A stretch of DNA of 64,000 nucleotides from Pontixanthobacter rizhaonensis (GTDB lineage: Bacteria; Pseudomonadota; Alphaproteobacteria; Sphingomonadales; Sphingomonadaceae): contig NZ_JABCRE010000003.1 of the NCBI RefSeq assembly GCF_012972675.1, positions 248,001 through 312,000 of the forward strand, written 5' to 3'. This document shows, piece after piece, positions 1 to 64,000 of this stretch. The position numbers and the translations under genes are program-made. Every line of letters starts with the position of its first letter. Position 1 is the first letter of the stretch. The notes under the pieces were generated by a model. It made no database searches. It was not told where the DNA came from and saw only the letters and a program-made list of their open reading frames with translations.

Positions 1-455
1 AACGCACCCGCATTGTCGCGGGCACCTGCCGCTACCAACGCGACATTGGTTCCATGACTATCTTCCGCTTGCGCGGTTCCGTTGCCCGCCACCGACGTAG
101 AGTCCACGTGAATCCTTCCGTCGAACTCCGGACTATCAAGGTCAATCCCAGTGTCGATAATCGCAATCAGAGAACCGGTTCCCGTAATACCACCTTCCCA
201 AGCAGATACGGCATTGTGAAAATCCGGCCCTTCAGATCGCCGGAACTCAGCGGTGTCGAAGTTCGTCGCCGACGGAGGGGGTGGTGGGGGAGGAGGCGGC
301 GGAGGTGGGGGAGGTGGGGGAGGCGGAGGTGGTACACTGATCGGCCCACCCATTGAACCACTGCTCCCCCCACCACCACAAGCTGACAGCAAAGCCAATG
401 CGGCCAAGCAAGAAGCAATTTTAAATCCAATTTGGGCTGAACGCGGACCAACCAT
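1..455 (-). CDS. Subtilisin-like (S8) serine protease lipoprotein, partial
   Basis: Secreted or outer-membrane-attached peptidase, N-terminal 151 residues only; the gene runs off the left edge. Seen: a signal peptide with lipobox LLSAC (Cys26), a Gly/Ser stretch, a run of 20 prolines (bases 273-332), then the start of a peptidase S8 fold with the catalytic Asp in AIIDTGID and the catalytic His in DSHGTNVA. The Ser motif lies outside the window. The ATG at 455 is preceded by AAGGA at suitable spacing. Sphingomonad proteins of this layout often end in an autotransporter beta-barrel, but that part cannot be seen here. The poly-Pro run would act as a rigid spacer between lipid anchor and protease (inference). 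Confidence 0.85.
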   Translation of the reverse strand, partial: MVGPRSAQIGFKIASCLAALALLSACGGGGSSGSMGGPISVPPPPPPPPPPPPPPPPPPPPSATNFDTAEFRRSEGPDFHNAVSAWEGGITGTGSLIAIIDTGIDLDSPEFDGRIHVDSTSVAGNGTAQAEDSHGTNVALVAAGARDNAGA

Positions 456-638
456 GGTTTCTATCCTTATTGACCCACCCCTAAGCGATGCGAGCATAGG
501 ATGAATTGCAGGCCCGGGTAAAGACATGGTTTCGCGGCAAAATTAACGGCCTGATTTCTGTTGCTTTTCTATCCGTACCGCTTGCCGCGCGATTGGTCCC
601 CCGCTAGGCGCTGGGAAATTCTATTATCGGAGCCTGTG

Positions 639-1478
639 ATGACCACCACTCTTGAAAACACCATCAATGCTGCTTGGGAAGACCGTGCGAATGTCACGCA
701 AGACAGTGCGGACGTTCGCGAAGCTGTGAACGCGGCGCTGGCAATGATTGACGATGGTAGCGCCCGAGTGGCTGAGCCCGATGGCAATGGCGGTTGGACA
801 GTCAATCAATGGCTAAAGAAAGCCGTCCTGCTATCATTCCGCCTTAACGACAACGCTATTATCGATGGCGGTTCTGCCGGAGCGCCAGGGTTTGACAAGG
901 TGCCATCCAAATTTGCAGGCTGGAGTGACGCACAATTCCGCGAAGCGGGTTTCCGCGTGGTTCCCGGTGCAATTGCCCGGCAAGGAAGCCACATTGGCAA
1001 GAATGTCGTTTTGATGCCGAGCTTTGTGAACATCGGGGCCTATGTTGGTGATGGGACCATGATCGACACATGGGCATCCGTCGGAAGCTGCGCCCAGATT
1101 GGCGAGGGATGTCATATCTCCGCAGGCGCTGGAATTGGCGGCGTGCTGGAACCCATGCAAGCGAACCCGACGATCATCGGTGATAATTGCTTTATCGGTG
1201 CACGCTCCGAAATTGTCGAAGGCGTGATCGTTGGTGAGGGAAGTGTGGTTGCGATGGGCGTGTTCATCACCCAATCGACCAAAATCGTAAACCGTGAAAC
1301 CGGCGAAATTCTAACCGGTCACATCCCGCCCTATAGTGTGGTTGTTCCAGGCGCCTTGCCTGGCAAACCGTTGCCAGACGGCACGCCTGGGCCATCGCTG
1401 GCATGTGCGGTAATTGTTAAAACAGTTGATGCACAAACCCGCTCAAAGACCGGAATTAACGAGCTGTTGCGCGACTAA
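639..1478 (+). CDS. dapD: 2,3,4,5-tetrahydropyridine-2,6-dicarboxylate N-succinyltransferase
   Basis: Cytoplasmic enzyme of the succinylase branch of lysine/diaminopimelate synthesis; it transfers succinyl from succinyl-CoA to tetrahydrodipicolinate. The 279-residue length fits DapD. The middle shows the left-handed beta-helix hexapeptide repeats ([51 protein letters not shown]) typical of the family. The reading frame is open upstream to 561, but the ATG at 639 is preferred because the [10 protein letters not shown]-terminus matches DapD length and GGAG lies six bases upstream. It is a single gene with no obvious operon partner; dapE/dapC are not in the window. Confidence 0.95.
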
Positions 1479-1493
1479 TCGCATAGCTTTCTC

Positions 1494-1518
1494 GGAACTG
1501 TTGCTCGCACAGTCCATT
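1494..1518 (+). promoter_or_regulatory. Possible EcfG-type promoter (GGAAC-N16-CATT)
   Basis: GGAAC at 1494-1498, 16 bases, then CATT at 1515-1518, about 35 bases before the ATG of the 50-aa membrane protein gene. The -35 is a perfect match to the general stress sigma factor motif; the -10 deviates from CGTT by one base. The same CATT variant occurs before the fasciclin gene and before the candidate sRNA near phyR. The call is inference from pattern only. Confidence 0.45.
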
Positions 1519-1553
1519 GGTTTTGTAACGCAACACCAAATGGGAAAGATTTT

Positions 1554-1706
1554 ATGCATAAAGAAGGCAACGAAATTCACGTAACCGAACAAGAGGCGAG
1601 TGCTGGTAAAAAAGACGGCGTCATGCGGTGGGTGCTCGGCATAAGCCTGACTGGGGCGGTGATCGCCATGTCGATCGTGTGGATTATCCCAGCGCTAACC
1701 TCGTAA
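1554..1706 (+). CDS. Small single-pass membrane protein, 50 aa
   Basis: Unrecognised short protein. The first 24 residues are polar and charged, then a hydrophobic segment (about residues 25-46, WVLGISLTGAVIAMSIVWII) predicts one transmembrane helix, with only four residues after it. ATG at 1554 follows GGGAAAG. The stop at 1706 is five bases before the next start, so it is probably co-transcribed with the DUF2945 gene. A GGAAC-N16-CATT motif upstream suggests stress control (inference). No function can be assigned. Confidence 0.6.
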   Translation: MHKEGNEIHVTEQEASAGKKDGVMRWVLGISLTGAVIAMSIVWIIPALTS

Positions 1707-1711
1707 GCAGC

Positions 1712-1942
1712 ATGGCGAATTCGAATAAGTTTCAGACGAACCAGTACGTGAAGTGGAACTGGGGTGACGGCGAAGGCACAGGTCAAATCGCCGAAAAGTT
1801 TGAACGCAGCGTGACGCGCACTTTGCAGGGGACGGAAGTCACCCGCAATGGCGACAGCGATGACCCTGCTTACCTCGTAACGCAAGACAGCGGAGATCAG
1901 GTGTTAAAGCTCGGGTCCGAACTGAAAGCGGCGAATGACTAG
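1712..1942 (+). CDS. DUF2945 / HVA1 family protein
   Basis: 76-residue soluble protein. The core FQTNQYVKWNWGDGEGTGQI, the following VTRTLQG and the late YLVTQDSGDQVLKLGSEL match the small DUF2945 (hypervirulence-associated, Tudor-like) family, whose molecular role is not established. ATG at 1712 is chosen over the open frame back to 1628 because the family begins close to this Met and the upstream stretch is already coding in another frame (the 50-aa gene). It forms a two-gene unit with that gene. In other bacteria such genes often sit near stress genes, which fits the motif upstream of the pair. Confidence 0.8.
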   Translation: MANSNKFQTNQYVKWNWGDGEGTGQIAEKFERSVTRTLQGTEVTRNGDSDDPAYLVTQDSGDQVLKLGSELKAAND

Positions 1943-1973
1943 CTTAGCCCAGACCCGCAGATAGTTTGCCGCG

Positions 1974-3224
1974 CTAGGGGATACGGGTTTCTATCGGTGG
2001 TTGATCAGCGACGCTGAGCTTATATGCTTCCGCTGCCCGCATGACCCGCATCATATTACCGAAGGATATCTGCTCCAGTTCGTTTTGCGTGTAGCCGCGA
2101 CGCGCCAGTTCTTTGAACAAGGCGGGGTATGTAGACACATCTTCCAACCCGTCCGGGGCAAAGGGGATGCCATCATAGTCCCCGCCAATACCGATACTGG
2201 CCACACCCGCGATCGAACGAACGTGATCTATATGATCCGCCATATCGCCAATATCCGCAGTCGGCAGCGGGTTTTCTTGGTCCCATAGCACCAGCCCAGC
2301 CTCCACTGCTTCGGGCTGACCTTGCCACAAAGCCTTTAGCCGCGCTTCCTCCGCTGACCTGCCAGCATTCCATTTACGGGCAGGTTCGCTCAAAAATCCC
2401 GGAACCGCTGTCACCATAATGATGCCGCCATTCTGGGGCAGCCGCCGTAAGACGTCATCGGGCACATTGCGCGCATGACCGTTGATTGCACGGGCTGAAG
2501 AATGACTGAAAATGACCGGTGCCTTTGCAACGTCCAATGCATCGTTCATTGCATCTTCGCTGACGTGGCTGAGATCCACCAGCATACCGATCCGGTTCAT
2601 TTCGCGGACGATATCTTTGCCGAACTCCGTTAAGCCGCCATGTTCTGGCGTGTCTGTCGCGCTATCCGCCCATGGGGTATTCTTGGAGTGCGTCAGCGTC
2701 ATGTACCGCGCGCCAAGATCATAGGTCTGCCGCAGAACAGCGAGGCTTGAGCCGATAGAATGCCCGCCTTCCATTCCTAACAGTGACGCGATTTTACCGC
2801 CATCCATCGCCGCAACGACGTCGTCTGCTGTCAGCGCCAAGGCAAGGTCATTGGGATAGCGTTCGATTAAACGCTTGGTTACATCGATTTGCTCAACAAC
2901 CGCTTGCACAGCCTCCGGCTCGCTGAGCGAAGCGGAAACGTAAACGGACCACCACTGCGCGCCGACTTTCCCTTCGCGCAGACGCACAAGGTCCGTGTGC
3001 ATTGTTCGGCCTTCGGGGTGCGTTTCCCCAGTGCCAGAAGTATCTTCAAAATCGAACGCGTTAATTTCATTGCCAAATCGGGCACGCAACTGGATTGGAA
3101 CATCATTATGGCCATCCCAGATCGGAGCGGCTTCAAGCGCAGCAGCCGCAACGTCCTCTGGTGTTTCTGCCCAGACAGGGCTTACCCACAGTGCGATCAG
3201 TGGCAAAATGGCGAGCTTTTTCAT
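1974..3224 (-). CDS. Membrane dipeptidase (peptidase M19)
   Basis: Zinc dipeptidase of the renal dipeptidase family, 416 residues, hydrolysing dipeptides in the periplasm. A Sec signal peptide ends near VWAE (residue 20). Metal ligands are visible: H39-x-D41 in WDGHNDVP, the bridging Glu in GMEGGHSIG, His in DLSHVSEDA, and His in [21 protein letters not shown]. The late GIGGDYDGI is also a family hallmark. ATG at 3224 has a normal signal peptide directly after it. It is transcribed alone, divergent from the DoxX gene. Confidence 0.93.
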
Positions 3225-3320
3225 TTACGGTCTCCGGAACATCAGCCTAAGGATATCGCATGGACACTACCGCAATTGGTGACAGTTGAAAGGGTAGCTT
3301 GAAATCGGGGAACCACCACA

Positions 3321-3719
3321 ATGATACGCAGCATTCTGCTTTGGATCTTGGCAATATTCTATGCCTATGCCGGATATGCCCATCTGGCATCGCCAGAATT
3401 CTTCATGCGGATAATGCCGGGTTGGGTGCCCTTCCCGTTAGAAGTTGTCTATTTCACCGGGGTGGCAGAATTGCTCGGGGCTATCGGGCTAATCCAGCCG
3501 TGGTATCCGCAGCTGCGTAAAGCGGCCGGCATTGGGCTGGCACTATACGCATTATGCGTATGGCCAGCGAATATTCACCATATGATGTTGGATTGGGGAG
3601 CGGATAGCGGATCAAATCTTGCCTATCATGTCCCCCGTATGATCGCGCAGCCGATTATAATCTGGCTGGCATTATGGGTAAGCGGAACGACCAATTGGCC
3701 GTTCCGCCCGAAACCCTAG
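3321..3719 (+). CDS. DoxX-like integral membrane protein
   Basis: 132 residues, four predicted membrane helices (about 5-22, 44-62, 70-86 and 104-122). GVAELLGAIGLI and the HHMML segment are typical of DoxX/DoxD-like proteins, annotated as membrane subunits of quinone-linked systems, but the function of this branch is unknown. It ends five bases before the convergent SWIB gene. Confidence 0.8.
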   Translation: MIRSILLWILAIFYAYAGYAHLASPEFFMRIMPGWVPFPLEVVYFTGVAELLGAIGLIQPWYPQLRKAAGIGLALYALCVWPANIHHMMLDWGADSGSNLAYHVPRMIAQPIIIWLALWVSGTTNWPFRPKP

Positions 3720-3724
3720 ATCAC

Positions 3725-3976
3725 TTAGGTGAGGTGCTTAGACACCGCAGCAGTCATCTTGAACATGGAGATTTGGTCTTTACCAATCACAGCGCTCAAT
3801 TTCGCGTCAGGATTGATCTGACGCTTGTCTTTGCTGTCCTGCAGATCATTGCCTTTAATGTATTCCCAAATTTTGGAAGTTACTTGAGCGCGTGTCATCG
3901 GGCCTTTGCCGATTACGTTCTCAAGATCACCTGACAAAGTCACAGGTTTCTGAAGTGCATTGTTTTTACCAGCCAT
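3725..3976 (-). CDS. SWIB/MDM2 domain protein
   Basis: 83 residues, almost entirely one SWIB domain: LQKPVTLSGDLENVIGKGPMTRAQVTSKIWEYIKGNDLQDSKDKRQI, then DAKLSAVIGKDQISMFKM. In eukaryotes the fold belongs to chromatin remodelling subunits; the bacterial stand-alone forms (also in chlamydiae and sphingomonads) have no settled role, though DNA topology or chromatin-like function has been proposed. The start at 3976 is preceded by AAGGATAT. Confidence 0.92.
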   Translation of the reverse strand: MAGKNNALQKPVTLSGDLENVIGKGPMTRAQVTSKIWEYIKGNDLQDSKDKRQINPDAKLSAVIGKDQISMFKMTAAVSKHLT

Positions 3977-4037
3977 AATTATATCCTTTCCAGATTGGCA
4001 TTAGTTAATAATCGAAATTCATCCTCTCCCCGCATCA

Positions 4038-4640
4038 TCATTCGTCATCACCCTCCTCATCCTCCCATTCCTCCCTTTTATAGGTGGCGGTGAGGATGTT
4101 AGCGGCCGTGACCTGACCTTTCATTGACTGGATGAGATCGGCCATTTTCGCGCCGGGCATTACAGTCATAGGGAGGTCGAGTGCGAAGATTTGAAATACG
4201 TATCGGTGCGGTTCATCATCTTGAGGCGGTTCTGGCAATAGCCATTCCGAATTGTGTTTGGCATTCTTGCCAACGCGAGGGGGCGCTTCGCCTTCCAGCA
4301 GCTTGCCCTTTTGACCGGGAAGACCCCAAACCGCCCAATGCAGTGTCGGCGTATCCCCATTGGCATCTGCATCTTGAACAATAATGACAATTTCTTGCGC
4401 ACCTGGCGGCGGCGCAGACCATTCGAGAGGAGGCGCAACCGCATCTTCCTCGTCTGCGGTAAAACAAGGGTCCAGCTCTTCTCCATTATCGAAAGCCGGA
4501 CTGGAGAAAGCAAATCCACCACGCGCAAAGCTGCGTTGGTCGGCAAGCTCTGCAATAAGTAGTTTGGCCGCGTGCTTGGGCATTCCAGCGCCAGTGCTCG
4601 CTAGAGCTGTACCAAGCCAATCGGGAACAGTTGCAGACAT
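4038..4640 (-). CDS. YbhB/YbcL family Raf kinase inhibitor-like (PEBP) protein
   Basis: 200 residues. The central region FSSPAFDNGEELDPCFTADEEDAVAPPLEWSAPPPGAQEIVIIVQDADA and LHWAVWGLP match the phosphatidylethanolamine-binding protein fold of YbhB/YbcL. No signal peptide, so cytoplasmic. An extra N-terminal 40 residues and an acidic tail (EEWEDEEGDDE) are longer than the usual ~160-residue bacterial member. Physiological function is unknown in bacteria. Confidence 0.88.
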   Translation of the reverse strand: MSATVPDWLGTALASTGAGMPKHAAKLLIAELADQRSFARGGFAFSSPAFDNGEELDPCFTADEEDAVAPPLEWSAPPPGAQEIVIIVQDADANGDTPTLHWAVWGLPGQKGKLLEGEAPPRVGKNAKHNSEWLLPEPPQDDEPHRYVFQIFALDLPMTVMPGAKMADLIQSMKGQVTAANILTATYKREEWEDEEGDDE

Positions 4641-4892
4641 TAAATTCTCTCTCCTTGAAATATCAGACTAGGCCCCTTGGCGAGAGGCGGCGAGTGCACG
4701 CGAGCGTAAAATTCGGGTTTTCCACCGCTCCGACGGAATTATACCGGCTATTTGCGCCGATTTACGGACTAGAGACGTAAAATCATTGGTGATTGCTTGC
4801 CCCAATAGCAAACGCAAGGCATCCTTTAGCTTGTGGGAGACTGCGCTGATTCCGGGCCGATTCTGGATCGCGCAATAACCGGAGTGATTTAC

Positions 4893-6341
4893 ATGAGTAT
4901 CGGTCGCAACATTCTCAGCCTGACACTTGCGTTGTCTCTGGCCGCCTGCGGTGGCGGCGATTCCTCCCCCTCGGGACCGGTAGCAGGTGGCGGTGGCAGC
5001 TCTAGCAGCGGCGGCGGCGGCAGTACGCCAGGATGCTCTCTGATAGAGCGTCAAAACTTTGCTCTTAGTGTCCTTGATGAATGGTATCTGTTTCCGAACT
5101 TGCTGGACCGTTCGGTTCAGCCTGAAAACTTCAACGATGTGCAATCCTACCTCGATGCTTTGGTCGCACCGGCCCGTGCACAAAACCGTGACAAGGGCTT
5201 CACGTTCATTACCTCAATCGCCGAAGAAAATGCCTTCTTTGCCTCAGGCTCCAGCGCAGGCTTTGGCATTCGTCTGGCATATGACACGGTCAACAATCGT
5301 GTGTTTGTGATTGAAGCTTTCGAAAATGCGCCTGCATTCGCGGCTGGCTTTGACCGCGGCGTCGAATTGCTCTCGGTTGGTACATCGGCAAGCTCGCTCG
5401 AAATGATTGGTACCATTATGGCAGCAGAAGGCCCACAAGGGGTCGTCAATCGACTGGGAGCATCAGAGGCAGGGATCGCCAGAACCTTCCAGATCCGGTC
5501 TGTAGACGGGACTGACAGCCAGACAACCGTAACGAAAGCGGAATATCCTCTTGATCCTGTATCCGATCGATACGGCGCCAGGGTGTTTAACGATAATGGC
5601 AAACCAGTTGGGTATCTTAACCTAAGGACATTTATTGGGTCGGCGGATCAGAACTTACGGGCGGCCTTTGCCAGCTTCCGCAGCCAAGGCGTGAACGAGG
5701 TCATTTTGGATTTGCGTTACAATGGTGGCGGTCTCGTCAGTATTGCAGAGCTATTTGGTGACTTGATGGCTCGCAATCGTACAGGGCAAGTGTTCAGCCG
5801 AACCGTTTTGCGCCCAAGCAAGTCCAGCGAAAACAGTACACGCAGCTTTACAGCTCAACCAGAAGCCATTTCCGTGACAAAAATTGCGGTGATCGGTCGA
5901 GGCGGTACCGCTTCGGCAAGTGAGTTGGTGACGAACGCCTTCATCCCGTATGTCGGCAATAATCTGGCATTGGTTGGCACCAACACATCGGGCAAGCCCG
6001 TAGGGCAATTTGGCTTTGATCTGGCAGCTTGCGATGACCGGATCAGAGCGGTCACTTTCCAGACAGTCAATGCTGATGGCAATGGCGAGTATTTTGATGG
6101 ATTGGCTAGTGTTGTTCCCAATACATGTAGCGCAGAGGACGACATATCCAACCAATTGGGCGATCCCGCAGAGGACTCTATCGCGACTGCGTTAGAGTTT
6201 TTGCGTACAGGAGCCGCAACATGCTCGCCCATTACCGGTACACCGGGTGTACAAGGCGCGCGGAGCATTCGTAGCACTCGCCAACTGCTCGAACCGGTCA
6301 GCCCATCTGCTGCACAACGCGAAGTACCCGGGCTGTTCTAA
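4893..6341 (+). CDS. S41 family peptidase (CTPase-like), lipoprotein
   Basis: 482 residues. Lipobox LSLAAC (Cys19), then a Gly/Ser-rich linker (to about residue 45), an N-terminal helical region, a PDZ-like segment (SAGFGIRLAYD to GFDRGVELLSVG), and the S41 protease core with NEVILDLRYNGGG and GGTASASELVTNAF, where the nucleophilic Ser lies. It is expected to be an envelope-anchored serine protease acting on unfolded C-termini. The frame is open back to 4833, but the ATG at 4893 has GGAG upstream and gives a clean lipoprotein signal. Confidence 0.9.
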   Translation: MSIGRNILSLTLALSLAACGGGDSSPSGPVAGGGGSSSSGGGGSTPGCSLIERQNFALSVLDEWYLFPNLLDRSVQPENFNDVQSYLDALVAPARAQNRDKGFTFITSIAEENAFFASGSSAGFGIRLAYDTVNNRVFVIEAFENAPAFAAGFDRGVELLSVGTSASSLEMIGTIMAAEGPQGVVNRLGASEAGIARTFQIRSVDGTDSQTTVTKAEYPLDPVSDRYGARVFNDNGKPVGYLNLRTFIGSADQNLRAAFASFRSQGVNEVILDLRYNGGGLVSIAELFGDLMARNRTGQVFSRTVLRPSKSSENSTRSFTAQPEAISVTKIAVIGRGGTASASELVTNAFIPYVGNNLALVGTNTSGKPVGQFGFDLAACDDRIRAVTFQTVNADGNGEYFDGLASVVPNTCSAEDDISNQLGDPAEDSIATALEFLRTGAATCSPITGTPGVQGARSIRSTRQLLEPVSPSAAQREVPGLF

Positions 6342-6353
6342 GAAAGAACCTCG

Positions 6354-6704
6354 ATGAAAGAAGAGAAAACATACACTTCATTCGCCGAGTTCTGGCCGTT
6401 CTATTTACGTGAGCATTCCCTGCCGAAAACGCGGGCCCTCCATTATATTGGCACGACATTGGTGATCGCCGTTGCGCTATTCGCAGTTTGGGCCGGTATT
6501 AATTCCGGCAATTGGTGGTGGCTGGCCCTGATGCCAATAGCGGGGTATTTTTTCGCCTGGGTTGCGCATTTCACGGTCGAGAAGAACCGCCCCGCCACCT
6601 TCACCTATCCAATGTGGAGCTTAGCCGCAGATTTCAAAATGTACTGGATGTGGTTGACCCGCCGATTGGATGGAGAATTGGAGAGAGCGGGCGTTTCCAA
6701 ATGA
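6354..6704 (+). CDS. DUF962 / Mpo1-like membrane protein
   Basis: 116 residues, three hydrophobic segments. The start KTYTSFAEFWPFYLREHSLPKTRALHYIGTT and the later AWVAHFTVEKNRPATFTYPMWSLAADFKMYW are characteristic of DUF962, whose yeast member Mpo1 is an Fe-dependent dioxygenase acting on 2-hydroxy fatty acids; conserved His residues (H18-type and AHF) are present. It follows the S41 gene by 12 bases and may be co-transcribed. The bacterial role is inferred only. Confidence 0.85.
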   Translation: MKEEKTYTSFAEFWPFYLREHSLPKTRALHYIGTTLVIAVALFAVWAGINSGNWWWLALMPIAGYFFAWVAHFTVEKNRPATFTYPMWSLAADFKMYWMWLTRRLDGELERAGVSK

Positions 6705-6725
6705 GCGGGACCCCTTAACTGAATA

Positions 6726-6760
6726 AAAAAGCGGCCCCGCCGAAACGGAGCCGCTTTTCA
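6726..6760. terminator. Bidirectional intrinsic terminator
   Basis: Stem AAAAGCGGC / GCCGCTTTT with inner CCCCG/CGGAG pairing, A-tract on the left and T-tract on the right, placed between the convergent DUF962 and fasciclin genes. Confidence 0.85.
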
Positions 6761-6781
6761 CAAGTCATGTTACGTGCGCGA

Positions 6782-7360
6782 TTAACCCGGCATAACCACC
6801 GTATCGATCACATGAACAACACCGTTCGATGCTTCGATATCGGTCGCCGTAATCGTCGATGTATTACCAGCGGCATCGGTCAAAATCACTGCTTCGCCAT
6901 CGACTGACGCTGTCAGCTTACTGCCGTTTACGGTTGTCAGCTCGGCTGTACCTTCACCCGCAGCAATCGCTTCGCCCAACGCTTCTGCCGAAGTTTCTCC
7001 GGCGACCACGTGATATGTCAAAATACCAACCAATGTCGCCTTGCTTTCTGGCTTGGTTAGCTCTTCCAATGTGCCTTCAGGCAATTTGGCAAAAGCCGCA
7101 TTCGTAGGTGCAAATACCGTGAACGGGCCTTCACCGCTTAGTGTTTCAGCCAGATCGGCAGCGGTTACGGCAGTGACGAGTGTCGAGAAGTCTTCGTTGC
7201 CGGCCGCAACGTCGACGATTGTGCCAACGTCAGTTGCAGCTTCTGTGGCATCTGCACTGGTGACTTGGGCTGTTTCAGCCGTTTCCGAATTATCAACTGC
7301 ATCACCACAAGCGGCTAAAGCGAGAGCCGAAGCCAGTGCCGGAATTGCAAACATTTTCAT
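6782..7360 (-). CDS. Fasciclin (FAS1) domain lipoprotein
   Basis: 192 residues. Lipobox LALAAC (Cys18), a Thr/Ala/Glu-rich linker, then one complete FAS1 domain from about residue 50: FSTLVTAVTAADLAETL, GPFTVFAPTNAAF, LVGILTYHVV and GVVHVIDTVVMPG. FAS1 proteins are cell-surface adhesion or ligand-binding modules. An open frame exists to 7456, but ATG at 7360 has AAGGA nine bases upstream and yields the lipoprotein signal. A GGAAC-N16-CATT motif lies about 65 bases upstream, suggesting stress regulation (inference). Confidence 0.93.
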   Translation of the reverse strand: MKMFAIPALASALALAACGDAVDNSETAETAQVTSADATEAATDVGTIVDVAAGNEDFSTLVTAVTAADLAETLSGEGPFTVFAPTNAAFAKLPEGTLEELTKPESKATLVGILTYHVVAGETSAEALGEAIAAGEGTAELTTVNGSKLTASVDGEAVILTDAAGNTSTITATDIEASNGVVHVIDTVVMPG

Positions 7361-7425
7361 AAATCGTAGTCCTTGAATAACTATAAGGGGGGAGACACAC
7401 CGCCTCCGCAGCATGTGTTGAATGT

Positions 7426-7450
7426 AATGCATCGGCCAGAGCCTGGTTCC
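7426..7450 (-). promoter_or_regulatory. Possible EcfG-type promoter of the fasciclin gene
   Basis: On the minus strand GGAAC (7450-7446), 16 bases, CATT (7429-7426). It would start transcription near 7418, giving a leader of about 60 bases. Same -10 variant as at 1494 and 59774. Confidence 0.45.
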
Positions 7451-7537
7451 AAACAATCTTAATCGAGATTGACTGACCGGACACTTAGGCAGACGGTACT
7501 AAGGCAGTACATCGTAAGATACGGAAGGCAATGTGGT

Positions 7538-7987
7538 ATGGATGCACATCATTCAAAATTGGGATCAGTATCAGGCACTTGCTTGTGCAATGCTGTATCC
7601 ATTACGCTAACGGAGGCCGCCCCGCTGGTCGATGTGTGTCACTGCACAATGTGCCGGACATGGGGAGGCGGGCCGTTCATGGGAGTGAGCGGGGCAAGTT
7701 TTAATCTCTCCGGTGCCGATCACGTAACCAGCTATGCAAGTTCCGATTGGGCGGAGCGGGCATTCTGCAAAACATGCGGGACCAACCTATGGTACCGTTT
7801 CGTCCCCAGCGACCATTACAGCTTTGCTGCCGGCCTATTTGATTTGGGGAAGTCCGCAGAAATAGAGCAACAGATTTTCGCCGACGAGAAACCCGCCTTT
7901 TATGATTTCGCGCAAAATACGCCGATGAAGACCGGCGCCGAAATTATCGCAGAGGCGATTGCTGCCGGTCATACATTTGACGACTAG
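7538..7987 (+). CDS. GFA family protein (glutathione-dependent formaldehyde-activating-like)
   Basis: 149 residues, cytoplasmic. The zinc-binding cysteines of the family are visible: C15-L-C17 (GTCLCNAV), C34-H-C36-x-x-C39 (VCHCTMC), and AFCKTCGTNLWYR. Most members of this family are of unknown substrate; true formaldehyde activation is established for few. ATG at 7538 is preferred over the open frame from 7469 since GGAAGG lies about nine bases upstream and the family begins shortly before GxCxCxAV. Confidence 0.88.
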   Translation: MDAHHSKLGSVSGTCLCNAVSITLTEAAPLVDVCHCTMCRTWGGGPFMGVSGASFNLSGADHVTSYASSDWAERAFCKTCGTNLWYRFVPSDHYSFAAGLFDLGKSAEIEQQIFADEKPAFYDFAQNTPMKTGAEIIAEAIAAGHTFDD

Positions 7988-8020
7988 CTCAGCAATCAAG
8001 CCTGAACTTCGCGGTGACTA

Positions 8021-8257
8021 TTAAGCGACGGCTTCCGGTTGAGCGGCGGCTGCTTCGGCAGCTTCTGCCTGACGTTTTTCACGCTCTTCTTTCGCCACTT
8101 CGCGCTCTTGCTCCATCTGCAACGCACGATCAGCCATTTCACGCCAAGCTGTCTCTGAACGCAAAGCCCGCTCTCGGACATTATCCAATGTCGCTTTGGC
8201 GGCTTCCGCAGCAGCTTCGTTGGCGCGGGTGTTATAAAATTCGTAATTCTGGCTCAA
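8021..8257 (-). CDS. Small coiled-coil protein, 78 aa
   Basis: Unrecognised by function. Nearly all helical and charged, rich in Ala, Glu and Arg (RANEAAAEAAKATLDNVRERALRSE, EQEREVAKEEREKRQAEAAEAAAA), predicting a coiled coil. The start codon is TTG at 8257, supported by GGAGA eight bases upstream; no ATG is available. Similar short proteins are common in sphingomonads. No neighbours suggest a role. Confidence 0.65.
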   Translation of the reverse strand: MSQNYEFYNTRANEAAAEAAKATLDNVRERALRSETAWREMADRALQMEQEREVAKEEREKRQAEAAEAAAAQPEAVA

Positions 8258-8334
8258 AATATTTCTCCTGCTGGTGTCACTGAATGACCGGATGCGGAGG
8301 CATGGTTGCTCCCCGCATCCGGAGTTTCAGTGCG

Positions 8335-8541
8335 TTATGCAGCAGACAGATTGACCGCCGACATTTTGCCGTTGCGGCCTTCTTCGAGGTCGTAATTCAC
8401 GCGCTGCTCTTTATCGAGCGTTTGCATGCCGGCTGCGTGAACCGCTGTGATGTGCACGAATGCATCATCGCCGCCGTCTTCAGGCTGGATGAAACCATAG
8501 CCTTTGTCGCCGTTGAAAAATTTTACTGTACCGATAGTCAT
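8335..8541 (-). CDS. Cold-shock domain protein
   Basis: 68 residues, one cold-shock domain: GTVKFFNGDKGYGFIQPEDGG with RNP1 (KGYGFI) and RNP2 (DAFVHI), ending in an Ala-rich tail. An RNA chaperone binding single-stranded nucleic acids. ATG at 8541 with AGGAACGCC upstream decides the start; the longer open frame to 8664 is not needed. The 240 bases upstream hold no gene and could include a long 5' leader, as often seen for csp genes. Confidence 0.95.
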   Translation of the reverse strand: MTIGTVKFFNGDKGYGFIQPEDGGDDAFVHITAVHAAGMQTLDKEQRVNYDLEEGRNGKMSAVNLSAA

Positions 8542-8785
8542 TATGGCGTTCCTTTCGAGAACGATATTCCTAGCACGGCGGAACTGCCGGGCATGGGGGT
8601 ATGCGTCAGATCGTGAAATGAAAGGAAGTCGTCGCCAGTGTAAGAAACGGAGCGCATGACGCATCCAATTTCGTAGTCATAGTACCGAAGTCCGTCGCAA
8701 TTTTCGACGTCAGCTAAGCGCTTATAACATAACCCTGAGGATTCGCCTAATTGATCGTTCCAAACGCTTCAAATGCGCCAGTAAA

Positions 8786-9229
8786 TCACGGATTTTCGTC
8801 ACCAATAAATGGCTGTGCATCCGTCCACCCGCAGCCGGTGCGGACATCATCCGCAATGCTGAGCGTAATCGTAAACGGATACGCCCGGTCAGCCATAGTA
8901 TCGCTGCATTCACCGGGGGTGACCACCATATCGAACCGCTTTCCCTCCAGCTCGCCGCTGAAGCCCAAACCGTTCATCCCGGCAAAGCGGGTCACGGCGA
9001 TCGTCACACCGTCGCTATTTTCCGGTGTGGCATAGGTTAGCCGGCCGGACACCACCTGCCCGCCCCAAAACGGTTCATTACCGCCAAACCGGAGCAATTC
9101 ATCATTGGCGATACCATCATATACCTGCGCGTTTTCGGCAGTAACCGCGCCCTCGCCGCCGCTTCCCTGACATGCACCCAGCGCCAGAGATACAAGTGCG
9201 AGGCCAGCGAACCGAGTGTGCATAGTCAT
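8786..9229 (-). CDS. COG3650-like lipoprotein
   Basis: 147 residues. Signal peptide with lipobox LALGAC, then a beta-rich domain: ELLRFGGNEPFWGGQVVSG, GVTIAVTRFAGMNGLGFSGEL, FDMVVTPGECSDTMADRAYPFTITL and a C-terminal GCGW. This pattern (xNEPFW, TPGxCSDGMSDRxYP) is that of a conserved proteobacterial lipoprotein family often annotated COG3650 of unknown function. ATG at 9229 or 9223 are both possible. It lies 19 bases downstream of the BLUF gene on the same strand, so the two may form an operon. Confidence 0.8.
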   Translation of the reverse strand: MTMHTRFAGLALVSLALGACQGSGGEGAVTAENAQVYDGIANDELLRFGGNEPFWGGQVVSGRLTYATPENSDGVTIAVTRFAGMNGLGFSGELEGKRFDMVVTPGECSDTMADRAYPFTITLSIADDVRTGCGWTDAQPFIGDENP

Positions 9230-9248
9230 GATCTTATCCCAAAACGGC

Positions 9249-9668
9249 CTAGCTGGCCGAGCCGCCCGACGTTTGCCGCACCATAGAACCAAAACTGGTA
9301 AATAATAACCGTGTGTCGAATTCAAAATCATCCGGCAACGACACCGACAGGCGCACGGCATCACCGGCACGTTCCATCGGCACGACAAAACTGCGCATCG
9401 TCCAATCCGGGCATTCGCGCGTCTCAATCTCGCGCCGCCGGATAACAATCAAATCACGGTGGCGTTTGTCCTTGCCAATCTTCTCGACCAGCGCCTCTAT
9501 CTGCGCCTGATTGCCCTCCAGCAATTGCATGAAGCTCTTGCCATTATAGGCCAGCATACCCGTAATTTCGCGCCGCGCATTCTTGCGTGCGGCCTGTGTG
9601 GTCAGCTCTTCCAAATCCGCTGGGGTAAATTCCCCGCGGACAGAGCTGACATACATCAGCGAGTGCAT
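9249..9668 (-). CDS. BLUF-domain blue-light photoreceptor (short form)
   Basis: 139 residues, a single FAD-binding BLUF domain with a short C-terminal helical cap and no output domain. Flavin-site residues sit at the spacing of the AppA prototype: Tyr6, Asn30, Gln48 (FMQLLEG), Trp89 and Met91 (DWTM) correspond to Y21, N45, Q63, W104 and M106. It should therefore be photoactive. Stand-alone BLUF proteins act through protein partners. The next gene downstream is a lipoprotein; no GGDEF/EAL gene or known partner adjoins it. Confidence 0.93.
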   Translation of the reverse strand: MHSLMYVSSVRGEFTPADLEELTTQAARKNARREITGMLAYNGKSFMQLLEGNQAQIEALVEKIGKDKRHRDLIVIRRREIETRECPDWTMRSFVVPMERAGDAVRLSVSLPDDFEFDTRLLFTSFGSMVRQTSGGSAS

Positions 9669-9831
9669 TCTAGTCTCTCCAATTGAGTGGTATGCCCACT
9701 CCAGACTTTAATACGTACAAACAAGCTCATAGTTTCAGGCGATACATCATTTGACACTTTTATCATAATACCATCTGGTTGTCCTCACGCAGTTTTGTGT
9801 AATACCAGCCAGGAAATACTGTAAAAACATC

Positions 9832-10326
9832 ATGACCAAACCCGCTGCCCATACCCCCGCGCCTGCCCCGATCACTATCTATGTCGATGCAGATGCATGC
9901 CCGGTGAAGGAAGAAATCTACAAAGTCGCGCTGCGCCACACAGTGCCCGTGATCATTGTCAGCAATTCCCCTTTCCGCATTCCCGACAGCGCGCTGATCA
10001 GCCGCGTGGTGGTCAATGACAGCTTCGATGCGGCGGATGACTGGATCGAAGAGCGGGCCAGCCCCGCCGCCATTGTCATCACCGCCGATATCCTGCTGGC
10101 CGAACGCTGCGTGAAGGCGGATGCGGCGGTGCTGGCGCATAATGGCAAACCCTTCACCAAAGATTCCATCGGTAGCGCGATTGCCACCCGCGCCATCATG
10201 GCCGATCTGCGCAGCGGCATGAATGCAGGTGACGGGATTGGCGGCCCGCCCCCGTTTACCAAGCAGGACCGGTCGGCATTCCTGCAATCACTCGATCAAG
10301 TGCTGGTGAAACTGGCACGGCGGTAA
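9832..10326 (+). CDS. UPF0178 / DUF188 (YaiI/YqxD) family protein
   Basis: 164 residues, cytoplasmic. The start IYVDADACPVKEEIYKVALRHTVPVIIVSN, the DDWIEE segment and DILLAERCV are highly conserved in this PIN-like-fold family; Asp residues in VDADACP and TADILLAE would form an acidic site. Function unproven, a nuclease fold is suspected. Stands alone. Confidence 0.92.
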   Translation: MTKPAAHTPAPAPITIYVDADACPVKEEIYKVALRHTVPVIIVSNSPFRIPDSALISRVVVNDSFDAADDWIEERASPAAIVITADILLAERCVKADAAVLAHNGKPFTKDSIGSAIATRAIMADLRSGMNAGDGIGGPPPFTKQDRSAFLQSLDQVLVKLARR

Positions 10327-10346
10327 GCACGCGTCACCCGAAATTG

Positions 10347-10431
10347 ACGAAGTTGACACCCTGTCACCCGCCCCAATACCGCCTATCTATCTGAATATAT
10401 GTTATATTCCTGCCCATAACGAAGTTGACAC
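10347..10431. repeat. Direct repeat ACGAAGTTGACAC, two copies
   Basis: Identical 13-mers at 10347-10359 and 10419-10431, separated by 59 bases, in the gap between the DUF188 gene and the stop of the minus-strand HTH gene. TTGACA is part of the repeat and could look like a -35 box, but no matching -10 is clear and no gene follows on the plus strand. Confidence 0.6.
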
Positions 10432-10445
10432 TATGCAGCGCGGTG

Positions 10446-11066
10446 TCAGCCCTCCGTCACCTCGTCCTCCTCGTCCGCCACCACCTCCTCCTCGTCAGCC
10501 TCTTCCCAATCGCCGCCCGCATAGTCATCATATTCGGAACGCAGCTGCGCATAGGCCTCCTCCCGTTCCTCGTCCCAAGTTGCCGGGCCGCGCTCCACAC
10601 GCTCGGCCAGCCTGCGGAAATCATGCGCGCCATACTGCGCTGCCGGATCGGACATAGCGGGCACAGAGGCACGCGGAGCACGAAAACTATCCCGCATGGC
10701 GAGCAGCGCCACCGTCAGCCGCTCATCAAATTTGCGCGACGTGCCGACGACCTCCCCCTTATAGAAATGCGGCACCTTCACCCCGTTCAGCGCGCGGTCC
10801 ACCGCCGCCTCTGCCAGCATATCAATCCGGCACCGCAGCGCGGCATACCACGCCAGATCAAACGGCTCCCCCCGCAGCCGCGCCCGCAACGCATAGGCGG
10901 ACTGGCGGCTCATCCCCGCCGCCCGCGCCGCCTCCGCAACCGAATGCGAAGACGCCAATTCGCGCAGAAAAGTAGCCTGCCGCGCGGGCGTCCACCCATC
11001 ATGGCGCGGGCCGGGCGCTGTGCTGGAATTGTGTGGTATAACGGAAAAGGTTTCGTGCTTGCTCAT
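10446..11066 (-). CDS. Hypothetical helix-turn-helix protein with acidic tail
   Basis: 206 residues. An N-terminal helix-turn-helix of resolvase/terminase small-subunit type (GWTPARQATFLRELA, SVAEAARAAGMSRQSAYALRARL, about residues 25-66), a central helical region (FDLAWYAALRCRIDMLAEAAVDRAL), and a highly acidic C-terminus (DWEEADEEEVVADEEDEVTEG). Many paralogues of this layout exist in sphingomonads; the role is unknown. ATG at 11066 is preferred to the TTG at 11072. GC content is higher than that of the neighbours. An intergenic repeat lies just upstream. Confidence 0.7.
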   Translation of the reverse strand: MSKHETFSVIPHNSSTAPGPRHDGWTPARQATFLRELASSHSVAEAARAAGMSRQSAYALRARLRGEPFDLAWYAALRCRIDMLAEAAVDRALNGVKVPHFYKGEVVGTSRKFDERLTVALLAMRDSFRAPRASVPAMSDPAAQYGAHDFRRLAERVERGPATWDEEREEAYAQLRSEYDDYAGGDWEEADEEEVVADEEDEVTEG

Positions 11067-11120
11067 CGGCAAGGATAAGGCAGATTTTGGCGGAGTAGGA
11101 AAGCGACGATCCCACCTGAT

Positions 11121-11212
11121 CGTCGCCCTGAACTTGTTTCAGGGTCCATTCGTACATCTGCTCAGGTCGGCGCTATTGGCAAAATGGATGCTGAAACGAG
11201 TTCAGCATGACG
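11121..11212. repeat. Intergenic repeat with 27-bp terminal inverted repeats, copy 1
   Basis: Begins CGTCGCCCTGAAC-TTGTTTCAGGGTCC and ends GGATGCTGAAAC-GAGTTCAGCATGACG; the two ends are imperfect inverted repeats of about 27 bases. The same left end recurs at 34770. No protein is encoded, so this is a small non-autonomous element or REP-like unit. Confidence 0.8.
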
Positions 11213-11222
11213 AGGTGGGGCA

Positions 11223-11612
11223 CTAAGACAAGTGCCCCCGGAACCACTCCGCCAACTCAGTCTCGCTCAACTTCCCGCCCGCCAGTGCCAAAACAATTGC
11301 CACCGCCTCTTTCGGTGTGAACGCAATGCTCTGCCCATTCAGCCGCAGGAACAGGCGCGCAAACACCCATGTGGTGCGCTTATTGCCGTCAGTGAAGGGA
11401 TGGTTGCGCGCAATACCAAACGCATAGGCTGCGGCGAGCGCGCACAAATCATCCTCGCCATAGGTCCATTGATTGACCGGGCGGCCCAGCGCACTTTCAA
11501 GCGCGCCCTGATCGCGCACACCCGTCGGCCCGCCATGCTCGGACAGCTGGCGGTCATGCACCGCCATCGCAATGTCGAGAGAGAGCCATTCCGGCTCTGT
11601 GCGGTCGGTCAT
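11223..11612 (-). CDS. Doc/Fic-family toxin (death-on-curing)
   Basis: 129 residues with the core HPFTDGNKRT at residues 71-80, the degenerate Fic motif (HPFxDGNKR) of Doc toxins. In phage P1 this motif makes Doc a kinase phosphorylating EF-Tu. The start resembles other members (WLSLDIAMAVHDRQLSEHGGPTGVRDQGALESAL). It should be paired with the AbrB-type antitoxin gene immediately upstream on the same strand, from which it is separated by an 80-base repeat rather than the usual overlap. The gene itself looks intact. Confidence 0.92.
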   Translation of the reverse strand: MTDRTEPEWLSLDIAMAVHDRQLSEHGGPTGVRDQGALESALGRPVNQWTYGEDDLCALAAAYAFGIARNHPFTDGNKRTTWVFARLFLRLNGQSIAFTPKEAVAIVLALAGGKLSETELAEWFRGHLS

Positions 11613-11615
11613 TGA

Positions 11616-11695
11616 CCCACCCCCAACCCCTCCCGCAGGCGGGAGGGGAGCGAGACTTGCCGAACTGAAAGTGAGGGTAGTCGCAGCGGGGTGGG
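11616..11695. repeat. GC-rich palindromic repeat between antitoxin and toxin
   Basis: Starts CCCACCCCC and ends GGGGTGGG, and contains the hairpin CCCCTCCCGC-AG-GCGGGAGGGG. It fills exactly the space between the stop of the antitoxin and the start of the toxin. Elements of this style occur between genes in many sphingomonads (family knowledge); only one copy was noticed in this window. Confidence 0.7.
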
Positions 11696-11701
11696 CATTG
11701 G

Positions 11702-11977
11702 CTACTTAGCCAATTCGCGCAGAATATCGCGGTCCTCGCGCATAATCTCCTCCGCCGCTTCCATCTTGGCGGAGAAATCCGGATCGATGGCCGTCAACCG
11801 CACGCCATCGGGGGCCTCGGACAAATACAACGCATCCCCCGGCCCCACACGCAGCCGCGCGAGCACATCCTTCGGCAGGACAATCCCGGCAGGAGCCGGA
11901 GGTGCCTTAGGCACCGGAGACGTTCAAGCGAAGCGCGAACAATTGCCGATTTTGGTGATCTTGAGCGGTTTGTTCAT
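11702..11977 (-). pseudogene. AbrB/MazE-type antitoxin interrupted by a palindromic insert
   Basis: Starting at ATG 11977 the frame reads MNKPLKITKIGN, the normal first strand of an AbrB-type antitoxin. It then enters about 48 foreign bases (CSRFA, stop TGA at 11924), and resumes in the same frame with AGIVLPKDVLARLRVGPGDALYL to the stop at 11702. An uninterrupted protein would read IGNSAGIVLPKD. The insert carries the palindrome GGTGCC-TTA-GGCACC. A GTG at 11914, nine bases after the TGA, could restart translation and give a 70-residue product with the toxin-binding tail (FSAKMEAAEEIMREDRDILRELAK) but an altered DNA-binding barrel. Whether this is dead or a re-started gene is unknown. Confidence 0.8.
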
Positions 11978-12050
11978 ACAGGTGCCATAACAAATAGCAT
12001 TCTTGCAGCCATAGGATTGTAAGATTTGATATGACTAGCCTGCCCCCATT

Positions 12051-12224
12051 TTGTATATACAATTTGCAATCTTGTTATATACAAAATGGTTTGAGCATAA
12101 AGCAACCGACGCAAAATGCGTTGGTTATCATGAATGTCGTCTTTTTATATACGAATCAATTTGCGCTTCGCATATTATAATCTAAGTGTGTTGTGCATTA
12201 TGAGGGAATGAGTTTTATATACAA
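12051..12224 (+). promoter_or_regulatory. Four copies of a TTATATACAA-type repeat before the Fic gene
   Basis: Copies: TTGTATATACAA (12051-12062, a perfect palindrome), TTGTTATATACAA (12072-12084), TTTTTATATACGAA (12142-12154) and TTTTATATACAA (12213-12224). The last abuts the Fic start codon, where a Shine-Dalgarno sequence should be. The region is AT-rich. The Fic protein has a helix-turn-helix-like C-terminus, so autoregulation by binding these sites is a reasonable inference. Confidence 0.7.
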
Positions 12225-15410
<3,186 letters not shown>

Positions 15411-15471
15411 ATGAGGGGGTATTACACCAAACACCGATCACGCGAAAGCCCCGCCTCGCTATTTAGCCAGA

Positions 15472-16977
15472 CTAATCAGCCGCCGATCGAACGACGATAC
15501 CCGCCGGGTAATAATGCGGGTCATCCAGCTGATCCCGGTTGGCATCGAAAATTTCCATATAGCGGCTGCGATCGCCGAGCGTGAGTTCCGCCACATCAAG
15601 CAGGGTCTTGCCTTTTTCGATCACATATCCCGACTTGGTTTCTACCCTGTCGGCATATTGCCATTGATCAATGAAATCCGGCCGATGTTTCAACGCACGG
15701 GGAATATAGGCGCGGCTACCGCTGGCCTGTCCGCCATCGCGCGCTGCGCGCCACTTTCTATACATCCTCACCAGCCACGGCACCAACCCGGGTTCCACCG
15801 GAACTTTCCTGTCCTCATCCATCAAACCATCGCGAGTGGCCACCATCCTTTGACAGGCCGCCAGCGAGAGATCATCGATAGTTTCCGGACCTGATCGAGG
15901 GTCCAGAAACGGCAATTTCACGTCTGCAACCACCGTCTGCACAATCGATGCTAAAATTCCCGTTTTGGGCGGAGTATTCAGCAAATATCCCAAACCATTG
16001 GGTTCAATATCAAACGTCCTGGCACCCAGATCGGTCCGAACATCCAGGCCCGCGCGCCGCGCGCCGGTTAAAACCCAAAACAACGCCGCATCAGGCAAGC
16101 CTTTACGAGCGCCGCCCCCGCCCACAGAGCCATGAATGCCGGGGAACCATTTTTCCATATAGGGGCGCTGCCAATCCGGCACCGCTTCACCTTTTTTCTG
16201 CTCAAACAAGCTATTCAGCTGCCGCGTTTTCTCTCTTCCAAACAGCGTAACCGGAAAGAACTGCAATTCTTCATCCAGCGCAACAGCGTGCCGTGCCGCG
16301 CCGATTTTGCTAGTCAATATCGCATCATGGAAGCGGTATTTTCGGTTGAACCAGCCCGATAATGGTAAGGTCTCCGGCCAACCTAATGCCCCCACCGTAT
16401 CCCAAACACCGAGGTAGCGGATATCGAGCAAAGGCACCCCCGCCCAATCCACATCTTTGCGTATGCGGCTTCTAAATTCACGGTCCACTTCGCTAACGCA
16501 GATATTCGCGCAATATTTGGCACGAAAGCGCAGCGCTTCTCCGGATTCCAAACCCGTTTTACCAGCGGGAGCCTTGCGGTAAATTTCCAGCGCTTTGTCG
16601 ATCCGGCTGGCGCTCACCACATCGAGAATGCCAGCGTGCCGGATAAACCCCAAGAAGCTCCGCGCTGTAAACGCGCCGCGAGAGAACCCGAATGCATAGA
16701 TGTGATCGCCCGGCTCATAGTTGAATATGAGAAACCGATAGGCATCGCGCAGGATCGGCAACATACCCCAACCAAACGCCCCCTGCGCCAGTTTCCTGAG
16801 GCCCCCGACGCCGGTTCCTATCCCCTCATCATAATATACCACTTGCGGTACGCCGTCGCGTGCAACCGGACGCACCATTTGCGCCATGCGCGCGACATTG
16901 GTCGGTTCATCAACGGCCAATTTGTTAAAGGTACCATCAAAACAAAAAATCAGGCGTTTATTCGGTTTCTGTTTCAT
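15472..16977 (-). CDS. DUF2235 alpha/beta-hydrolase with C-terminal LysM-like module
   Basis: 501 residues. The N-terminal part NKRLIFCFDGTFNKLAVDEPTNVARM, the nucleophile elbow AFGFSRGAFTARSF and YLGVWDTVGALG are typical of DUF2235 (T6SS phospholipase-like fold). The last 55 residues (SGYVIEKGKTLLDVAELTLGDRSRY... IFDANRDQL... YPAGIVVRSAAD) look like a LysM-type repeat. ATG at 16977 is chosen over the upstream open frame as the domain starts directly after it. No T6SS genes are nearby. The 5' end is divergent from the SRAP-like gene. Confidence 0.85.
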   Translation of the reverse strand: MKQKPNKRLIFCFDGTFNKLAVDEPTNVARMAQMVRPVARDGVPQVVYYDEGIGTGVGGLRKLAQGAFGWGMLPILRDAYRFLIFNYEPGDHIYAFGFSRGAFTARSFLGFIRHAGILDVVSASRIDKALEIYRKAPAGKTGLESGEALRFRAKYCANICVSEVDREFRSRIRKDVDWAGVPLLDIRYLGVWDTVGALGWPETLPLSGWFNRKYRFHDAILTSKIGAARHAVALDEELQFFPVTLFGREKTRQLNSLFEQKKGEAVPDWQRPYMEKWFPGIHGSVGGGGARKGLPDAALFWVLTGARRAGLDVRTDLGARTFDIEPNGLGYLLNTPPKTGILASIVQTVVADVKLPFLDPRSGPETIDDLSLAACQRMVATRDGLMDEDRKVPVEPGLVPWLVRMYRKWRAARDGGQASGSRAYIPRALKHRPDFIDQWQYADRVETKSGYVIEKGKTLLDVAELTLGDRSRYMEIFDANRDQLDDPHYYPAGIVVRSAAD

Positions 16978-17180
16978 CGTTCCATCACCCCAGCCACCAA
17001 CCTGAACGGTTGAGATGCAACTTATAGGAAAAATACGACAGGCGCATGGTGCCAAAGTTGTATGGTAAGATCAGACGGGGCCCACCATCGGGGCTTCTGG
17101 CACCGCGCCAAAAATTATCTGATAATGGGTTTGCGCGTAGTGGGTTTGCACGGCGGCCTGCTTCGCTACAGATGCACAGC

Positions 17181-17816
17181 ATGACGCTCCTCTATCGTTT
17201 GGACTGTAATGCGGCGGCCATCGCCAAACATTTTGGCGCGCGGCAGGGTGAAGACCCGTGGGCGGGTGGCTATGCTGCGCCCGGGCAATTCGCCCCGATT
17301 ATTACTGGTGGCAGAGAGTTCATTGCCGGACCGCGCCGGGGGATCGCAGAACCGCGCATGATCCCGCGAATATGGGGCGTACCGCCACCACCAAAAGCAG
17401 CCGATCCAACCCGCGGAATTGCCACAGTCCGAAATCCCGACAGTCCGTTCTGGATCGGCAATCTGCGCAATAGCGAATTTCGCTGCTTGGTCCCGGCCAC
17501 CACCTTTATGGAATGGGGCCGGAATACAGGTGCAGAGGGACGCCGCCAGCAAATGTGGTTTGCGCCCGCCGACCAACCTATTTTTGCATTGGCAGGCGTA
17601 TGGAAAGACAGTGAAGTGCCCAGCTTTGCGCTGCTCACCTGCCCCGCCAATGCCGCCTTGCGGGCACAGGGAAGAGACCGGATGCCGGTGATATTGCCGC
17701 CCAACCGGGCCGAGCAAGCCACATGGCTCCATGCCGATTGGCGTCAGGCAAAAACCTTGCTTCAACCCTATTCATCATCGCTGATGCGGCACAGCGAAAT
17801 GCCCCCGCCCTTTTGA
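17181..17816 (+). CDS. SRAP (YedK/HMCES)-like protein lacking catalytic residues
   Basis: 211 residues, SRAP fold: YAAPGQFAPIIT, WGVPPPP, TVRNPDSPFW, FRCLVPATTFMEWG, PIFALAGVW, FALLTCPANAALR, RMPVILP and WLHADW. In active members Cys2 forms the covalent bond to abasic sites; here the protein begins MTLLYRLDCN (or MHSMTLLYRL from 17172), so position 2 is Thr. The His of the usual IHxRMP motif is replaced (QGRDRMP). The Glu of FxEW remains. It probably does not crosslink abasic DNA. The start is uncertain; no good Shine-Dalgarno exists, and the frame is open to 17046. Confidence 0.85.
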   Translation: MTLLYRLDCNAAAIAKHFGARQGEDPWAGGYAAPGQFAPIITGGREFIAGPRRGIAEPRMIPRIWGVPPPPKAADPTRGIATVRNPDSPFWIGNLRNSEFRCLVPATTFMEWGRNTGAEGRRQQMWFAPADQPIFALAGVWKDSEVPSFALLTCPANAALRAQGRDRMPVILPPNRAEQATWLHADWRQAKTLLQPYSSSLMRHSEMPPPF

Positions 17817-18028
17817 TCACCACCGCTGATCACCCCCGGCCGATCACCCCGCCTCGCTAATCAAATGGCATGGATATTTCGCATCACACGCTTTGTGGCC
17901 AAAAAAACGCCCGAAAGCAGCCGCCAGGACACAACACGTTACATAAGCCTAACGCGCCATTTACTTTTTACGCTCACCTAAGCCTGACCCCCGGTGGCAT
18001 GGGGCAATCTTGATAGAGGAGACTGTGA

Positions 18029-18211
18029 GTGAAATCTGTTCGTATTGACGGTAGTCAAACCCCAATTGCTAATCATGATCACGAGGATTGTGATTTGGCT
18101 AAGCTTGCTGCGCACCGTCCCCGCGCGGACAAGGTATGGGATTTTGCCGCCATTGAAGCGAACGCTTTGCAAACGGGCGTAGATGCAGTGCACGAAACCG
18201 CCAACAGGTGA
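18029..18211 (+). CDS. Putative small protein, 60 aa (GTG start)
   Basis: Unrecognised. GTG at 18029 follows AGAGGAG at 18015-18021, a strong ribosome site, and codon use resembles coding DNA. The product is soluble (DLAKLAAHRPRADKVWDFAAIEANAL). A strong plus-strand terminator at 18336-18368 supports a short transcript from this strand. It could instead be the leader of an untranslated RNA. There is no operon partner, and the next gene is convergent. Confidence 0.45.
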   Translation: MKSVRIDGSQTPIANHDHEDCDLAKLAAHRPRADKVWDFAAIEANALQTGVDAVHETANR

Positions 18212-18335
18212 CCGCATTCGTCAATCTTACGCTTGACCGGTAGCTCCAAGACCAAGCTCCAATTCTCCCTCCCTTGAATTGGCCGCCGATCAAGCAGGTC
18301 CCGCGGCATACTCTTGTCCCTCTACCAACACTTAA

Positions 18336-18368
18336 ATGGGCGGCCATCGTGCCGCCCATTTTTTTGAT
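18336..18368 (+). terminator. Intrinsic terminator
   Basis: Stem ATGGGCGGC / GCCGCCCAT with loop CATCGT, followed by seven T on the plus strand. On the minus strand only three T follow, so it mainly ends a plus-strand transcript; it may also serve the convergent otsA. Confidence 0.85.
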
Positions 18369-18376
18369 AGCGAGAA

Positions 18377-19759
18377 TTATGGAATGTGTTTGAGGTCACT
18401 CACGAAGTTCTGCGTCCAACCGTGGATATCATCATCACGCACTGTCTTGACCAGAATATCATAACGGCGCTTGCGCTCCGATAGCGGCATATCGAGAGCT
18501 TCGGCGATAGCGCGTGCAAGATTATCCGGGCTGTGCGGATTAACCAGCAATGCCTCGGTCAATTGATGCGCAGCACCGGCAAATTGCGACAGGATCAAGA
18601 CGCCGGGATCGTCGGGATCTTGCGCCGCAATATATTCCTTCGCGACTAAGTTCATGCCATCGCGCAGCGGCGTGACCAAACCGATCTTGGAGGCGCGATA
18701 AAACCCGCATAGTTCCGCCAAACTATGGCCTTTGTTCACATATCGGATGGGGACAATATCAACCTCTGACCAAGCGCCGTTAATCTGCCCGGTTTTTTGC
18801 TCCAACTCGGCCCGGATCTTTTGATAGCTGTCGACATCTTCGCGGCTGGGCGGCGCGATTTGCACAAACACCAAATCTCTTGCGCGGTCCGGATTCTGGT
18901 CAAAGAAACGGGAAATTCCGTCAATGCGTTCAGGCAATCCTTTGGAATAATCCAGCCGGTCAACCCCGATCATCGCGGTCCGGTGCCGAGTGCTGCTGAG
19001 CATCCTTTGCGCCGCCTGACGGGCTTCAGGCGTTTCGCCTTGCGCTTGGATATGATCCCAATCAACCCCTATGGGATAGGCTCTGGCATGGGTGACGCGG
19101 CCTTCAAATGTGATCTTGCCAGTGACCTCATCAACCTCTGCACCCAATTCCTTGGCGCAATAGTGTTGGAAACTGCCCAGCCATTCCTCTGTCTGGAAAC
19201 CGATGACATCATATTCCAGCATCGTTCGCACCAATCGCTCGTGATAGGGCAAGGACACAAACAAACGCGCTGGCGGCCACGGCGTATGCAGGAAAAAACC
19301 GATCCGGTTTTTATGCCCCCTGGCCCGCAGCCGTTCCCCCAAGGGTAACAAATGGTAATCATGGACCCAGATCAGATCGTCCGGCTCGGTCAGCAGCGAA
19401 ACACTCTTGGCGAAGGTTTCGTTCACCCGTTCATAACCGCGACCGGTTTCGTTCTCATATTCGGTCAAATCGATCCGGTAGTGAAACAGTGGCCACAGCG
19501 TCGAATTGGCGTAACCATTATAATATTCCTCAACATCATTGGTGCTGAGATCGATGGTCGCAGTGGTGACGCCATCATTGGTGTTCAGTTGTAAATGACC
19601 GGTGGTTTCCTCCGCCTCTTCACCGGACCAGCCGAACCAGATACCGCCATATTTTTTTAGCGCTGAATTCAGCGCACCAGCCAAACCACCTTGCGCGCCC
19701 GCTGCACCCCGCGCTTTGGCCACGGCAACGCGGTTCGAAATGATCACCAGACGGCTCAT
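18377..19759 (-). CDS. otsA: Trehalose-6-phosphate synthase
   Basis: 460 residues, GT20 retaining glycosyltransferase making trehalose-6-phosphate from UDP-glucose and glucose-6-phosphate. Seen: LVIISNRVAVAK, a GGLAGAL phosphate loop, VHDYHLLPLGERLR, FFLHTPWPP, GVDRLDYSKGLPERI, and the C-terminal RDGMNLVAKEYIAAQ. It is the last gene of a minus-strand operon otsB - GH15 - otsA, starting three bases after the GH15 stop. Confidence 0.97.
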   Translation of the reverse strand: MSRLVIISNRVAVAKARGAAGAQGGLAGALNSALKKYGGIWFGWSGEEAEETTGHLQLNTNDGVTTATIDLSTNDVEEYYNGYANSTLWPLFHYRIDLTEYENETGRGYERVNETFAKSVSLLTEPDDLIWVHDYHLLPLGERLRARGHKNRIGFFLHTPWPPARLFVSLPYHERLVRTMLEYDVIGFQTEEWLGSFQHYCAKELGAEVDEVTGKITFEGRVTHARAYPIGVDWDHIQAQGETPEARQAAQRMLSSTRHRTAMIGVDRLDYSKGLPERIDGISRFFDQNPDRARDLVFVQIAPPSREDVDSYQKIRAELEQKTGQINGAWSEVDIVPIRYVNKGHSLAELCGFYRASKIGLVTPLRDGMNLVAKEYIAAQDPDDPGVLILSQFAGAAHQLTEALLVNPHSPDNLARAIAEALDMPLSERKRRYDILVKTVRDDDIHGWTQNFVSDLKHIP

Positions 19760-19762
19760 ATA

Positions 19763-21610
19763 TTATCTCACTTCGCTCCAAGGTTTCGACAGTAAGCCGG
19801 CGCAATTGATGATCCCGACCAGCGAATAGGTTTGCGGGAAATTGCCCCACAGCTCGCCCGTCTTCCAATCCAGATCTTCGCTCAGCATCCCTGAACCTGT
19901 CCGGTGACCCAACATTGTTTCAAACAGCCCGCGCGCTTCTTCAGAACGGCCAGCCAAATGAAGCGCTTCGATCAGCCAGAATGTGCAGACATTAAACGCG
20001 GTTTCAGGTGCGCCGAAATCATCCTCGGTCGCGTAACGCAGCATATGTTCGCCGCGTCGAAGCTCTTTTTCAATCGCTGCAAAGGTCGATTGGAAACGCG
20101 GATCGTCGGGCCTGAGGAAACGCAGATCGATCATTTGCAACAGGCTGGCATCGAGATAGTCGGTTTCAAAGCTGGCTTTGTAATGGCCTGCCCCGCCGTC
20201 ACTGCTTCCTTCGACCCAAGCAGACCCCTCAATCGTGTCGCGGATGGCATCGGCCCGCTCACGCCACAGTTGCGCCCGGTCATCCTTGCCAAGATATTCT
20301 GCCGTGCCCGCCAGCCGGTCACACGCTGCCCAGCTCATCACTGCGGAATAGGTATGGACTTCCTGACGGGTACGGAATTCCCACAAGCCCGCATCGGGCT
20401 GGTCGTGCATCTTCCACGCCATTTCGCCCACTTCTTCCAAATTCGCAAAGTCGGTATCATCGGCAAGACGCAGCAGGCGCTTATCGACGAAGCCCTGCAC
20501 CGTTGGCAGTACGATCTGGCCGTAACAATCGTGCTGGATTTGCTTATAGGCCGCATTGCCTTTGCGCACTGGCCCCATACCGCGATAGCCCGCCAGATAG
20601 GCAGCGGTGGTTTCATCCAGCTCGCTTTCCCCCATCACCGAATATAGCGGCTGGATTTGACCACCCTTGGCCCCGTCGACAATGTTCCGCAAATAGCCGA
20701 GATATTTCTCCAGCACATCGAGCGCGCCAAGCCGGTTAAGCGCCTGAACCGTATAATAGGAATCGCGGATCCAGCAGAAGCGGTAATCCCAGTTACGCTC
20801 ACTGCCATCATGTTCCGGGATGGATGTGGTGAGCGCAGCCACAATTGCGCCGGTTTCTTCATGCTGGCACAGCTTGAGTGTAATCGCACATCGGATAACT
20901 TCGTCCTGCCATTCAAACGGCGTCGCCAGTCCGCGCACCCATTGCTGCCAATAGCTGCGGGTGGACTGCTCCATCCGGCGGATCTCTTCGCGCAAATTTC
21001 CGACAAAGGGTTCATCCGGCCCGAGGAAAAAGTGCGTATCCCCCTCAATGCGGAACGTCCGCCCCTCCATGATGTAGCCAACCGGTGCATCCGTGCTGAG
21101 CCGCAGCCCCTGATCGCCAACCAGATACCGGATATGATTGGTGCCATTGGTCATCTCTGCCAGCTTGGCCCCGTAATTCTTCATCGGCCGCAGGATAACT
21201 TTGATCCGCGGGTTGCCAGCAATCGGGCGGATAATTCGGCCAATCGCAACCGGGCGGTACATCCGCCCCTTGCCTTCATAACGCGGGCAGAAATCCAGCA
21301 CTTCCACCACACTGCCATCGGCTGCCTTAAGCCGCGTCACCAAAATGGGCGTATTGCGGATATATTCCTGTGTTGCCGATATTTGCCCGTCCAGTTCAAA
21401 ACGCCACACACCAGCATCCTGATTGTCACCGTTGAGCAAGGCGCAAAAGGCAGGGTCACCGTCGACCCGCGGGATGCATCCCCAAACCAAGCCGCCGCGC
21501 TTGTCGATCAGTCCGCTGACCTGACAATTCCCGATCGGCCACAGATCAAGATCAGAGATATGCCCCGTATCACTCAGGGTTGATACCGGATCGGTCACAG
21601 GTTCAGCCAT
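19763..21610 (-). CDS. Glycoside hydrolase family 15 protein (glucoamylase or trehalase type)
   Basis: 615 residues, cytoplasmic (no signal peptide). N-terminal beta-sandwich (ISDLDLWPIGNCQVSGLIDKRGGLVWGCIPRVDGDPAF) then an alpha/alpha barrel with ERNWDYRFCWIRDSYYTVQAL and, late, FGAPETAFNVCTFWLIEALHLAGR and PQTYSLVGIINCA. Family GH15 includes glucoamylases and bacterial/archaeal trehalases. Lying between otsB and otsA, with which it overlaps or nearly touches, it likely hydrolyses trehalose or a related alpha-glucoside. The substrate is not provable from sequence alone. Confidence 0.92.
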   Translation of the reverse strand: MAEPVTDPVSTLSDTGHISDLDLWPIGNCQVSGLIDKRGGLVWGCIPRVDGDPAFCALLNGDNQDAGVWRFELDGQISATQEYIRNTPILVTRLKAADGSVVEVLDFCPRYEGKGRMYRPVAIGRIIRPIAGNPRIKVILRPMKNYGAKLAEMTNGTNHIRYLVGDQGLRLSTDAPVGYIMEGRTFRIEGDTHFFLGPDEPFVGNLREEIRRMEQSTRSYWQQWVRGLATPFEWQDEVIRCAITLKLCQHEETGAIVAALTTSIPEHDGSERNWDYRFCWIRDSYYTVQALNRLGALDVLEKYLGYLRNIVDGAKGGQIQPLYSVMGESELDETTAAYLAGYRGMGPVRKGNAAYKQIQHDCYGQIVLPTVQGFVDKRLLRLADDTDFANLEEVGEMAWKMHDQPDAGLWEFRTRQEVHTYSAVMSWAACDRLAGTAEYLGKDDRAQLWRERADAIRDTIEGSAWVEGSSDGGAGHYKASFETDYLDASLLQMIDLRFLRPDDPRFQSTFAAIEKELRRGEHMLRYATEDDFGAPETAFNVCTFWLIEALHLAGRSEEARGLFETMLGHRTGSGMLSEDLDWKTGELWGNFPQTYSLVGIINCAGLLSKPWSEVR

Positions 21611-22335
21611 GCATGAACATCCTTTACTAGGGGTAGATGGTAACGGGCATTTTGCGATGCTCTTTCGCCGACCGCAATGCCGAAACCGCCAAGCTTTTCA
21701 GCAGCAATAAACCCGTCTTCATCGGTCACGTCGTCGCCAATGAAAATGGGGGTACTGCCTGCAAATGGTGCAACCTTCATAAAGGCCGCCACTGCGCCGC
21801 CTTTATCTGCGCCCGGCCGAACCAGTTCAGCCACGCATTTGCCGCGCTTGACGACCAGCCCGTTTTCGCTGGCAATGGCCGCCGCAGCCACGCCAATCGC
21901 CTCGCCGCTTTCAGGATTGGACCGGTAATGCAGCGCAGCGCCATGCGCCTTGCGTTCCAGCAAAGCGCCATATTCCTCAGCCAGATCGGCCAGTGCCTCG
22001 ATAACTTGCGGCATCAAAGGTTGCGCATGCTCGCCCAGTACCGAGCCATCTGCCAGCACACGGTCTGCGCCATGCGATCCGGCCCGCGCAATTGTAAGCG
22101 CGCCAATATGGCGATGGATATTGTCGAGACCGCGGCCCGAAACCAACGCCAGCCGCCCCTCCAGCCGGGCCGCGAGGATATCAAACCGGTCCGGTAGATT
22201 ATCGGGAACATCGATTGCGTCAGGGCCGCTGGCAATTTCGATCAGCGTTCCGTCAAAATCCAAAAACAGCGCGACCTGCCCTGCCTCACAAAGCTGAGAC
22301 AAAGGGGGTGGCGGGGGCAATGTGTCGAAAGACAT
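21595..22335 (-). CDS. otsB: Trehalose-6-phosphate phosphatase
   Basis: 246 residues, HAD-superfamily phosphatase: motif I FLDFDGTLIEI with nucleophile Asp, motif II ALVSGR, and FIGDDVTDEDGF near the C-terminus. It completes trehalose synthesis by dephosphorylating trehalose-6-phosphate. First gene of the operon; its last 16 bases overlap the start of the GH15 gene, indicating translational coupling. Confidence 0.96.
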   Translation of the reverse strand: MSFDTLPPPPPLSQLCEAGQVALFLDFDGTLIEIASGPDAIDVPDNLPDRFDILAARLEGRLALVSGRGLDNIHRHIGALTIARAGSHGADRVLADGSVLGEHAQPLMPQVIEALADLAEEYGALLERKAHGAALHYRSNPESGEAIGVAAAAIASENGLVVKRGKCVAELVRPGADKGGAVAAFMKVAPFAGSTPIFIGDDVTDEDGFIAAEKLGGFGIAVGERASQNARYHLPLVKDVHAWLNL

Positions 22336-22417
22336 TGCCTTTACCTAACCCGCTAAGGCAGATCTGGGAACAGCATGTGCAGACCTATTCACGCCATAGA
22401 GACAAAGGGGCCAGCGT

Positions 22418-23014
22418 TCAGCCCGCTTCTGTCTGGGCAAGCATCCCGGCGGCCATTGCCAAGAACAGGGTTGCTGCGGTCCCGGCGGCGCCTGCAATCA
22501 TCACCATATCCATACCCGCTGACATACCCATCAGGTTGGTGGCCAACGCACCCAAGCCTGTAAGTGCCGCCAGAGCTCCAACAGCTTTGGCAGCGCCGCC
22601 GCCAATGCGGATCAGATGCAAGCCCAGCAGAATACCGGCAAACCCGAACAGAAACTTACCGGCAAAATACAAGAAGAACGCACCGGCAAGGATAGATTGA
22701 TATACCGGGGCCAGCGCCTCACCCGCTTCGGACACCGGCCCGAACATCGCCAGTCCCATGCCCACTTGGATCACATTGAAAGCGCCGCCCAAGGCAACCG
22801 CTGCCCATGCCGCCGTATGCGCAGAACCTCGCGCCATTGGGACAAGGGCGAAAACCGAAATCGCCAAGAATGCAACCGCTTCAATCGTCCAGATCGTGCT
22901 GGAATCAAATTCAATCTCTGCGCTCCGCAAACCGATATAGATCAGCTGGGTTACAACTGTAACAATCAGAAAAAACGCGGCGATATATGAAGCACGGCGT
23001 GCGGAATATTGCAT
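22418..23014 (-). CDS. DUF4386-like multi-pass membrane protein
   Basis: 198 residues with about six hydrophobic helices and few charged residues. The start MQYSARRASYIAAFFLIVTVVTQLIYIGL followed by Gly/Ala-rich helices resembles DUF4386 proteins (function unknown). Transcribed alone on the minus strand, 80 bases upstream of otsB, so it could be read into the trehalose operon. Confidence 0.65.
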   Translation of the reverse strand: MQYSARRASYIAAFFLIVTVVTQLIYIGLRSAEIEFDSSTIWTIEAVAFLAISVFALVPMARGSAHTAAWAAVALGGAFNVIQVGMGLAMFGPVSEAGEALAPVYQSILAGAFFLYFAGKFLFGFAGILLGLHLIRIGGGAAKAVGALAALTGLGALATNLMGMSAGMDMVMIAGAAGTAATLFLAMAAGMLAQTEAG

Positions 23015-23166
23015 GAAATGTCCCCTTAAACGGTACCAGCTTTATAGACCGGTCTGCCATCAGGTTCGTTCTATTGGCTGATATGGTTACAGCTGCAACC
23101 AAAAATTGGTTTCATCAATCCCGCCCAGCAGCCTTCTCAGCCGGTGTCGCGGCGGATACCGCCAAT

Positions 23167-25020
23167 TTAACCTTGGCTGGCGATCCAGTCGTTGATCTTC
23201 TTTTCGAGCACTGGCAGCGGCAAGGCCCCGGTGTTCAATATCTCTGCGTGGAAGCCCTTAATATCGAAGCGGTCGCCAAGCTCGGCCTCGGCTTTCGCGC
23301 GCAATTCCTGAATTTTGAGCGCGCCGACCTTATAGGCCAATGCCTGTGTCGGGATGGCAATATAACGCTCCACCTCGGCAGTCGCATCGGTCGTGCCCAT
23401 GGTCGAATTATCGATCATGTATTGAATGGCTTTTTCGCGGCTCCACCCCTTACTGTGCAGTCCGGTATCGACCACCAGTCGCATCGCTCTCAGCATTTCG
23501 TCGCTAAGCGTACCCATCCGCTGATAGGGATCGTCAAACAGGCCCATCTCGTAGCCAATCGTTTCGGAATACAGCGCCCAACCTTCGACATAGGCGGTAT
23601 TCCCGCCGAACCGCATAAAGGCGGGTAACGCTTCATTTTCCTGCGCCAAGCTGATTTGGAAATGGTGCCCCGGTGCGCCTTCATGCAGATATAATGTCGT
23701 GTTGCCGATGATGTTGCGGCTCGGCAAATCATAGGCGTTGAAATAAAAGGTGCCCGGACGTGATCCATCAGGCGCGCCGCCCTGATACGATCCGCCTGCC
23801 TGGAATTTCTCGCGGAACGGTTCGTAAGGTTTGATTTCCAGCGGCGTAATCGGAACGAGCGAGAAATAGTCTTTGATTTTCTCGTCCACGATCTTGCCGA
23901 TCCGGTAATAATCCTGCGTCAACCACTCGCGGCTTTCAGGTTGCAGCGCAGGATCGGCCCGCAGGTTCTCGAAAAATTCTTGCAATGTACCTTCGAAACC
24001 AACTTCCTCTTTGACCCCTTCCATGCCTTCAAGAATACGGGCAACTTCGGACAGGCCAAGTTCGTGCAAATAGTCGGCAGTAAGCGGCAGCGTTGTCGTG
24101 CCTTCGATCATTTGCGCATAAAGAACGTCGCCGCCCTTCATTTCTGTCAGGCCCGTTGTTGTGCGGGCCACCGGCAAATATTCTTCGACCAGAAAGTCAC
24201 GCATCCGCGTATTGGCAGCATAAATCGCGCTGACGGACTCATAATAGTCGGCTGTTAGCTGCGCCTTTTGCTGGTCGGTGAATTCTTCCGGAAAATTCTT
24301 GATCGGACCCCAAAACGGGGATTCCTGAATACCTTGGCCAAGCTGGGTATTGAGCTGCTCGATCACGTTGTTGATGGTCAGGCTGGTTTCCAAAACGCCG
24401 CTTTCCATGCCTTTACGAAATTTCGCAATCGCGCGGTCGCTAATGGCGATATAATCCGCATTGCGGGACAAATTGTTCTGATAATCTTTGACCGTTGCGA
24501 AGGGCGCGGCGCTCTTACCACTGGCAAAGGTCGGGTAAAATGTATGGAAGCCGGTAAAGTGATTGACCGGGCGAACTTCGGTTAAGGCGCGGATTTCTGG
24601 CGCGTTGCCCTTCATCGACTGTTCTTGATTATACAGGAACACATCATAGGCGATTTTGTCAGTCGCATTGAGCGCGTCGCGATCAATCGCAGCCAGACCT
24701 TCCATATTGGCCTTGGTGTTGGCGATGTCCTGCGCAACATACTCGTCGGTCAAAAAGTCACCGAGCTTGTCAGCATATCGCATATCACCGCGAAACAGTG
24801 CGCTGATCGGGTTGAGCTTCAAATTCGCTTCGTCCGATGCTGCGAACAGGGCCTTCAGTTTGGCCGCCTCCGCCGCCCGATACTCAGCTCCCGTTTCCAC
24901 TTGAGCATCTGCGGCTGTCTCTGCCCCGCTTGGCTTCGCGCCGTGATGATCAGCCAATGCAGGCGTCACAGGCAAAGCGATGGCGGCAGTGGCCAACAAA
25001 GCCAGTTGGAATTTGGTCAT
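23167..25020 (-). CDS. DUF885 family protein (predicted periplasmic metallopeptidase)
   Basis: 617 residues, Sec signal peptide (LALLATAAIALPVTPALA). The central TTLYLHEGAPGHHFQISLAQE holds the HExxx(G)HH metal-binding motif of DUF885, and further on RFGGNTAYVEGWALYSE and GLHSKGWSREKAIQYM are family signatures. Likely a zinc carboxypeptidase-like enzyme of the periplasm; the substrate is unknown. Divergent from the S9 peptidase gene. Confidence 0.92.
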   Translation of the reverse strand: MTKFQLALLATAAIALPVTPALADHHGAKPSGAETAADAQVETGAEYRAAEAAKLKALFAASDEANLKLNPISALFRGDMRYADKLGDFLTDEYVAQDIANTKANMEGLAAIDRDALNATDKIAYDVFLYNQEQSMKGNAPEIRALTEVRPVNHFTGFHTFYPTFASGKSAAPFATVKDYQNNLSRNADYIAISDRAIAKFRKGMESGVLETSLTINNVIEQLNTQLGQGIQESPFWGPIKNFPEEFTDQQKAQLTADYYESVSAIYAANTRMRDFLVEEYLPVARTTTGLTEMKGGDVLYAQMIEGTTTLPLTADYLHELGLSEVARILEGMEGVKEEVGFEGTLQEFFENLRADPALQPESREWLTQDYYRIGKIVDEKIKDYFSLVPITPLEIKPYEPFREKFQAGGSYQGGAPDGSRPGTFYFNAYDLPSRNIIGNTTLYLHEGAPGHHFQISLAQENEALPAFMRFGGNTAYVEGWALYSETIGYEMGLFDDPYQRMGTLSDEMLRAMRLVVDTGLHSKGWSREKAIQYMIDNSTMGTTDATAEVERYIAIPTQALAYKVGALKIQELRAKAEAELGDRFDIKGFHAEILNTGALPLPVLEKKINDWIASQG

Positions 25021-25256
25021 AACAGTGTCCCTAACAATATTGCACGCAGCGCTTGCCGGAATGCGGCAGACAACGCCCGAAGCTATCGATCAACACTGCG
25101 GGATGGTCGATCAATGTCAATAGCGCTCACGATCGCAATCCTATTTGGCGGAACGATTGCTATTCGCCCGGCAGAGCGCCGGATATAGTTGCATCCGAAA
25201 TCAATCTTGTCATAACAAGCAGCATATTACGTTCGTCACGAGAGGAATAGACTAAC

Positions 25257-27317
25257 ATGAAACGCACGCTTTTGCTTGGCGCAACCTTGCTCGGCTCTGT
25301 GTCACTTACGGCCGCCGCATCTGCGCGGCCCATGACGCCAGAAGATGTGGCCAAATTGGAAAGCGTCGGGACAATTGCTGTCTCGCCGGATGGTAGCCGC
25401 GTTGCGTACACTACCAACAGCTTGCCTGATGTAACCGAAGGCGAAAAAAACGGCAGCACCGACAGCCAGCTCAAGATCGCCTACGGCCCTGACAATGCCC
25501 GCGTCTTCCTGCCTGATGATGTCAGCCCGGGCGGCGTCAGTTTTTCACCAGATGGCCGGATGGTCAGCTTCGTTTGGGCGGACGAGGATGAAGACCGCGC
25601 TGTTTGGGGTGTCCCTGTTGATGGCGGCGCGCCAGTCAAACTGGCAGCTGTGGCAGATACAAATGTGCGGTCATACAGTTGGAGCCCGGATGGCTCGGTT
25701 CTCTATATGCTGGTTGGCGCTGGCGAAGATAAACAACGGGAAACCCAGAGAAAAGCTGGCTTCAACGCGGTTGTCTATGAAGAAGAGGGCAAGCTGAACC
25801 GTGTTTTTGCAGCATCCGTGGGTGGCGGTTTGGACGAAGAGCCGACCGAGATCAAAGTACCCGGCTATGTCAGCAGCTTTACCGTAACGCCTGATGGCAG
25901 CAGAGCGATTATCGAGACAGCGCCAACCCCCAATGTCGATGACAGCCTGGTTTTAAAACAGATTAACATCATTGATCTTGCATCGGGCGAAGTGTCCCAA
26001 GTGATCGATACGCCGGGCAAGATTGACGATTTTGAAATCTCGCCGGACAGCAAGAAATTGTCCTTGGTCGCAGCAGTGGATATGAATGATCCGGCGGCCA
26101 CCACTTTGCACATGGTCGATATCGCCAGCGGTGCGATCACGGGCATCACAGTCGGGGCAGCCGAAGCGACCGTCGACACAGAATTTGTCGATGGCGGCCG
26201 GCTCGCCGCAGTCATCCACAAAGGCGCCAACAGCTTCCTGCGTTTTTATAATTCTGACGGTTCACAAGACAGCGAAATGTCGATGGGTAATCTGGCTGTG
26301 ACCGGCATTGATGCTGGCGGCGACCGTATCGTGGTGCGCGCCAGCACCGCACAGCACCCCAGTGAATTATTCGCTTGGGAAAACGGCGCCTGGCAACGCT
26401 GGACCAACCACAATACGTGGTTGTCGGATATCGACTTCGGCAAGCAAAGCGTCATTACCTATACTGCCCGTGATGGTCAGCAAGTCGAAGGCATTCTGAT
26501 CGAACCTGTTGGCGGCGCGCCAGCTGGTGGTGCCCCGCTGATCATGAATGTTCATGGCGGGCCAGAAGCGCATGAAAGCAATGGCTGGCTGACCGCTTAT
26601 AGTAAGCCGGGCCAGGTCGCTGCCGGGCAAGGATATGCAGTATTCCTTCCCAACTATCGCGGTTCTACCGGATATGGTGTCGCTTTCGCCAAGCAGCATC
26701 AGAACGATTATGCCGGGAAAGAATTCAATGACATTGTCGATGCCAAACGCCACTTGGTGGCAGCGGGTATCGCAGATCCAGACCGGACCGGGATTACCGG
26801 TGGTTCTTACGGTGGCTATGCATCTGCCTGGGGCGCCACCGCGCATTCTGAAGAATATGCGGCCAGCGTGATGTTTGTCGGCATTTCCAACCAGATCAGC
26901 AAGTTCGGCACCACCGATATTCCGGTTGAGATGTTCAATGTGCACAGCCTCAAATGGCCGTGGGATGCATGGCAGAATATGTTGGAAGTCAGCCCGATCT
27001 ATCATGTCGACAAAGCGAAAACGCCCATTTTGATCATGCATGGCGCGGAAGACACCCGTGTTGCCCCAAGCCAGAGCTACGAACTGTACCGGAACATCAA
27101 AGTCCGCACAGACACACCCGTCCGTCTGGTTCTGTACCCCGGTGAAGGTCACGGAAACCGCCGTGCTGCCGCCCGCTATGACTATAATTTGCGGATGATG
27201 GAATGGTTCGACACCTATCTGAAAACCGGTGACCGTGATGCAGCAATGCCCGGCCCGCGCCCTCAACTGGCAGACGGTGCAAAAGGCGCCAAAGCCAAGG
27301 TTGCTGGCGAGGATTGA
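25257..27317 (+). CDS. S9 family peptidase (prolyl oligopeptidase type)
   Basis: 686 residues with signal peptide (residues 1-23, ending ASARP). The N-terminal half is a WD40/TolB-like beta-propeller with repeated VSPDGS-like motifs; the C-terminal half is an alpha/beta hydrolase with the nucleophile in TGGSYGGYAS, Asp in MHGAEDTRV and His in YPGEGHGN. It should cleave short peptides in the periplasm. GAGAGGAA lies upstream of the ATG. It is followed by a strong terminator. Confidence 0.95.
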   Translation: MKRTLLLGATLLGSVSLTAAASARPMTPEDVAKLESVGTIAVSPDGSRVAYTTNSLPDVTEGEKNGSTDSQLKIAYGPDNARVFLPDDVSPGGVSFSPDGRMVSFVWADEDEDRAVWGVPVDGGAPVKLAAVADTNVRSYSWSPDGSVLYMLVGAGEDKQRETQRKAGFNAVVYEEEGKLNRVFAASVGGGLDEEPTEIKVPGYVSSFTVTPDGSRAIIETAPTPNVDDSLVLKQINIIDLASGEVSQVIDTPGKIDDFEISPDSKKLSLVAAVDMNDPAATTLHMVDIASGAITGITVGAAEATVDTEFVDGGRLAAVIHKGANSFLRFYNSDGSQDSEMSMGNLAVTGIDAGGDRIVVRASTAQHPSELFAWENGAWQRWTNHNTWLSDIDFGKQSVITYTARDGQQVEGILIEPVGGAPAGGAPLIMNVHGGPEAHESNGWLTAYSKPGQVAAGQGYAVFLPNYRGSTGYGVAFAKQHQNDYAGKEFNDIVDAKRHLVAAGIADPDRTGITGGSYGGYASAWGATAHSEEYAASVMFVGISNQISKFGTTDIPVEMFNVHSLKWPWDAWQNMLEVSPIYHVDKAKTPILIMHGAEDTRVAPSQSYELYRNIKVRTDTPVRLVLYPGEGHGNRRAAARYDYNLRMMEWFDTYLKTGDRDAAMPGPRPQLADGAKGAKAKVAGED

Positions 27318-27340
27318 TTAGATAGCATCCCCTGCGACGA

Positions 27341-27378
27341 AAAAGGCCCCCAGCACTTCGGTTGCTGGGGGCCTTTTT
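27341..27378 (+). terminator. Intrinsic terminator
   Basis: Stem AAAAGGCCCCCAGCA / TGCTGGGGGCCTTTTTT with a short loop, between the S9 peptidase gene and the convergent mipA-like gene; symmetrical A and T tracts allow use in both directions. Confidence 0.93.
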
Positions 27379-27399
27379 TGTGCCGGCTGTTTCACAGGA

Positions 27400-28317
27400 T
27401 CAGAAAGTATAGCCCAAACCAACCCCGACAAAGAATTGGTCTTTGGAACCCCGCACGCTGGTGAAGGGCGTATCGGCGGCATCACCGGTCAGCCGCGAGT
27501 ACCCGCCGATAACCACCGCATTCAGCCCGCCATTAAGCGCATTTCCATCCAGATCGACGCCAACCAGTGTGGTCACCCCATAGCTGGTAAACCCGCCTTC
27601 AGCGTCAAATGTCGGCAGGCCAGTGGCCGCAGATTGTGCTGGATTGACGGTAAAATAATACTCGGCAAAATCGTCACTGACATAGGTTGTGCTGAGCGAC
27701 AGCGAGGCGAAAGTGCCGCGGTTGAGCGGGGTCGAATAGGTAACGCTGGGGTCGATCACCATACCATTATGGGCACCGGCAACATCCCACCGGACATCGG
27801 CACCAACAGTTAAACTGTCAAAGCGCCCCAATATACCGGGAAAACTCACCCCGCCGCTAACCCCCAACTCGATCGCATTATCAAGCTCTCCGGCCAGCTC
27901 GACAACCGGATCTTCAATTTGGTTGGCCCGATCGTTCCGGAAACGGAATACCGGCCCCAGATTAACCGATGGCTTCCCTTGCTTGTCTTTGATGAAGTCC
28001 AGCGCGACACCCGCTGGCCGGGGCGCGATATCCACCCCGCCAACGCTGCCTTGCAAGACAGGCAACGGGTTGATCACATAGTCATCGGAACCAGTATAGG
28101 ATGGTCCATATGCGACACCGAAACCAACATTGATCCACGTGTCATCGAATACAGAATCTGCCAGCGATGCTGGCGGGCCGCCTGCGCCGGCCGGCCCTTC
28201 TGCTGGTGCAGATGCATCGCTGGTTGCTGTAGTGTCTTGCGCCGAAACGTGTTGCGGGCTTGCAGCCACAGCAAGAATGGCCGCGCCGCAAACAGCGGCG
28301 ATCGGTTTGATAGGCAT
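27400..28317 (-). CDS. MipA/OmpV family outer membrane protein
   Basis: 305 residues. Signal peptide (to about HVSAQ), an Ala/Pro-rich linker, then the MipA/OmpV beta-barrel: WINVGFGVAYGPSYTGSDDYVINPLPVLQG, LNLGPVFRFRND and the terminal FFVGVGLGYTF, ending in Phe as expected of barrels inserted by BAM. ATG at 28317 with AAAGGAAA upstream is preferred to the open frame to 28407. A perfect GGAAC-N16-CGTT promoter for the general stress sigma factor lies 30-53 bases upstream. The family is linked to murein scaffold or porin-like roles; this member is not defined. Confidence 0.92.
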   Translation of the reverse strand: MPIKPIAAVCGAAILAVAASPQHVSAQDTTATSDASAPAEGPAGAGGPPASLADSVFDDTWINVGFGVAYGPSYTGSDDYVINPLPVLQGSVGGVDIAPRPAGVALDFIKDKQGKPSVNLGPVFRFRNDRANQIEDPVVELAGELDNAIELGVSGGVSFPGILGRFDSLTVGADVRWDVAGAHNGMVIDPSVTYSTPLNRGTFASLSLSTTYVSDDFAEYYFTVNPAQSAATGLPTFDAEGGFTSYGVTTLVGVDLDGNALNGGLNAVVIGGYSRLTGDAADTPFTSVRGSKDQFFVGVGLGYTF

Positions 28318-28345
28318 ATTATAAATTTCCTTTATTCGCCATATT

Positions 28346-28370
28346 AACGGACGTACCCGCGAACCGTTCC
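28346..28370 (-). promoter_or_regulatory. EcfG-type (general stress) promoter of the mipA-like gene
   Basis: On the minus strand GGAAC (28370-28366), 16 bases, CGTT (28349-28346), identical in form to the phyR and nepR promoters in this window. Transcription would begin near 28338, about 20 bases before the ATG. Confidence 0.75.
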
Positions 28371-28471
28371 TATGGAATGCCAAAGGCGCGACCGACAGGA
28401 TTGGCACAATGATGCATGGGCCAGCACGTAAACCGTTTGCGCGGCTCAGTTTACCGCCCTACTGACAGGGT

Positions 28472-29683
28472 ATGGCTGGCCGCGGCAAATCCTCTTCAGA
28501 CATTCGGACTGAAATTGCCATTGTCGGCGGGGGGCTGGCTGGCGGCCTCATCGCGCTCGCCCTGCGCAAACGCCACCCTGATATGCAAGTGATGCTGATA
28601 GAGGGGCAGGATGTCCTTGGCGGCAACCACCGCTGGAGCTGGTTTGACAGCGATCTCGACGCTTCGGGAACGGAGCTGCTCGCGCCCTTCCGCAAAGCTG
28701 AATGGCAGGGCTATGATGTGCATTTCCCTGCCTATAGCCGCAAGCTGCCATCCCACTACCGGTCTCTTACTTCGGAAGATTTTGACGCTGCACTGCGCCG
28801 CGAATTGGGCCAAAATGCGATCCATACCGGCCGCACGGTCAGTGCATTGGATGTCCAAGGTGTCACGCTAAATGACGGCAGGCGCATTTCGGCACGGACA
28901 GTCATCGACTGCCGGGGACCGGGGCCAAGCGAGCATCTGACCGGCGGCTGGCAAGTTTTCATGGGCCGCATCACGCGAACCGATCGCCCGCACGGGGTCG
29001 AAAAACCGATCATCATGGATGCCAGCGTTGATCAGCACGGTGCATACCGGTTTGTGTATGTCCTGCCCCTTGGGGCCAATGATCTGTTTGTTGAAGACAC
29101 CTATTACCAAGACAGCCCTGTGCTGGACCGTAACGCATTGTCGGGACGGCTCGACAGGTATCACATCCGCAATGATTGGCACGGAGAGATACTGGGCGGC
29201 GAAACCGGTATTCTGCCCGTAATCACCGGCGGCGATTTTGCTGCATTTCAGCAGGAAAACCGCACTTTTGGCGTCAGCTGCGCGGGGGCGAAGGGCGGCT
29301 TTGTGCATCCGCTCACCAGTTACACTTTGCCCTTTGCAGTCGAAACGGCCCTTGCCATTGCTGAGGAGGCGGAATTGCCCGGCGAACAGCTGGCCGCATT
29401 GATGGAAACGCGCGCGCGCAGGCATTGGGCAAAGACCAATTTTTACCGCCGTTTGGGCGCTATGTTGTTCGGTGCGGCAAAACCCGGGGAACGATATCGG
29501 GTGTTCGAGCGCTTCTATCGTTTGGACGAGACGCTGATCGAGCGTTTCTATGCCGGCAAGTCACGCTTTTCTGACAAAGCGCGCGTCTTGATCGGCAAAC
29601 CGCCCGTACCTGTCACCAAAGCAATTGGTGCTTTGACTGGCAAAGGCGCGCCTTTGGTCGCGCAGAAAGAGACTATCGGATGA
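28472..29683 (+). CDS. crtY: Lycopene beta-cyclase
   Basis: 403 residues, CrtY type. Dinucleotide-binding start IAIVGGGLAGGLIALAL (15-31), then DVLGGNHRWSWFDSD, PLGANDLFVEDTYYQDSP and GAKGGFVHPLTSYTLPFAVETAL. Converts lycopene to beta-carotene at the inner membrane. First gene of the crtY-crtI-LOG-crtB cluster; its TGA overlaps the crtI ATG (ATGA). Confidence 0.95.
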   Translation: MAGRGKSSSDIRTEIAIVGGGLAGGLIALALRKRHPDMQVMLIEGQDVLGGNHRWSWFDSDLDASGTELLAPFRKAEWQGYDVHFPAYSRKLPSHYRSLTSEDFDAALRRELGQNAIHTGRTVSALDVQGVTLNDGRRISARTVIDCRGPGPSEHLTGGWQVFMGRITRTDRPHGVEKPIIMDASVDQHGAYRFVYVLPLGANDLFVEDTYYQDSPVLDRNALSGRLDRYHIRNDWHGEILGGETGILPVITGGDFAAFQQENRTFGVSCAGAKGGFVHPLTSYTLPFAVETALAIAEEAELPGEQLAALMETRARRHWAKTNFYRRLGAMLFGAAKPGERYRVFERFYRLDETLIERFYAGKSRFSDKARVLIGKPPVPVTKAIGALTGKGAPLVAQKETIG

Positions 29684-31233
29684 GCAGCGATCTGCTGGAC
29701 AAAGCGACTATCAACACTGGTGCGCGATCAGGCAGCAACATTGTGCCAACCGGGAAAACCGCCTGCGTTGTGGGTTCCGGCTTTGGCGGCATGGCGCTGG
29801 CTATGCGGCTGCAATCTGCCGGAATACAGACAACTGTTATTGAAGCCCGCGACAAGCCGGGTGGCCGCGCGTATTTTTGGGAGAAAGACGGTTTCACCTT
29901 TGATGGCGGGCCAACGGTGATTACGGACCCGCCTTGTCTGGAAGAGCTGTGGGAACTGTCCGGTCACGATATGAAAGACGATGTGGAACTGATGAAAGTC
30001 CACCCGTTTTACCGCCTCAATTGGCCAGACGGTCACAATTTTGACTATTCCAACGTTGAAGAAGAGCTGTTTGCGGAAATCGCCAAGCTCAATCCTGAAG
30101 ATGTCGAAGGCTATCAGAAGTTCCTCGAATATTCGGCGGGCGTGTATGAAGAAGGCTATGTGAAATTGGGGACGGTGCCGTTCCTGGATTTCAAATCCAT
30201 GCTCAAAGCGGCCCCTGCATTGGCCAAGAAACTGGCATGGCGCAGCGTCTATTCCATCGTTTCCAGCTTCATCAAGCACGAGAAAATTCGCGAAGCATTG
30301 AGCTTTCACACGCTGCTGGTCGGCGGCAATCCGTTTAAGACCAGCGCGATTTACACGCTGATCCATAAGCTGGAAAAAGATGGCGGCGTGTGGTGGACGC
30401 GCGGCGGCACCAACCGTTTGATCGCCGGAATGATCCGTCACTTTGAACGGCTCGGCGGAACGATGATGATCGGCGATCCGGTTACGCAAGTCCACACAAT
30501 CGGCAACAAAGCCACCGAAGTGGAAACCAAAAGCGGCTTCAAGCAGCATTTTGACGCCGTCGCCAGCAATGGCGATATCATGCATTCCTACCGCGATCTG
30601 CTGTCTGAAAGCCCGCGCGGAAAAAGCTACGCCAAGAAGCTTGCCCGCAAAAAATTCAGCCCCGGATTATTTGTGGTGCATTTCGGGTTGGAAGGCACAT
30701 GGCCGGGCATACCCCATCACATGATCCTGTTCGGCCCGCGCTATAAGGGGCTGCTCGATGACATCTATGATAACGGGGTCCTGCCGCAGGATTTCAGCAT
30801 CTATCTGCATCACCCGACCGTGACCGACCCAAGCATGGCCCCGAAAGGCCAGAGCACATTCTATGCGCTGGTACCTGTCGCCCATATGGGCAAACTGGCA
30901 GTCGACTGGGACGAAGTTGGGCCAGTGCTCGAAAAACGCATTCTGGATGAGATCGGCCGCCGGTTGATCCCGGATATTCACGACCGGATCGTGACCAAAT
31001 TCAGCTATGCACCCAAAGATTTCCAGGAAGATCTCAGCGCGCATTTGGGCAGCGCCTTCAGTCTGGAACCGGTGCTGACCCAAAGTGCATGGTTCCGCGG
31101 CCATAACCGCGATGATGTGATCGACAATTTCTACCTGACGGGCGCAGGCACCCATCCCGGCGCAGGTATTCCTGGGGTTGTTGGCAGTGCCAAGGCAACA
31201 GCGGGGTTGATGATCGAGGATTTGGTGTCTTGA
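29680..31233 (+). CDS. crtI: Phytoene desaturase
   Basis: 517 residues, CrtI family FAD enzyme converting phytoene to lycopene. N-terminal FAD site VVGSGFGGMALAMRLQ (30-45) with GGRAYFWEKDGFTFDGGPTVITDP, and C-terminal LTGAGTHPGAGIPGVVGSAKATA, both diagnostic. Translationally coupled to crtY upstream and to the LOG-type gene downstream, whose TTG start overlaps its stop. Confidence 0.97.
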   Translation: MSSDLLDKATINTGARSGSNIVPTGKTACVVGSGFGGMALAMRLQSAGIQTTVIEARDKPGGRAYFWEKDGFTFDGGPTVITDPPCLEELWELSGHDMKDDVELMKVHPFYRLNWPDGHNFDYSNVEEELFAEIAKLNPEDVEGYQKFLEYSAGVYEEGYVKLGTVPFLDFKSMLKAAPALAKKLAWRSVYSIVSSFIKHEKIREALSFHTLLVGGNPFKTSAIYTLIHKLEKDGGVWWTRGGTNRLIAGMIRHFERLGGTMMIGDPVTQVHTIGNKATEVETKSGFKQHFDAVASNGDIMHSYRDLLSESPRGKSYAKKLARKKFSPGLFVVHFGLEGTWPGIPHHMILFGPRYKGLLDDIYDNGVLPQDFSIYLHHPTVTDPSMAPKGQSTFYALVPVAHMGKLAVDWDEVGPVLEKRILDEIGRRLIPDIHDRIVTKFSYAPKDFQEDLSAHLGSAFSLEPVLTQSAWFRGHNRDDVIDNFYLTGAGTHPGAGIPGVVGSAKATAGLMIEDLVS

Positions 31234-31823
31234 GCAATACCCTCAAACGCATCGCTATTTATTGCGGCTCTGCAACGCCGGAAGATCCGCGCTATATGGA
31301 GCTTGCCCGTAGCGTCGGTGCCGGTCTGGCTGAGCGCGGGATCGGTGTTGTCTATGGCGGCGGGCGGCTTGGTCTGATGGGCGCGGTGGCATCAGGCGCG
31401 CTAGACGCTGGCGGCGAAGTGATCGGCGTTATCCCGGAGGCGCTGTTCAGTTCAGAAGTTGCCAACCATGATTGTACTGAGCTGCACACAGTGCCCGGTA
31501 TGCATGAACGCAAGAAACTGTTCACTGATTTGTCCGATGGCTTCATCACAATCCCTGGCGGGGTCGGCACAATGGATGAATTATGGGAAGCGATGAGCTG
31601 GGCACAATTGGGCTATCATTCCAGCCCGGTCGGCCTCCTCAACGCATTTGGATTTTACAACCATTTAATTGCCTTCAACAACACGATGGCAGAGGTGGGA
31701 TTTGTGCGGCCGGCGCATCAGGGGATCTTGATCACCGCCGATACACTCTCTGATCTCATCCAGAAAATGGAAGAGTACCGGCCGCACACACCTATTTTCA
31801 ACATGAAGGCCGACGACCTCTGA
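31230..31823 (+). CDS. LOG-type TIGR00730 Rossmann-fold protein (nucleotide 5'-monophosphate phosphoribohydrolase)
   Basis: 197 residues. The start is TTG at 31230, overlapping the crtI stop as TTGA, with GAGGA nine bases upstream. GGGRLGLMGAVASGAL (43-58), MHERK (91-95) and PGGVGTMDELWE (109-120) are the signatures of LOG proteins, which release a nucleobase from nucleoside monophosphates and produce cytokinins in plants. Catalytic Arg/Glu of these motifs are present. Its position inside a carotenoid operon, before crtB, is unusual and has no evident metabolic reason. Confidence 0.93.
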   Translation: MSNTLKRIAIYCGSATPEDPRYMELARSVGAGLAERGIGVVYGGGRLGLMGAVASGALDAGGEVIGVIPEALFSSEVANHDCTELHTVPGMHERKKLFTDLSDGFITIPGGVGTMDELWEAMSWAQLGYHSSPVGLLNAFGFYNHLIAFNNTMAEVGFVRPAHQGILITADTLSDLIQKMEEYRPHTPIFNMKADDL

Positions 31824-31846
31824 CACATCCGGGCACTTCCAAGCGC

Positions 31847-32848
31847 ATGCTCGCACCCTCCCGGATTATCCGCAGTACGGAAAGCCGGGCTGGCGGCATG
31901 CGGCACAGGGCCGCACTGGTGGAAAAAGCCCGTCTGTCGATTGAGGAAGGCAGCAAAAGTTTTGCTGCCGCATCCATGCTGTTCGACAAGACAACCCGTG
32001 AACGGGTGTGGCTGCTCTACGCGTGGTGCCGCCGATGCGATGACATTGCCGACAATCAAGATATGGGCGGTGAACTAGGGGACCAATCAAACGCAGCGAG
32101 CCGCTTGAAATCTATCAGAGTGCTAACCCGCCGCGCCTTTGACGGCTTGCCCACTGCTGATGTGGCTTTTGATGCCTTTGGCCTTGTCGCGCAGGAATGC
32201 GGCATCACCCCGGAAATGGCGGATGATGTGATCAGCGGCTTCGCGCTGGACGCCAAAGAATGGCGACCACGCAATGAAGGCGATCTGCTGCAATATTGTT
32301 TCCATGTCGCTGGCGCGGTTGGCGTGATGATGGCTCTGGTTATGGGCGTCGATAAAGATGACACCGAAACACTCGACAGGGCGTGCGATCTGGGGCTTGC
32401 ATTCCAGCTTGCCAATATTGCCCGCGATTTGGTGGAGGATGACGCCGCTGGCCGCTGCTATCTGCCAATGGAATGGCTGGCGGAGGAAGATATCGAACCG
32501 GGCCAGCACACCAAACCGCATCACAGGACAGAGCTCGCCGATATGGCGAGCAAACTGGTGCTGCTGATGGACACCCACACCAAGGCAGCCCGGCTCGGCG
32601 CCGCCAGGCTGCCCTTCCGCAGCCGCTGGGCGATTTTATCCGCAGCCCGCATCTATTCCGAAATCGGCTATGAAGTGCGGCGGTTGCGGGAAACTGCGTG
32701 GGATGGCCGGGTATACACATCGAAAGCCGCCAAACTGCGCCATGTTGCGGCGGCATTCTTTGAAGCCATAGCCAATACCCCGCGCGGCCCTGATGAAATG
32801 CCGCGCTGGACCCGCTCACAGCTTGCGGAAAAGGCGCGCTCGGCTTAA
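31847..32848 (+). CDS. crtB: Phytoene synthase
   Basis: 333 residues; condenses two geranylgeranyl diphosphates to phytoene. The two aspartate motifs for diphosphate-Mg binding are seen: RRCDDIADN (65-69) and NIARDLVEDDAAGRCYLP. ATG at 31847 is 23 bases after the LOG stop. crtE, crtZ and crtW are not in the window, so the final pigment cannot be told from here. Confidence 0.96.
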   Translation: MLAPSRIIRSTESRAGGMRHRAALVEKARLSIEEGSKSFAAASMLFDKTTRERVWLLYAWCRRCDDIADNQDMGGELGDQSNAASRLKSIRVLTRRAFDGLPTADVAFDAFGLVAQECGITPEMADDVISGFALDAKEWRPRNEGDLLQYCFHVAGAVGVMMALVMGVDKDDTETLDRACDLGLAFQLANIARDLVEDDAAGRCYLPMEWLAEEDIEPGQHTKPHHRTELADMASKLVLLMDTHTKAARLGAARLPFRSRWAILSAARIYSEIGYEVRRLRETAWDGRVYTSKAAKLRHVAAAFFEAIANTPRGPDEMPRWTRSQLAEKARSA

Positions 32849-32857
32849 CCGTTTCGC

Positions 32858-34747
32858 ATGATCAAAAAGCTGCTTATCGCCAATCGCGGCGAGATTGCCT
32901 GCCGCATTATCCGCACCGCTCGCACAATGGGCGTGGCGACGGTTGCGGTCTATTCCGATGCTGATGCCAAGGCGCTGCACGTCCGCCAGGCGGATGAGGC
33001 TGTGCATATCGGCCCCTCACCCGCAGCGGAAAGCTATCTGGTGGGCGAGAAAATCATCGCCGCGGCCAAGCAAACCGGCGCGGAAGCAATTCATCCGGGA
33101 TACGGCTTCCTGTCCGAGAATGCGGACTTTGCGCAGGCCGTGCAGGATGCGGGGCTGATCTGGGTCGGGCCTAACCCCGACAGTATTCGCGCGATGGGTT
33201 TGAAAGACTCGGCCAAGGAATTGATGCAAGCGGCGGGCGTCCCCGTGACTCCTGGCTATTTGGGAGACGACCAATCGGTAGAGCGCCTGGAAAAAGAGGC
33301 TGACGCCATCGGCTATCCGGTGCTGATTAAGGCGGTTGCTGGCGGCGGCGGCAAGGGTATGCGCAAAGTCGATGCTGCGCAGCATTTTGAGGCTGATCTG
33401 GAAAGCTGCCGGCGCGAGGCGAAGGCCAGTTTCGGCAATGATCACGTGCTGCTGGAAAAATGGATCACCAGTCCGCGCCATATCGAGGTGCAGGTTTTCG
33501 GTGATAGTCACGGCACTGTCGTCCATTTGTTTGAACGCGATTGTTCGCTGCAACGCCGCCACCAGAAAGTGATCGAAGAAGCGCCCGCACCGGGCATGGA
33601 TGCTGCAACGCGCGAAGAAATATGCTGCGCAGCAATTCGTGCAGCAAAAGCGGTCGATTATGTTGGCGCAGGCACGATCGAATTTATCGCCGATGCCAGC
33701 GAAGGCCTACGCGCAGATCGCATCTTCTTCATGGAAATGAACACGCGGCTTCAGGTTGAACATCCAGTGACTGAGGAGATTACCGGGGTCGATCTAGTGG
33801 AGTGGCAATTGCGTGTCGCGAGCGGTGAGCCAATTCCGCTTAAGCAGGACGAAATCCAGATCAACGGCCATGCGATAGAAGCGCGGCTCTATGCGGAAGA
33901 TCCTGCCAAGGGATTTTTGCCGAGTACGGGGCGGTTGGAAGAGTTAGTACTGGATCAGACAGTCGCGAGAATTGAAACAGGTGTCATGGCTGGAGATACG
34001 GTTTCCCCATTCTACGACCCGATGATCGCAAAAATTGTCATATTCCAACCAACGCGGCGGCAAGCAATCAATGCGCTAAAATTGGCTTTGGATGAGAGCA
34101 TCGTTTTCCCGGTAAAAACCAATAAGGGTTTTCTGTTTGAATGCCTTGACCATCCCGAATTTGCGGCTGGCAATCTAGACACAGGCATGATCGAGCGTGA
34201 GGGCGAGGCTCTCCTACCCAAAACACAACCTAGCCAACAAGCGGCGGACGCTGCGGGTTGGCGGTTGCGTGCCGATCAATTTGACTGGGACGCGCCCACA
34301 CACAGCCTGTTGGACCGCAACCTATACGGCTTCAGGCTCAACACGCGGCCACAGACCACTGTCAATTTGTGGAGCAGCGAAGCATATTATTCAGCCCAAA
34401 CCGAAAGCATCGGCAATCTCGCCAGTTTCGGCAATCGCGACCACACCGTACTGGTAACTGAACGGGGCCAAGATTGGCATTTCACTCCGCATCCTGATCG
34501 GGGAACGGGCTCTGCCTCCGCCGCCGACGGCGCAATCCTTTCTCCCATGCCGGGCAAAGTCATCGCGGTCGATGTGGCTGAGGGTGACAGCGTCACTGCC
34601 GGACAACGCCTGATGGTGCTTGAAGCGATGAAGATGGAGCACGCGCTTACTGCTCCGTTTGACGGGATTGTGGCCGAGCTTAACGCCAGCGAAGGCGGGC
34701 AGGTTCAGGTCGAGGCAGTGCTGTGTGTGGTGGAGCCTTCCGAATAA
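32858..34747 (+). CDS. Acyl-CoA carboxylase, biotin carboxylase/biotin carrier subunit
   Basis: 629 residues. Biotin carboxylase with ANRGEIACRIIRTA at the N-terminus, HPGYGFLSEN, the ATP-grasp loop KAVAGGGGKGMRKV and FMEMNTRLQVEHPVTE; the C-terminus is a biotinyl domain with the lysine in VLEAMKMEHAL. Size and layout match alpha subunits of methylcrotonyl-, propionyl- or geranyl-CoA carboxylases. It starts nine bases after crtB and is followed by the carboxyltransferase gene. No leucine-degradation genes adjoin it, so the substrate stays open. Confidence 0.94.
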   Translation: MIKKLLIANRGEIACRIIRTARTMGVATVAVYSDADAKALHVRQADEAVHIGPSPAAESYLVGEKIIAAAKQTGAEAIHPGYGFLSENADFAQAVQDAGLIWVGPNPDSIRAMGLKDSAKELMQAAGVPVTPGYLGDDQSVERLEKEADAIGYPVLIKAVAGGGGKGMRKVDAAQHFEADLESCRREAKASFGNDHVLLEKWITSPRHIEVQVFGDSHGTVVHLFERDCSLQRRHQKVIEEAPAPGMDAATREEICCAAIRAAKAVDYVGAGTIEFIADASEGLRADRIFFMEMNTRLQVEHPVTEEITGVDLVEWQLRVASGEPIPLKQDEIQINGHAIEARLYAEDPAKGFLPSTGRLEELVLDQTVARIETGVMAGDTVSPFYDPMIAKIVIFQPTRRQAINALKLALDESIVFPVKTNKGFLFECLDHPEFAAGNLDTGMIEREGEALLPKTQPSQQAADAAGWRLRADQFDWDAPTHSLLDRNLYGFRLNTRPQTTVNLWSSEAYYSAQTESIGNLASFGNRDHTVLVTERGQDWHFTPHPDRGTGSASAADGAILSPMPGKVIAVDVAEGDSVTAGQRLMVLEAMKMEHALTAPFDGIVAELNASEGGQVQVEAVLCVVEPSE

Positions 34748-34769
34748 GCCCCTACCCCCAGCCCGATTT

Positions 34770-34881
34770 CGTCACCCTGAACTTGTTTCAGGGTCCATTT
34801 CGCCCCATGATCCACAGCACAAAACCGAAGAACGGATGCTGGAAGCGAAACTGCCCAAGGGTCGATCAGTTCAGCATAACA
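34770..34881. repeat. Intergenic repeat with terminal inverted repeats, copy 2 (right end disrupted)
   Basis: Left end CGTCACCCTGAAC-TTGTTTCAGGGTCC is nearly identical to that at 11121. The right end appears as GGATGCTG, then about 23 inserted bases, then ATCAGTTCAGCATAACAGG. It separates the two carboxylase subunit genes and supplies a misleading open extension of the downstream frame. Confidence 0.75.
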
Positions 34882-34892
34882 GGAGCGATGTG

Positions 34893-36443
34893 TTGAGCTG
34901 GGAAAAAGAACTCGAAGAACTCCGCCAGCGCGAAGCCTTTGCCGAACAGATGGGCGGCGAGGAAAAAGTCGCTCGCCAACATTCGCGCGGCAAGATGGAT
35001 GCGCGGGCGCGGCTTGCGGCGCTGTGCGATGAAGGGTCCTTCCGCGAAATTGGCAAGATCGCTGGCAAGGGCGAATATGATGCCGATGGCGAATTGCAAA
35101 GCGTGCTCCCCCCACCCTTTCTATTCGGTAAAGCCACCGTGCATGGCCGCCCCGTTGTCGCGACAGCAGATGATTTCACCATTCGCGGCGGCGCGGCCGA
35201 TGCCGGGATCAAGCGCAAAATGGTGCAAGCCGAACGGATGGCGCATGAGCTGAAACTGCCGCTGATCCGTATGATTGACGGGACCGGCGGCGGCGGGTCG
35301 GTCAAAACGCTGGAGCAGATCGGCGCAACCTATATTCCTGCTGTTCCGGGCTGGGGGGATGTGGTCACCAACCTCGACACTGTGCCGGTGGTGGCATTGG
35401 CATTGGGCCCAACCGCCGGTCTTGGCGCGGCGCGGATTGTTGCCAGCCATTATTCCATCATGGTGCGCGGATTATCGCAGATCTTCGCTGCGGGTCCGGC
35501 GGTGGTCGATGGTTTGGGTGCAAGCTACAAAAGCGCCGCCGATCACCAACAGGCCAAGGAAGACCTTGGCGGCAGCGACATTCACACGCGCAACGGTGTG
35601 GTCGATGATGAAGTGGCAAGCGAAGCGGAGGCGTTTGCGCGCGCGCGCCATTTCCTCAGCTTCATGCCCGAATATACCGGCCAACACGCACGCCGCACCG
35701 AATGCACCGACCCGCGCGACCGGCGCGAAGAAGCGCTACTCAGCCTGGTTCCGCGTGATCCCAAGCAAGTCTATTCGATGCGCCGCTGCATGGATATGCT
35801 GTTCGATACAGGCACAGTGTTTGAAATGGGCAAAAATTGGGGCCGCGCCGCGATTACCGCCTTTGCGCGGCTTGATGGTTGGCCGGTAGCGGTCGTCGCC
35901 AGCGACCCCAGCTTCTTGGGCGGATCATGGGAAGCCAAGACATCGGAAAAGGTCGAACGCTTTGTCAAACTGGCCGATCAATTCCGCCTGCCGATTGTGC
36001 ATCTGGTCGACAATCCCGGCTTTATGATCGGGCGCGAGGCGGAAATGGCGGGCACGATCCGCTACGGCGTGCAAGCGATGAACGCGATCTACAAAGCCAC
36101 TGTTCCGCTGGCCACCATCGTGATGCGCCGGGCATACGGCATTGCGGGCAGCGCGATGAGCAATGCCGAGCGTCATCAGTACCGCTATTGCTGGCCCAGC
36201 GGGGATTGGGGCTCGCTCCCCATCGCGGGCGGGCTTGAGGTTGCCTATAAATCTGAAATCGCAGCGTCGGATGATCCGGCAGCAGAATTGGAAGCGGTCA
36301 AAGCCCGGCTGGACAAGGTGACATCGCCCTTCCGCAGCGCGGAGCTGTTCAATGTCGAAGATATTATCGACCCGCGTGACACACGGCCATTATTATGTGA
36401 ATTTGCTGATCTTGCGTGGCGGCGTTTGGAAGCCGATGCTTAG
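34893..36443 (+). CDS. Acyl-CoA carboxylase carboxyltransferase subunit
   Basis: 516 residues. Crotonase-like carboxyltransferase: RQHSRGKMDARARLAALCDEGSFREIG, GGAADAGIKRKMVQAERMA, RMIDGTGGGGSV, LVDNPGFMIGREAEMAGTIRYG and AYGIAGSAMSNAERHQYRYCWPSGDWGSLPIAGGLEVAYKSEI. The start is taken as TTG 34893 (MSWEKELEELRQRE), because AGGAG lies seven bases upstream and relatives begin so; the longer frame to 34659 runs through a repeat and the upstream gene. Pairs with the biotin subunit upstream. The stop overlaps the convergent MFS gene. Confidence 0.92.
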   Translation: MSWEKELEELRQREAFAEQMGGEEKVARQHSRGKMDARARLAALCDEGSFREIGKIAGKGEYDADGELQSVLPPPFLFGKATVHGRPVVATADDFTIRGGAADAGIKRKMVQAERMAHELKLPLIRMIDGTGGGGSVKTLEQIGATYIPAVPGWGDVVTNLDTVPVVALALGPTAGLGAARIVASHYSIMVRGLSQIFAAGPAVVDGLGASYKSAADHQQAKEDLGGSDIHTRNGVVDDEVASEAEAFARARHFLSFMPEYTGQHARRTECTDPRDRREEALLSLVPRDPKQVYSMRRCMDMLFDTGTVFEMGKNWGRAAITAFARLDGWPVAVVASDPSFLGGSWEAKTSEKVERFVKLADQFRLPIVHLVDNPGFMIGREAEMAGTIRYGVQAMNAIYKATVPLATIVMRRAYGIAGSAMSNAERHQYRYCWPSGDWGSLPIAGGLEVAYKSEIAASDDPAAELEAVKARLDKVTSPFRSAELFNVEDIIDPRDTRPLLCEFADLAWRRLEADA

Positions 36444-37675
36444 CCCGGCTTTCCGGAATTAACCCGCCGGAACAGTTTGCCACGCTCGCTAAACAGTACC
36501 ATTATCAGCGCCAATATTGAACAGCTGAGCATAGCCAAGGCGAGCGGCAAAGCGGTGCCATCATACAGATTGCCAATATAGCTGCCGAGCACCGCACCGG
36601 TGATCATCCGCAAGCTGGTTTGCGCAGAGGACGCCGCGCCCGCAATGTGGAAGAATGGCTGCATCGCGATCGAGCCAAAGTTCGCCCCGATAAAGCCCAT
36701 CGTCGCCATCGCGAGACTGAGCAGAGGGACAAATTCCCACAATGTCTGATCAGGCCTGCTGGACGACCATACTTGAACACAGCTTATCAGAAGGAATGCG
36801 ATAAGCGCTGTGTGGCTCACCCGCCGCGCGCCGAAGCGTTCAACAATTCGCGAATTGGTGAAATTGGCCGCGACCATGCCCAGAACCGCCGCACCAAAGA
36901 TCAAGGCAAAGTAATTGCCCGCGCCAAAGCTTTCACCGATCAATTGCTGGCTGGAATTCAGGAAGCCAAACAGCGATCCAAATACCAGCGCACTGCCGAT
37001 CACATAACCGATGGAATCGCGCCGTGTCAGCGCAGTGCCCATATTGACCAGTATTGTTCGCACATTGATATCCTGCGCGTTTTCCGGCGCGAGAGATTCC
37101 GGCAGGCGCAGCCATACCCAGCCGCCCACTATCAAACTCATCACCGCCATCGCGCCAAATATCCACCGCCAGCTTGCCACCAGCAAGATAAGCTGGCCAA
37201 TGCCGGGCGCGATGATCGGAACGACCAGGAAGATCATCATAATCAGGCTCATCATCCGCGCCATCCGGTCTCCGCCGACCTTGTCGCGAACAATTGCGGC
37301 GGGGACTACGCTGAGCGATGCAGCGCCAAGCCCTTGCGCCAGCCGAAAACCGATTAGTGTCCAGAAATCTGTCGCGAGCGCGCAGGCGACCGACAGGACA
37401 AAATAACAGGTAAGGCCAAAGAACAGCACTGGCCGCCGGCCAAACTTATCGGCAAACGCTCCGGGGAAAAATGCCCCGATGCCCGCCCCCAGAAAATAGG
37501 CGCCGATCACCATCTGCCGGTCATTCCCGCCAGCACCAAAACCGCTGGCAATATCACCTAAGGCTGGCAGCATCGCATCAATGCCGAACGCCTGCAAACT
37601 CATCAACAGCGCCATCAGCACGATCAGTTCGCGCTCACCCAAAGGGGGTGTCTCAGGCTTGGTGGCAGGGCTCAT
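36440..37675 (-). CDS. Bcr/CflA-type MFS multidrug efflux transporter
   Basis: 411 residues, twelve predicted membrane helices. GAGIGAFFPGAFADKFGRRPVLFFGL is the loop 2-3 signature (GxxxDxxGRR) of drug/proton antiporters, and ALMSLQAFGIDAMLPALGDIASGFG fits Bcr/CflA. Inner membrane exporter of unknown substrate. Convergent with the carboxyltransferase gene and divergent from dinB. Confidence 0.9.
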   Translation of the reverse strand: MSPATKPETPPLGERELIVLMALLMSLQAFGIDAMLPALGDIASGFGAGGNDRQMVIGAYFLGAGIGAFFPGAFADKFGRRPVLFFGLTCYFVLSVACALATDFWTLIGFRLAQGLGAASLSVVPAAIVRDKVGGDRMARMMSLIMMIFLVVPIIAPGIGQLILLVASWRWIFGAMAVMSLIVGGWVWLRLPESLAPENAQDINVRTILVNMGTALTRRDSIGYVIGSALVFGSLFGFLNSSQQLIGESFGAGNYFALIFGAAVLGMVAANFTNSRIVERFGARRVSHTALIAFLLISCVQVWSSSRPDQTLWEFVPLLSLAMATMGFIGANFGSIAMQPFFHIAGAASSAQTSLRMITGAVLGSYIGNLYDGTALPLALAMLSCSILALIMVLFSERGKLFRRVNSGKPG

Positions 37676-37777
37676 GACCGCCCCTTGCGCGTTTGGTTAA
37701 TGAAATGCCAGCGGCAATTTCTATCGTACAATCGCTGCGCAGTTTCACCGCAGCGCAATTCAGACTATCATCCATTG

Positions 37778-38911
37778 GTGAGCAGCACAGCCGATCAATG
37801 GGAAACAGAACGCGAAAGCGCTGACGAAGCCGATGGACTGCGCAAGATCATCCATGTCGATATGGATGCATTCTTCGCCAGTGTGGAGCAGCGCGACCAC
37901 CCTGAATTACGCGGCAAACCGGTCGCTGTTGGCGGCAGCGGTGGGCGCGGCGTGGTTGCCGCTGCCAGTTACGAGGCGCGCAAATTCGGGGTGCGCTCAG
38001 CAATGCCTTCCGTCACGGCCAAACGCCTCTGTCCCGATCTGATCTTCGTAAGGCACCGGTTCGATGCCTACCGCGAAGCATCGCAAACCATCCGCGACAT
38101 TTTCCGCCATTTCACGCCGCATGTCGAACCCCTCAGCCTGGATGAAGCCTATCTTGATGTGACCGATGATTTGCGCGGTATCGGCAGCGCGACACGGATT
38201 GCAGAACTGATCCGCGCGAGGATTAAGAAAGAAACTAAACTGACGGCTAGCGCCGGGGTCAGTTACAACAAATTTATCGCGAAACTCGCCAGCGACCAGA
38301 ATAAGCCGGATGGTATTTGCGTTATCAAACCGGGTGACGGCGCCCGGTTTGTGGCCGCTCTGCCCGTCCGCCGGTTTCACGGTGTTGGCCCCAAAGGCGC
38401 AGAGAAAATGGCCAAGCTCGGCATTGCAACCGGCGCAGATTTGGCCGCCAAAGATATAGATTTCATGCGCGCTCATTTCGGTAGTCTGGCTGATTATCTA
38501 TACCGGGCCGCGCGCGGCATTGACCTGCGGCCCGTACGCGCAAACCGCGTCCGCAAATCGGTGGGCGGGGAACGGACCTATCGCGAAGACATCTCCAGCG
38601 GAGCAGCGCTGCGCGAGGCGATGGATAGTATCATTGATATTGTTTGGGACCGGATTGAGCGGGCCGAAGCCAAAGGCCGCACTGTCACCTTGAAGATGAA
38701 ATATACCGACTTCACGCAAATCACGCGCGCCCGATCACTGGCCGAGAATGTCTCTGACAAAAGCGAGTTCGGCCAGTTAGGCCACGCCTTGCTGGAAGAA
38801 TTGCTGCCATTGCCGATGCCCATCCGCCTGATGGGCCTGACGCTGTCCAACCTGGAAGGTGCGGAACGGGACGAACCCGCCCCGGATACCGCGCAATTGT
38901 CGCTGCTTTAA
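37778..38911 (+). CDS. dinB: DNA polymerase IV (Y family)
   Basis: Translesion polymerase, about 377 residues. KIIHVDMDAFFASVEQRD holds the first catalytic Asp pair; PHVEPLSLDEAYLDVTD holds the second Asp/Glu; ASAGVSYNKFIAKLASDQNKPDG and the little-finger domain follow. The C-terminal QLSLL is a beta-clamp binding motif. The start is uncertain: the frame is open to 37685; GTG at 37778 is chosen because conserved sequence begins about 24 residues later. No Shine-Dalgarno decides it. Confidence 0.94.
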   Translation: MSSTADQWETERESADEADGLRKIIHVDMDAFFASVEQRDHPELRGKPVAVGGSGGRGVVAAASYEARKFGVRSAMPSVTAKRLCPDLIFVRHRFDAYREASQTIRDIFRHFTPHVEPLSLDEAYLDVTDDLRGIGSATRIAELIRARIKKETKLTASAGVSYNKFIAKLASDQNKPDGICVIKPGDGARFVAALPVRRFHGVGPKGAEKMAKLGIATGADLAAKDIDFMRAHFGSLADYLYRAARGIDLRPVRANRVRKSVGGERTYREDISSGAALREAMDSIIDIVWDRIERAEAKGRTVTLKMKYTDFTQITRARSLAENVSDKSEFGQLGHALLEELLPLPMPIRLMGLTLSNLEGAERDEPAPDTAQLSLL

Positions 38912-39387
38912 GTTGAGCGTTTGAGACTATCGCGCCACAGATCAAGACGCCGCCGGGTGATGACACCCAAGGGTTCTGGCAAAGAATGCGCCGGAAAGAA
39001 TTTGGCTTCCACAATTTCGCGCTGATCGGGCACCGGTACCGCATCAATCATTGTGGTAAAAACGTGTGCGATATGCGGCGATCCGGAAATCTCCTCTGCC
39101 ATAGTGCCCAATCGGGTCATCACCGTTGCCTCGCAGCCAATTTCTTCGCGCAGCTCGCGAAATGCGGCGGCCTCTGGCGCTTCATTCCGGTCAAGCCCGC
39201 CGCCCAGCAGGCCCCAACCCTTTGGCCCGTAACTATGGCGCAGCAACAAAACTTCGCCACGCGGATTGGTCACAATGACAGTGCATCCCTCTATCTTTTG
39301 CTTGCGCCATACCCGCCAGAAATGTCGCACATTATGCGCGGCCGGCAATAATAGCCGGTGCAATGGTGCGGGGATCAAGTGAAGCAA
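38908..39387 (-). CDS. Nudix hydrolase
   Basis: 159 residues with a complete Nudix box G-x5-E-x7-REUxEExG: GGLDRNEAPEAAAFRELREEIG. It hydrolyses a nucleoside diphosphate linked to another moiety; the substrate cannot be read from sequence. Start codon TTG at 39387 overlaps the end of the pgl gene by 13 bases, so coupled translation is likely. Ends four bases inside the 3' end of convergent dinB. Confidence 0.88.
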   Translation of the reverse strand: MLHLIPAPLHRLLLPAAHNVRHFWRVWRKQKIEGCTVIVTNPRGEVLLLRHSYGPKGWGLLGGGLDRNEAPEAAAFRELREEIGCEATVMTRLGTMAEEISGSPHIAHVFTTMIDAVPVPDQREIVEAKFFPAHSLPEPLGVITRRRLDLWRDSLKRST

Positions 39388-39995
39388 TGGACCGGCTGTT
39401 TAGCTGTGCCCAGCAACCGGGCAATGGGAAGGTCATGGTGGCCAGCGGCAGCGGCATCAAATACCGCCCGCTTATCATCCCCCCTAATTACGAACAGCAG
39501 GCTGTCGGACCGTATCAAGGCGGGTATCGTCAGGGTAATCCGGTCAAATGGTGCCTCTGGCGGTAAGGGATCGGGCGTCAAACGGCGCACCATCAGCGGA
39601 TCATCGCTTTGCGGATCGGTATTGGGAAACAATGAAGCGATATGGCCATCCGCGCCCATTCCCAACCACGCCAGCGCAAAATGTGGCGGCACGGCATTTT
39701 CAGTCAGCGTTACCACCTGTGCGCCGACAGGCTCCAATAAGCTGCGGATTTTGCCCGTATTGCTGGCCGGGTGATCTTCCGGCACGATTCTGTCATCGCC
39801 GGGCCAGACAGAGATTTGGGTCCAGTCGAGATCCGACCGGGCCAGCTCTTCCAAGATCGGGAAAGGGGTCGAACCACCGGGAACCGTAATGGCTATTGGT
39901 CCGCCAGCCTCTGTCATAGCTGCCTCTAATCGCGCTTTGATCCAGTCAGCGATCGCGGCGCTATCTGCGCCGGCTTGGGTGGTGATATCTGCCAT
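39375..39995 (-). CDS. pgl: 6-phosphogluconolactonase
   Basis: 206 residues, DevB/SOL family of the pentose phosphate/Entner-Doudoroff pathway. AITVPGGSTPFPILEEL, ISVWPGDDRIVPEDHPASN and WLGMGADGHIASLFP are diagnostic. ATG at 39995 starts only 14 bases after the dps terminator stem; the frame is open through the terminator to 40124, but that part reads as non-coding. Slightly shorter than typical members (220-260). Confidence 0.9.
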   Translation of the reverse strand: MADITTQAGADSAAIADWIKARLEAAMTEAGGPIAITVPGGSTPFPILEELARSDLDWTQISVWPGDDRIVPEDHPASNTGKIRSLLEPVGAQVVTLTENAVPPHFALAWLGMGADGHIASLFPNTDPQSDDPLMVRRLTPDPLPPEAPFDRITLTIPALIRSDSLLFVIRGDDKRAVFDAAAAGHHDLPIARLLGTAKQPVHCFT

Positions 39996-40009
39996 ACAAG
40001 ATGCATAGC

Positions 40010-40048
40010 AAAAAGCCCGCCCCGGCGCAGTGCCAAAGCGGGCTTTTT
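40010..40048 (-). terminator. Intrinsic terminator of dps
   Basis: Stem AAAAAGCCCGC (40010-40020) / GCGGGCTTTTT (40038-40048). On the minus strand it follows the dps stop and lies immediately before the pgl start. Confidence 0.9.
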
Positions 40049-40069
40049 CACAAGAGTACGTATGCGTAC

Positions 40070-40531
40070 TTACTTCAAAGTTTGCGTCAGGAACCAGACC
40101 CGCTGTTCTGCCATGTCGGTCCAATCGTCGAGCAAGCCGTCTGTGGCATTGTCACCCGCATTTTCCGCAAGGGATTTTAGGCCTTTCAGTCGCTTGACCA
40201 TATTGGCATTATCATCGCGCAGTTCCTCCAACATCGCTTCCGCACTCAGCGTTGCATCATCTTGGTCTTTGACCTGCGTGTTCTGTGCGACAGACCCGAT
40301 TGAAGTGAGAGTGTTCCGGCCCAGCTTGCGCACCCGTTCTCCGATCACGTCGATTTGGTCGCGGATTTCGATAGCCTGTTCGTCAAACAACAAATGCAGG
40401 TCGCGAAAGCGTGGGCCTGCCACGTGCCAGTGAAAGTTCTTGGTCTTGAAAAAGAGCGCCAAATGGTCTGCGAGCAATGCATTGAGTTCGCTTGCCAATG
40501 CGGTTGTAGAATTATCGCCTGTATCGGCCAT
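40070..40531 (-). CDS. dps: Dps-family DNA-binding ferritin-like protein
   Basis: 153 residues, four-helix ferritin fold. The ferroxidase site between subunits is seen in NFHWHVAGPRFRDLHLLFDEQAIEIRDQIDVIGER. Protects DNA by storing iron and consuming peroxide. The N-terminal tail is short and weakly charged, so DNA binding may be limited. Own terminator downstream. Confidence 0.95.
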   Translation of the reverse strand: MADTGDNSTTALASELNALLADHLALFFKTKNFHWHVAGPRFRDLHLLFDEQAIEIRDQIDVIGERVRKLGRNTLTSIGSVAQNTQVKDQDDATLSAEAMLEELRDDNANMVKRLKGLKSLAENAGDNATDGLLDDWTDMAEQRVWFLTQTLK

Positions 40532-40627
40532 GATATGTTTCCTCCAAAGTGTGTGTCTGAAGGTAAAACGGGTGACAGGGATTAATGTTTCGAGAGTTTA
40601 GCGATTAACACTGATCGCTTTTGGCGA

Positions 40628-41191
40628 TCATCCAACTATGCCCCGCGCGCTCAAGCCGACATAAATACCCACGATCAGAATAATCGCGGCGAGCACCCTG
40701 CGGATAAGCTTGAGTGGCAGTATTACCGGCAGGTCCTCTGCCATTGTCCAGCCAGCTGCGATGGCAATCATACCGCCAAGCGCTCCGCCCGCCGCGGCGA
40801 ACCAGGGCGTCCCTGTGGATGCGGCAAACGCGAAAATCAGAAAGCGGGAACCATCACCCAACTGGCGCGCCAGCATCACAATTGCCGTTGCCCCCAGCGA
40901 GTATGTCGGCTCCTTCGGCGGTTTGACTTTCACCGGCCAAGCCAATTCAAACGCTGCGGCAAACAGGGCAAATGCGACCAGCATGGTTTTGCCCGCGCTG
41001 GGCAAGATTGATGCGATATATTGGCCCGACAACGCCATTGCGGCAGCTGTGATAACTGCGATGATACAGCCCACAACCAGCAAGCCCAAACGCCCGCCTT
41101 GCCGGGCAGACAGATCAGCCATCAGCAATTGATCCCGTCCGCCAAAGCTGGTGAGCGCGACTGCAACAAGGGCGAGGAAAAAGGCTGGCAT
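40628..41191 (-). CDS. GDT1/TMEM165 (UPF0016)-like membrane protein with degenerate motifs
   Basis: 187 residues, six hydrophobic helices arranged as two repeats. UPF0016 transporters carry E-x-G-D-(K/R)-(T/S) in each repeat; here the corresponding places read TSFGGRDQL and RQLGDGSRF, lacking the Glu. It may therefore have altered or lost Mn/Ca transport. Assignment rests on topology and these motif remnants. Confidence 0.6.
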   Translation of the reverse strand: MPAFFLALVAVALTSFGGRDQLLMADLSARQGGRLGLLVVGCIIAVITAAAMALSGQYIASILPSAGKTMLVAFALFAAAFELAWPVKVKPPKEPTYSLGATAIVMLARQLGDGSRFLIFAFAASTGTPWFAAAGGALGGMIAIAAGWTMAEDLPVILPLKLIRRVLAAIILIVGIYVGLSARGIVG

Positions 41192-41285
41192 GACTTCCGC
41201 CTTAAGCCGTCTTAGCAGCTATGCAAGCAGGCGTAGCTCCATTCGCAGAGCTTAGGTCACGGAAGCTTAGGTCACCAAACCCAGT

Positions 41286-42635
41286 TCAGGAAAACCACGG
41301 CCCCTTGATCGCTAACGTTGCTGTGGGACTATAGGCGTTGACGAACAAAGTCTTGCCATCAGGGGAGAAGCACGCCCCCGCCGGTTCGGTTTGTATCCGC
41401 AGAAGACCGAGAGGATACGCCTCGCCCTGCGGTGTAACGCCGCGCAAATGGTTGGTCACAGTATCGGTGTATTGATCTTCACATACAATCAAATGGCCAT
41501 TGTCCTGAACCGTAAGATTGTCGCCATAATTGAACTGATCACCCGATGTACTCTCAAAGAACAATGACAAGGCATCCGGCCCGCCATTCTTACCGGGAAT
41601 AAGACGGAAAATCTGGCCAAGCTTGGCCGCGCCCCCATTGGTTGAACAGAAATACAATTCCCCGTCGCCCATGTGGATGCCCTCACCGCGCGCGATTTTC
41701 AGGCCGCCAGCTGCCGCACCGCGTATCCGCAGATCATTCTTCGGGGCTTCAGGATTGTCCAAATCAATCCACCTGACGGGATGATCGGTGCCCACTGTCA
41801 TGGCCGGATTTTCCCAATTGCGCGCATCTGTGATGTCTTCTGACAGAGCCAGTGCTTGCAGTTTTCCGCCCTCTGCCAGCTTGCCCGGTACATTTGGAAT
41901 AAACCGGTACAGCATCGCATCGTTCATATCTTCCGTCAGATAGACAATCCCAGTGCGCGGATCGACAGCAGCGGCTTCATGGTTGAAACGCCCCATCGCT
42001 TTAAGCGGCGCAGGGTTCACTTGGCGCCCTGCATCGGCCGGGATTTCAAACACCCAGCCGTGCTTATCCGCCAAATCGCGTTCACGCGTCCACATGGATT
42101 CTTCGCAGGTTAGCCAGCTGCCCCAAGGGGTCGTGCCGCCAGCACAATTGCGGATGGTTCCTGCCATTGAACGATATTGCTGCTCCACTTCCAGTGTCGC
42201 CGCATCCAGCACCAAGGTGGTCGTCCCGCCGGGCAGAACATTACCTTCTGCGTCGCGGCCAAACCCTTCCGAATACTCACCGCCCAAATCATGTGCAGGG
42301 CCAAGCTCATGGTTGCGGACCAGCGCAATTTTACCATTGCCGAGGTCAATGCAGCCCATGCCGTCCGCGCGGTCTGGCACGGTGCCGCCATCATCCATTG
42401 CATCGCCAAGCTTGGAAATCACGCGGTAGGAAAACCCCTGAGGTAGATCGAGCATCCCCGCAGGATCGGGAACAAGATCGCCGTAACCACCGAAGCTGGA
42501 CGCGCCCGCCATACGGTTGTTGCCGGTGCCAACCGTGGTACATCCACTCGCAATCAGCGCCGCAAATGCAGACCCGGTTGCGCCCAGAAATTTGCGGCGG
42601 CTGGGTGCAATAACGGGCAGGATAGTATCACTCAT
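41286..42635 (-). CDS. PhoX-like (DUF839) protein, Tat-exported lipoprotein
   Basis: 449 residues. The N-terminus has a twin-arginine signal SRRKFLGATGSAFAALIASGC, with the Cys suggesting a lipid anchor. The body matches DUF839/PhoX: MDDGGTVPDRADGMGCI, ALVRNHELGP, TPWGSWLTCEESM, GRFNHEAAAVDPRTGIVYLTEDMND and LIVCEDQ. PhoX phosphatases bind Fe/Ca, but this shorter branch is not proven to be a phosphatase. ATG at 42635 has GGAGAG upstream. Confidence 0.9.
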   Translation of the reverse strand: MSDTILPVIAPSRRKFLGATGSAFAALIASGCTTVGTGNNRMAGASSFGGYGDLVPDPAGMLDLPQGFSYRVISKLGDAMDDGGTVPDRADGMGCIDLGNGKIALVRNHELGPAHDLGGEYSEGFGRDAEGNVLPGGTTTLVLDAATLEVEQQYRSMAGTIRNCAGGTTPWGSWLTCEESMWTRERDLADKHGWVFEIPADAGRQVNPAPLKAMGRFNHEAAAVDPRTGIVYLTEDMNDAMLYRFIPNVPGKLAEGGKLQALALSEDITDARNWENPAMTVGTDHPVRWIDLDNPEAPKNDLRIRGAAAGGLKIARGEGIHMGDGELYFCSTNGGAAKLGQIFRLIPGKNGGPDALSLFFESTSGDQFNYGDNLTVQDNGHLIVCEDQYTDTVTNHLRGVTPQGEAYPLGLLRIQTEPAGACFSPDGKTLFVNAYSPTATLAIKGPWFS

Positions 42636-42722
42636 CGGGTCTCTCCATTGGGAATATCCATTTGCGATAGCACGATGAAACGACCATGACACTTGCAAAC
42701 AAATTTATGGAGGATGTGCACG

Positions 42723-43517
42723 ATGAAACTCGAAGCAGGAATGGCCGCTATTGTGACAGGCGGAGCATCCGGTTTGGGCCAAGCCAGCGCGACAGCTTTG
42801 GCCGATCAGGGTCTGAAAGTGGCCATCTTCGACATCAATGAAGAAGAAGGCGAAAAGCACGCGGCCGCAATCGGCGGTACATTCCACCACGTCAATATTA
42901 TGGACGAGCAATCCGTGGTGGATGGCTTCGCCGCCGCGCGCAGCGCCAACGGGCAGGAACGGGTGACTGTTCACTGCGCGATGGCCAGCAAACGCGGCAA
43001 AACGATTGGGTGGGACAAGGAAAGTGGCGCCTATAAACGCCTCTCCACAGAAGACTATGCATTTGGTGCGGAGGGCATTCTCGTATCCAGCTACCGCATT
43101 GCGTCACACTCCGCGCTCGGCATGGCAAACAGCGACCCGGTCAATGATGATGGGGAGCGCGGCGCGATCACGCTGACGGCATCCGTCGCTGCGCAAGATG
43201 GCCAGATCGGCCAAGTGATTTATGGCAGTTGCAAATCCGGGGTAAACGGATTGGTCCTGCCCATGGCGCGTGACCTGATGCAGCTCGGCATCCGGGTGAA
43301 CTCTGTCATGCCAGGGATTTTTGCCACACCACTGATGCTGGGCATGAAGGACCGGAACCCGCAAATGTGGGATCAATTGAATGCATCTGTCCCGTTTCCC
43401 AAGCGCCTTGGTAATCCGGAAGAATTTGCCAGCCTAATTCTGGAAATCGCCCGAAACAGCTACATTAACGGGCATCAGTTCCGGCTTGACGGCGCCATCA
43501 GGATGCCGCCGCGCTAA
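42723..43517 (+). CDS. SDR family oxidoreductase (3-hydroxyacyl-CoA dehydrogenase-like)
   Basis: 264 residues. NAD-binding TGGASGLGQASA, the acidic DINEEE selecting NAD, catalytic Ser in TASVAAQ and Y-x-x-x-K in YGSCK. The overall sequence resembles HSD17B10-type 3-hydroxyacyl-CoA dehydrogenases, except that the common NCAG is replaced by HCAMAS. ATG at 42723 has GGAGG nine bases before it. It stands alone; the adjacent PhoX-like gene is divergent. Confidence 0.9.
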   Translation: MKLEAGMAAIVTGGASGLGQASATALADQGLKVAIFDINEEEGEKHAAAIGGTFHHVNIMDEQSVVDGFAAARSANGQERVTVHCAMASKRGKTIGWDKESGAYKRLSTEDYAFGAEGILVSSYRIASHSALGMANSDPVNDDGERGAITLTASVAAQDGQIGQVIYGSCKSGVNGLVLPMARDLMQLGIRVNSVMPGIFATPLMLGMKDRNPQMWDQLNASVPFPKRLGNPEEFASLILEIARNSYINGHQFRLDGAIRMPPR

Positions 43518-43566
43518 CCGCCATCATGACGCCGAACAGTGTGGGACCGCGCACGATAGGCTGGCT

Positions 43567-43815
43567 TCAGATACACCAGTCGATCTGTTGTCCCTTGCTG
43601 TTCACATGGGTCATCGTCTGGCGATTGATCACCATGCGGTCGTACAATCTACGAACCAAGTTGCTACCGGTCTTTTCAAACAAAAACGGAAAGACGCCGT
43701 GAAGCACACAGGCAGCCCCCGCCATGATCATCGGGAACCCGAAGCTGGTCGCGGCAACGAAGTGCTCCGAATATGTCTCACCTACAGATCGGGGATGGTC
43801 GGTAAAAATGTTCAT
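43567..43815 (-). CDS. DUF6356 family small protein
   Basis: 82 residues: FTDHPRSVGETYSEHFVAATSFGFPMIMAGAACVLHGVFPFLFEKTGS, then RLYDRMV. Central hydrophobic segment (residues 24-46) suggests a membrane helix. The pattern HPxxVGExYxEH is that of DUF6356, of unknown function. Follows the YeiH gene by 13 bases on the same strand. Confidence 0.8.
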   Translation of the reverse strand: MNIFTDHPRSVGETYSEHFVAATSFGFPMIMAGAACVLHGVFPFLFEKTGSNLVRRLYDRMVINRQTMTHVNSKGQQIDWCI

Positions 43816-43828
43816 TTGCGCTCCGATT

Positions 43829-44896
43829 TTAGATCATTTGGGCAGCAATCAAGGACAAAATAAAGGCTGTTAGCGTGGTCATAATAACCGGTCCAAAACA
43901 CTGCAAGCCATGCGACAAAAGGCCGGCGAGATTTGACTTGACGGCAGCTGCGATAACCGCAAGCAGCAGCAGAATATTGGCGATCGAAATACCGCTGCTG
44001 CTGACTATCGCGGGCAAGGCAACCACGCTGTTGACGATCACCAATGCAATGAACCCGGCAATGAACCACGGCAGCCCCTGACGCAGTGTAAATGTTTGCT
44101 GAGCTCCATCCGCGGCACCTGACCTGTTGAGCACGACTGTAACAATCAACAATACTGGAACCAGCAAACTAACCCGGGAAAGCTTCACCACTGTGGCCAC
44201 TTCGCCCGCATGTTCGGAGTAGGAAAATCCGCCGCCGATTGCCTGCGCCACATCATGGATAGATGCACCGATCAGGAACCCTGCTTGCGTGTCGCTCAGA
44301 CCCAGAAAAGCAGCAATCGCCGGATAGAATGTCATCGCGCATGCGCTCGCAATGGTCGTACCCAGCAATACAATCGTGAAGCGTTCTTGGCTCACCCGTT
44401 TCTCACCAATGATGCTCCACAGGGCAAGAGCCGCAGATGCACCGCAAATGGCCGTGGCTCCGCCCGCCAAAAGGCCGAACAGAATATCTTGCTTAAACAA
44501 CCTCGCCGCCAATAGGCCGGCAAAGATCACAGTGGCTATGATCACAACCAGCGCCAGAAACGGATAAAGGCCAAGATCGGTGATCTCGCCGATGGTGATA
44601 CGCAGGCCCAACAGCACAATGCCCAAGCGCAGCAATGTTTGCGAAGCCAGATCCAGCCCCGCAGACAGCCGTTTGTCAGCGCTCACAAAATTCAGCGCCA
44701 AACCGATCAATAAGCCCATCAGAATAGCAGGCGGCCCGTAATGCTCGCTCAGCCATAATGCAGCCAAGGCTGCAACGGCAACTACCGCCAAACCCGGCAA
44801 ATACGACGCGATTGTTCGGCGTTCTTTAGGCTCCGTTAGCTGCAGTTCTCCGTAGAGATCCGCCATGTAGAATTCTTCACGGGCCTGCTTCGCCAT
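43829..44896 (-). CDS. YeiH family (UPF0324) putative sulfate exporter
   Basis: 355 residues, about ten membrane helices. ILMGLLIGLALNF, SQTLLRLGIVLLGLRI, GGATAICGASAALAL and GASIHDVAQAIGGGFSYS are signatures of the UPF0324/PSE family, inner membrane proteins linked to sulfite/sulfate handling. ATG 44896 or 44866 are both possible. Probably one unit with the DUF6356 gene. Confidence 0.9.
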   Translation of the reverse strand: MAKQAREEFYMADLYGELQLTEPKERRTIASYLPGLAVVAVAALAALWLSEHYGPPAILMGLLIGLALNFVSADKRLSAGLDLASQTLLRLGIVLLGLRITIGEITDLGLYPFLALVVIIATVIFAGLLAARLFKQDILFGLLAGGATAICGASAALALWSIIGEKRVSQERFTIVLLGTTIASACAMTFYPAIAAFLGLSDTQAGFLIGASIHDVAQAIGGGFSYSEHAGEVATVVKLSRVSLLVPVLLIVTVVLNRSGAADGAQQTFTLRQGLPWFIAGFIALVIVNSVVALPAIVSSSGISIANILLLLAVIAAAVKSNLAGLLSHGLQCFGPVIMTTLTAFILSLIAAQMI

Positions 44897-44917
44897 ATTC
44901 TACCCCGCAGAACGGCT

Positions 44918-44991
44918 TGGAGCGGGTGAAGGGAATCGAACCCTCGTCGTCAGCTTGGGAAGCTGCTGCTCTACCATTGAGCTACACCCGC
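44918..44991 (-). tRNA. tRNA-Gly (anticodon CCC)
   Basis: Complete cloverleaf on the minus strand: acceptor GCGGGTG/CACCCGC, D arm GCTC/GAGC, anticodon loop TTCCCAA, T arm AGGG-TTCGATT-CCCT, encoded CCA. The anticodon reads GGG. Confidence 0.97.
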
Positions 44992-45351
44992 ATTTCAAGG
45001 ACTTAGCCTTACCTAGCCTCCGCGGTTTACAATACGGTTCGCGCATTCCCGCAGAGACGGCAGTTCAGATTGACCACAATAGCCTTGTCGTCAACGAGTC
45101 TTTTGCGGATTTTCTCGGCCTGTTGGTCGACCTTGGTTGGCCGCTTCCAATTCCGTAAACCTGCCAATGTTGCTCAGAAGCGATGGTCTGTAGGCGCTTT
45201 ACACCAATGACATGCCGTCGAGGCTGAGCCTGCCGCAGCGCTTCTCCTCGGCAACTTTCAATCAAACGCATGGATGGTAACGATTTTACCAGTCACCTGT
45301 CCAGAACAGCAGCAAGGCCCCTATGTACAAGCCGTTACATCAGGGGTTTTG
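44992..45351. other. 360-base gap between tRNA-Gly and tRNA-Thr, no gene seen
   Basis: A plus-strand frame begins inside the tRNA and ends at 45158, but has no start outside the tRNA, no ribosome site and no recognised sequence. No hairpin with T-tract was noticed. The gap may hold tRNA promoters for the minus strand. Confidence 0.5.
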
Positions 45352-45427
45352 TGGTGCCGCTTAGAGGACTCGAACCTCTGACCCCATCATTACGAATGAT
45401 GTGCTCTACCACCTGAGCTAAAGCGGC
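45352..45427 (-). tRNA. tRNA-Thr (anticodon CGT)
   Basis: Minus-strand cloverleaf: acceptor GCCGCTT/AAGCGGC, D arm GCTC...GAGC, anticodon stem CATCA/TGATG with loop TTCGTAA, T arm AGAGG-TTCGAGT-CCTCT, encoded CCA. Reads ACG. Confidence 0.97.
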
Positions 45428-45477
45428 GCGGCGGGATCTGTTCGGGTCATGGACTGAACCCTGTACCCGCGGAATTA

Positions 45478-45551
45478 TGGAGGCCCGAGCCGGAATCGAA
45501 CCGGCGTGCACGGTTTTGCAAACCGCTGCGTCACCACTCCGCCATCGGGCC
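45478..45551 (-). tRNA. tRNA-Cys (anticodon GCA)
   Basis: Minus-strand cloverleaf: acceptor GGCCCGA/TCGGGCC, anticodon stem GCGGT/ACCGT with loop TTGCAAA, T arm GCCGG-TTCGATT-CCGGC, encoded CCA. Confidence 0.97.
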
Positions 45552-45719
45552 TCTGTTCCCGTGGGTGCCGAGGCACCGCATGGACGGAAGCGGCCAACTA
45601 GCCTCTCCCCACCGTCAAGGCAACATGAATCTAAGCAGAGTATGTGCGCCGTCCTGCGGAACAGAAACCGGGATCATCGGGGCTGGTATGTCATTCTCGA
45701 TGCGCTATGAAACCTGCCC

Positions 45720-46499
45720 ATGAGCGTAAACAATCTGATTGACCCGGTCACCGCCAGTGGCGGGCCTGTGACACTCCAAAATGCAGAAGGCTGGATGCAG
45801 GGACGTACCTTGTATGGAGGCGCATCGGCGCTGATTGCCTATATGTCAGCAATCCGCACATTTCCTGATCTGCCGCCGTTTCGCGCGGGACAAGTCGGCT
45901 TTGTCGCACCAATCGGCGCTGAATTTGAGATCCATAGCGAAATTGTCCGCCAAGGCCGCAACGTTGCGCAGCTGCGTAGTGAAATCCGGAGCGGCGGCCA
46001 AGTGGCGCTGACTGCCTTCTGGCTGTTTGGCACTAGCCGCGAGGCAAACGCCGTTCACCCCGCACCGTATCCGCAACCCGATCCAGGCCGGCCAGAAGAT
46101 TCGCTACCCACCGATACGAGCCGGGCTCCGGAATTTCTCAAGAACAACTATGATGTCCATTACACGGCTGACCGGGCCAAAGCAGATGTACCGATCATCA
46201 GGCGTTGGACGCGTTTGAAAGAACCGTCGGGATTGGATCCCGTGGCCGAACTGATATTGATGGGTGATACTTTGCCCCCATCAGCCGCACGTATTATGCA
46301 GCGGCCTGGACCAATCAGTTCAATCAATTGGTCCTTCAACCTGCTCGATCCGCAACCGACAACCCGCGATGGTTGGTGGCTGGCAGAAACGGCAAGCGAT
46401 CATGCCGATCAAGGGTATTCCAGCGAGCGGTTACGTTTGTGGAATGCCGACGGCAAACAAATGCTGTCGGGCATCCAAGCTGTGGCGATCTTTGGTTAG
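45720..46499 (+). CDS. Acyl-CoA thioesterase family protein (hot-dog fold)
   Basis: 259 residues, two tandem hot-dog domains as in TesB-like type II thioesterases. LQNAEGWMQGRTLYGGASALIAYMSA opens the first domain and GPISSINWSFNLLDPQP and WWLAETASDHADQGYSS the second. Hydrolyses acyl-CoA to free acid and CoA. Convergent with the enoyl-CoA hydratase-like gene. Confidence 0.85.
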   Translation: MSVNNLIDPVTASGGPVTLQNAEGWMQGRTLYGGASALIAYMSAIRTFPDLPPFRAGQVGFVAPIGAEFEIHSEIVRQGRNVAQLRSEIRSGGQVALTAFWLFGTSREANAVHPAPYPQPDPGRPEDSLPTDTSRAPEFLKNNYDVHYTADRAKADVPIIRRWTRLKEPSGLDPVAELILMGDTLPPSAARIMQRPGPISSINWSFNLLDPQPTTRDGWWLAETASDHADQGYSSERLRLWNADGKQMLSGIQAVAIFG

Positions 46500-46508
46500 T
46501 AGGCGCCG

Positions 46509-47315
46509 TTACACATCTTCAAATACTGCCGGGCGCTTGGCCATACCTGCCATCACAGCTTCAATCTGGTTCTTGGACCGCATAATACCGTGCTGTTCGA
46601 TGCTCTCTTCCATCAGTAGCGTATCATTATCTTCATCCGCCATCTTATTATGGAGCCGCTTGGCTGCACGGATCGCATGCGGATTACGGTTTGCGATCTC
46701 GGTCGCGATGGTGGTTGCACGGGCATGCGGGTCGGCATCCACGAAAGTTGCCAATCCATATTCTAGCGCCTCGGCACCGGTAAACTGCCGGTTGGTGTAA
46801 ACGAGCTCTCGCAGCATATCGTCCCGAACAAGGCCTCTCCATAAAGCATAGCCACCCATATCCGGCACCAAGCCCCATTTAAGTTCCATAATAGCCATTC
46901 TGGAATCGGGTGCTGCCACGCGGATGTCGGCGCCGCTCGCAATTTGCATCCCGCCGCCAAAGCACACCCCGTGGATTGCACACACAACTGGCACCGGTAA
47001 CTTCCGCCACTGCGTCGCAACCTGCTGGAATTTGTTAGAATTGCCAAAGGTGCGTTCGGTCAAACCCGGTTCATCAGCAGCTGGTTCACGGCCGAAAGTC
47101 GACGTATCCAGTCCAGCGCAAAAGCTCGGCCCCTCGCCTGACAAAACCACGGCACGCAGGCCTTTCATCGTATGCAGCGCCTGACCGGCCTGAATAATAC
47201 GCTCAAACATTTCAGGATCGAGGGCATTCATCTTGTCGGGCCGTGTGAGCCGTACCTGCGCGACTCCATCATCACCCAAATCGATTGAAACGCGGTCGTT
47301 TGCGGGGAATTCCAT
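46509..47315 (-). CDS. Crotonase / enoyl-CoA hydratase family protein
   Basis: 268 residues. Crotonase fold: LTRPDKMNALDPEMFERI, LSGEGPSFCAGLD (oxyanion loop), CAIHGVCFGGGMQIASGADIRVAAPDSRMAI with a Glu in LKWGLVPD. Acts on acyl-CoA in the cytoplasm. ATG at 47315 follows GGTGAG and is preferred to the open frame to 47348. Substrate unknown. Confidence 0.9.
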   Translation of the reverse strand: MEFPANDRVSIDLGDDGVAQVRLTRPDKMNALDPEMFERIIQAGQALHTMKGLRAVVLSGEGPSFCAGLDTSTFGREPAADEPGLTERTFGNSNKFQQVATQWRKLPVPVVCAIHGVCFGGGMQIASGADIRVAAPDSRMAIMELKWGLVPDMGGYALWRGLVRDDMLRELVYTNRQFTGAEALEYGLATFVDADPHARATTIATEIANRNPHAIRAAKRLHNKMADEDNDTLLMEESIEQHGIMRSKNQIEAVMAGMAKRPAVFEDV

Positions 47316-47419
47316 GCTACTCACCTGATCATTGAACCTGTCAGGCAATGTTACTCAAACACGCACCGCTGTCCAGAGATACTGCCGTTGAAACGCCCCC
47401 AGAAATTCAGCAACCGACT

Positions 47420-48049
47420 TCACAACAAGTCACCCGTCCGCATGGAATAGCATTCGCCAGAAGTGAGGATCAGATGGTCCAGAACCGATAGGCCGAGCAT
47501 GGGCGCTGCGTGGGCTACACGCTTGGTTGCCCGGATATCGTTGTCGCTGGGCGAACATACCCCGGACGGGTGATTATGCGCCATCAGAAATGAAGATGCG
47601 CCGATCGAAAGTGCTTGTCGAAACAGGCTTTGCATATCCAGTTCGACACCATTTCGAGTCCCACAGGCGATCACCTCGTCCCCCAGATAACGCCCCCGCC
47701 CATCACAGAAAATGATCATGAGCTTTTCAACCGCTGTGGCACATAAACGCCGGCGAAGGAAAATATGGAGCTGCCGGTCAGCGGGATCGAGCCGGGCGCT
47801 GACCGCACGCTCATTTCGAACCCCGTCGACCAGCTCGCAAGCAGCGACCAGCAAGGCCTTAAGATTGCGGCCATCTGGCCCCAGCTTTGCGAAATCCATA
47901 TCCGAAGCGCGCAATGCCCGCCCTAAAGTGCCGAACTCGTTCCGCACTGCCTTGGCTATACGGGGTGCTGACGTTCCGAGGAAAGGGGCGAGGAGCCCCT
48001 CCATGATCTGTAATTGCCGTGGCGCTTCACTCGCCGATGATGGAGCCAT
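47420..48049 (-). CDS. radC: RadC-like JAB/MPN+ domain protein
   Basis: 209 residues. The JAMM metal site is seen in the order Glu (in GDEVIACGT), then AHNHPSGVCSPSDND, diagnostic of RadC (DUF2466). N-terminal helical region ELVDGVRNERAVSARL. Despite the name no repair role is established. ATG at 48049 lies inside the preceding membrane protein gene (about 94-base overlap) and gives a length close to the family; an open frame extends to 48187. Last gene of a four-gene minus-strand unit. Confidence 0.88.
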   Translation of the reverse strand: MAPSSASEAPRQLQIMEGLLAPFLGTSAPRIAKAVRNEFGTLGRALRASDMDFAKLGPDGRNLKALLVAACELVDGVRNERAVSARLDPADRQLHIFLRRRLCATAVEKLMIIFCDGRGRYLGDEVIACGTRNGVELDMQSLFRQALSIGASSFLMAHNHPSGVCSPSDNDIRATKRVAHAAPMLGLSVLDHLILTSGECYSMRTGDLL

Positions 48050-48420
48050 ATGCCGAAGCCCAGAATGATGATCTGAAAATAGGACGGACCGGAAAACATC
48101 ACCACATAAGCGATTGGCGATATCGTCTCGCTCAAACCGCGGGCCAAATGCGCTAGAACTGCAATGATCTGGAGGCCGGCCAGCCATAATGTATACATCC
48201 TGTTAGCCTGCGCCGCTATCACAATAAGTGATATTGCAGCCATCAGGTCCATAAGCATCGGCCCATAATCCAACGACGGTGAGGCATAGGTTGGATGAAA
48301 GGTCCAATTATAGAGCTGGAATGCTGCGAATAAGGCCACCATTGTAGAAGCCGCCGCTTTTTCTGGGCCTGCCCCGATCCTGAAGGAAAAGAGGAAACAC
48401 CCCAGCAACAGCAGATCCAA
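47956..48420 (-). CDS. Membrane protein, four helices, unknown function
   Basis: 154 residues from TTG 48420, or 168 from a CTG at 48462 (LTIIELWNDYQGRGLDLLLLG). The CTG has AGAGAGGA six bases before it, whereas the TTG has no ribosome site, so the longer form is likely; there is no ATG or GTG in frame. Four hydrophobic segments with a charged C-terminal tail (HHRRVKRHGNYRSWRG). Third gene in the LuxR-HTH / 113-aa / membrane / radC unit. Confidence 0.7.
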   Translation of the reverse strand: MDLLLLGCFLFSFRIGAGPEKAAASTMVALFAAFQLYNWTFHPTYASPSLDYGPMLMDLMAAISLIVIAAQANRMYTLWLAGLQIIAVLAHLARGLSETISPIAYVVMFSGPSYFQIIILGFGIWLHHRRVKRHGNYRSWRGSSPLSSERQHPV

Positions 48421-48474
48421 GCCGCGACCCTGATAGTCATTCCATAGCTCTATAATTGTCAGAGACGGTCCTCT

Positions 48475-48816
48475 CTATACGTTTTCCAGCTTCTGCGAAG
48501 TAACGGTCTCCGCCAATGCAGAAGGTTCAAGATCCGTGGGCACGCCGGGTTTATCAGCATACACTTTGGCAACTTTGCTGAGTTCATCATGAACACGCAA
48601 CAGATTTGTCGACATTGACATCGCTTGTTGTTCCGCTTGAGCCAGCCGCAATATGGCACGCTGGCCGGTATCGACCTCCACATCGGGATTCTGTCGGGCT
48701 TGAAGCATCGCCTGCTTTAATTTTGCGCAGGCCAGCATCGTCTCATCCGACAGCGCTTCGGCTTCCCGGACCAATTTTTTAATCTGAAGCGCATCGGAAT
48801 ATATTGCACTATCCAT
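48475..48816 (-). CDS. Conserved hypothetical helical protein, 113 aa
   Basis: 113 residues, soluble and helical (DALQIKKLVREAEALSDETMLACAKLKQAMLQARQNP, GQRAILRLAQAEQQAMSMSTNLLRVHDEL). ATG at 48816 has GGAG nine bases upstream. Between the HTH membrane regulator gene and the membrane protein gene, all on the minus strand with short gaps, so probably one operon. No family recognised beyond its sphingomonad occurrence. Confidence 0.75.
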   Translation of the reverse strand: MDSAIYSDALQIKKLVREAEALSDETMLACAKLKQAMLQARQNPDVEVDTGQRAILRLAQAEQQAMSMSTNLLRVHDELSKVAKVYADKPGVPTDLEPSALAETVTSQKLENV

Positions 48817-48858
48817 AACCGTTTCTCCGTTGGGCGGTTGGCCCACGGTTTTGTCCGC

Positions 48859-49431
48859 CTATGGGCCTTGATTTTCGGTACGCAATGACGCTTTGCCGTC
48901 CAAAACCTCGCTGACGGTAACTGCCGCTGCCACTACCAATATGACAGCCGCGACAATCCCAAATGCGATGCCGATCATCGCTGCGAAACGTCTTAGAACG
49001 GCGTGATCGCCATCTAACATATGTGGGACGACCACCGGCTCCCGGGACTTTGTCCAAGGCGCATCGATGAGGACGTGATGCGCATCAGAAAAAGCAATCT
49101 TGCCAGGGTCGACCCGGGATCCCTGATCCGGGAAAATCGGCTCGTCCGGCAGCTGAGTATTTCTATATAGAGAATTACTATAGGGGTCTTCTGGCCCCAC
49201 TTCCTTCACGCAAGCTTCTGATTTATAGCTAGAAAATGACCGGTACCGCTCGACCAATTCATTCATGCTTTCGCACTCAAATTTGTCTTTGAGAGTACGA
49301 ATATGCTGATTGATACGCGCTTCAGACAGGCCTAAATCGCCTGCGATCACTTTAATCGGCACGCGCCTATCGATCCGTTCCAGCACATCGCGCTGGCGGT
49401 CAGTCAGCTTTGGTATCGCCGGAGCGTTCAT
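48859..49431 (-). CDS. Membrane-anchored LuxR-type HTH regulator
   Basis: 190 residues. The LuxR/GerE helix-turn-helix is at the very N-terminus (LTDRQRDVLERIDRRVPIKVIAGDLGLSEARINQHIRTLKDKF, about 9-52), followed by a variable linker and one membrane helix near residues 150-172 (FAAMIGIAFGIVAAVILVVAAAV). DNA-binding domain cytoplasmic, C-terminus outside. No receiver or sensing domain. First gene of a four-gene unit, and likely its regulator (inference). Confidence 0.85.
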   Translation of the reverse strand: MNAPAIPKLTDRQRDVLERIDRRVPIKVIAGDLGLSEARINQHIRTLKDKFECESMNELVERYRSFSSYKSEACVKEVGPEDPYSNSLYRNTQLPDEPIFPDQGSRVDPGKIAFSDAHHVLIDAPWTKSREPVVVPHMLDGDHAVLRRFAAMIGIAFGIVAAVILVVAAAVTVSEVLDGKASLRTENQGP

Positions 49432-49530
49432 GGCCGATTTCGGTCTTTCATCCGTGACAGGGTAAAATATTGCATCATGAGAATCAACGACGGGCGCCTA
49501 TTTCGTTCCAAGCCGGATCAGATAGTGTCC

Positions 49531-50718
49531 CTAATTCACACCAAGTGAGGTCAGATACCGCTTAACATTCCGGGCAGCTTGTCTCAGCCTTTGCTCATTT
49601 TCGACCATCGCAATACGCACAAACCCTTCGCCTTCTTCGCCATATCCCACGCCCGGGGCGACCGCGACTTCGGCTTCGGTCAGTAATTGCTTGGAAAATT
49701 CGAGGCTGCCCATCTCTTTCAAGGCAGGCGGCAACGGCGCCCAAGCGAACATTGATGCCGGCGGCGGGGGGATATCCCAACCGGCACGGCCGAACGCTTC
49801 CACCATCACATCACGGCGTTTTTGATACAATTCGCGGTTACTCGCGACAATGTCCTGCGGGCCGTTCAGCGCCGCGCAGGCAGCCGCTTGAATTGGCGTA
49901 AAGGCACCATAATCGAGATAGGATTTCACCCTCGTCAGCGCAGCAATGAGCGCCTTATTGCCTACCGCGAAGCCCATCCGCCAACCGGCCATCGAATACG
50001 TCTTGGACATTGAGGTGAATTCAACCGCCACATCCTTGGCACCGGGCGCCTGCATAATGGATGGGGTTGGATTGCCGTCAAAATACAGCTCCGAATAGGC
50101 AAGGTCAGACAGTACCCACACCTCATTCTTCTTAGCCCAGGCCACCAACCGCTCATAGAACGCCAGATCAACCACCTCGGCGGTCGGATTGGAGGGATAG
50201 TTGACTACCAATACGCTCGGACGCGGTACGGTGAACGCCATCGCATTATCGAGTGCCCGCCAATATTCCTCGTCAGGTGTTGTTGGTACGGCGCGAATGG
50301 TTGCCCCTGCGATAATGAACCCGAAGGTGTGGATCGGATATGACGGGTTGGGTGCCAAAATTACATCGCCCGGCGCAGTGATCGCATTGGCCAGACTGCC
50401 AAGACCTTCCTTCGACCCCATGGTGACCACTATTTCGGATTCTGGATCAAGGTCAACGCCGAACCGTTGCGCGTAATAATTCGCCTTCGCTTTGCGCAAG
50501 CCGGGAATACCGCGTGACTGGGAATATCCATGCGCGGTTGGCTTCTGCGCCACTTCGCATAGCTTATCGATCACGTGCTGGGGCGGCGGTTGATCGGGAT
50601 TGCCCATACCAAGATCGATGATATCGCGCCCTTCTTGCCGCGCGGTCGCCCGCATCGCATTGACTTCTGCGATAACGTAGGGCGGCAAACGCTTCATGCG
50701 GTAAAAGTCGGTATTCAT
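49531..50718 (-). CDS. Class I/II aminotransferase (AlaC / LL-DAP aminotransferase-like)
   Basis: 395 residues, fold-type I PLP enzyme. DLGMGNPDQPPPQHV, YSQSRGIPGLRKA, LVVNYPSNPTAE, and the PLP lysine in TSMSKTYSMAGWRMGF. The closest families are the alanine-forming transaminase AlaC and LL-diaminopimelate aminotransferase. With dapD (succinylase route) elsewhere in the window, an alanine role is more likely. ATG at 50718 is used; the frame is open to 50817. Confidence 0.9.
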   Translation of the reverse strand: MNTDFYRMKRLPPYVIAEVNAMRATARQEGRDIIDLGMGNPDQPPPQHVIDKLCEVAQKPTAHGYSQSRGIPGLRKAKANYYAQRFGVDLDPESEIVVTMGSKEGLGSLANAITAPGDVILAPNPSYPIHTFGFIIAGATIRAVPTTPDEEYWRALDNAMAFTVPRPSVLVVNYPSNPTAEVVDLAFYERLVAWAKKNEVWVLSDLAYSELYFDGNPTPSIMQAPGAKDVAVEFTSMSKTYSMAGWRMGFAVGNKALIAALTRVKSYLDYGAFTPIQAAACAALNGPQDIVASNRELYQKRRDVMVEAFGRAGWDIPPPPASMFAWAPLPPALKEMGSLEFSKQLLTEAEVAVAPGVGYGEEGEGFVRIAMVENEQRLRQAARNVKRYLTSLGVN

Positions 50719-50889
50719 AGTTCGATCGGTTCCAAAACAAGCTGAATTCGCATTCAGAAACGTGCAAATGCGCGTTTCAAGGTTGAGCCCTATCCTAGCT
50801 GCGCTACAATCGCTCAATCAGCAATCCTTTAATGCGGAAAATACCGGCTTTTCCGGGATAATCGGCTGGCAAAACAGAATGGGACAATC

Positions 50890-52785
50890 ATGGATCAAGA
50901 CGATACCCCAGCTGCGCCTTTTGCTGCGATGATGCAAATGCAGACAAAAATCATGCAGGATATGCTGGGTACGGTATTACCTGCCGGGCAAATGCCGGAT
51001 GCCCCGATGATGCCCTTCCCGACTGTAGAAATGTCTCCAAGCAGCCTCGAAGACTGGCAAGCCGTCAGTCAAAAACTGCAAATGATGTGGCAAGAATTTC
51101 AGGCTGAGCAGAGCCAATCCGCGGAACCGAAGCTGGCCCTTGTAGACCCGCTGGAATGGCTAGGGGCGATGCAAAACTGGTATCGTCAAATGCCCATTTC
51201 AAAGCCCGACGCTCAAAAACAGCTTTGGGAGGAAAGCCTGGAGTTGTGGCAAACTGTGCTGGGCCGGTACGGAATCGGGCCAGAAGCCTTGAAAGAGCGG
51301 GAAACAGACCTTCCGCGATCTGACCGCAGGTTCAAAGACCGGCGCTGGAGCGATCAGCCTGCATTTGCGCTTATTCATCAAACCTATCTGCTCATTTCCG
51401 AGCGCCTCCATGCCATGGTCGATGAGATTGAGGGTTTGGATGATGCCAAACGTAAGCAGTTGCGTTTCGCCACGAAGGCCATGATCGAAGCCATGAGTCC
51501 GGCCAACTTCCCGACTTTGAACCCGCTCGTGATCGAACGAACTCTCGAGACGAAAGGCGAAAGCCTTGTCTCCGGCATGGAGAACCTGTTCACCGATTTG
51601 AAACGCGGGCAACTCACACACACCGATCCAGACGCGTTTACGCTCGGCGAGAACATTGCAGCCACGCCGGGCAAGGTCGTTCATGAAACGCCGCTCTATC
51701 AAGTAATCCAGTACAGCCCGACGACACCAACCGTATTGGAAACGCCGCTGGTTATTTTTCCGCCTTGGATCAACCGGTTCTACATTCTTGATCTCAACCC
51801 CAAAAACAGCTTCATTCGTTGGGCTGTGGAACAGGGCGTGACCACCTTTGTGGTCAGTTGGAAATCAGCCGATTCCAGTATGTCGGACATTGTCTGGGGC
51901 GACTATATTCGCGCGCAGATAGACGTAATTGATTACATTCGTGAGCGTCTCAAAGTGCCTTCCGTCCACACGATCGGGTATTGCGTCGCCGGTACAACGC
52001 TGGCCGCTGCACTGGCGATACTCCATGCGCGTGACCAACAAGACAAGGTGAAGTCAGCCACGTTTTTTACCGCCCAAGTAGATTTTACCAAGGCGGGCGA
52101 TCTGCTGCACTTTATCGACGACCAGCAATTGGCAGGAATCGAGAAGCTGTGCACCGACGGCTATCTTGACGGCCGATACATGGCTGCCGCGTTCAATCTG
52201 CTGCGCGGAAACAGTCTAATCTGGAATTACTGGGTCGATAATTATCTGATGGGCAATGGGTACCCTGCTTTCGACCTGCTCCACTGGAACGGGGATGTAA
52301 CCAACCTCCCGGCAAAATGGCACCAAGCCTATTTGCGCGATCTGTATCGCGACAACAAACTGATACAGCCCGGCGCGCTAGAGGCGGATGGCGAACCGAT
52401 CGACCTTCGCTTGGTGAAAACCCCGTCTTACGTGCAGGCTGGCAAGGAAGACCATATCGCCCCAGCCGAGAGCGTTTGGGAAATTACCAACCACTTCAAC
52501 GGACCGTTGCGATTTGTCTTAGCCGGATCGGGACATATTGCCGGTGTGGTCAATCCGCCGGAGTCCGGAAAATATCAATATTGGACCAACACGGCCGATC
52601 CGCAGTCTTTGGGCGAGTTCATTGCGGGCGCTACCGAAACCGCTGGAAGCTGGTGGCCTGATTGGATTGAATGGCTCCGATCCCAAGATACCACAGAAAT
52701 ACCGGTTAAAGGGAAACGCAAACCGGGTGGCAAAGGCGATAAAACTATCGAAGATGCCCCAGGCCGGTATGTCATGACTCGATAA
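50890..52785 (+). CDS. phaC: Class I polyhydroxyalkanoate synthase
   Basis: 631 residues. N-terminal PhaC domain (RRFKDRRWSDQPAFALIHQTYLL), FPPWINRFYILDLNPKNSFIRWAVEQG, and the lipase-like box with the catalytic Cys in GYCVAGT; catalytic Asp in AGKEDHIAPAESVW and His in AGSGHIAGVVNPP. The last Gly of the classical GxCxG box is Ala here. Polymerises 3-hydroxyacyl-CoA to storage polyester on granules. The phasin gene follows. Confidence 0.96.
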   Translation: MDQDDTPAAPFAAMMQMQTKIMQDMLGTVLPAGQMPDAPMMPFPTVEMSPSSLEDWQAVSQKLQMMWQEFQAEQSQSAEPKLALVDPLEWLGAMQNWYRQMPISKPDAQKQLWEESLELWQTVLGRYGIGPEALKERETDLPRSDRRFKDRRWSDQPAFALIHQTYLLISERLHAMVDEIEGLDDAKRKQLRFATKAMIEAMSPANFPTLNPLVIERTLETKGESLVSGMENLFTDLKRGQLTHTDPDAFTLGENIAATPGKVVHETPLYQVIQYSPTTPTVLETPLVIFPPWINRFYILDLNPKNSFIRWAVEQGVTTFVVSWKSADSSMSDIVWGDYIRAQIDVIDYIRERLKVPSVHTIGYCVAGTTLAAALAILHARDQQDKVKSATFFTAQVDFTKAGDLLHFIDDQQLAGIEKLCTDGYLDGRYMAAAFNLLRGNSLIWNYWVDNYLMGNGYPAFDLLHWNGDVTNLPAKWHQAYLRDLYRDNKLIQPGALEADGEPIDLRLVKTPSYVQAGKEDHIAPAESVWEITNHFNGPLRFVLAGSGHIAGVVNPPESGKYQYWTNTADPQSLGEFIAGATETAGSWWPDWIEWLRSQDTTEIPVKGKRKPGGKGDKTIEDAPGRYVMTR

Positions 52786-52818
52786 ACCTATAATAATCAG
52801 TGCTTTGCTGAATTATGG

Positions 52819-52875
52819 TGCACTGCACAAAAAACTCTTGACTTCGCAGCTGCAATATCTATTTTGTGCAGTGCA
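52819..52875 (+). promoter_or_regulatory. Paired 14-bp inverted repeats around the phasin promoter
   Basis: TGCACTGCACAAAA (52819-52832) and its exact inverted copy TTTTGTGCAGTGCA (52862-52875) flank TTGACT (52837) and a TATTTT box at 16-base spacing; the second copy overlaps the -10. Each half contains TGCAnTGCA, the kind of TGC-rich site bound by the PHA-responsive repressor PhaR in alphaproteobacteria (family knowledge). Likely PhaR operator; the phaR gene is not in the window. Confidence 0.75.
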
Positions 52876-52921
52876 ACATGAGGAGTGTCAGATGCACTCT
52901 GCGACGTAAGAGGTTATCACC

Positions 52922-53731
52922 ATGGCTACCAATGCTAGCAAGATCGATGCAGCCGCCGAGAAGGCATATGCTGAAGCCGCTGCTAAACAAGCAGATGCCA
53001 AGCCCGCAACTGATGAAGTGAACATCAATGCAGTGGCAAAAGCTGTAGAAGCAGACAAACCTGCTCCAGCCAAAAAAGCGACTGCTGCAAAAACTGCCGC
53101 CAAGAAAGCGCCAGCCAAAAAGACTGCCGTTAAAAAGACTGCCACAAAGCCGGCTGCCAAAAAAGTTGCCGCCAAGAAAACTGCGTCGCCGAAGACCGCC
53201 GCTAAGAAAACCGCCACAAAGAAAGCAGCACCGAAGCGCAAGCCGGCCACTGCTAAATCACCTGTTTCCACAAAGGACACCATCATGACCAAAGCACAAA
53301 CCAAAGCCGCTGACCTGACAGCACAAGCCAAAGAAGGCCTGTCTGACATCCAAACACGCGCGAAGACAGCGTTTGATAAAGGCAGCGAGATCGCGACAGA
53401 CATGGGCGAATTTACCAAGGGTAACGTTGAAGCTGTTGTAGAATCAGGCAAGATCCTTGCTTCTGGTATGCAAGACATGGCCAAAGGCTATATCGCTGAA
53501 GGCAAGACTGCTGTCGAAACAATGACCGCTGACGTTAAAGACGTTGCTGCTGTCAAATCTCCAACAGAGTTCGTCGAGCTGCAAAGCAAGATCGTTAGCC
53601 GTAACTTCGACGCAACGGTTGCGACATTCTCCAAGAACACCGAAACCATGCTCAAGCTCGCAAATGACGCTTTCGCACCGCTGTCTGGCCGCATGAGCCT
53701 GGCCATGGAAAAGGTCCGCAAAGCGGCATAA
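52922..53731 (+). CDS. Phasin with histone H1-like N-terminal tail
   Basis: 269 residues. Residues 1-40 are acidic-helical; about 45-115 is a Lys/Ala/Pro run of AAKK, APAKK and TAVKK repeats like histone H1 or AlgP tails; 120-269 is a phasin_2 domain (AKEGLSDIQTRAKTAFDKGSEIATDMGEFTKGNVEAVVESGKIL, FVELQSKIVSRNFDATV). It should coat PHA granules, while the basic tail could bind nucleoid DNA as PhaF does in Pseudomonas, but with domain order reversed. Controlled by the inverted repeats upstream. Confidence 0.93.
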   Translation: MATNASKIDAAAEKAYAEAAAKQADAKPATDEVNINAVAKAVEADKPAPAKKATAAKTAAKKAPAKKTAVKKTATKPAAKKVAAKKTASPKTAAKKTATKKAAPKRKPATAKSPVSTKDTIMTKAQTKAADLTAQAKEGLSDIQTRAKTAFDKGSEIATDMGEFTKGNVEAVVESGKILASGMQDMAKGYIAEGKTAVETMTADVKDVAAVKSPTEFVELQSKIVSRNFDATVATFSKNTETMLKLANDAFAPLSGRMSLAMEKVRKAA

Positions 53732-53795
53732 GCTTGATCAATTCAATATGATCAGTTTCCGCCGGCCCCCTCTCCATTTTCCGGCGAAACATTGA

Positions 53796-53832
53796 AACGG
53801 GCCGGGTAGCATTGCTACTCGGCCCGTTTTTC
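53796..53832 (+). terminator. Intrinsic terminator after the phasin gene
   Basis: Stem AACGGGCCG-GGTAGC / GCTAC-TCGGCCCGTT with loop ATT, followed by TTTTTC. Confidence 0.93.
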
Positions 53833-53905
53833 TTGCAGCTTTTGCTATTACCAGGGCAATAGCCCCCTTGCGGATTAAGCGCGGAATACGATATTGTCTG
53901 ATGTA

Positions 53906-54292
53906 ATGAAGAGCTTGATCCACATCCCAAACAACCAAACCGCCACCATCCGCGCAGCTGACGACCCATCAGGCGGCAGTGATGAAGGCGATGAGGATGG
54001 ACAGGTCGGGGTCGCGACCAAGGCTAAAGCCAAACCGAAAAAGCCAAGCCAGTATAAAGTATTGCTGCTGAATGACGATTACACACCGATGGAATTCGTC
54101 GTTGCGGTTCTGAAAAACTTCTTCCGGATGGATCTGGAACAGGCCACCCGCGTAATGCTGCACGTCCATCAAAAGGGTGTCGGCGTATGCGGGGTTTTCC
54201 CATACGAAGTTGCTGAAACCAAAGTGAACCAAGTGATGGATTTCGCGCGCGAAAACCAACATCCCTTGCAATGTACGCTGGAAAAGGCCTGA
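53906..54292 (+). CDS. clpS: ATP-dependent Clp protease adaptor
   Basis: 128 residues. [24 protein letters not shown] and [21 protein letters not shown] are the N-degron pocket region of ClpS, and [10 protein letters not shown] the ClpA contact. The unusually long first 45 residues are acidic and flexible. ATG at 53906 rather than TTG 53894. ClpA is not the next gene. Confidence 0.95.
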
Positions 54293-54399
54293 CTTTAGTC
54301 GGTGGATATGCGCAAAGTTTTGCGAGGGGGCATGACCTGATGGGCAATTCAGGCTAACGCTGCGCAAACCATCGATAAAGAGAGCTAATTTTTCTCAGC

Positions 54400-55638
54400 G
54401 TGTTCAACTTTATTCCCGCCATTGACCGATATATTCTTCGGCTCGTGATCGTGCCGATGATTGGCGTGTTCACTCTGGCGGCCTCTCTCCTAATCCTCGA
54501 CAAAATGCTCCGGCTGTTTGACTTTGTCGCGGTTGAAGGCGGCCCCGTCGGGGTTGTGTTCAAGATGCTTGGCGCATTGATTCCGGAATATGCCAGCCTT
54601 GCGATTCCGCTGGGGTTGCTGCTGGGAATTCTGCTGGCATTCCGCAAGCTGGCTACATCCAGTGAGCTTGATGTATTCCGCGCGGTGGGACTGGGTTACG
54701 GGCGATTGCTGCGCGGCCCCTACATCATCACCGTTATCCTTATGGCTGCCAATGTCGCGCTGGTTTTCTACGTCCAGCCAGTCAGCCGGTATTATTACGA
54801 ACAACTGGAATATGAACTGCGTTCCGGCGCGCTGGGTGCGTCCATCAAAGTCGGTGAGTTCACCACGCTGAAGGACAGAATGGCGCTAAGGATTGATGAA
54901 AGCCGCGACGATGGGCGCGAGCTGATCGGCATTTTTGCCCGTGCCCAAAACAGCGAGGGTGAAGTGCTGTCGATTACCGCGAAAGAGGGCAACTTTCTCG
55001 CTACAAAAGACAGCCCCGATACGATCATACTTCGCCTGACCGACGGCACAATTGTCCAACGGACCGGGGCAGAAGGCAGCACACCCCGGGTACTCAGCTT
55101 TACCCGCCATGACTTACCAATCGACTTGCCCAGAGTGGAAGAGTTTCGCGCACGCGGCGATGCTGAGCGGGAATATATCCTGCCCGAACTTGTCCGCATT
55201 GGCTGGTCGGATAATGAAACAGAAGCCAAGCGGGATGCCAGTCAGGCCAGTTTCAATTTCAGGCTGGTCGAAGTGGTGATGATGATCCTGATGCCTCTAT
55301 TGGCGGTCGCGCTTGCTATACCCCCCAAACGATCATCCTCTGCACTGGGGGTATTTGTGTCGATTGTGATGGTTGTCGCTTATCACAAGGTCAACCAATA
55401 TGGGGAAGACATCGCCGCATTGGGCCGGATTGATCCGATCATTGCCCTTTGGGGGCCGTTCTTCATCTTCGCCGCGCTGATAGTATGGATGTATTACCGC
55501 GTGGCATTTGTCCCGGGCGGACAAGCCATCGGAGCGCTTGAAACCGCATTTGGCAAAGCTACAAAACAATTCGGCAAACTGTTCAGCCGCAAAAAGCGCG
55601 GCAACGATACAGCCGCTGCGCTGGCACCAGCAGAATAG
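54400..55638 (+). CDS. lptF: LPS export permease LptF
   Basis: 412 residues, YjgP/YjgQ family: inner membrane permease that with LptB and LptG drives lipopolysaccharide out of the inner membrane. N-terminal helix pair (AIDRYILRLVIVPMIGVFTLAASLLILDKMLRLFDF), a periplasmic beta-jellyroll (about 110-270) and C-terminal helices. Start GTG at 54400. The twelve-base gap to lptG marks an operon. Confidence 0.92.
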   Translation: MFNFIPAIDRYILRLVIVPMIGVFTLAASLLILDKMLRLFDFVAVEGGPVGVVFKMLGALIPEYASLAIPLGLLLGILLAFRKLATSSELDVFRAVGLGYGRLLRGPYIITVILMAANVALVFYVQPVSRYYYEQLEYELRSGALGASIKVGEFTTLKDRMALRIDESRDDGRELIGIFARAQNSEGEVLSITAKEGNFLATKDSPDTIILRLTDGTIVQRTGAEGSTPRVLSFTRHDLPIDLPRVEEFRARGDAEREYILPELVRIGWSDNETEAKRDASQASFNFRLVEVVMMILMPLLAVALAIPPKRSSSALGVFVSIVMVVAYHKVNQYGEDIAALGRIDPIIALWGPFFIFAALIVWMYYRVAFVPGGQAIGALETAFGKATKQFGKLFSRKKRGNDTAAALAPAE

Positions 55639-55649
55639 AGGCGGCTGCG

Positions 55650-56747
55650 ATGCAACTTGATTTTTTCCCGTCGCGATCGCTGACGATCTATCTGGCGAAG
55701 ATGTTCGTGCTCAGGATCATTGCGATGCTGGCCGTGCTTGTGTTGGTACTGATGGCGCTGGATTTGCTCAGCAATACCGGAAAGATCCTGGCCGCGGAGG
55801 GCAATGGGCAAGACGAATTGTGGAAGTATGTCATGCTGCGGCTCCCGCAACTGATATCGCGCTTTCTGCCCTATTCGGTCCTGCTCGCGACATTGATCAC
55901 GTTGGTCACGCTGAACCAGAATAGCGAAGTAATCGCGATGAAAGCTGCGGGCCTATCCGCGCATCAGGTCCTCGCCCCGCTTCTGCTGACCGCTTTGGTT
56001 GTGGCCGGCCTCAGCTTTGCTTTCAATGAACGGTTTGTCACCCGTGCCAACGCCTCGCTCAAAGCGTGGGAGGGGGCACAATACGGCCCCATTCCCGAAG
56101 AAACCGGTGTGCGGACCAATGTCTATATGACTGACGGGGCCAATATTCTGACCGCCGCCACGATTACCGGGACAGGCACTGACATCTCGATGCAGGATGT
56201 CACATGGTATAGCCGCGATCCCAATGGCAAGCTTGCGGAACAGATCAATGCCAACAGCGCCAGCTTTGCAAGTCCAGGATGGCGTTTACAGGGGGTTGAA
56301 CGCTTCAACGTCGCAGCGGCCAATACCTCCGGGGTGGATGAACTCATCGTCGGCGAAGGTTTGACCATTTCCCAAATTGAGCTCGACAGCGTTGATGCCG
56401 ATGCACAGGGGTTCTTCGAACTGTCGCGCTCCATTGATGCTTATGAAGCGGTTGGCCGCCGGACCAGCGAGCTGAGAGCCAAATGGTGGCACAAATTGTC
56501 CGGGCCGCTATCCGCCTTCCTGATGCCATTGCTCGGCGCGGTCGCGGCCTTCGGACTTGCCCGATCCGGACAGCTTTTCGTGCGCGCGATTATCGGCATG
56601 GGATTGGGTTTTGCCTATTTTGTGGTCGATAATGCGGCGCTCGCTATGGGCAGTTTCGGCGGATATCCGCCATTTCTGGCTGCATGGGCTCCGTTCTTTT
56701 TGTTCCTGTTTATCGGTGAGACTGTCCTGATCCGGACGGAAGAATGA
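55650..56747 (+). CDS. lptG: LPS export permease LptG
   Basis: 365 residues, second YjgP/YjgQ permease: SLTIYLAKMFVLRIIAMLAVLVLVLMALDLL, LPYSVLLATLITLVTLNQNSEVIAMKAAGLS, periplasmic domain, and C-terminal helices ending WAPFFLFLFIGETVLIRTEE. Forms the LptF-LptG heterodimer. The stop overlaps the ATG of the GNAT gene. Confidence 0.92.
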   Translation: MQLDFFPSRSLTIYLAKMFVLRIIAMLAVLVLVLMALDLLSNTGKILAAEGNGQDELWKYVMLRLPQLISRFLPYSVLLATLITLVTLNQNSEVIAMKAAGLSAHQVLAPLLLTALVVAGLSFAFNERFVTRANASLKAWEGAQYGPIPEETGVRTNVYMTDGANILTAATITGTGTDISMQDVTWYSRDPNGKLAEQINANSASFASPGWRLQGVERFNVAAANTSGVDELIVGEGLTISQIELDSVDADAQGFFELSRSIDAYEAVGRRTSELRAKWWHKLSGPLSAFLMPLLGAVAAFGLARSGQLFVRAIIGMGLGFAYFVVDNAALAMGSFGGYPPFLAAWAPFFLFLFIGETVLIRTEE

Positions 56748-57268
56748 CGACCGAAGAATGGTCTCTGCGTCTCGCACAGATGGACGATGCAGAGCATCTG
56801 CCCGCCATCGAACGTGCGGCGGGCCAGCTATTTTCAGGCGATCCGGATCTAACAAATATTGACTTCGATGATGTTTGGACCGCTGCCGAGCATCGTCAGT
56901 TCATAAGACGGGGGCACTGCCTGGTGGCGGCTGCCGGCGAGCTGATTGTGGGTTTTCTGACCAGCCAGCCATTCCGCCGCGAATTGCACATATGGGAAAT
57001 GTCGGTTCATCCCGATTTCCAGCAATGCGGCATTGGCGCTGGATTGTTAAGGGCGTGCATCATTGATGCAAATAATAGCGGCTTTTCAGCTATTACCTTA
57101 ACCACGTTTCGTGATGTCCCGTGGAATAGACCGTTTTATCAAAAAATCGGCTTCACCGTGGTGGAGGACATGGCGGCCCACCCTAGATTGGCTGATGAAA
57201 TCAGCGAGGAAGCCAATAACGGCTTACCGCGCGACAGACGCTGCGGCATGATCTACTTTATAGGATAA
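56744..57268 (+). CDS. GNAT family N-acetyltransferase
   Basis: 174 residues. LRLAQMDDAEHLPAIERAAGQLF and the acetyl-CoA loop EMSVHPDFQQCGIGAGLLRACI (Q/RxxGxG/A) are seen, then ITLTTFRDVPWNRPFYQKIGF. Substrate unknown. ATGA overlap with lptG indicates co-transcription. Confidence 0.92.
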   Translation: MTTEEWSLRLAQMDDAEHLPAIERAAGQLFSGDPDLTNIDFDDVWTAAEHRQFIRRGHCLVAAAGELIVGFLTSQPFRRELHIWEMSVHPDFQQCGIGAGLLRACIIDANNSGFSAITLTTFRDVPWNRPFYQKIGFTVVEDMAAHPRLADEISEEANNGLPRDRRCGMIYFIG

Positions 57269-57285
57269 ACCCGATCGGTCGCGAG

Positions 57286-58377
57286 TTAGCGGACCCGCAT
57301 CGTGCTGCGCGCGATCCGCCAGACCAACGCCATCATCCCGCCATGATTGGCCCCGTCAAAGGTGGATCCGGTGCCAAGATGCTTTGCCAAGCGGCGATGC
57401 GCTTCGGGCAGTGAATGATACGGCATACTGGGCAACAAGTGGTGCAGCGCGTGATAGCGTAGCCCAACCGGTGCCCAAACCTCTGCCAAGAAGCCCGGCG
57501 GCGGAACATTCACTGAATCGAGATATTGCGCCGTCACCGTCATCGGTTCGCCTTCATTCTCCCACAAATGCGCCACCAGTGTGCGCAATTGGTTCAGAAC
57601 CGCAGTCAGAGAGAAAACCGCCAAAGCTACCAACAAAGGCTTCCAACCGAGCACAAAGATGCTGCCGATAAGGGCCCAAGACCACACCATGCCGAGCGCC
57701 TCTTGCCAGAATACGCGGCGCTTTAAATCACCTTCTGGCGGGCGGCGGCGGAAATCGGGGTTAATCGCCAATGCAGAGGCCCGTTCCCAGACCAGCTTGC
57801 GTATTGGCGGAAAAATTGCGCCCAGCGGAACAAGAATGCCAAACCGGATCAGCAATGCAGGCGGCGCCAGCAATGCAATCAACACAAAGGCAGGCAGCGA
57901 CCACGGCTTCATCAATGCAAGCGGCAAATATTCAGGATCCTCTGCCGTGCCGTAGCGCGTGCGGGCATGATGCAGCGTGTGAACGCCTTCATACATGTAA
58001 GAAGGGGTCAGCATCACCATACCGACAAGCACATTCCATGTGGTTCGGAAACCCGGCAATGCATTTTTGTGCAAATGCGAAATCTCATGGATGAACAGCA
58101 GCGCGCGGTAGAGCGACAAGGCAGCGACAATACCCATGAACACTGCCAGCGCTGTATTTTCCAGCAGAATGGCAGCGGCCAATGACCCATATCCAACCAC
58201 CGCAGAACCCAGCATATCAGTCCAGTATATCCCGGCGCGTGCTTCCGAAATGTCTTTGGTCAAGTCGCGCGCGGCGCGCAGCATTTCCTTGTCATCAGCG
58301 ATGGGCGAGCTGACCGGCTTGCCAGCTGCCGTGGCAGGGCCCGATCCGGTATCTATGGTGCGTTGTATGTTCATCAT
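57286..58377 (-). CDS. Fatty acid desaturase family membrane protein
   Basis: 363 residues with the three His boxes for a di-iron centre: HEISH (97-101), HTLHH (133-137) and HALHHLLPSMPYH (about 309-321), separated by membrane helices. Introduces double bonds or hydroxyls in acyl chains; a carotenoid or sphingolipid substrate cannot be excluded. A GGAAC-N17-GTT motif lies upstream. Convergent with the GNAT gene. Confidence 0.9.
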   Translation of the reverse strand: MMNIQRTIDTGSGPATAAGKPVSSPIADDKEMLRAARDLTKDISEARAGIYWTDMLGSAVVGYGSLAAAILLENTALAVFMGIVAALSLYRALLFIHEISHLHKNALPGFRTTWNVLVGMVMLTPSYMYEGVHTLHHARTRYGTAEDPEYLPLALMKPWSLPAFVLIALLAPPALLIRFGILVPLGAIFPPIRKLVWERASALAINPDFRRRPPEGDLKRRVFWQEALGMVWSWALIGSIFVLGWKPLLVALAVFSLTAVLNQLRTLVAHLWENEGEPMTVTAQYLDSVNVPPPGFLAEVWAPVGLRYHALHHLLPSMPYHSLPEAHRRLAKHLGTGSTFDGANHGGMMALVWRIARSTMRVR

Positions 58378-58416
58378 CTATTTCCAAGGGCCTATTAGCC
58401 GACTTTATCCTGTCAC

Positions 58417-58441
58417 AACAGCCCCAACCCGCCACGGTTCC
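58417..58441 (-). promoter_or_regulatory. Possible EcfG-type promoter of the desaturase gene
   Basis: Minus strand GGAAC (58441-58437), 16 bases, TGTT (58420-58417), one base off CGTT. It would start near 58409, 30 bases before the ATG. Confidence 0.4.
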
Positions 58442-58511
58442 TGAAGCCTGTTTCTTGACAAAGGCCAGTAAGCACAGACAGGGCTAATAGCAGCTGAACA
58501 GTGAGTAGCCC

Positions 58512-59669
58512 GTGACTGACAACACCATACATATCATGCCCGCAAATACTAAGGCAGAACGTGCTGCCTTTGTTGACCTCGGCCGAAAATTTGCCGCAGC
58601 GACACCAAACAGCGTGCCGCAGCTGCGTAGCGAACAACTGGAACTGGTTGATCCGGCCAAGAATCCATTCTTCGGGCACGCCCGCGTTCAGCTCTACATG
58701 GCCTTTCGCGGCGGTATCGCTGTTGGACGTATATCCGCCCATATTGATGAACTGGCTCTGGAACTGCCCCGCGAGCAAGGGATGGGACCTGGGACCGGTA
58801 TGTTCGGGTATTTTGACGCGGAGGACGAAGACGTCGGCAAAGCGCTGATGGCACAAGCGGAACAGTGGTTGCGCGATCAAGGCATGAACAGGGTGCTGGG
58901 GCCAATCAGTATGTCGATTTGGGAAGAACCCGGCCTGCTCACGCTGGGTCATGATCACCCGCCGATGATCATGATGGGCCACCATCCTGCCCATTATCAG
59001 GCATGGATTGAAGGCAATGAATACACCGTTGCCAAACGGCTTCTGACCTATGATCTGGAAGTTTCCAAAAAATTCCCCCCCATTGTCGAGCGCGTGGTCA
59101 AAGCCACCCAGCGTAACGGAAAAATCAAAATGCGCGCGGCAGATAAAAGCCGTTTTGCTGACGAGGTCCGGATAATCCTCGATATTTTGAACGACGCATG
59201 GTCCGATAATTGGGGCTTTGTGCCATTTACGGACCGAGAGATCGCCTATGCGGCCAAAAAACTGAAACCACTCGTCCATCCTGAACTGATCAAAATTGTC
59301 GAGTTGGAAGGAAGGCCTATCGCCTTCATTATTACGTTACCCAACGTGAATGATGTGCTGACCGAAATTAACGGGAAAATGCTGCCATTTGGCTGGCTGA
59401 AACTATTGAAATGGTCGCGAAAACCCGTGAATACCGGGATGCGGGTTCCGTTAATGGGTGTCTTGAAGGAATTTCATGGCAGCCGGATGGCAAGCCAATG
59501 CGCCTTCCTGATGATCGACGAAATACGCCGCAATGCCGATGAAGTCTTCAATTCCAGACACGGAGAAATCGGATGGATATTGGACGACAACCAGGGAATG
59601 GTCTCCATCGCCGACATGATTAACAGTAAAATCAATCGCGAATATCTGATCTACGAGAAATCGCTGTAA
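58512..59669 (+). CDS. GNAT-like conserved protein, 385 aa
   Basis: 385 residues with an acyltransferase-like core: FFGHARVQLYMAFRGGIAVGRISAHID, TGMFGYFDAEDEDVGKALMAQAEQWLRDQGMNRVLGPISMSIWEEPGLL, then a second half with FADEVRIILDILNDAWSDNWGFVPFTDREI. It matches a conserved proteobacterial family of unknown function often mis-named as a dATP pyrophosphohydrolase. Start GTG 58512. Its end lies just before the minus-strand sRNA terminator. Confidence 0.85.
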   Translation: MTDNTIHIMPANTKAERAAFVDLGRKFAAATPNSVPQLRSEQLELVDPAKNPFFGHARVQLYMAFRGGIAVGRISAHIDELALELPREQGMGPGTGMFGYFDAEDEDVGKALMAQAEQWLRDQGMNRVLGPISMSIWEEPGLLTLGHDHPPMIMMGHHPAHYQAWIEGNEYTVAKRLLTYDLEVSKKFPPIVERVVKATQRNGKIKMRAADKSRFADEVRIILDILNDAWSDNWGFVPFTDREIAYAAKKLKPLVHPELIKIVELEGRPIAFIITLPNVNDVLTEINGKMLPFGWLKLLKWSRKPVNTGMRVPLMGVLKEFHGSRMASQCAFLMIDEIRRNADEVFNSRHGEIGWILDDNQGMVSIADMINSKINREYLIYEKSL

Positions 59670-59675
59670 CCGCCC

Positions 59676-59717
59676 AAAATTAAAAGGCCTCCACTCCGGT
59701 TGCGGAGTGGAGGCCTT
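59676..59717 (-). terminator. Intrinsic terminator of the candidate sRNA
   Basis: A 13-bp stem GGCCTCCACTCCG / CGGAGTGGAGGCC with a CAAC loop; the T-rich tract TTTTAATTTT follows on the minus strand. The plus strand has only TT, so termination is mainly minus-strand, though it may also slow transcription leaving the 385-aa gene. Confidence 0.88.
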
Positions 59718-59766
59718 AGGATCATATCACCACCGCTTGGACGGGAGGGGGGTCTCGGCGGTGATA
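59676..59766 (-). ncRNA. Candidate GsrN-like stress-induced small RNA
   Basis: About 90 nt on the minus strand. It begins with hairpin TATCACCGCCG / CGGTGGTGATA (59766-59725), whose loop is C-rich (ACCCCCCTCCCGTCC), able to pair with Shine-Dalgarno-like purines. It ends with hairpin GGCCTCCACTCCG / CGGAGTGGAGGCC followed by TTTTAATTTT (to about 59676). The stem has a G-U pair on the minus strand where the plus strand would have an A-C mismatch, so the minus strand is the functional one. A GGAAC-N16-CATT promoter places the start at the first base of the hairpin. In Caulobacter, GsrN is a stress-sigma-dependent sRNA with a C-rich 5' loop; the homology is inferred. Confidence 0.72.
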
Positions 59767-59773
59767 CAAGATA

Positions 59774-59798
59774 AATGCTCACCCAGCCGGTCGGTTCC
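59774..59798 (-). promoter_or_regulatory. EcfG-type promoter of the candidate sRNA
   Basis: Minus strand GGAAC (59798-59794), 16 bases, CATT (59777-59774). The expected start, seven to eight bases on, coincides with the first base of the C-rich hairpin at 59766. Confidence 0.65.
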
Positions 59799-59938
59799 TG
59801 CCGAAAATAAAAAATCGTCAGAAAATCACTAAACCATTGATTTCATATGCGTAATTTCGATGATTTCTTGCATAGTCCAGCTTGGAATGCCAAAAATTCA
59901 CAAATGGCCCTCGGATAAAAATTACGTTTGCAAAAACC

Positions 59939-59963
59939 GGAACATTCAGGCCTTGTAACCGTT
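59939..59963 (+). promoter_or_regulatory. EcfG-type promoter of phyR
   Basis: GGAAC (59939-59943), 16 bases, CGTT (59960-59963), a full match to the alphaproteobacterial general stress promoter. About 50 bases before the leader end at the phyR ATG. Implies positive feedback on phyR. Confidence 0.85.
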
Positions 59964-60021
59964 AGTGCTGGTCTCGGATGTGTATGCGTCCATATTAGAA
60001 TTTGAATAGGGAACGTATTCC

Positions 60022-60816
60022 ATGTCGCTTGGTCAAGAAATCGCCCAACATCTCCCGTTTCTGCGCCGCTATGCAAGGGCGCTAACAGGCTCTCAACAAT
60101 CCGGGGACAGCTTCGTCAGCGCCACGCTGGAAGCTGCACTGGCAGATGATGCGCTCAAAGCGAGCCTGTCTGACGGGCGCGTGCCGTTATATGCAGCCTT
60201 CAACAAAGTCTGGTCGAGCGCATATCTGGAAGTTGAAGGCAGCGCAGGAACGGTGAGCGAGCACGAGGCAGCTGCGCAAGGACGGCTGCGTCAAGTTACG
60301 CCTCTGAACCGTCAGGCTCTTTTGCTGACCACATTGGAAGACTTCACCCTCGCAGAAGCCGCGCAGATCATGGATCTGGATCAAGACAATGTTCAGCGAC
60401 TGATCACTGAAGCTGTTTCAGAAATCGACAAAGAATCTGCAACACGCGTTCTGATTATCGAGGATGAGCCGCTCATCTCGATGCAATTGGAAGACCTCGT
60501 GACGGGCCTTGGCCACGAAGTGTGCGGCACCGCTGCAACCAGAACGCAGGCAACCGAACTCGCGGCATCAACAACACCGGGTCTTGTACTCGCTGATATC
60601 CAACTGGCCGATGGCTCATCCGGCCTCGATGCGGTCGATGATATCCTGCAAATGGGCAGCGTTCCGGTAATCTTTATTACAGCATATCCAGAGCGGTTGC
60701 TGACCGGCGACCGGCCCGAACCAACCTATCTCGTCACCAAGCCATTCCAAGAAGCAACGGTGCGAACCGCGATCAGCCAAGCTCTGTTCTTCGGATCGAG
60801 CAAGCCGCTAGACTAG
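60022..60816 (+). CDS. phyR: General stress response regulator PhyR
   Basis: 264 residues. Residues 1-135 form a sigma-factor-like (EcfG-mimic) domain without promoter contact (LPFLRRYARALTGSQQSGDSFV, LEDFTLAEAAQIMDLDQDNVQRLI); 141-262 is a receiver with acidic pocket E147/D148/E149, phospho-acceptor Asp192 in VLADIQLADG and Lys in VTKPFQ. Once phosphorylated it binds NepR and frees EcfG. It starts from an EcfG promoter. An AGGGAACG ribosome site precedes the ATG. Confidence 0.97.
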   Translation: MSLGQEIAQHLPFLRRYARALTGSQQSGDSFVSATLEAALADDALKASLSDGRVPLYAAFNKVWSSAYLEVEGSAGTVSEHEAAAQGRLRQVTPLNRQALLLTTLEDFTLAEAAQIMDLDQDNVQRLITEAVSEIDKESATRVLIIEDEPLISMQLEDLVTGLGHEVCGTAATRTQATELAASTTPGLVLADIQLADGSSGLDAVDDILQMGSVPVIFITAYPERLLTGDRPEPTYLVTKPFQEATVRTAISQALFFGSSKPLD

Positions 60817-60868
60817 CGTTCAATTAGACTAGCGCTCAATCGTGATTTTCATTGGGTACAGTACAGAT

Positions 60869-62527
60869 CTAGCCCGATTTGTGGGCACGGATCGCAAAAT
60901 CGCTAGGCTTGCGCAACGGCACGGTAAGCTTGCATTCGACACCAGACGGGTGGAAGTTTAGCTCGACCGGATTGCGCAGCTCATGCGCGACGATCTTTTC
61001 AATAAGATTGGTACCAAAACCGCAAACCCGTTCCTCAGACACAGTCGGCCCACCAGACTCACGCCATTCCAGCCGCGCCAATTCGTCACTGAGTTTCGCC
61101 CATGAAATATGAACGCTGCCGCCTGATTGGCTGAGCGCGCCATATTTCGCTGCATTGGTGGCAAGCTCGTGGATCGCAAGGCCGAGTGACAACGCATCGC
61201 TGGGCGCCAATTCGACTTCCGGGCCTTCCAGATTAAGAACATTGTCATGGTTTTTGGCATAGGGTGCCATCTCTGCGACGATCAAATCGCGGATTGGCGT
61301 CGTTCCCCAATCGGATTGGGTGAGCAAGTCATGCGTTGCCGATAGCGCCCGAATGCGCCCGTCCAAACTATCTGCAAAATCATCGAGAGACTTGGACCGG
61401 CGGCGCGTCAGGGCGATGATCGACAAGACGTTGGCCAGCGTATTTTTGACCCGGTGGTTCAGTTCTCTGGTCAAGGAATCCCTGATCGAACTCTGTTCTT
61501 TCAACCAAGCCAGTGAGGCATCGTCTTCAATTGCCTGACGCGTCAGCAAACGCACCACGATCATCAACAAGCTGCCCACCAAAATGCCGAATAGCAGCGT
61601 CAATATCGAAAGTTTAGAGAGAGAATAGCCGCGCGCTGACTCTACCTCCAGCACCATTTGCCGACTGGCGATGGTGACAGGTTCTGAAACTGTAACACCG
61701 GTGCGCTGGCGCGGCGCAATTTCGGCAAGCAAATTTCCTGGCGCATTGGGCCCGTCAAACAATCGCAAACCCTTATCGCCGCGTGTTTCCAATTCTAGTG
61801 CAGATGCCAGAAATTCGTTGGCATTGAACGGGCTGTAAACAAAACCTTTGGGTGGTTGTGCGGATCGGCCCTCAACGAATGTTGGCATATAGATAATAAA
61901 GCCCGCTTCGCTGCCTTCGCCCTCTTGCAGCAGAACCAGCTTACCGCTGGCGATTGGACGGTTGGTTTGCCGGGCAAGATCCATCGCTGCCCGCCGCACT
62001 GGTTCGGAATACATATCATAGCCGGTCGCTCTGCGGTTTCGTTCTGTGTCCGGCCGGAGGAGAGTGACCGGGACGACTGCCGACTGCCCTACCGCAACGT
62101 CAGGCAGAACCCGAATGCTCTCCCCAAACTGCGCTTCGTAATCCTGCTCAAATTGTTCGACCCCGGAAGCGGTCAGGCGTTTCGCCCAACCCAAACCATC
62201 TGCACCGCGATAATCGGAATCAAGCTGTATATTACTGACAAACCGGTCAAATAATTCCGGGGTGACATCTGCGTTGGTACTGAACAATGCGGCGCCGGCC
62301 CTGAGATAAGAGGCAGTCGTTCCGCCCCGCCTCTCCAAAGCCGAGGCAACTGCTTTCGCCCGTTCACGCAGCTCAGCATGTTCCTGCTGATGCTCCCCGC
62401 GCTCTATGGCGAAGACGCTTAGCCCGGTTATCGCCGCAATAAGCAGGAAAACAGCCGCCGGCAGGGCGCGCGGAAAGTCCATCATCAGGCGCCGCACACG
62501 GCGATCATGAGAGACTTGTTCTACCAC
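60869..62527 (-). CDS. HWE-family sensor histidine kinase with CHASE domain
   Basis: 552 residues. TM1 (about 18-38), periplasmic CHASE sensor (40-290, with GADGLGWAKRLTASG and YDMYSEPVRRAAMDLARQTNRPIASGKLVL), TM2 (about 300-325), then the kinase: phospho-acceptor His358 in ELNHRVKNTLANVLSI, HELATNAAKYGAL (N-box), the W-x-E of LEWRESGGP marking the HWE type, and GFGTNLIEKIV (G-box). Lying between phyR and nepR it is the likely PhyR kinase (PhyK-type). Start GTG 62527 with AAAGGG; a later ATG at 62485 is possible. Confidence 0.94.
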   Translation of the reverse strand: MVEQVSHDRRVRRLMMDFPRALPAAVFLLIAAITGLSVFAIERGEHQQEHAELRERAKAVASALERRGGTTASYLRAGAALFSTNADVTPELFDRFVSNIQLDSDYRGADGLGWAKRLTASGVEQFEQDYEAQFGESIRVLPDVAVGQSAVVPVTLLRPDTERNRRATGYDMYSEPVRRAAMDLARQTNRPIASGKLVLLQEGEGSEAGFIIYMPTFVEGRSAQPPKGFVYSPFNANEFLASALELETRGDKGLRLFDGPNAPGNLLAEIAPRQRTGVTVSEPVTIASRQMVLEVESARGYSLSKLSILTLLFGILVGSLLMIVVRLLTRQAIEDDASLAWLKEQSSIRDSLTRELNHRVKNTLANVLSIIALTRRRSKSLDDFADSLDGRIRALSATHDLLTQSDWGTTPIRDLIVAEMAPYAKNHDNVLNLEGPEVELAPSDALSLGLAIHELATNAAKYGALSQSGGSVHISWAKLSDELARLEWRESGGPTVSEERVCGFGTNLIEKIVAHELRNPVELNFHPSGVECKLTVPLRKPSDFAIRAHKSG

Positions 62528-62606
62528 ATTACCCTTTCTGCTATTTGCTATCTAATTCACACGCAGCCACTACAATGTTTGTGCAATCATTCAGTCGCTC
62601 CTAAAC

Positions 62607-62633
62607 GGAACCAAACACAGCGGGCTTCGTTCC
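62607..62633. promoter_or_regulatory. Interleaved divergent EcfG-type promoters (nepR-ecfG and kinase)
   Basis: Plus strand: GGAAC 62607-62611, 16 bases, CGTT 62628-62631, driving nepR-ecfG. Minus strand over the same bases: GGAAC 62633-62629, 16 bases, GGTT 62612-62609, driving the kinase. The two promoters occupy the same 27 bases. Confidence 0.75.
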
Positions 62634-62702
62634 CTTATTATACATCAATAGAAATCGCGGCAGATTGCGCCGCAAGCTAACCTAACTATTTGGCTGAAAT
62701 AC

Positions 62703-62873
62703 ATGAACGATAACGAAACCCCTAACCAGCGACATAACGCTGATGATGGCGACACCACTGTCGACCAGCCGGAGTGGGCTGACGGCCTACGCCAGCTCTA
62801 TGACTCAGTGGTCGACGAGCCCCTGCCGGACAGCTTTAAAGATCTGCTGTCTAAGCTCGACGACAAATCCTGA
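62703..62873 (+). CDS. nepR: Anti-sigma factor NepR
   Basis: 56 residues; too short for usual ORF lists. The core WADGLRQLYDSVVDEPLPDSFKDLLSKLD is the NepR signature (L-x-x-x-Y-x-x-x-x-x-E-P-x-P), two helices that hold EcfG inactive until phospho-PhyR takes NepR away. Its TGA overlaps the ecfG ATG (TGATG), so the pair is translated together. Promoter at 62607. Confidence 0.96.
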   Translation: MNDNETPNQRHNADDGDTTVDQPEWADGLRQLYDSVVDEPLPDSFKDLLSKLDDKS

Positions 62874-63481
62874 TGGAAAATAGTAAGCGCTCTGCTGCCG
62901 AAAAAGCAGATTTTAAACGGGAATTGACCGAAGTCGTTCCGCATTTGCGGGCGTTTGCTCGCGGCCTATGCGGCAGACCCGATATGGCGGATGATCTCGT
63001 CCAAGAAACCATGCTCAAAGCTTGGGCAGCACAGGAACGGTTTGAGCCAGGCACATCTATGCGTGCCTGGACATTTGTGATCCTGCGTAATGCATATTTG
63101 ACCGACATGCGCCGCAACCGGTTTCGCGGCGAGTATGACGAGGGTGTGGCCGAACGCATCTTGACTGCGCCCGCTGGTCAAGAGGAGCCTATCCACCTAT
63201 CCGATATGCACCGTGCGCTATTGACCCTGCCGCCGGAAAGGCGCGAGGCTCTCCTTCTGGTCGGAGCAGGCGGGTTTTCTTACGAGGAGGCGGCCAATAT
63301 TTGCGGTTGCGCAGTCGGCACCATAAAAAGCCGTGTCGGACGCGCGCGTGCGGCGCTCACCTCTATGCTGGAAGATGGCGACATTCCCCAGCGGTCCATC
63401 GGCGACGCACGGGCGCACCGGGCGATCTTGCAAGAATTGGACGATGTGGCAGCGGGCAAAGGTATAGCGACAAAAGTGTAA
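62873..63481 (+). CDS. ecfG: General stress ECF sigma factor EcfG
   Basis: 202 residues, ECF15-type sigma factor. Region 2: LRAFARGLCGRPDMADDLVQETMLKAWAAQERFEPGTSMRAWTFVILRNAYLTDMRRNRF; region 4: ALLTLPPERREALLLVGAGGFSYEEAANICGCAVGTIKSRVGRAR. Directs RNA polymerase to GGAAC-N16-CGTT promoters, such as those in this window. Last gene of the nepR-ecfG operon. Confidence 0.97.
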   Translation: MENSKRSAAEKADFKRELTEVVPHLRAFARGLCGRPDMADDLVQETMLKAWAAQERFEPGTSMRAWTFVILRNAYLTDMRRNRFRGEYDEGVAERILTAPAGQEEPIHLSDMHRALLTLPPERREALLLVGAGGFSYEEAANICGCAVGTIKSRVGRARAALTSMLEDGDIPQRSIGDARAHRAILQELDDVAAGKGIATKV

Positions 63482-63546
63482 CGGCCCGGCCGTAATACGA
63501 CTGCCTATCTTGCTCTGCAGCCCGATCATCGCCAAACAGTGTGGCG

Positions 63547-64000
63547 ATGGACAACCAAAACCCCAATGCCGCACCAAACGCAGAGTCCGACAAAGCTCTG
63601 GGCAGCAAGCGGCTGGCCTTCGCCCAGCAGGAATTGCGCCTGATTTCGGCGTTGGTGCTGCTGCTTGGTTTGGGGCTGTTCCTGGCTTTGCCATTTGTAC
63701 TGTCGATCGGGTCTGTAGTTTTCTTGCCGGTTACCACCGCCATCGTGCTGACGATCATATTGTCACCGTTGGCGGATAAGCTTTCCAGCTGGGGCGTGCC
63801 CAACGTTTTGGCGTCTTTATCGGCTTTGCTCATTTTCTTCGCAGTCTTGCTGCTGGCGCTAGCGTTGATCCTGCAACCGGCGGTTGAGCTGTTCGACAGC
63901 GTGCCCGCGATGGCGCAGCAAGTGGCCGACCGGTTCGGTGAATTGAAAGACGAGTTTGCGTGGATAGCGTTAGCCAATGAACAGCTATCGCTGCTTATGG
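63547..64000 (+). CDS. AI-2E family transporter (PerM-like), partial
   Basis: N-terminal 151 residues; the gene continues past the right edge. Polar start, then helices LRLISALVLLLGLGLFLALPFVLSIGSVVFLPVTTAIVLTIILSPLADKLSSWGVPNVLASLSALLIFFAVLLLALALIL, the two hairpins typical of AI-2E/PerM exporters (P-x-x-D-x-L-x-x-x-G-V-P). ATG 63547; a GTG six bases earlier is in frame. Follows ecfG by 65 bases. Confidence 0.85.
   Translation, partial: MDNQNPNAAPNAESDKALGSKRLAFAQQELRLISALVLLLGLGLFLALPFVLSIGSVVFLPVTTAIVLTIILSPLADKLSSWGVPNVLASLSALLIFFAVLLLALALILQPAVELFDSVPAMAQQVADRFGELKDEFAWIALANEQLSLLM

Follow-up and report, generated by a model that had tools for sequence, protein, structure and literature searches.

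The minus strand of the window, the 64-kb stretch of Pontixanthobacter rizhaonensis DNA analyzed here, very probably encodes an EcfG-dependent, trans-acting sRNA of about 91 nt (59676–59766, −) that would act in the alphaproteobacterial GSR in the manner of GsrN. Its promoter, fold, terminator, location and deep conservation can all be read from the sequence. The four marks of an EcfG-dependent C-loop sRNA of the GSR (an EcfG site, a C-rich loop, a terminator and a position in the GSR locus) were all found.

A probable sRNA gene divergent to phyR

The minus strand from 59798 to 59676 opens with GGAAC-N16-CATT. After a gap of 7 nt comes a C-rich-loop hairpin, which a short linker joins to a terminator with a 15-bp stem and a tail rich in U. 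The EcfG-type promoter (GGAACCGACCGGCTGGGTGAGCATT; 59774–59798, −) was found by pattern scan. Matches to GGAAC-N16/17-CRTT are over-represented in the window, with 8 observed against 2.2 expected, a count reached by none of 100 shuffles. The limits of the gene rest on the fold and on a match of 91.3 bits (G000:C3:307676-307766) to the covariance model R1, described below; the 5′ end was placed from the promoter distance and the 5′ stem. Upstream of the −35 element is an A/T-rich tract (59804–59818, −) that resembles an UP element, in the sequence itself and in a profile of 145 distinct sites. Among relatives, the corresponding A6T4-like block before GGAAC is conserved (about 45–54 nt ahead of the first stem TCA; 145 sites) and looks like the UP element of an ECF promoter.

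The segment 59767–59676 (−) folds at −49.5 kcal/mol (z −8.45), a value equaled by none of 200 shuffles. The predicted 5′ hairpin (TATCACCGCCG...CGGTGGTGATA; 59724–59767, −) has 12 pairs, of which two are G-U (the outermost pair being one), plus 3 inner pairs and a C6 loop. This loop, GAGACCCCCCUCCCGUCCAA, whose form is conserved, is the proposed target-binding site. A single-stranded linker, GATCCT (59718–59723, −), follows; its counterpart in relatives belongs to a conserved CGATCC, found at 141 of 146 distinct sites. The intrinsic terminator (59676–59717, −) was called on the minus strand only, as a 15-bp stem followed by TTAATTTT. Pattern scan, fold and terminator listing therefore bear out the sequence-only reading, which had proposed a GGAAC-N16-CATT promoter, a C-rich-loop hairpin and a same-strand terminator on this strand.

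The same reading placed the sRNA divergent to phyR, and the neighbor (60022–60816, +), an anti-anti-sigma response regulator, does carry the PhyR Pfam domains (PF22029, PF22233 and PF00072). By pattern scan it has an EcfG-type promoter of its own, GGAAC-N16-CGTT (59939–59963, +), divergent from that of the sRNA. An ecfG-type sigma factor with sigma-70 r2/r4 domains is found at 62873–63481 (+), preceded by a small ORF that is NepR-like by its motif. A further EcfG-type promoter site at 62607 (+) stands before this ORF, 241 nt ahead of the ecfG start. The window also contains a CHASE-HWE kinase, recognized, as were PhyR and the EcfG-type sigma factor, by Pfam domains. The gene on the other side (58512–59669, +) had been called GNAT-like, a label for which no Pfam match was obtained at E 0.001.

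Two other EcfG-type promoter matches in the window precede reading frames. One (28370–28346, −) lies 28 nt before the frame of a secreted-looking protein of 305 aa, and the other (7450–7426, −) lies 11–65 nt before a lipoprotein-looking frame of 192–210 aa. The genes behind them are candidate members of the EcfG regulon.

Distribution among relatives

A phyR search across 199 genomes of the family supplied 30 loci, and R1 was built from an alignment (A1) of 22 copies from relatives. R1 scored 59.6–109.5 bits in 85 of the 199 genomes, and the next best match reached at most 37 bits; at E 0.001 the count is 86 genomes, the last (G134) with just 32 bits. The 85 positive genomes coincide exactly with those in which phyR shares 64% identity or more with the window's copy; the next phyR is 61% identical. 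The sRNA is divergent from phyR and within 1.8 kb of it in all 85, with a gap of 133–1706 bp (median 206) that exceeds 700 bp in 18. At two loci with a wide gap (L073 and L074), a gene named by reading as Crp/Fnr-like lies between sRNA and phyR. The sRNA core was also found at all eight of the 30 phyR loci in which phyR is on the minus strand.

Across 385 genomes of the class, R1 gave high scores in four, all from the same family, and three weak matches outside it (31.0–34.6 bits). In a FastTree tree of PhyR, rooted with the L239 protein and containing long branches of which the program warns, all 57 rows of sRNA holders fall in a single clade, with support 94. A search of genome contigs with the core pattern returned at least 118 stretches; the matches listed are mainly from Erythrobacteraceae and Novosphingobium.

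Conservation of promoter, loop and terminator

Distinct sites (146) were chosen by the RNA core alone, so that the promoter was no part of the filter. GGAA(C/T)-N16-18-YRTT nevertheless lies upstream in 138 of them, with a spacing of 16 in 132; the remaining eight keep GGAAC and have no scored −10. Promoter and hairpin are thus both conserved in relatives, and one of the refuting outcomes named by the sequence-only reading, their loss beside conserved flanking genes, did not occur. A conservation profile of 145 sites is at background beyond about −55 and elevated over the A/T tract (−54 to −45), GGAAC, the −10 element and the entire RNA. The −10 reads CATT in 121 of the 138 sRNA promoters; the phyR promoters identified, at 26 of the 30 loci, have CGTT at their end.

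The loop has the form GAGAC6-8UCCCGUCC in 139 of the 146 sites; its C-run is 6–8 long in 145 and 5 in one. Since the length of the run varies from 5 to 8, no reading frame is maintained, and a small-protein reading was ruled out. Near-invariance of an unpaired loop fits what is expected of a binding site.

Compensatory changes, which the sequence-only reading had proposed to look for in the hairpin, are found mainly in one half of the RNA. In an alignment of 92 distinct sequences fitted to the model (A4), 12 of the 13 modeled terminator pairs show changes on both sides. For the 5′ stem the corresponding figure is 0 of 11 in A4; seven of these pairs never vary, and 99.5% of cells are paired. 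The free alignment A1 yields one such pair. The 5′ hairpin therefore stands on folding and invariance.

These patterns bear on the proposal that there is no independent sRNA here, and that the terminator of the convergent gene (58512–59669, +) adjoins a processed or cis-acting hairpin. The symmetrical 15-bp stem does start 15 bp past the stop codon of that gene, but its U-tract is on the minus strand only, and both the fixed-distance promoter and the near-invariant loop persist where genes intervene before phyR. Downstream of the promoter, minus-strand starts within 300 nt open just one frame of at least 50 aa, a 53-aa TTG frame, and the next long minus-strand frame (59279–58413, −) is antisense to the neighboring gene. 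We consider this explanation scarcely credible, and an sRNA gene by far the better account of the segment.

Relation to GsrN

In the literature examined, GsrN is the sole functionally characterized sRNA of the alphaproteobacterial GSR that we met (PMC5869019). That paper describes the product of the Caulobacter gene (CCNA_R0081) as roughly 100 nt long, transcribed from an EcfG-type, sigT promoter, with six or more C in a 5′ loop and an intrinsic terminator at its end. In Caulobacteraceae the gene is typically, but not universally, near ecfG-nepR-phyR; homologues are described there, and candidates in Rhizobiales (PMC5869019). GsrN is a sigma-dependent transcript, stabilized by Hfq and cut to a 5′ isoform of 51–54 nt, with a stress phenotype. 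Rfam family CC3552 (RF01529) is, we infer, GsrN, judging by the eLife description of a C-rich loop, a sigT promoter and BLASTn matches limited to Caulobacteraceae.

GsrN was sampled from the phyR regions of 40 class genomes, chosen among the 60 that lie outside the family and match phyR at E 1e-25. Scanning these regions for an EcfG site, a loop C-run and a terminator gave seven candidates; four altered promoter patterns gave 0, 0, 1 and 0. Two regions, L239 and L243, hold the same kind of RNA. The PhyR of L239 matches PDB 3n0r (426 bits), presumably a Caulobacter protein. With the L243 RNA as query, BLASTn gave matches in 34 of 80 genomes from that family. The 24 distinct copies of GsrN have C-runs of 6–9, 17 of them with a scored promoter, and Rfam assigns the L281 copy to CC3552 (RF01529) at 102.9 bits. 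Another family of the class (f5) shows a further candidate transcript with an EcfG promoter and a C-rich stretch near phyR (L246 4169, −; L258 6693, +).

A covariance model of GsrN, R3, was built from 18 copies. It recovered all nine GsrN control loci at 56.8–128.5 bits; L239 repeats a training row and L243 and L278 are one gene, and the seven distinct held-out genes scored 56.8–107.1 bits. At E ≤ 10, R3 found no match in the window or in 21 relatives' loci that hold the phyR-divergent sRNA. RF01529 is likewise absent from the seven Rfam matches at E ≤ 10 for window positions 59600–60020. The covariance search with the GsrN family that had been suggested as a check thus finds nothing in the window, and by this test the window sRNA falls outside that family. 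In the reverse direction, the best R1 score over 19 GsrN loci was 20.7 bits (E 0.012; L303), for a stretch covering a terminator half.

Structure and position also differ. In GsrN a long outer stem encloses an inner hairpin, and the loop reads CGACGCCCCCCCGAC, whereas the window sRNA has a single hairpin with at most three inner pairs. At L239 and L243, GsrN is encoded on the phyR strand and downstream of that gene, whereas the window sRNA is upstream and divergent. Shared by the two are the EcfG-type promoter directly upstream, at least six C in the 5′ loop, the terminator, the size class and the place in the GSR locus. Putative Rhizobiaceae homologues of GsrN, as PMC5869019 describes them, share with the window sRNA an EcfG site, a position close to the GSR locus and an exposed C-rich loop.

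The sequence-only reading had called the RNA GsrN-like. That description holds for its design (promoter, C-rich 5′ loop, phyR locus and conservation); common descent did not find the same support, with RF01529 and R3 both missing it and with fold and katG pairing (see below) differing. It could be a diverged true orthologue of Caulobacter GsrN, of alphaproteobacterial ancestry, to which sequence models are blind. Such an origin would explain why sigma-type promoter, C-rich loop, size class, terminator and GSR neighborhood are all common to GsrN; it would also suit the existence of a second Sphingomonadaceae sRNA family of the same design near phyR (described below), and the match of R1 to a terminator half at one of 19 GsrN loci points the same way. 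Against it stand the failure of R3 and RF01529, the lack of the inner hairpin in the predicted fold and the opposite arrangement relative to phyR in L239 and L243. We regard orthology as possible but doubtful. The window sRNA is best described as GsrN-like in design, its homology to GsrN being not demonstrable from the sequences compared.

No Rfam family passes its threshold at the window sRNA. The best E in a permissive scan, 0.0026, belonged to ctRNA_p42d, which was rejected: its 25.1 bits compare with a gathering score of 50 and the match covers the terminator hairpin only. PyrG_leader and others were below threshold in the same scan. CC1840 (RF01521) gave a weak full-length match of 25.6 bits, with two hairpins and a C-rich first loop in common. 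Membership was rejected, given a gathering score of 50 bits and no match at E ≤ 1 in the window's whole genome; CC1840 was also absent, at E ≤ 0.01, from 36 genomes of the class.

A second predicted sRNA family in Sphingomonadaceae

We read 40 phyR regions from members of the family without a strong R1 match. At least 25 carry a second sRNA, 22 of them found by regular expression and three more being L201, L210 and L218. It has the stem GGATAGCGA, the loop CCTTTTGCCCCCCCGCTC and an extra C-run in the terminator loop. An EcfG-type promoter was scored in 19 of the 22, and GGAAC is kept in the other three. In the 22 regions this sRNA is divergent from phyR at a distance of 1.8–2.4 kb; in L195 a gene named by reading as kinase-like lies between the two. 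Among 21 copies, 15 of 24 modeled pairs show changes on both sides. Scanning of L195 and L204 gave no Rfam match at the gathering score.

The second family thus has an EcfG-type promoter, a loop C-run, a terminator and divergence from phyR in common with the window sRNA, but the two are unrelated in sequence. Cross-matches between R1 and a model of the second family, R2, reach at most 17.5 bits at the RNAs themselves, and R3 scores at most 18.6 bits in the 22 second-family loci. R2 matches 66 of the 199 family genomes at 43 bits or more, none of them among the 85 positive for R1, so that the two types are mutually exclusive across genomes. Neither type is found at these cut-offs in 48 of the 199. 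Some R2 matches lie on other contigs, and linkage to phyR is therefore not universal for this family.

Eight further genomes, that of the window included, pass E 0.001 with R2 at 34–39 bits. The match in the window's own genome (36.5 bits) was rejected as a second sRNA and is an intergenic hairpin instead. This hairpin lies outside the window at G000:C3:361079-361160 (L237, about 1501–1582); it is GC-rich, its loop (CCCCTCCCCCTCCC) is rich in C, and a T-rich tail follows. Its flanking genes are, by reading of the sequence, ahpC and ahpF, and it may serve a peroxide-defense operon as an attenuator or partial terminator.

Candidate targets

GsrN pairs with the katG leader, a pairing that is not supported for the window loop. 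Of 28 genomes searched, 25 have katG (PF00141), but none of the 24 leaders scored gave a special signal: in 0 of 24 did fewer than 0.15 of shuffled loops pair equally well. One leader (L311) was dropped, its start not being recognized. We rejected katG as a target. Exact 10-mer complements of the loop are no commoner than a control with the reversed pattern, both in the window's own genome (5, one being the sRNA's own antisense, versus 6) and in six genomes (33 versus 35). Among 15 complements read in context, three (L348, L357 and L361) shortly precede frames of 430–494 aa; all three are in one genome of another genus.

The C-rich loop might instead have phyR as its main target, pairing with a G-rich ribosome-binding site and damping the stress response by feedback. 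Of the clade's 102 phyR leaders, 61 have GGAAGGG ahead of the start codon (starts placed mechanically, relatives not thinned). The same motif was found at five neighboring genes in 0 of 63, 1 of 35, 0 of 39, 0 of 51 and 0 of 22 cases, and in 0 of 40 phyR leaders from the other lineage. As the genomes are related, however, the 61 leaders are not 61 events. A long duplex is predicted for L028 (−17.4 kcal/mol), but three more clade leaders give −13.2 to −14.0, which one phyR leader from the other lineage matches (−13.9). The window's own genome has AGGGAACG in place of GGAAGGG and pairs weakly (−7.2), and the loop outperforms its own shuffles by only a modest margin (median 0.20). With weak pairing in its own genome and an other-lineage leader performing equally well, phyR is a lead only, and we think its role as the main target improbable. 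Irrespective of the sRNA, GGAAGGG is an unusual ribosome-binding site of phyR within the clade.

Proposed function and significance

We infer EcfG control, transcription and a pairing mechanism for the window sRNA along the following lines. Stress would activate PhyR and so free EcfG from NepR. EcfG would then transcribe the sRNA from the GGAAC/CATT promoter, divergently from phyR. The transcript, ending at the intrinsic terminator, is predicted to form a 5′ hairpin that exposes the near-invariant C-rich loop. This loop may pair with G-rich mRNA leaders or ribosome-binding sites and affect their stability or translation, in the way that GsrN acts in Caulobacter.

A literature search of titles and the starts of abstracts gave no paper on a GSR sRNA in Sphingomonadales. 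Two EcfG regulon papers were searched for sRNA terms: none was found in PMC6599016, and in PMC7083833 one reference title (SuhB) was the sole match. A term search of PMC8103513 gave no mention of GsrN. The legend to Fig. 9 of PMC5869019 lists Erythrobacter litoralis as without an apparent gsrN-like gene. This statement is doubtful for the genus or group because 26 Erythrobacter records are among the core-pattern matches listed; it is not disproved for the species, which is not among the at least 118 matches listed.

C-loop sRNAs with an EcfG promoter, known or predicted, are found in at least three lineages: Caulobacteraceae; Erythrobacteraceae with Novosphingobium; and other Sphingomonadaceae. 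They are mutually unrecognizable by covariance models. We tentatively suggest that the C-loop sRNA may be an obligatory but sequence-replaceable part of the GSR, present in at least three lineages with the same design, often near phyR, and that in the window's clade it may also loop back on the G-rich phyR ribosome-binding site. For two sRNA families with no above-threshold Rfam match, the promoter, ends and loop are now defined sufficiently for a northern probe and a deletion, and many holders are named strains, so that tests in culture are feasible. It becomes testable whether a post-transcriptional arm belongs to every PhyR-NepR-EcfG switch, and by what route an sRNA gene retains its place and design while its sequence identity is lost. 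If the suggestion is true, the part and its locus would endure while the RNA itself is remade.
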